From NCBI GenBank assembly GCA_010909725.1, contig JAACMV010000029.1:1-25064 (forward strand): a stretch of 25,064 nt of DNA, in the 5' to 3' direction. A model generated the notes under the pieces. That model was not told the DNA's origin. It ran no database searches and worked only from the letters and a program-made list of their open reading frames with translations. The stretch is from Picochlorum sp. 'celeri'. Lineage: Eukaryota; Chlorophyta; Trebouxiophyceae. Both the position numbers and the translations under genes were made by a program. Positions 1 through 25,064 of this stretch are shown piece after piece; position 1 is the first letter of the stretch; every line of letters begins with the position of its first letter.

Positions 1-1801
1 ATCTCTGCTTCCTAAGCTCTTCTCTTCCCTCTCCGATTTCAGAATCTGAATGACATCCCTCTCAAAGCTTTCCAGCTTGGTCTGCCATGCATTTATAGCT
101 GCAGGGGGTACTTTGCGAGATAAGAGCTCAATTTTTCCTTTTTTGATAACTTCCTTCAGGAGGGAGCGATCGCCATCCTCTATAAAAGTGATGCTGCGCC
201 CAGATGTCCCTGCTCTTGCTGTCCTTCCAATCCTGTGCAAATACCCTGTCAAGTTTCTCGGTGCATCGAAATTAATGACAGTTTCTACGCCTAATATATC
301 CAAACCACGCGCAGCTACATCTGTTGCAAGCAAGAAACCCGCTTTTCCTGTCCTGAAGTCCTCCAAACTTTGCAACCTTGCAGCTTGGGTCATGTCTCCA
401 TGTAGCTCCACTGCGAGCGGGAGATCCGCCAAGCCAAAGAGAATTTTTGCCCTGTGGGCTTTCTGCTTTGTTGAGAAAAATATAATAGCCCTTCCTGACG
501 TCCTAAATCCTCGTGCTACGAGGGCCAATAGTGTTGCCTCCTTTTTAACTGATGCCTTGCCTTTCAGCCTCAAAACTTCCTGCGTCAGTGCCTTGGGTGC
601 GGCAGAGGTCTCATCCGCCGCTAACCGCACAGGATGCCTCAAAGATAATTTTATCAAATCTTTGACCTGCTCGGTCATTGTGGCGGAGAAGAGTAGAGTC
701 TGCCGTTTCTCTGGTGCCATTTTCACAATCTCGTGAATCTCTTCCTTAAATCCCATCTCGAGAAGTCTGTCAGCCTCGTCAAGAACAAGTGTCGCTATAT
801 CTTCTAGTCCAAACCCCTGGCTGTTCCTCAGATGGTCAATCACGCGCCCTGGTGTTCCAACTACGATCTCAGGCCCAGTGCGGAGTGCTGCTGCTTGGGC
901 ATTTACTGAGAGTCCACCAACGACTAGGGCAGCCCGTATGTCTGTAAACTGTGCAAGTCGTTCAATCATAGAGTGAACTTGGACCGCAAGCTCTCTTGCA
1001 GGCACAAGAATCAAGACATACGTGGCAGAAACTCTCTTGTCTCTGTACAGCAACCTCTCCAGCAAGGGTAAGCTGAATGCTGCTGTTTTCCCGGACCCCG
1101 TGATGGCGCTGCCACATATATCTCTTCCTGTTAGAGCAAGCGGGATACATGCTGCCTGAATTGGAGTTGGCTTCGAATACCCAAGCGCCGAGCATGCTCG
1201 AATGAGGGGTCTTGACAAATTCAAGTCCCCAAAGCTGGAGGCTGAAAATTTCGTGTTCTTGGGTGCTGACCCAAAATACCCTGGCTTCTCTTCGCTAGTT
1301 TTGCCCTTTCTTTTATCCCTCTCAGATGTAGAATGCGCCTTTTTCGACTGCTCTGGTTCCACGGGATGACCACCATCACTGGATGGTTCATCATCATCAC
1401 CATCGTCAGATGATGGTTCCTCGTCGCCAGGTTCATCAGATTCTGCCTCTTCGAGCTCCTCCTCACCAGGGAGAAGTTCTTCTTCACTGCTTAGTTCTTC
1501 TTCGCCTGTATCTCTGTTCCTTCTTGCCGTCCTTGCAGTCTTCTGAGCCCTTATTTTGTAGTCAATGCTCGTCCCAGTGGATTCTACCGCATCCTTAAGA
1601 GCGTCTACATGGCAATATCAAAGTATGTTAACAGTGAGTACGGACCCCTCGGGCTTCTATCCGCTTCAAACGCGTCCTTTCAAAACAGCGCCATGCATGG
1701 CATGACCACTTTGTCACCGCACCTGAGAAATCCCATGGTGTTTGCTTAGGAACTGACTCATCTCTGATATCAAACGAGAATTGGGGGTTGAAATCGCCCA
1801 T
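1..1801 (-). CDS. DRS1: DRS1/DDX27-type DEAD-box RNA helicase, 3' end cut by window
   Basis: ATP-dependent RNA helicase of the nucleolar DDX27/Drs1 group, which acts in 60S ribosomal subunit assembly. The reverse strand shows the helicase motifs in order: Q-motif region (KPTPIQAACIP), AITGSGKT (about 1083-1110), PARELA, GTPGR, LDEADR (about 770-800), LFSATM, ATDVAARGLD and HRIGRTARAG. A long acidic Glu/Asp stretch precedes the core, and LNLSRPLIRAC is typical of this subgroup. Exon 1 (1801-1723) encodes MGDFNPQFSFD, resembling the DFNPxFxF start of DDX27. A 118-nt intron (1722-1605, GTGCGG...TAG, phase 1) restores the frame into DALKDAVESTGTSID, matching the conserved N-terminal helix. An in-frame ATG at 1849 is an alternative start. 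The protein runs off the window at base 1, so only a C-terminal tail is missing. Family assignment is firm; the exact orthologue is inferred. Confidence 0.9.
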
Positions 1802-1967
1802 ACTTTCTTTTTTTTTTCTGCGGAATTCTTTTGCAGAAACGAACAGCACGTTTGGCGAGCAGTCTCTTCCACGCTACTGAATGTTCGATTACATACAACT
1901 GTAAATTGTGAATCAAATATACTCAACAAATTCAACGAATCAATAAGAATGAACAGTGCTGTGAAAT

Positions 1968-3755
1968 TCAGGCAGACTTTTGATGGGCCATCAAGTTCAA
2001 ACTCACTTGGGACGCAGTTTTCCTCATGTGCGCCGAAGGCGATGGCTTGCTTGTCAGGAACGGCAAGAACACGGCCATGACTCCTTCGGATCGTATGATG
2101 GGGAAAATTATGCAGCACGCAGTATAGATGAGTGTGATACTGGCGAGAACTCCCTGACTGAGGGCCTCGGGAGCAACAGCCTTCCAACTCCATACAATGC
2201 AACCATGAAAAGTGGGCAACTAGTACTGATGGCCTCGGGTTCAGACCTGAAAGCAGCGACACAGGACCACTTGAGTACATTCCTCCCAACTTGAGATAGT
2301 TGAAGCAAGCTTGTCTCATCTCTTCCTGTGCTGGACTACCTGTGGAACAGAAGACCTTGTACAATGCATTTGCCAGGGTATTCACTGTTGCAGACAATGG
2401 CTTTCTCTTTACGTAGAAAGCAGAAGTCGCATCGCAGGTCTCAATTGCACTATCAAAGTTGGACAATGGATTCAACATCTGACAGAGCAGCAATGTGTCC
2501 GACAGGGCAACTGTCATGCCGCCCCCAGTGAGAGGATGCCTCATGTTGAAGGAATCTCCCAACAGCAGGGCTCCAGGCTGGTGAAGTGGGGCGCTCGTCA
2601 GCTGTTTGTTCTGCATCGTCCTGATTCTTCCCTGCTTCACTGCCTTACAGAAAGCTTCTTGCAGCGTTGGCGGCACTTGAGGTGCAATGCGTTCAAGCAA
2701 ATATTCGTGAAGTGCACCCGAAGTCATCGGAGGAAGCTTCTCTCCTGGATAGTCCACAAGGCAACGAACTTCTGACGACGATATGGGATAAAATAGCACT
2801 GGTGATGGCTCTGCCAAAATCACATGTCCGAAATTAGCATGTGGCACGGCAACATCTTTCAACAACAGTCCCACAAAGTAGGAGGGAAACTTCATATCTG
2901 GCTTGCTCAGCTTTTTCCTGAACGACGAGTACATGCCATCGCACACAATTGTCAGATTGCCCAAAGCAGTCTTATCAGATCCATCGGACGACTTGTACCG
3001 TACCCCAGTGACAACTTGTCCCTCTTCCCATTCTTCTCCCTTGTCTGGAAAGCACACAGAAGAAGTTAGAATTTCAGGCAGCACACACGGATGACGTCGA
3101 TACCGTACCATTGATCAATTTCTTCACGATGCCTTGCCTCACAGTAATGTTTTCACAGCCGGAAGCAGCCTGTCTCAACTTTTGCACAAATCTGCCATGG
3201 TGGAATGACCTCCCAGCAATGTCCTCCCCCATACCCTCCAGCGGATATCCAACTTTTGCCTCCTCTCCATTCTTAAACATGCAGTATCCGTACACCTTTT
3301 GGGCATCAATGCCGTCCACACAGTGTTCCAAGCCTAAAGATTTCAAAGCCATGTAACCCCCTGGCTGCAGCAGCTCTCCCACGATCCTATCGGGCTGCCT
3401 CAAGTCTCGTTCCACCAAGAGGACTCGCCTCCCACGCCTTCCCTGTTCGTACGCGAAAGCCGAGCCAGCCACTCCAGCACCAACAACTATGAGATCCCAT
3501 ACCTACAAATATACATATATATGGTGATGTTGCCGAGCCAACATGGTTGAATTCATCCAGAGTTCCGCAAGGACGTTGAGCAGAGGCGCTGAAACCTCCC
3601 AAACGTCACGGGCCTCTTCCACTGGCGCGTCTCTTCAAGCATACCTTTGGATCATTTTCGTAGTCATCATTGGAGGGAATGGGTGGAAGGATCATTCCAG
3701 TGTCTTCGATGGAGTCAGTCACCGGCGCATGGGCTTGGTTTTGTTGCTGAGACAT
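1968..3755 (-). CDS. SQE: Squalene epoxidase (squalene monooxygenase), with two single-base frameshifts near the C-terminus
   Basis: FAD-dependent oxidation of squalene to 2,3-oxidosqualene, the entry to sterol synthesis, normally on the ER membrane. Three exons: 3755-3645, 3502-3109 and 3044-1968, with introns of 142 nt (GTATGC...TAG) and 64 nt (GTACGG...CAG). Visible family motifs are the dinucleotide fold VVGAGVAGSA with LLVERD, then GRFVQKLRQAA, LTIVCDG, GDSFNMRHPLTGGGMTVAL and LLSGLNPRP. The membrane-associated C-terminus is readable only by changing frame twice: after LVAHF (about 2208-2211, a run of four A on the plus strand) and again between 2112 and 2167, before CIIFPIIRSEG. Both shifts fit one missing base each. 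With both bases present the protein would be about 527 residues, normal for the family. No N-terminal membrane anchor is evident. Either indel sequencing errors or a C-terminally damaged allele. Confidence 0.92.
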
Positions 3756-4037
3756 GTTTGCCCACCTCCACAGAAAAGGTAATTATATCCCTGTCACTCG
3801 AAGATACTACTAAAAAATTAATTATTGATCGGTAGGAAAGGAGGGAGCGTCTGGCTGTTCACGTGGACAAGATCAGAAAGTTGTCACGTCACCTCTGTTC
3901 AGTTTTGAAAAAACTGATGCTCAATGTCGAGAGATTTTTACCACTCACGCAATACAATGACTTACATATAATCCGAATTTGAGGATTGTGCTCATCTTTC
4001 ACCATGCATCACCACCGGGCATGTAATGACTGGAACA
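3756..4037. other. Intergenic spacer between UCH37 and squalene epoxidase
   Basis: No gene is seen. It must hold the 3' end of UCH37 and the promoter of squalene epoxidase, both on the minus strand. A minus-strand TGTAA (3962-3966), the polyadenylation signal typical of green algae, lies 72 nt past the UCH37 stop. Confidence 0.5.
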
Positions 4038-5067
4038 TCAGATGAATTGGTCGAGCAGGCGGTTTTTGCCCATGATTTTCAGGCAATGGAAGATGAACGG
4101 CGTAAAGTCTGTCCGTCTGTACAAATTTTCCATCTTCCAAGCCTTCCTCTTTTCTTCCTCGTCCCGAAGAGCTGCCGTGTTCTTAGCAATCTGCTGTCGG
4201 AGCTCTAAAATTTTCCGGCGAATTTCAACTGCCTGATGCATTTCTTCTAGGGACTGCATTTCCTTCTCCAGGGCAGCAATATCTCTACGAATGGCTTGTG
4301 ACTTATCTTCGATGATGGCTTGCAGCGAAAATCGTTCTTCTGAACCTTGATACATCCTTATTCTCTCCTGAATTGCTTCGATCGCCTGGTGGATCCAGGC
4401 GCCGTCCTTGACGGCACAAATTGCACGAGGACCCGGGGCTAGGCCATCCAACTCGTAGACACGCCCATGAATAGGCATGTATGCAATGTAATGGAACGCC
4501 TCTCCTTCTGAAGAGCTCGTCTTTTCTGGCAACAGATGAGACGCTGGAGGTCTAAAAGAATTGTGAACCTCTCGCAGAATCTCGCTGTTCCCGATAGAAA
4601 GCCCCTTCATTTCCATGTCAAAATCTGCCGTGAACGTTTTCATCTTCGATAATTCCTTCCCCAGAGCAAATCTGTCCCCTCTGTAATGTTCATGAGGACA
4701 TTGACAATCGCTTGGGTCGCGCATGCGTTCTGAATGACTTGCTTTGCAAAATAGATGTTTGAGTCCGCCTCTTGGGTCTCTTCTGCCTTGGAGCGTGTCT
4801 GCTCCAGTTCTGCCTCTATCCCTGCATCCCATTTGAAAAGAAAGATTAAAGCATACACATGTCCTAGTTTTGCCAAGGTTTCATCGTCGAAACTCTCTAT
4901 TTCTGCCACCTCTGCACCCTGGACTCCAACTCTCTGAACGAGTTCCGTGAACACTGCTGGATCTGATTCGACTGCACCGTATGTAATATATTGTTACATG
5001 TGATATTTATAACTATGTTTGCAATTGCGACAGGAGGAACCGTACTCGTCGTCCACGTATCGGTCAT
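4038..5067 (-). CDS. UCH37: Ubiquitin C-terminal hydrolase UCH37/UCHL5, with one single-base frameshift
   Basis: Cysteine protease of peptidase family C12 that trims ubiquitin chains, usually bound to the proteasome through its C-terminal ULD helix. Exon 1 (5067-5046) encodes MTDTWTT. A 74-nt intron (5045-4972, GTACGG...CAG) joins it in phase 1 to exon 2, giving IESDPAVFTELVQRVGV, the usual start of the family. The catalytic triad is visible: Cys91 in QNACATQA, His in FHYIAYMPI and Asp in YELDGL. The C-terminal part contains a Gln/Glu-rich coiled coil and ends KMENLYRRTDFTPFIFHCLK, the characteristic ULD tail. Between NITEGTD and ALGKELSKMK (about 4665-4680, at a T run on the coding strand) the frame changes by one missing base. 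Corrected length is about 318 residues, near the family norm. The start codon lies only 69 bp from the repeat array, so the promoter may overlap repeat unit 1. Confidence 0.9.
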
Positions 5068-6071
5068 GTCGATTACAACATTTTACCGCTATCGGTGCAA
5101 CACCTGATACCTCATGAATTATGGAATCGAATAAACATTCCCGCGATGCTGTCTTTGATTACCTGCCTTTCATCCGGGATCAGTGTCTTGATTCAAATTT
5201 CGTACATAGATTCGAGGATTCGTTCGGTGGACGGTCTCTGGACCGACCAGCCTCATGCGAGATGGGATGGTGCAGCCCATGTGTTTGAACGCATGGTTTG
5301 ATGCGAATACTTCAAATATTTGGACATAGACAGATGGTTCCAAACGTACGGGGTGTTTTGCTTGTGGACCTTGAACATGAGACAGGGCAGTTGTGGACCA
5401 TATGTTGGTCGTTGCCGACGGAAGAGGTGCTTAAATACGTGGCAGACTGTGTTGACCAACAGAGAACTGTAGCCGAGGTCTGTAGAAGTTCGAGTGTGCA
5501 CCGATATTGAAGGCAATGCCATGTCCCTAGTCCCTACGCAATTAACAGAAAACTATATCATTATGATAGATGGTCCATGGTGATTCAAACGTACCCAAGT
5601 CAATTAACAGTGCAATTTGTTTTGCTGTGTGGTGGGCAGGAGGCTAGTATCAGATGTCTTGTGGGGCACTCATCACCGTTCTCTTGCTCTTAGCGCCATT
5701 AATTTCCCTTTCATCATACTAATATGATCTCCTCAGTCATTTGATCGGTGTTGTCTTCTTCGTATAGCCGCGTTTGGTCGCAAGTATCCGTGATACATCT
5801 GAGATCCTTTGGGGTACCTGAGTGTTGCTCCCTTCCAGTCATTACCCTTCTTGCAATGCTTGGTGTGCATCAATCCGGTATCCTTGGCTTCGAGATAATG
5901 CTCTATTCTATTTCTTAGAGGCGAGAATCTCTTGGCGCTTTGGCCGCTGTGTGATTGATTACAATCTTCTTGTCTTCTATTTCCCACAGTATCGATGTGA
6001 GTCATTCCAACCTATACCTTCCTTTTGTTTCGGCAGATCTTCGTGATTCTCTCGATCCTTTGTTTTATCTC

Positions 6072-6436
6072 ATATGATCGGTAAATATAATGCTGGGTTT
6101 TATGTGCTGAGAGGTCAATTGAAGGTATGGACTCAACCATCAAAGGAGGGAGGTTTCTGTCACCTGGAGGTGCTGAAAGTGAGCTATGGTTGGTGCCATG
6201 ATTTCTGATATTTGTCGACTGCTTCCTAATTTTGTAAAGCGATCCTGTCAGTCAAATCCACCATTTATTTTCTTCAAATCACTTCATTTGAGATGCCAGT
6301 GCTACCCTACTATCCGATATATCCTACTCTGTCTCAGTGTACACATAGCGAACCTGGAAATTGGAATAGACAACAGACAGGCCTTCTTTCAACGGAGCTT
6401 CAGGTCCGCACAGACGAGACCACGGGTCTTCAATCA
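6072..6436. other. 365-bp segment present only in repeat unit 1
   Basis: Unit 2 reads CTCATATAGGATCGAAG without interruption (8837-8853). Unit 1 carries 365 extra bases at this point, flanked by the near-direct repeats ATATGATCG (6072-6080) and ATAGGATCG (6437-6445). This fits an insertion with a ~9-bp target duplication, or a deletion in the ancestor of units 2 and 3 between short repeats. No terminal inverted repeats and no coding capacity were seen. Confidence 0.6.
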
Positions 6437-7215
6437 ATAGGATCGAAGCAAGGATGCTATGAATGGCGGTCACAATGACTATCCTCACCTAGAAAACTCG
6501 CTTGGCTGTCAACGCTGTGGTGGGTACAAAAAAGATTTGACCCACACTTGTTAGCAGGTCTTAGTTTCCTTCTCCCCCATAAGTTACACACTCAATCAAC
6601 TCAGCCATGGAAACGAGCCCCAACGGAAGCAATATTGATGGTAATCAATATGTTAGAAAGTTGCATCCCGTGAGAAAGGTCACAGGTAGATTCTGATGCT
6701 CTACCGGTGAGACGAAAACCTTCATCTGATGGTCCCTGCTGAATAACTCAGATTGGCCACTCTTTTTGGACGGTGTTGATTGATTCTCGGCATGCTAAAT
6801 GTACTCATGAACCGACTGACTCTTTCATCCAAACCATGAAAATATTTCTTTTTGCAACAGTTGGACCAGTCAAAAAGCCATCTGTTCTAGGAGGAATACA
6901 TGTAGAACTTTGTGGTCTATGCAATTCCCCCGAATTTGATCATACTTGCCGGGCTCACAAGGATCCGGGCTGCCTGATTTGGTCTTGGAGGTCGATGAGT
7001 TAAAATATCGGGACATATATTGTCGGGGGGGCGTGACGGAGGACATGCTCTGAGTGCAGGGCAGTTGTGTTGACTGACAAAGTGTTTGACAGGACAGCAC
7101 CCTCTCATGCACCTCATGAGAAACAGTGCCATGTCAGTAACCATCTTGCTTTTTGAGGATTATACTGATCACTCTAAACATGAGCAATTACATCGAATCT
7201 TCTCTCATCTCTTTA

Positions 7216-7318
7216 GATGTTCATGAAATGCTCTTAGGTGCTCTCTGATGTTCTTAGAGCCTTTTCAGGTGTTCTCAGATGATCTTGGATGTTCTCAGAG
7301 CTTCATCAAATGCTCCCT
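7216..7318 (+). repeat. Degenerate 31-bp minisatellite in repeat unit 1
   Basis: Three diverged 31-bp periods beginning GATGTTC are visible at 7216-7246, 7247-7277 and 7288-7318, with a 10-bp partial unit (GATGATCTTG) between the last two. Further GATGTTCTCAGAG fragments trail to about 7410. The same block recurs in unit 2 (about 9600-9790) and unit 3 (about 12130-12320). Confidence 0.7.
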
Positions 7319-7440
7319 GATGTCGATCACATGTTCTGATGATCTTAGATATTTGTTGAATGTCCATGAAATATTGATCTGATGTTCTCAGAGATTCTGA
7401 GAGGTTCTTGTTCATTGAATCTTCTTTCATCTTCTTTGGC

Positions 7441-7909
7441 ACTGCTGTTTCCGTAATAAGTTGGGGGCACTCTGGGGAGTGGGTCGATCGAGAGTATCGG
7501 CCGGTCCACTGAGGGCCGCGACAGAATGAAGAAGACCGGTTTCGGAGGTGTCGGCAACCCGCCTTTGCGGCGCTGGGCCGCCCAGCAGAAACGCCGTTGC
7601 GGCCCGGACCGTAGCCCAGCCCAGTTTTTTTGAAATATCTTTTCGTCGGGGGGCCGAGCGAGGAAATTTCGGAGCCTGGCGAGGGAGCGATTTTCGGCAC
7701 AATTTCCGGAATTCGCGCACATCGGCGGAGACCCGCCCCTCGCGCCCGGCCACTCCTCCGGCGAGAAATGCAAAATCCCAACTTATGCAGTGTGTTATTC
7801 GATTGGGAGGCTCGTTTCCGGGCGATCGGTCTCGTGCCGGACGCCCCGATTTAAAGAAATCCCGATTTTTTTATGGTTACAGCTGTAATCCTTAATCTAC
7901 GCATCGCAA
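7441..7909. other. GC-rich terminal block of the repeat (unit 1 copy)
   Basis: Base composition changes sharply from the AT-rich minisatellite to a GC-rich, CpG-rich block that closes each unit; the other copies end at 10467 and 12997. It is better conserved between units than the preceding sequence. Near its end is an imperfect palindrome, GGTTACAGCTGTAATCC (7874-7890). Several frames stay open because of base composition, and no protein family is recognised. It could be a promoter-like or transcribed noncoding region; nothing in the sequence decides this. Confidence 0.55.
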
Positions 7910-10467
7910 CATTCCCGCGATGCTGTCTTTGATTACCTGCCTTTCATCGGGATCAGTGTCTTGATTTCAAATTTCGTACATAGATTCGAGGATTCGTTCG
8001 GGGCGTCTCTGGACCGACCAGGCCTCATGCGAGATGGGATGGTGCAGCCCATGTGTTTGAAACGCATGGTTTTGATGCGAATACTTCAAATATTTGGACA
8101 TAGACAGATGGTTCCAAACGTACGGAGGTGTTTGCTTGTGGACTTGAACATGAGACAGGGCAGTTTGTGGACATATGTTGGTCGTTGCCGACGGAAGAGG
8201 TGCTTTAAATACGTGGCAGATGTGTTGACCAACAGAGAACTGTAGCCAGCTCTGTAGAAGTTCGAGTGTGCACCGATATTGAAGGCAATGCCATGTCCCT
8301 AGTCCCTACGCAATTACAGAAAACTATAAAAATCATGATGGATCAAATATATGGTCTATGTGATTCAACGTCCCCAAGGCAATTAACAATGCAATTTGTT
8401 TGCTGTGTGTTGGGCAGGAGGCTTGTATCAGCTGTCCTGTGGAGCATTCATCACTATTCTCTTGCTCTTAAGCGCCTTTAATTCCTTTCATCATACTATA
8501 TATGATTCCTCAGTCATTTGATCGGTGTTATCTTCTTCGTATATCAGCGTTTGGTCGCAGTATCCCTGATACATCCTTTTGGGTACCTGAGAGTTGCTCA
8601 CTTCCAGTCATACCTTTCCTTGCAATGTTTGGTGTGCATCAATCCGGTATCCTTCGCTTCTAGATAATGTTCTATTGTTTCTTAGAGGCGAATCGCTTGG
8701 CGCTTTGGTCGCTGTGTGATTGATTACAATCTTCTTGCCTTCTATTTCCCACTGTATGGATGTATGTCCTTCCAACCCATACCTTCCTTTTGTTTCGGCA
8801 GATCTTCGTGATTCTCTCCATCCTTTTGTTGTATCTCATATAGGATCGAAGCAAGGATGCTATGAATGGGGTCACAATGACTATCTCACCTGGAAAACTC
8901 GCTTGGCTATCAATCCTTGGTGGGTACAAAAAAATTAGACCCAGATCCACAATTGTTAGCAGGTCTCAGTTTCCTTCTCCCCATCAGATTCCACACTCAA
9001 TAAACTCAGCCATGGAAATGAGTCCCAACGGAAGCAATATTGATGGTATCAATATGCTAGAAAGTTGCATCCCGTGAGAAAGGGCACAGGTAGATTCTTG
9101 ATGCTCTACCGTTGAGACGGAAACCTTCATCTGATGGTCCCTGCTGAATAATTCAGATTTGGCCACTCTTTTGGACGGTGTTGATTCATTCTCTGCATGC
9201 TAAATGCACTCATGAACCGACTTTTTCATCTAAAACCATGAAAATATTTGTTTTTGAAACAGTTGGGCCAGTCAAAAAAGACATCTGTTCTGGAGGAATA
9301 CATGTATAACTTTGTGGTCTAATGCAATTCCCCCGAATTTGATCATACGTGCCGGGCTCAAAGGATCCGGGCTGCCTGATTCTGGTCTTGGAGGTCGATG
9401 AGTAAAATATCGGGACATATATTGGTCGCGGCGGACGGAGGATATGCTCTGAATGCAGAGCAGGGCAGTTGGGTGTTGACAGGACAGCACCCTTTCATGC
9501 ACCTCATGAGAATCAGTGCCATGTCAGTAACCATTTGCTTTTTGAGGAGTAAACTGATCACTTTAAGCATGAGCAATTATCGAATCTTCTCTCATCTCTT
9601 TAGAGGTTCATGAAATGCTCTTAGGTGCTCTCTGATGTTCTTAGAGTTTTGTCAGGTGTTTTCAGATGATCCTGGATGTTCTTAGAGCTTCATCAAATGC
9701 TCCCAGATGTCGATCACATGTTCTCTGATGATCTTAAATATTTGTTGAATGTCCATGAAATATTGATCTGATGTTCTCAGAGATTCTGAGAGGGTCTTGT
9801 TCATTAAATCTTGTTTCATCTTCTTTGCTTTACTGCTGTAAGTAGGAAGGAAGATCTCCTACTTAATATATCTAATTAAGACCTGATTATAGATTTAAGT
9901 AGAATAATATATCGTGATCTTCATGGATACGTTCAGATGATAAGAGATGCTCTAGATCTCTAGGATGGACCCGTGGGAGATCCGAGGGGGTCCATCACAA
10001 CTGCTGTTTCCGTAATAAGTTGGGGGCACTCTGGGGAGTGGGTCGATCGAGAGTATCGGCCGGCCCACCGAGGGCCGCGACAGATGGAGAAGATCGGTTT
10101 CGGAGGTGTCGGCAACCCGCCTTTGCGGCGCTGGGCCGCCCAGCAGGAACGCCCGTTGCCGCCCGGACCGTAGCCCAGCCCAGTTTTTTTGAAATATCTT
10201 TTCGTCGGGGGCCGAGCGAGGAAATTTCGGGGCCTGGCGAGGGCGCGATTTTCGGCCCATTTCCGGAAATCGCGCACATCGGCGGACACCGCCCCCCGCA
10301 CCCGGCACCTCCGCCGGCGAGAAATGCAAAATCCCACAGTCATAGAGCGTGTTATTCGATCGGGAGGCTCGTTTCCGCTCGATCGGTCTCGTGCCGGACG
10401 CCCCGATTTAAAGAAAATCCCGATTTTTTTATGGTTACAGCTGTAATCCTTAATCTACGCATCGCAA
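7910..10467 (+). repeat. Repeat unit 2 (2558 bp)
   Basis: Starts with the same CATTCCCGCGATGCTG sequence as unit 1. From 8329 to its end at 10467 no difference was found from unit 3 (offset 2530). Its first ~420 bp differ from unit 3 by scattered changes, so the perfect identity covers only part of the unit. Confidence 0.88.
9840..9999. mobile_element. 160-bp MITE-like insertion with 8-bp target duplication, unit 2 copy
   Basis: Unit 1 has a single ACTGCTGT (7441-7448). Unit 2 has it twice, at 9832-9839 and 10000-10007, bracketing 160 bp absent from unit 1. The insert begins with a hairpin (AAGTAGG paired with CCTACTT) and ends with another (GATGGACCC paired with GGGTCCATC). The two ends are not inverted repeats of each other. 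An 8-bp duplication is typical of hAT elements, but terminal hairpins without TIRs are not, so the family is unassigned. It has no coding capacity. Confidence 0.72.
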
Positions 10468-12998
10468 TCATCGATTCCGATCGGGATCTGTGTCTTGATT
10501 TCAAATTTCGTACATCAATTGGAGGATTCGTTCGGGGGCGTCTCTGGACCGACCAGCCTCATGCGAGATGGGATGGTGCAGCTCATGTGTTTGAACGTAT
10601 GGTTTGATGCGAATACTTCAAATTTGGACATACACAGATGGTTCCAAACATACCGAGTGTTTGCTTGTGGACTTGAACATGATACAGGGCAGTTTGAAGA
10701 CATATGTTGGTCGTTGCCGACGGAAGAGGTGCTCTAAATGCGTGGCAGATGTGTTGACCAACAGAGAGCTGTAGCCAGCTCTCTGTAGAAGTTCGAGTGT
10801 GCACCGATATTGAAGGCAAAGCCATGTCCCTAGTCCCTAGGTAGTTACAGAAAACTATAAAATCATGATGGATCAAATATATGGTCTATGTGATTCAACG
10901 TCCCCAAGGCAATTAACAATGCAATTTGTTTGCTGTGTGTTGGGCAGGAGGCTTGTATCAGCTGTCCTGTGGAGCATTCATCACTATTCTCTTGCTCTTA
11001 AGCGCCTTTAATTCCTTTCATCATACTATATATGATTCCTCAGTCATTTGATCGGTGTTATCTTCTTCGTATATCAGCGTTTGGTCGCAGTATCCCTGAT
11101 ACATCCTTTTGGGTACCTGAGAGTTGCTCACTTCCAGTCATACCTTTCCTTGCAATGTTTGGTGTGCATCAATCCGGTATCCTTCGCTTCTAGATAATGT
11201 TCTATTGTTTCTTAGAGGCGAATCGCTTGGCGCTTTGGTCGCTGTGTGATTGATTACAATCTTCTTGCCTTCTATTTCCCACTGTATGGATGTATGTCCT
11301 TCCAACCCATACCTTCCTTTTGTTTCGGCAGATCTTCGTGATTCTCTCCATCCTTTTGTTGTATCTCATATAGGATCGAAGCAAGGATGCTATGAATGGG
11401 GTCACAATGACTATCTCACCTGGAAAACTCGCTTGGCTATCAATCCTTGGTGGGTACAAAAAAATTAGACCCAGATCCACAATTGTTAGCAGGTCTCAGT
11501 TTCCTTCTCCCCATCAGATTCCACACTCAATAAACTCAGCCATGGAAATGAGTCCCAACGGAAGCAATATTGATGGTATCAATATGCTAGAAAGTTGCAT
11601 CCCGTGAGAAAGGGCACAGGTAGATTCTTGATGCTCTACCGTTGAGACGGAAACCTTCATCTGATGGTCCCTGCTGAATAATTCAGATTTGGCCACTCTT
11701 TTGGACGGTGTTGATTCATTCTCTGCATGCTAAATGCACTCATGAACCGACTTTTTCATCTAAAACCATGAAAATATTTGTTTTTGAAACAGTTGGGCCA
11801 GTCAAAAAAGACATCTGTTCTGGAGGAATACATGTATAACTTTGTGGTCTAATGCAATTCCCCCGAATTTGATCATACGTGCCGGGCTCAAAGGATCCGG
11901 GCTGCCTGATTCTGGTCTTGGAGGTCGATGAGTAAAATATCGGGACATATATTGGTCGCGGCGGACGGAGGATATGCTCTGAATGCAGAGCAGGGCAGTT
12001 GGGTGTTGACAGGACAGCACCCTTTCATGCACCTCATGAGAATCAGTGCCATGTCAGTAACCATTTGCTTTTTGAGGAGTAAACTGATCACTTTAAGCAT
12101 GAGCAATTATCGAATCTTCTCTCATCTCTTTAGAGGTTCATGAAATGCTCTTAGGTGCTCTCTGATGTTCTTAGAGTTTTGTCAGGTGTTTTCAGATGAT
12201 CCTGGATGTTCTTAGAGCTTCATCAAATGCTCCCAGATGTCGATCACATGTTCTCTGATGATCTTAAATATTTGTTGAATGTCCATGAAATATTGATCTG
12301 ATGTTCTCAGAGATTCTGAGAGGGTCTTGTTCATTAAATCTTGTTTCATCTTCTTTGCTTTACTGCTGTAAGTAGGAAGGAAGATCTCCTACTTAATATA
12401 TCTAATTAAGACCTGATTATAGATTTAAGTAGAATAATATATCGTGATCTTCATGGATACGTTCAGATGATAAGAGATGCTCTAGATCTCTAGGATGGAC
12501 CCGTGGGAGATCCGAGGGGGTCCATCACAACTGCTGTTTCCGTAATAAGTTGGGGGCACTCTGGGGAGTGGGTCGATCGAGAGTATCGGCCGGCCCACCG
12601 AGGGCCGCGACAGATGGAGAAGATCGGTTTCGGAGGTGTCGGCAACCCGCCTTTGCGGCGCTGGGCCGCCCAGCAGGAACGCCCGTTGCCGCCCGGACCG
12701 TAGCCCAGCCCAGTTTTTTTGAAATATCTTTTCGTCGGGGGCCGAGCGAGGAAATTTCGGGGCCTGGCGAGGGCGCGATTTTCGGCCCATTTCCGGAAAT
12801 CGCGCACATCGGCGGACACCGCCCCCCGCACCCGGCACCTCCGCCGGCGAGAAATGCAAAATCCCACAGTCATAGAGCGTGTTATTCGATCGGGAGGCTC
12901 GTTTCCGCTCGATCGGTCTCGTGCCGGACGCCCCGATTTAAAGAAAATCCCGATTTTTTTATGGTTACAGCTGTAATCCTTAATCTACGCATCGCAAA
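10468..12998 (+). repeat. Repeat unit 3 (2531 bp)
   Basis: Its first ~50 bp are rearranged: about 25 bp present in units 1 and 2 are missing before GTGTCTTGATTTCAAATTTC. From 10859 to 12997 it matches unit 2 exactly where compared. It ends with the array-terminal ATCGCAA, directly followed by the TA at the left end of the Fanzor element. Confidence 0.88.
12370..12529. mobile_element. 160-bp MITE-like insertion, unit 3 copy
   Basis: Identical to the unit 2 insertion, with the same ACTGCTGT flanks (12362-12369 and 12530-12537). Identity of site and sequence shows one insertion followed by duplication or homogenisation of the unit, not two insertions. Confidence 0.72.
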
Positions 12999-13000
12999 TA

Positions 13001-13024
13001 CCGTAAAAATTTTAAATTTCGTTT
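13001..13024 (+). repeat. Left terminal inverted repeat of the Fanzor element
   Basis: Begins CCGTAAAAATTTTAAATTTC and pairs with the right end in inverted orientation, with three mismatches over 24 bp. A further inner match, GGAATGT (13031-13037), mirrors ACATTCC at 15530-15536, so the repeat probably extends to about 37 bp. Confidence 0.82.
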
Positions 13025-13132
13025 AATTAAGGAATGTAACATCTAGTCCATTTGACTCTGGTCAATCCGAATCTTCTAGAACCTTGGATTGGTATGAAGT
13101 CGAGCCGCCATCGCCAACCGTGTCATTTCAAA

Positions 13133-15446
13133 ATGAAAAAAAAGAGAAAGGTGTCCGCCACACCATCGAAAAAGGTGAAGAAAAAGAAGTTTACTCGATT
13201 GGATGTGGCTATAAAGAAGGATAAAGACCGTTTTTTTCAATAAGACAGTCGTCAAGTGCACTTTGCAGCCTTTTTGTAAGTTCAAAGTGGTTCAACGCGA
13301 AATTGAAGAATGTGTATTCTATCTGAGTAGACTACAGATTCATGTGCATCATGTCATGCATCTATTGTTATTGAGGAACGGTGGGGCATTTAGAGACCAC
13401 AAAGATGAAACTCTCTACGAACTCTACAACAAAATCTACAGACACCTTGCTAATCATTTGCAACAAAAGAAGGAGAGAAAGGATGTTGATACCAACTTGC
13501 GCGACTTGTGCAAGGAATATTGTGAGGAGACTGGGTTAAAAACAGATTGGCCACAGGGTTGTCTCTCTTCTTGGAGAGGCAAAACAATGGAGCAGATGGC
13601 CCAGCAGTCATCTGTTATGCATACCACGCATTTGGAAACCAATCTTAATGTATATGCATTACGGTATCTGAGATATTTGCTATTTCGAGACGACACGGAC
13701 TTTGACCAAATCAAAAATTTGTCAAAGAAGAAGTTTGGACAAGTATTTTCTGCAATCACACAGGCATTCTGGGAGAGGACGAAAGTCAGTGATATTGTTG
13801 AACGTAGACCATCATTGACAGAATTTGCGTCTGATGTGTCAGTATGGGATGAAGCACAGAGAGCCTTGGATATCATTTGCTCGTTGGTGCCAAAGACGAC
13901 AACTCTTTCTGAGAAATCCAGAATTTGCTTCTTCATTTTGGGTCACTTGGAGCCATTCGTGGAATCACTGCAACAGAGGTTCAGAAACGGAGAGTTTGAA
14001 GGGAAGAAGAGTATACTTGGAAGACAGAAATGGACATTTTGTCTGTGTCCACAGATGGCCTGGAAACCAAAGCATATCCATATCTCCAGCACAGCAGTGA
14101 AGACTATGGTTGAGCAACTCGCAAAGAAATATCCATATATCAGAAAGATAGTAGATGACTGTCCAGCACTGGATGACTATACAAATAAGTATTATTATTG
14201 GAAATCGATATTCAACATGAAGCGAGTATTGAAAAAAAAGCACATGAAGGACCAAACGAAACTCAGATTCGGATGCTCTATATGCACTGATGGCGTCTCT
14301 GTTTCTGCTGTTATAGACACTGTGAAGTCGGATCTGGAATGCAAGATAATCCATCTGCAGGATGATATGAATTACGTCAAAGCAAAGTTGTGGGCCACCT
14401 ATAGTGGGATGTTTGCAACCAACATTATTGCAAAAAAGATCAGATATGACCCTTTGCGTATTCTCCTTGGTGACATTTCCACCATACATTATGTTCTACT
14501 GAAGCCATTGTTGCATACATTAAAGTCACAAAAGGACGTTCTACAGAAACGAAAGGCTAAAAACAAAGACAAGACAGTCATCACAGAAAGGATCAAAAGG
14601 TTGGCTGGCATACGCAAAGATGACCATGGTATATATCACACAGATTGTATCATTGTCGGTTTGGACCCAGGTAAAAAGTCAGCGGCCACGTGGGTTTTTC
14701 ATGATTCGGAAAAGCAAAAGATCCATGCAAAGTGGAATGCAGAAAATGGTCGTCATACAGAGGTGGAAGACAGATATAAAAGTGATTCTCTGGGGTCAGG
14801 AGAATGGATCTTCTTATCTAGTCAGAAACAGTATACAGCCAAAATAAAGAAAAGGATGTCTGAATACTGTCCTGCATGGGTGTCTGTGCCAACATACAAG
14901 ACAGTAGATCTTGAGAAAATTTTTGAGAGTTACAGATTCCAAGTTTCTATGTGGCCCCAACTGCAACAAGCCTTCTTCGATGACAAAAAATGGTATCAGA
15001 AACAGAAGATGAGGAAATTTTGCAAGGAAAAGTCGGCCATGGAGGATGTGGTTGCTCGAATCTGTGGAACAAGAAACAAAGAGGCACAGAAGAGAGTCAT
15101 CGTGGCGTATGGTGATGGTGATAATAACGGCACAATGAGGGGCACTGCTCCTATCATGAGCACAAAACTGTTCAACAAGGTATCGGAATGTGCCACAGTT
15201 GTGTTGGTTAATGAATTCAATACGTCCAAACTCTGTTCTTGCTGTCATGAGGCAATGGAACAGTACAACAAACAATTCAGGATGAAACGTTGTCACAACA
15301 ATGAATGCATTCGAAATGTTTGGGACCGTGATGTCAATGCCAGTATCAATATCAAAGACTTGTTTTTGGAAAAGTGTCACAATGGATCTCGAATCAAGGC
15401 TTTCAAGAGGACGAGGAAAAGGCAAAGGACATCAACACGGCAATGA
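13133..15446 (+). CDS. Fanzor (eukaryotic TnpB/OrfB-like RNA-guided endonuclease), one frameshift near the 5' end
   Basis: Eukaryotic homologue of transposon TnpB, an RNA-guided DNA nuclease with a split RuvC domain. The RuvC residues are present: Asp (codon 14664) in VGLDPGKKSAATW, Glu (15213) in VNEFNTSKLC and Asp (15330) in WDRDVNASINI. Between them lies the zinc ribbon with Cys codons at 15234, 15243, 15291 and 15306 (CxxC...Cx4C). NEFNTSKLCSCC is a Fanzor-type signature. The main open frame covers 13215-15446 but has no early ATG. The frame upstream, starting at ATG 13133 (or 13094), encodes a very basic peptide opening MKKKRKV, a classical nuclear-localisation motif. It joins the main frame only if the 7-T run at 13231-13237 had six T. 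Joined, the protein would be about 770 residues. No introns are seen. The C-terminus is Arg/Lys-rich. Catalytic residues look intact. Confidence 0.92.
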
Positions 15447-15567
15447 ATTCGGCATGTAAGTCGGCTGCTTTTTGCAGACGCTATGCTTCAAGATACAGCA
15501 GAGAGAACGATGGAACTTCCAAGTTTGGAACATTCCGTCCGACAAACGAAATTAAAAAATTTTACTG
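15447..15567 (+). ncRNA. Candidate guide-RNA (fRNA/omega-RNA) scaffold region
   Basis: In TnpB and characterised Fanzor systems the guide RNA derives from the sequence between the 3' end of the nuclease gene and the element's right end, with the guide taken from flanking DNA. This 121-bp interval occupies that position and contains small hairpins, for example CTGC-TTTTT-GCAG near 15463-15475. The placement is inference from family knowledge; nothing here proves transcription or processing. If correct, the guide of this copy would begin at 15568. Confidence 0.35.
15544..15567 (-). repeat. Right terminal inverted repeat of the Fanzor element
   Basis: Read on the minus strand it begins CAGTAAAATTTTTTAATTTC. 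It lies 97 bp after the Fanzor stop codon. The terminal CTG followed by the flanking TAA also makes a plus-strand TGTAA (15566-15570), which could serve as the polyadenylation signal of the Fanzor transcript. Confidence 0.82.
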
Positions 15568-15569
15568 TA

Positions 15570-15645
15570 ATTTATGGCTACTTATTATGATTAATATTAT
15601 GATTAGATTTATTATTTATTATGATTAGATTATGATATTGTGATT
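15570..15645 (+). repeat. AT-rich TTATGATTAGATT simple repeat next to the cpSRP43 stop codon
   Basis: Degenerate iterations of ATTATGATTAGATT/ATTATT fill the space between the Fanzor right end and the cpSRP43 stop codon; the last TTA of the repeat forms part of that stop. It must lie in the cpSRP43 3' UTR and may hold its polyadenylation site. Confidence 0.7.
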
Positions 15646-16762
15646 AGATTTTGACACCTGGAGGCAGAGCACCGTTGTTCTCAAACATGTAGATGAGATC
15701 TTGGGAGACATGTTCCTCTGGCTCCCAGGTGTCCTCTGATCCATCCATCCATCTCACCAAATACGCACGAGAGTCTCCCTTATTTCGGACATCGAGAATC
15801 TTCTCAGCTTTCGCGTACTCCAGGTTATCTTGGTAATCGGATACGACCTCTTCCGACATGTACTTCTCGTGGACCCACACAGGTTCATCTTCATCGGGAA
15901 ATTTCACCAAGTACTCCTTGGCTCCATCGCCATTTTCTATCTCTCTACTCTCCATTACGGCGTCTGGAAGCACATCTTCGAACAAATTATCCACCAATAC
16001 TTTCAGTACCTCTTCTAGAGCAATTCTACGAGCCGCAGTCGCTGGATTATCCGGGGGCAGAGCTGCTCTCAGGCTTTCGACAAGTTCCAAGGGAGACCTG
16101 CCCTGCAAATCCTGCTGCTCTGGATCTGCATTCCCTTCTATCAAAGCGTATATTGTCGATGTATGAAGATATCCTGCGGCCATGTGCAGAGGAGTGTACC
16201 CTTCTTTATCTCCCAGGTCCACCTCGGCCCCCTCTCTGATGAGACGCCGCACCAGGTCAGCTTTCCCAAGAGCAGCCGCAAAATGGAGAGCACTGCGCCT
16301 GTCCTCATTCAGGGTTCGTGACAAAACAGCGCCTCCGCCGTCGAGCATCTCGCTCATCACAGCTTCGTCTCCCTTTTTGACAGCGTTCCACCATTTGGAT
16401 TCAAAATCTCTCAGCAAATTGTCCGCGAGGTTTGTGACGGGCTCCCATGTATCTGGCGACCCATCCTTCCACTCTACCAAGTACTCCACCATTGGACGAA
16501 CCTTTTTCTCCTCGTCCTCGGCGCTGCGCGGTTTCATTCGAATGCCTTTCAGATTCTTGACCTCGACAATTTCCTCAGTCGCAGCTTGGATCATCAACCT
16601 AGCTTGGGCTTTGCACGCTCGGGGAGTCGTCTGGAAGACAAACAGGGCCCGTCTTGCACCAGTGTCGTGCAGCACCTGCCTTGTCCTACGGATTCCAGGT
16701 CGAGGAGCGGTCCTGGTATGAGGACCAATCGCAATAATGAAATTTCTGTTTATGATTTCCAT
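15644..16762 (-). CDS. CAO: Chloroplast signal recognition particle 43 kDa subunit (cpSRP43)
   Basis: Plastid stromal chaperone that binds the L18 motif of light-harvesting chlorophyll proteins and, with cpSRP54, delivers them to Alb3 in the thylakoid. Single-exon, 372 residues. An N-terminal ~60 residues rich in Arg, Thr and Ala look like a transit peptide. They are followed by chromodomain 1 (about 64-118, YLVEWKDGSPDTWEP), ankyrin repeats (about 122-230, including TPLHMAAGYLHTSTIYALIEGNAD), chromodomain 2 (about 264-312) and chromodomain 3 (about 317-362, YLVRWMDGSEDTWEPEEHV). This CD1-Ank-CD2-CD3 order is unique to cpSRP43. It is the strongest evidence for a green-lineage plastid. It is divergent from the zinc-finger gene and lies 77 bp from the Fanzor element at its 3' end. 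The symbol follows the Arabidopsis CAO locus. Confidence 0.95.
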   Translation of the reverse strand: MEIINRNFIIAIGPHTRTAPRPGIRRTRQVLHDTGARRALFVFQTTPRACKAQARLMIQAATEEIVEVKNLKGIRMKPRSAEDEEKKVRPMVEYLVEWKDGSPDTWEPVTNLADNLLRDFESKWWNAVKKGDEAVMSEMLDGGGAVLSRTLNEDRRSALHFAAALGKADLVRRLIREGAEVDLGDKEGYTPLHMAAGYLHTSTIYALIEGNADPEQQDLQGRSPLELVESLRAALPPDNPATAARRIALEEVLKVLVDNLFEDVLPDAVMESREIENGDGAKEYLVKFPDEDEPVWVHEKYMSEEVVSDYQDNLEYAKAEKILDVRNKGDSRAYLVRWMDGSEDTWEPEEHVSQDLIYMFENNGALPPGVKI

Positions 16763-17210
16763 GTCTTACTCGTCCACGGCGGTCGGAACGGCCGATTGCG
16801 GAGCAATCGTCTAAGCGTGAATTCCCGAGTGCTTCTTCGGACCACGTCACGCCGTCAACCAGCTGATGAAGATCAGTCAAATTCGTTTATAATATTCTCT
16901 TTCGAATGCACCCAGCGGTTCTGCCCTCATCTACGAGAGGAATTTGGAAGAGTCCAATCCAGATAGAATCCATAATTTCCATAATTTGACGTTTTAAATA
17001 CAATATTATCGTTCCTATCGTTCCCATCGTTGATGGGAATGAACATGTCCGTATGTCAGTCGCCGAAAAAACTTGTATGAGTCCACATTTGTTACTATGT
17101 AGAACATTCATCAGGACATATTTGAGCGATAATTATTGTACATCCACAAGACCTTGTGATCCCGGGATTGGACACCATTTCCACCACTGCTCCTGGTGCA
17201 TGAGCCAAGC
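16763..17210. promoter_or_regulatory. Divergent intergenic region between cpSRP43 and the zinc-finger gene
   Basis: This 448-bp stretch lies between two divergent start codons and so must contain both promoters. It has no convincing open frame. An AT-rich part (about 16960-17040) contains short near-repeats of ATCGTTCC(T/C) at 17008-17031. No TATA box or known operator can be assigned with confidence. Confidence 0.45.
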
Positions 17211-17525
17211 ATGGGGAAAGCAAAACCAGCAAAGCATACCGCAGCTGAGCTGAAAGCAAAGGCATTTAATGCAACTGTGAATAGAGGAGGCGGCTCAGCG
17301 GGATTGCAGGACAGAAAGGGGGGGAAAGTCGGGCACAGCAAGTTCAAATGTCCCGTCTGCAACCTCCAAATGCCGTCGATGAAAACCGTGCAGGAGCACC
17401 ATGAGAATAAGCATCCAAAATTACCCTGGGAACCTGAGAAAGTTCAGAATGTGCACGAGCTATCTGGTGGTGTGACCACCCAAGGCGTGGCAGTTGTCGG
17501 AGGACTCAAGAAGAAGAAAAAGTAG
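17211..17525 (+). CDS. Small C2H2 zinc-finger / SERF-like protein
   Basis: A 104-residue basic protein starting MGKAKPAKHTAAELKAKA. It has one C2H2-type finger (FKCPVCNLQM...QEHHENKHP; CxxC, 12 residues, then His pairs) and a Lys-rich tail (LKKKKK). It resembles the small plant and fungal proteins that pair a 4F5/SERF-like N-terminus with a zf-met/C2H2 finger, whose function is poorly known. An ATG at 17196 would add five residues; the 17211 start is chosen because MGKAKP matches the family's usual beginning. The last 20 bp overlap the end of ATG9 on the other strand. A TGTAA lies 78 nt past the stop (17603-17607), inside the ATG9 coding region. Confidence 0.75.
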   Translation: MGKAKPAKHTAAELKAKAFNATVNRGGGSAGLQDRKGGKVGHSKFKCPVCNLQMPSMKTVQEHHENKHPKLPWEPEKVQNVHELSGGVTTQGVAVVGGLKKKKK

Positions 17526-19737
17526 TAAACACGCTCATCTCATTGCTGCGCTCTTGATCATGGCTCGGTGCATTTTGCTTGCTATTGGTTGCTTCTTGGC
17601 TCTGTAAGCTTGCATGCATTTTTTCCTGGTGGTCATGAAAGTACTGGAGCATACTGTACGAGATCATTGTTTTTTTCCCAGGGTCTCCCTTGGCTGTGTC
17701 TTTTCTCAGGTCACAAAGACTTGCGAGTGGATCGTCTTGTGAATTCATCACCATTTTAGCCACGTGTGGGTAGTATGTAATCAAAAACTTCCGTATGTCG
17801 AAATTGGCATGTCCATGCATGTCATACCCTTGAGCTTGCTGCTCCACCAATTCTGGCAATGTTTCATTTTCATCCTGGAACACGCTTTCAACGTTACTCA
17901 GCAGCACTCTACTCTGCTCCGGGGGGTTCCATGTCGGGTAAATTGCTGCAAAACTCATGATGCTCTTTTCCATTTTGCCTTGCTTCGATCTCAGGCGTTT
18001 TGGTCCGTTCCGGGAGCTCCCATACTTTTTATTTCCGTGCTTTGACACGTCGAATGCAGAGAATGAGCAAACATCTCCCAATCCGGGCACATATGTCGTA
18101 TTACTTTGGAGAAATGCGACTATCTCGCTTGCTGATGTAGGCAAAACTCGCCAAAGCAAGATTGGTGTCAAAATCACACTAGCAAGCTCTTCAAGAAAGA
18201 TGGCAGCCCTGTAGCGAAACATGGCTTCAATTTCCTCCTGTACGTCTAATGTGTGAGCTTTCCCACTCCAATGACGAGGATAATGGTGCGTATGGGCGGC
18301 GAGTTCCAGGAGGGCCAACTCTGGGTCAAATGATGTGGTGGATTTGTCAACAACCATGGGCCTGAACACAGCAAGCACCACACCCAAGACAGCCAGCCAC
18401 CAAACTGTCTGCTTTCCACTCATAAAATCTACTTCTAGCAAATCGTCTTCAAACAATGTAAGCGCCATGAGAAGGGCAGCAAATGATCCAGCAATATAAC
18501 ACAGGAAACGAGAGATGTGGCTGACTAACAAATTTGGAAACTGTTTGATATACCTCATTGCAGATTCGTGACCTGAATTCAGTCTGTTATACAAGAAAAA
18601 GGGAACTTCATTAAATTCGCGGAGATACCAAAGGGCCAGGGGGGACCATTGCCTGGCTCCTATGGACCCTGGCTGCCGGTACACGCTCTCGGCGTTTTTT
18701 AGCACACTCTGCAGGATCAACACCACGAGCAAAAATGGCGACAGAGCGATATTTACCAAAGCTGCAGCTCTAAATCTCTTCTTGATTGTCTCAGGAGAGG
18801 AGAGAAACGACTCTTTCACCCGGAGAGAATCGTCAAACATGGCGTTCAAGATGCACCATCTCAGGTTCCATTCAACTGTTTTGGTCAGGAGAGGGGCTTT
18901 TGACAGGCCGGGCAACCCCGAGAAACTCAACGCCAAAACACCCTTGTTGAGCATGCCAATCAAATAATTATCCTTCCGCATGATGCACATGACAATATCC
19001 TGCTCAGTCAGGTCGCGAGACAAGCATATCCTGACCCGCTTTTGAGACTCGACTACCCTTGCCAACACCTCCTGCCACGTCGCCGCACGGATGCCGCGTT
19101 CGCTATATCCCAGGTCGTTTCTCACAAACTCGTAAACACGAGACATTCCTTTGTATTCTGAGACGAGATGCACCACGGCGAGCCCAACATATGCGACAAA
19201 AGCTCCCAGGTACAAGGTGGAGACCACCTTCCACAAGGTTATCGGAAACAAAACCCGAGATCTCTCCCTCAGGCATGCTTCGAGAATACTGCAGGATCCC
19301 TCTTTCAAACATGGATTGCTCAAACCAGAGTAGTTCACGCCCAGAAGAAGAAACCCCGACAACACTCCAGTAAACGCCAGCGCAAGTGCGTTCAGGACTC
19401 GTCCGACCAGGAACTGCCTAAAGCCTTTTGACTCCCAGTACAGGTACAGTTTGCCAAAAAACACATCTAAATTTGCCTCTGAAACCCATGAAACGGGAGC
19501 ATCCCCTTCCAACAAGGCCCCCGGAAGGTTGTCGAGTGACCCTCCTCCAAGTGGTGTCGTTGAAAACTCGCCACTTTGACTCCTCTCGCTGTCAAATCCC
19601 TCGTCGTCGCTCTTCTCCAAGGACTGCAGCAACTGCTCCTCCAAATCCATGCTATTTTGTTTGCAGCATTGCAAATGCACGCTCGGTTGGACGAGGCATT
19701 CAATTTGCTCAGGTAGAGGTGGGACATGAGACATCAT
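17506..19737 (-). CDS. ATG9: Autophagy protein ATG9 (lipid scramblase)
   Basis: Multi-pass membrane protein that seeds autophagosomes and scrambles lipids between leaflets; it cycles between Golgi/endosomes and the phagophore. Single exon, 743 residues. Hydrophobic segments lie at about 113-134, 166-191, 326-345, 411-429 and 445-458. Family hallmarks include NALALAFTGVLSGFLLL, the conserved loop with RWCILNAMFDD, LREFNEVPFFLYNRL, and EELASVILTPILLWRVLP. The N-terminus is acidic and Ser-rich; the C-terminus is polar and poorly conserved, as usual. The first ATG (19737) is used, but the Met at residue 30 (19650, MDLEEQLLQSLEKS) is an equally plausible start. Its stop overlaps the convergent zinc-finger gene by 20 bp. 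Confidence 0.93.
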   Translation of the reverse strand: MMSHVPPLPEQIECLVQPSVHLQCCKQNSMDLEEQLLQSLEKSDDEGFDSERSQSGEFSTTPLGGGSLDNLPGALLEGDAPVSWVSEANLDVFFGKLYLYWESKGFRQFLVGRVLNALALAFTGVLSGFLLLGVNYSGLSNPCLKEGSCSILEACLRERSRVLFPITLWKVVSTLYLGAFVAYVGLAVVHLVSEYKGMSRVYEFVRNDLGYSERGIRAATWQEVLARVVESQKRVRICLSRDLTEQDIVMCIMRKDNYLIGMLNKGVLALSFSGLPGLSKAPLLTKTVEWNLRWCILNAMFDDSLRVKESFLSSPETIKKRFRAAALVNIALSPFLLVVLILQSVLKNAESVYRQPGSIGARQWSPLALWYLREFNEVPFFLYNRLNSGHESAMRYIKQFPNLLVSHISRFLCYIAGSFAALLMALTLFEDDLLEVDFMSGKQTVWWLAVLGVVLAVFRPMVVDKSTTSFDPELALLELAAHTHHYPRHWSGKAHTLDVQEEIEAMFRYRAAIFLEELASVILTPILLWRVLPTSASEIVAFLQSNTTYVPGLGDVCSFSAFDVSKHGNKKYGSSRNGPKRLRSKQGKMEKSIMSFAAIYPTWNPPEQSRVLLSNVESVFQDENETLPELVEQQAQGYDMHGHANFDIRKFLITYYPHVAKMVMNSQDDPLASLCDLRKDTAKGDPGKKTMISYSMLQYFHDHQEKMHASLQSQEATNSKQNAPSHDQERSNEMSVFTTFSSS

Positions 19738-20067
19738 CTCGAGACGCTACAAGTCCCAGGCGATCGCCTTTCTGGTACAATAATTTGAAAATTTGCGCTG
19801 GTTTTGTAGTCATTGAAATGCTCTGTGGTAGGACACCTCAGAGAACTGCATGTACGTTTACACTTGACATGTCAAGGCAATGCACCGCCACAGAGATGGC
19901 ATCACGGTAGTATCTCGTATGATCTGCAGTTTATAAAACTACGTACACGATTCGCTCATCTCTCCAGACCGGTCGAGCACTGCTGGGTACGTTGTCTACT
20001 TTGTTCGTGCGTCTGGCTGCGTGCAACTACACAGCAGGGTGCATTTCGGTGTGCAGGCTCTAGAAGA
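19738..20067. promoter_or_regulatory. Divergent region between ATG9 and ArgRS, possible leader or 5' UTR intron
   Basis: This region carries the promoters of two divergent genes. The ArgRS frame stays open through it from an ATG at 19813, which would add 85 residues. Alternatively, a good 70-nt intron (19987-20056, GTACGT...TGTGCAG) could lie in the ArgRS 5' UTR, matching the donor style of the other introns. Sequence alone cannot separate these options. Confidence 0.45.
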
Positions 20068-22021
20068 ATGTCTAACAAGGTCACAGAAGCATTGTCAAAG
20101 TTGGATCTCATGGTTCAGTCAGCATCTACCTCTCCTTCACAGGGCCAGGCAAGGTCGGTGGCCGCTCAGGCTTCGGCCACCGACAAAGTTCGCTGCGTCC
20201 GTCACGAACTGGTGGACTTGTTTTCCGAGGCCATCCAGAAAGCTTTCCCTGGCCTTGGCTCGGCTGAGCCCGCGCTAGTTAGTGCGTGCAACCAGCCCAA
20301 GTATGGGGATTACCAGTGCAACAATGCCATGTCCCTCTTTGGGCGCTTGAAAGGAACAGACGATGCTCAGAAGAATCCGAGGGCTGTTGCCGACGCGATT
20401 GTAGCAAATTTGCCACCGTCCGAGATCATCAAGGAGACGAGTCTGGCAGGTCCAGGCTTCATCAACATTCGAGTGAATCCATCATGGCTGGCAGCACGCA
20501 CCTCTGCAATGCTCGCCTCCAACGAGGGGATTGCATCATGGGCACCAGAAGGGTATGAGCACAAGAAGGTCATTGTGGACTTCTCTTCTCCTAATGTAGC
20601 AAAAGAGATGCATGTGGGACACTTGCGCTCGACTATCATCGGAGATACCATCTCCAAGACACTAGAGTTTTGCGGTGCTGATGTTCTGCGACTGAATCAT
20701 ATTGGCGATTGGGGTACCCAGTTCGGCATGTTGATTCAGTATATTTCCGAGAAACGACCCGAGGGATTGAATGCAGCCACCAACGAAGATGTTGCGGATC
20801 TACAAGTTCTCTACAGGGCAGCCAAACAGAGGTTTGATGAGGAAGATGACTTCAAGGTTAGATCAAGAGAAGCAGTCACCGCTCTCCAGAGCGGGAAGCC
20901 AGAGTACGTTGAGGCCTGGCAACGAATTTGTGATGCTTCTCGCCGAGAGTTTGAAAAGATATACAAGAGGCTGGGCGTTACCATCCAGGAGAGGGGGGAA
21001 TCTTTCTACAACCCCCTCCTGAATGACGTGGTTGATGACTTGATGGACAGAGGCATTGCAGAGGTCAGCGATGGCGCAACCTGTGTTTTCGTTGATGGGC
21101 ACAAAATTCCACTCATTGTGAAAAAGTCTGACGGTGGATTTGGGTATGCTTCCACTGATATGGCAGCAATCAAACACCGTATATCTGAGGAAAAGGCTGA
21201 CTGGATCATCTACGTCACGGACGCAGGTCAATCCCAACATTTCGATATGGTGTTTGCTGCTGCCAAAAAGGCCGGATATATTCCGACTGATAGAGACATT
21301 AGAATTGATCATGTTCCTTTTGGCCTCGTGTTAGGAGAGGATGGAAAGAAATTCAGGAGTCGAAGTGGAGATGTGCGTGGTTTGCGTTTTAGTTTGTGTG
21401 AGTAGTTTTTCAACTCGTTTCTGAACTCGTTCTGATCGCAATCTGCAGGTTGTTAGGCTGGTGGAGCTACTGGATGAGGCCAAAGAGAGATGTACCTCGA
21501 CAATCAAAGAAAGGCGCCCCGATATCACAGATGAAGAGTTGGATGCTGCCTCCTCCGCCATGGGATATGGTGCAGTCAAATATGCCGATCTCAAAGGACA
21601 CAGGACAACCAACTATCGGTTCTCCTTTGATGAGATGTTATCCCTTCAGGGAAACACTGCAGTGTATCTACTGTACGCTCATGCCCGCATCGCTTCAATC
21701 ATCAGGAAGTCTGGCATAGACCCAGAGGACTTGGTCACTAAAGGGGCAAAGATTGTCCTGGAACATGAGACAGAAGTGGCTCTTGCATTACATATTGCCC
21801 GCTTCCCGGAAGCAATCGAGGCCACTCTTGATGAGCTGACACCAAACAGAATCACAGATTACCTGTATGACCTCTCTGGGGTTTTCAACCAGTTCTACAA
21901 TGAGTGCCAAGTTGTTGGCAGTGATGCAGAGGACAGCAGGCTCCTGTTGTGTCACGCTGCGGCTGTTGTCATGAGAAAATGCCTTTCTCTTCTAGGAATC
22001 ACAGTTTTGTATCGCATTTGA
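20068..22021 (+). CDS. Arginyl-tRNA synthetase (class I)
   Basis: Charges tRNA-Arg with arginine. Two exons, 20068-21372 and 21449-22021, separated by a 76-nt phase-0 intron (GTGCGT...CTGCAG), giving 625 residues. Without splicing the frame stops soon after KFRSRSGD. Visible features are the N-terminal Add1 domain (GDYQCNNAMSLF), the class I HIGH motif as HVGH at residue 182 (AKEMHVGHLRSTIIGD), HIGDWGTQFGMLI, the plant-like KSDGGFGYASTD, the KMSKS-equivalent KFRSRSGD (428-435), and the C-terminal anticodon-binding DALR domain ending LLGITVLYRI. Similarity is to plant-type ArgRS, often shared between cytosol and organelles. The start at 20068 (MSNKVTEAL) is conservative; an in-frame ATG at 19813 would add a leader that shares a motif with the next gene. 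A TGTAA lies 16 nt past the stop. Confidence 0.94.
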
Positions 22022-22208
22022 TTCGCAAGAAGCCGCTGTAACAACATTGATGAGTCCCCATGCATGAGAAAGTCACTGGTCTCAATCGAAATTGACCACC
22101 AAGTGATAGCACCACAATCCTACTGACGTGCCTTACATTTCAAACTGTATCAAAATATATCGTGGAGCCCGGTTGGAACGGATTTGAACTGCATACTTCG
22201 TTCCCACC

Positions 22209-24134
22209 ATGGCCGACCTGCCTTGTTGGACCAGCGCGGCTTCAGCCTTGTCCCATGACGCATTTTGCATTGGTTCGACGCCCGTAAACAATAGATCATA
22301 TTCCTCTGGAAGAAATTCTGTTGGCAGAAGAAGCCGCTTCTGGCGAGCAGCCTTGTCTCAGGCCGACCAGGCTCGAAGCGACTCGTCTGACCTCGTGAGG
22401 ACACCAGAATCGTTTCAAGAACCTCCTGGAAGATTAACGAAAGTAAATAGATTTTCATCTCCTTCTCCAGAGGATCTGTTCCGCTGTGCTGGGTGCGTGG
22501 ACCCCGCTTGCCAAGGTGCTTTTGGGTGTGCAGGCTTTTCGTGGCGACTGGACCCGAATGGGTATCTGAGAGAGATTTTGACGTCCAAGGTGTATGACGT
22601 CGCTGTAGAAACCCCCATGGTGCAAGCGAAAGAACTCGGGCGGCAGTACGCAAATCAAATACTGCTCAAGAGAGAGGACCTGCAGCCTGTGAAGAGTTTC
22701 AAATTGAGGGGGGCTTATAATAAGATGGCCCAACTTACACGAGAAGAGCTGGATAATGGAGTCATATGCTCATCCGCTGGAAACCATGCCCAAGGCGTCG
22801 CCTTGGGGGCGGCGAAGCTGGGTTGCAAAGCAATCATTTGCATGCCAACAAACACTCCAGAGATCAAGGTTGCAGCAGTGAAAGCCTTGGGAGGCACCGT
22901 AGAGTTGGTTGGAGAGAGCTACCAGGAAACCCAAGCGTATGCACAGAAGAAGTCGCGGGACGAAGGCATGGTCTTCATTGCTCCGTACGATGACCCATAC
23001 ACCATTGCAGGACAAGGGACAGTCGGGGCTGAAATTCTGAGACAATGTGACATGGATAATCTTGAGGCTGTCTTCGTGCCCGTAGGTGGAGGAGGTCTGA
23101 TAGCAGGTGTCGCGGCGTACATAAAAGCGCTCAGACCCGAGATCAAGGTAATTGGAGTAGAACCTACTGGTGCCAATGCCATGGCTCAATCCCTGGCCCT
23201 GGGCAAAAGAATCACCCTCTCGAGGGTTGATACATTCGCAGATGGGGTGGCTGTCAAACAGGTTGGTGCGGAGACATTCAGATTATGCAAGGAATACGTA
23301 GACGGAGTTATTCTTGTGGATAACGCTGCCACGTCGGCAGCCATCAAGGACGTGTTCAATGAGACGAGGTCCATCCTAGAACCATCCGGTGCTGTGGCCG
23401 TGGCTGGCGCCAAGGAATATATCAGAAACTATAATATTAAGAATAAGACTGTCGTCGCCATAACATCGGGAGCGAATATGAATTTCGACCGCCTTCGCCA
23501 AGTTGCTGACTTGGCTGGTGTCGGGGAGGACGAAGCCAGTTTGGCTGTGGCTTTGCCGGAAGAGGATGGGTCGTTCGCCACATTTCTAGGACGGGCGATG
23601 AAAGGGCGCACATTCGATATCACAGAACTCAAGTATAGGTACAGCGAAGGGTGTGAGGGAGCCCTCATGTTTGGTCTTGGCCTGTCGCCCAATTCGGAGG
23701 AGTTCAAATCTCTCCTGAAGGAGCTGGAAGAGTATAATTACACGTTTTCGGATATATCTCACTTAGAAATTGCCCAAGTACATCTGAGGCATCTAGTCGG
23801 AGGGCATTCAGGGGGGAAGGGAGCGCTTGACAGTGTTACAGACTCTGTAGATGGTGGCTCAACCTATGAGAGAATCTTCCTTGTTGACTTTCCCGAACGA
23901 GCAGGCTCTTTGGAGAGATTCCTGCCGTCCATTTCTCCCCGTTGGGGAATCACCCTGTTCCACTACAGAAAGTCGGGTAACAGATCATCCGGTGTCTTGC
24001 TAGGGCTGAGAGTGGGCACGGACAGCAGCCACGAACTCGACCAGATTGTTGACCATTTGAATGCTCACAGCGAGTTTGACATTCGAGAAGTGAGCGGTGA
24101 TGCACGAAGAATTTTCAGATTTTTCTTGCGTTAA
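22209..24134 (+). CDS. ilvA: Biosynthetic threonine deaminase (threonine ammonia-lyase)
   Basis: PLP enzyme converting threonine to 2-oxobutanoate, the committed step to isoleucine, normally in the plastid of plants and algae. Single exon, 641 residues. Residues 1-113 form a Ser/Arg-rich leader that fits a transit peptide. The catalytic fold starts at DPNGYLREILTSKVYDVAVETP. The PLP lysine is K165 in PVKSFKLRGAYN, SSAGNHAQGVALGAAKLG follows, and VPVGGGGLIAG is the phosphate-binding loop. Two ACT-like regulatory domains follow from about residue 440 (VALPEEDGSFATFL; then FLVDFPERAGSLERFL...SPRWGITLFHYR), ending RRIFRFFLR, as in isoleucine-inhibited enzymes. The full regulatory region suggests feedback control by isoleucine. 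It lies 187 bp behind ArgRS on the same strand. A TGTAA is found 36 nt past the stop. Confidence 0.95.
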   Translation: MADLPCWTSAASALSHDAFCIGSTPVNNRSYSSGRNSVGRRSRFWRAALSQADQARSDSSDLVRTPESFQEPPGRLTKVNRFSSPSPEDLFRCAGCVDPACQGAFGCAGFSWRLDPNGYLREILTSKVYDVAVETPMVQAKELGRQYANQILLKREDLQPVKSFKLRGAYNKMAQLTREELDNGVICSSAGNHAQGVALGAAKLGCKAIICMPTNTPEIKVAAVKALGGTVELVGESYQETQAYAQKKSRDEGMVFIAPYDDPYTIAGQGTVGAEILRQCDMDNLEAVFVPVGGGGLIAGVAAYIKALRPEIKVIGVEPTGANAMAQSLALGKRITLSRVDTFADGVAVKQVGAETFRLCKEYVDGVILVDNAATSAAIKDVFNETRSILEPSGAVAVAGAKEYIRNYNIKNKTVVAITSGANMNFDRLRQVADLAGVGEDEASLAVALPEEDGSFATFLGRAMKGRTFDITELKYRYSEGCEGALMFGLGLSPNSEEFKSLLKELEEYNYTFSDISHLEIAQVHLRHLVGGHSGGKGALDSVTDSVDGGSTYERIFLVDFPERAGSLERFLPSISPRWGITLFHYRKSGNRSSGVLLGLRVGTDSSHELDQIVDHLNAHSEFDIREVSGDARRIFRFFLR

Positions 24135-24357
24135 AATATATGCATATTCGATTTGATCTCGCATCATAATGTAACATAAAGATGTCGGAAGAGGCCACGA
24201 CCGACAGGAGAAACAACGAGACCAAGGTCGACTCTTTCACGGAGAAGGACGTTCGCGGAGATGCTTCTTCCGCAGACACACCAGTACGATTTTATGGTAT
24301 ATCATATAACTAGCCACAGAAGCATGCACTACCGTGGTTTGTTTGTTGTCCAGGTGT
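24135..24357. other. Spacer between threonine deaminase and the Ku-like gene
   Basis: Holds the threonine deaminase 3' UTR with TGTAA at 24170-24174. An ATG at 24182 opens a short hydrophilic frame (MSEEATTDRRNNETK), but no splice joins it to the Ku frame in the right phase with a good acceptor, so I do not call it coding. Confidence 0.4.
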
Positions 24358-25064
24358 ATGGCAAAGAGCAGGCTTGCCTTCTTGATTGACGCCTCGGAAG
24401 GCGTACAGACAACACTGTACAGTGGGAACCAGAGGGTACGACAATACATTTGACATCATCTTTCTCCTTGTTCGATGACACCATCTATTTTCCCGCAGCG
24501 GTACAAGAACCTGACCCTCTTCCAAGTGGCCCTCAAGCAGGTCCATGATATTGTCCTTTCTAGATTGGCCTTCAGCGTGGAGGATGATATCACCATCATA
24601 TTCTTCAACACGGTATGTTGTATGATTGGTAAACGTCCTGATCAATCCGACCGACCCATCATCATCAATCTGAATTGCAGCCGAGTGCTGGTGGGCAAAA
24701 CCAACTGGGTGGTATTAAGACTTGGCACAGTGCGTCACCGCCGTCGATTGACCTCCTGGATCGCTTGAGCTCGTTCAACTACGATGTAGCTCGGAAAAGT
24801 TCGAGCGGCTCGAGCGCCAACTCCTTCTTGAACGCTCTGATTGCAGCAGTACTTGAATTCAGTGATGCAAAGACTGCATGGGATCATGCCCAAACAAAGA
24901 TTGTAGTCTGGACCCTTGCATCTGATGGCGCATATTGTGCAAGTGAAAATACACTTAGTCAGTGAGCAAATAACACAAATCATAGAGAAGCGTAAATTCA
25001 TGCTACGGATTGTCGCATTGGACCAGACTCTGAACAGGGTCTCCCCAAGGACACTGAGGAGTGT
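24358..25064 (+). CDS. Ku70/Ku80-family N-terminal domain, Ku80 (XRCC5)-like favoured, 3' end cut by window
   Basis: Ku heterodimers bind broken DNA ends in non-homologous end joining and protect telomeres. Exons 24358-24435, 24499-24612 and 24681 onward are separated by introns of 63 nt (GTACGA...GCAG) and 68 nt (GTATGT...GCAG). The protein starts MAKSRLAFLIDASEGV, like the plant Ku80 start, and continues with NLTLFQVALKQVHDIVLSRL, EDDITIIFFNT, NQLGGIKTW and SANSFLNALIAAVLEF, the vWA-like alpha/beta domain shared by both subunits. No Ku70 NEDxP motif follows, favouring Ku80, though IDAS and FFNT are Ku70-like. At 24963 a TGA interrupts the frame; one extra base there restores EQITQIIEKRKFMLRIVALD, which fits the next helix and strand. 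The assignment to Ku is probable; the subunit is uncertain. Confidence 0.6.

Follow-up and report, generated by a model that had tools for sequence, protein, structure and literature searches.

A recently spread Fanzor1 element at nine loci of the phased diploid genome of Picochlorum sp. 'celeri'

Fanzor1 genes residing in TA-flanked Mariner transposons have been on record since 2013 (PMC3627910), and the view, expressed in the original prediction for the DNA described here, that few Fanzors have defined element boundaries does not stand against this source. Elements of the PUl-4/PGv-1 type, as described by Bao and Jurka (2013, PMC3627910), include members with and members without a transposase. 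SpuFz1 of Spizellomyces punctatus (Saito 2023, PMC10432273; PDB 8gkh, 9cez) features a D/E/D site and a zinc finger, and is described as recognizing the TAM CATA and cutting after bases 16–17 and 20–21. For GtFz1 of Guillardia theta (PDB 9cer), the TAM has been reported as TTAAN. In bacteria, a TnpB of the IS200/IS605 type, which works with another transposase, has been described as a gene drive in plasmids and tested experimentally (PMC11870625, preprint). In the diploid green alga Auxenochlorella, the most abundant repeat is described as Fanzor-encoding, and is called uncharacterised by its authors (PMC12636532). No paper on a Picochlorum Fanzor was found in the literature searched, and the titles and abstract starts retrieved for Fanzor with homing or gene drive report no homing by a Fanzor.

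The element reported here lies in a stretch of 25,064 nucleotides, hereafter the window, which corresponds to contig C29 of Picochlorum sp. 'celeri'. The phased diploid assembly of this alga is described as measuring 27.43 Mb in 2 x 15 scaffolds, built from long reads only, with a SNP heterozygosity of 0.8% (PMC7225527); the space searched comprised 27,412,692 bases in 30 contigs. The raw PacBio reads are named there as PRJNA598876, and Cas9 RNP editing of P. celeri is reported (PMC10808502, PMC12301381). Genes near the element encode a squalene epoxidase, a UCH-family peptidase, a chromodomain-ankyrin protein, ATG9, an arginyl-tRNA synthetase and a threonine dehydratase. The identity of the element as a Fanzor element is secure and, as predicted, both its ends are preserved and its host is a nuclear genome of the green lineage. 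The element and its borders are organized as follows:

5171..12997 (start approximate), + strand: repeat U, three tandem units of about 2.5 kb, ending CGCATCGCAA, to the left of the element
12999..13000, + strand: left TA of the target-site duplication, preceded by A at 12998 to give (A)TA
13001..15567, + strand: Fanzor element body, 2,567 bp
13001..13024, + strand: left terminal inverted repeat, pairing with the right end
15544..15567, − strand: right terminal inverted repeat, covered by a 31-mer over the right end
15568..15569, + strand: right TA of the target-site duplication, placed by comparing junctions across copies and with the empty allele

The terminal inverted repeats are imperfect, and the element ends read TACMGTAAAA.... 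The right end falls at the identical base in 20/20 copies, and the 31-mer spanning it has 20 occurrences genome-wide, one in each copy. The left end is complete in 17/20 copies, and cut in the other three (L018, L019, L020). Counted by locus, TA is found at 9/9 right junctions and 8/8 complete left junctions, and the one element-free allele, at locus G, picks up again at TA. The predicted boundaries are thus exact, and the single allelic empty site is consistent with the right one.

A genome search for further copies, suggested along with the prediction, returned 20 copies 98–100% identical, one 394-bp fragment and two relatives at 68%. The family has recently spread to nine loci. Locus A, the window, is found on four contigs and includes a doubtful extra copy; loci B, C, D, E, F, H and I have two copies each, locus G one. 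Locus A is counted as one locus because positions 1–5100 of the window recur on C21, C1 and C13, and 16200–25064 on C13 only. The extra C21 copy (L013) is among the 20 copies, but was excluded from locus, junction and allele counts. Its interpretation as a transposition carrying 371 bp of flank was discarded, since the right junction at 15939–15940 coincides with the end of C1 and a scaffold gap of C21. In the segment C21:98501–105500 (L060), this second copy lies in U with its 371 bp of right flank, and looks like either a cryptic-end transposition or an assembly fault. In copies L019 and L020 (C27:934899, C15:915230) substitutions cluster near alignment positions 490–670, as if a patch derived from another subfamily, and 32 bases are private to their locus. 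A 94% match across the joined flanks of locus F, devoid of the element, was spotted at C30:37957–38040, and may be an unoccupied paralogous target.

Target-site duplications of TA and terminal inverted repeats are traits of Tc1/mariner elements. No DDE/D transposase was found within the element, which is filled by the Fanzor frame; the "complete" element of the original prediction is complete only as a non-autonomous one. A 6-kb relative at C20:34487–40512 (L061, L076–L078, minus strand) features a DDE_1 transposase and a Fanzor together. On its left it aligns with the corresponding end of the window element; next come the DDE_1 frame, the scanned part of which scores E 4.3e-13, and a Fanzor 50% identical to that of the window. 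The label of non-autonomous, Tc1/mariner-type element rests on both observations, as the transposase is absent, yet a relative with a matching left end encodes DDE_1. Since the ends match, we infer mobilisation in trans by a DDE_1 transposase, supplied most likely by a relative such as that on C20. The C5 allele of this relative has frames broken in the assembly; the two differ at 0/2,430 positions in the element part vs 6/1,263 in the flank (p 0.0016), and were kept out of the allelic substitution totals given below. Seven more DDE_1 matches were found in the genome, one corresponding to this C5 allele. At least four other Fanzor-like lineages (C20/C5 near 47 kb, C11/C19/C10, C14:386 kb, C4:78 kb) are 29–38% identical to the Fanzor of the element in translated searches; among them, the TNB domain exceeds the cut-off in C11/C19/C10 and C14 only.

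The coding features of the window element are:

13133..15446, + strand: Fanzor1 gene, with ATG 13133 as likely start; the frame is interrupted at the T run 13231–13237 and open from 13263 to the stop
14664..14666, + strand: RuvC-I Asp in GLDPG (DPG signature), from alignment and motif
15213..15215, + strand: RuvC-II Glu, alternative position, in VNEFNTS, aligned with VPEHYTS of GtFz1
15234..15308, + strand: four-Cys zinc ribbon, residues 658, 661, 677 and 682 of the 727-aa frame, codons at 15234, 15243, 15291 and 15306
15330..15332, + strand: RuvC-III Asp in WDRDVNAS, from alignment and motif

The listed open reading frame starts at 13263, and was set aside as it misses the ATG at 13133, which is regarded as the likely start because 9/12 relatives begin, as the frame does there, with M followed by a Lys/Arg-rich stretch; in 2 of the others the same stretch comes after a short leader, and 1 lacks it. 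Read from 13133, the window copy meets a stop at 13241–13243, past the T run, which is common to 3/20 copies, all at locus A. A 770-aa frame is found in 13/20 copies, distributed so that every one of the eight loci other than A has one or more, and broken frames in 7/20 (all five at locus A, one each at E and F). The breaks may be real or errors, since the assembly was made without short-read polishing. The copy in the window, deemed possibly active in the original prediction, is interrupted near its start in this assembly, like the other four at locus A; intact copies are found at the other loci.

Homology searches returned 25 relatives, one of which (P0018) is labelled Picochlorum sp. BPE23; the 12 obtained in the first search are 45–97% identical to the window protein. 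This was aligned with 22/25 relatives, three short or partial ones being omitted, and the D/E/D triad, the DPG and the four Cys are invariant across the 23 sequences. The three RuvC acidic residues and the zinc ribbon noticed originally are indeed in place. The 727-aa frame matches, as a regular expression, the Fanzor1 motif D-X(125,275)-[TS][TS]-X-X-C4 zinc finger-X(5,50)-RD, taken from the Fanzor/TnpB motif in PMC3627910, and GLDPG and VNEFNTS make up the DPG and alternative-Glu active-site signature of Fanzor1 named in PMC10711439. A Pfam match to Cas12f1-like_TNB (E 1.1e-8) passes the family cut-off, and a solved Fanzor1 fold was recognized, SpuFz1 being the best match. Pfam, profile and fold searches all back the assignment to Fanzor1 and the similarity to Fanzor/TnpB families expected at the outset. 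NCBIfam has no family for the protein, and a single-sequence search of PDB gave no match. Rows for beta-lactamases in the profile searches are weak (E 0.018 or worse), and were taken as chance. Phage collections gave no match; in viral collections, TnpB-like proteins (about 370 residues) are encoded on three contigs, with similarity confined to the zinc ribbon and its surroundings. Conservation makes it likely that the Fanzor is a working nuclease.

The predicted parts of the guide system are found at the right side of the element:

15444..15567, + strand: candidate omega-RNA scaffold, extending to the right end, suggested by short blocks in common with the C20 relative
15570..15589, + strand: presumed 20-nt guide in the right flank, by analogy with the biochemistry of SpuFz1 and GtFz1 (PMC10432273)

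As in characterised Fanzor1s, an RNA from the 3' end of the element would read into the right flank, the first 20 nt or so of which would serve as guide; the cut site would be (A)TA followed by guide-matching sequence, in other words the empty insertion site. Short blocks at the 3' end are common to the window element and the 50% relative on C20. The fold of the 3' end is no better than that of shuffled sequence (z −1.0), and Rfam has no family for the region. Wherever the left end is complete (8/8 loci), the base preceding the left TA is A (p 2.6e-4 against a window background of 0.357). At loci A, where the left neighbour is repeat U, and G, where the left flank has been replaced, the left junctions may not be original; leaving both out, A is found at 6/6 loci (p 0.002). 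The bases following the right TA are A (6), C (2) and T (1). The (A)TA fits a nuclease motif, because a symmetric preference of the transposase would favour T after the right TA. In the C20 relative T, not A, precedes the left TA. Taken together, these features are very probably explained by a young, non-autonomous Fanzor1 carrier of the Tc1/mariner type, probably moved in trans and encoding a nuclease which would cut empty sites. The outcome would probably be the retention and spread of the element at sites already occupied.

In the phased assembly both homologs are occupied at 8/9 loci. Alleles differ by 6/20,461 substitutions in the element vs 161/23,847 in 1.5-kb flanks, with indels left out and locus A represented by the C29/C13 pair (L001/L012):

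Locus A: element 4/2567, flanks 35/2942
Locus B: element 0/2570, flanks 2/2995 (uninformative)
Locus C: element 1/2570, flanks 9/2993
Locus D: element 1/2570, flanks 0/2992 (opposite direction)
Locus E: element 0/2570, flanks 12/2991
Locus F: element 0/2569, flanks 8/2993
Locus H: element 0/2503, flanks 86/2941
Locus I: element 0/2542, flanks 9/3000

When A, B, D and H are left out, the figures are 1/10,251 in the element vs 38/11,977 in the flanks (p 1.2e-9). The alternative pair at locus A, C1/C21 (L016/L017), differs at 18/2,564 positions in the element vs 0/1,821 in the flanks, contrary to the trend expected from homing; L017 has many indels, and a stretch of consecutive mismatches in it may be a misalignment. 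With this pair the totals become 20/20,458 vs 126/22,726 (p 8e-18). Purifying selection was dismissed as the cause of allelic identity, pairwise pN/pS values between loci (0 to 2.0) being not low enough.

At locus G the element is present on C27 and absent from C15. Compared with the first 20 nt of the presumed guide, the empty allele departs at a single position, +9. Right flanks are allelic (L014 C27:10466, L059 C15:5048); on C27 the left flank is a repeat common near contig ends which breaks off precisely where the element begins, perhaps reflecting a chromosome-end exchange at the element. Since C15 has other sequence there, the left flank was not accepted as a normal junction, and the right junction alone was used.

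Repeat U provides an internal control. The tandem array to the left of the window element was considered as a duplication caused by the element, and this was rejected, as unit U is a separate dispersed repeat with a constant end: 13/14 U ends stop at CGCATCGCAA, and eight of these precede sequence which is neither U nor element. Away from the element U resides on one homolog only at 9/9 loci (C14, C30 two, C7 two, C10, C5, C6, C1), homolog pairs being assigned from coordinate-matched matches and search counts being lower bounds; both homologs carry it at the two loci where U and the element are neighbours. Occupancy of both homologs thus measures 8/9 for the element vs 0/9 for U (Fisher p 4e-4), and 6/7 vs 0/9 without loci B and D (p 9e-4). 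The control omits six rows of 42–85 nt (three loci, both homologs each), and counting them gives 8/9 vs 3/12 (p 0.0075). In their longest matches U copies are 87–100% identical to the query, so that some may be older, and the control is limited accordingly.

In this diploid eukaryote the Fanzor may work as a natural homing drive guided by RNA. The right-flank guide of each copy would direct a cut beside (A)TA in the empty allele, and repair off the homolog would then copy the element across, leaving a homozygous young insertion. This hypothesis is held tentatively, somewhat short of an even chance, and is favoured by the contrast in occupancy with U and by that in substitutions between element and flanks. 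Allelic indels within 25 bp of the right end occur at 3/6 phased loci (F, A, H), and within 25 bp of the left end at 1/6 (H, small gap):

Locus F, right flank: gap of 3 bp after +20
Locus A, right flank: gap of about 42 bp from +18, AT-rich sequence
Locus H, right flank: gap of 14 bp, +1 to +14; C11 also lacks the leftmost 67 bp of the element

Loci E, C and I have no allelic indels within 25 bp on the right side, and the flanks of locus H are rich in indels on both sides. The right-flank indels, placed at or beside the Fanzor1 cut zone, are no more than suggestive of scars. The sole heterozygous locus, G, may be read as a further sign of homing because of its guide mismatch at +9 and its unshared left flank. 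Differences between alleles lie nearer on the right at 6/7 informative loci, an asymmetry which is not significant (p 0.125) and was not used.

The same allele states could have arisen without homing, from insertions on one haplotype which spread by sexual exchange in the population or through loss of heterozygosity of the ordinary kind, identical alleles being young and sharing one recent ancestor; this stands only a little below even chances. Heterozygosity is patchy in the genome, a C22/C2 pair near contig ends differing at 2/3,665 positions, and loss of heterozygosity is described as pervasive in the diploid Auxenochlorella (PMC12636532). The nearly identical flanks of loci B and D fit this history as well, whereas U, confined to one homolog at 9/9 loci against 8/9 loci with the element on both, and locus H, where flanks differ at 86/2,941 positions around an identical element, do not. 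Part of the pattern might come from the assembly itself, if the pseudohaplotype pipeline wrote one haplotype twice at some of the loci scored as doubly occupied, and homogenised repeat copies. The assembly is a FALCON-Phase pseudohap output made without short-read polishing, according to PMC7225527; locus A is spread over four contigs, with its extra C21 copy beside sequence ending at a scaffold gap, single-base indels cluster in locus A copies, and C1 and C21 differ more in the element than in the flanks. Yet alleles are separated by flank substitutions at 6/8 double loci (A, C, E, F, H, I), those of D, E, F, H and I have locus-private bases in common, and the contrast with U holds without B and D, which makes such an artefact unlikely.

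It is very improbable that the protein is no longer a nuclease for the element, having been domesticated or become a decaying passenger. The 7/20 assembled copies with a broken frame and the between-locus pN/pS values would suit such a fate; the 770-aa frame is nonetheless preserved in 13/20 copies at eight loci, with the active-site motifs kept in the eight checked, and the catalytic residues do not vary among the 23 aligned sequences. The homing hypothesis draws its interest from a family which is young, multi-copy and intact at eight loci in a phased diploid host, which makes both retention and homing accessible through allele states and through experiment. Should homing hold, the element would be a gene drive of natural origin, guided by RNA, in a eukaryote. 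Otherwise the family would still offer a predicted nuclease of compact size whose ends are defined, along with a likely source of guides, a target motif that is predicted, and, in the same genome, a relative with a transposase.

Like PUl-4 and PGv-1, to which it is likened by description (PMC3627910), the Picochlorum element features Fanzor1 within TA-flanked inverted repeats; it differs from them in that the state of the alleles is given at nine loci, on two phased haplotypes. Its Fanzor is only 13–14% identical to SpuFz1 over the structural alignment; the TAM described for SpuFz1 ends in ATA, as do the Picochlorum left junctions, the TAM proposed here deriving from 8 junctions only. GtFz1 is the only convincing PDB relative by sequence profile (E 1.4e-4), the match being strongest in the RuvC-II, zinc ribbon and RuvC-III region, and its reported TAM differs from the (A)TA suggested for the Picochlorum element. 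The Fanzor-encoding repeat of Auxenochlorella, likened by description too (PMC12636532), resides in another diploid green alga. The plasmid drive of the IS200/IS605 TnpB (PMC11870625) follows the logic proposed here, a guide derived from the insertion site directing cuts in element-free copies; it is a bacterial system tested by experiment, whereas in Picochlorum this logic is a proposal.
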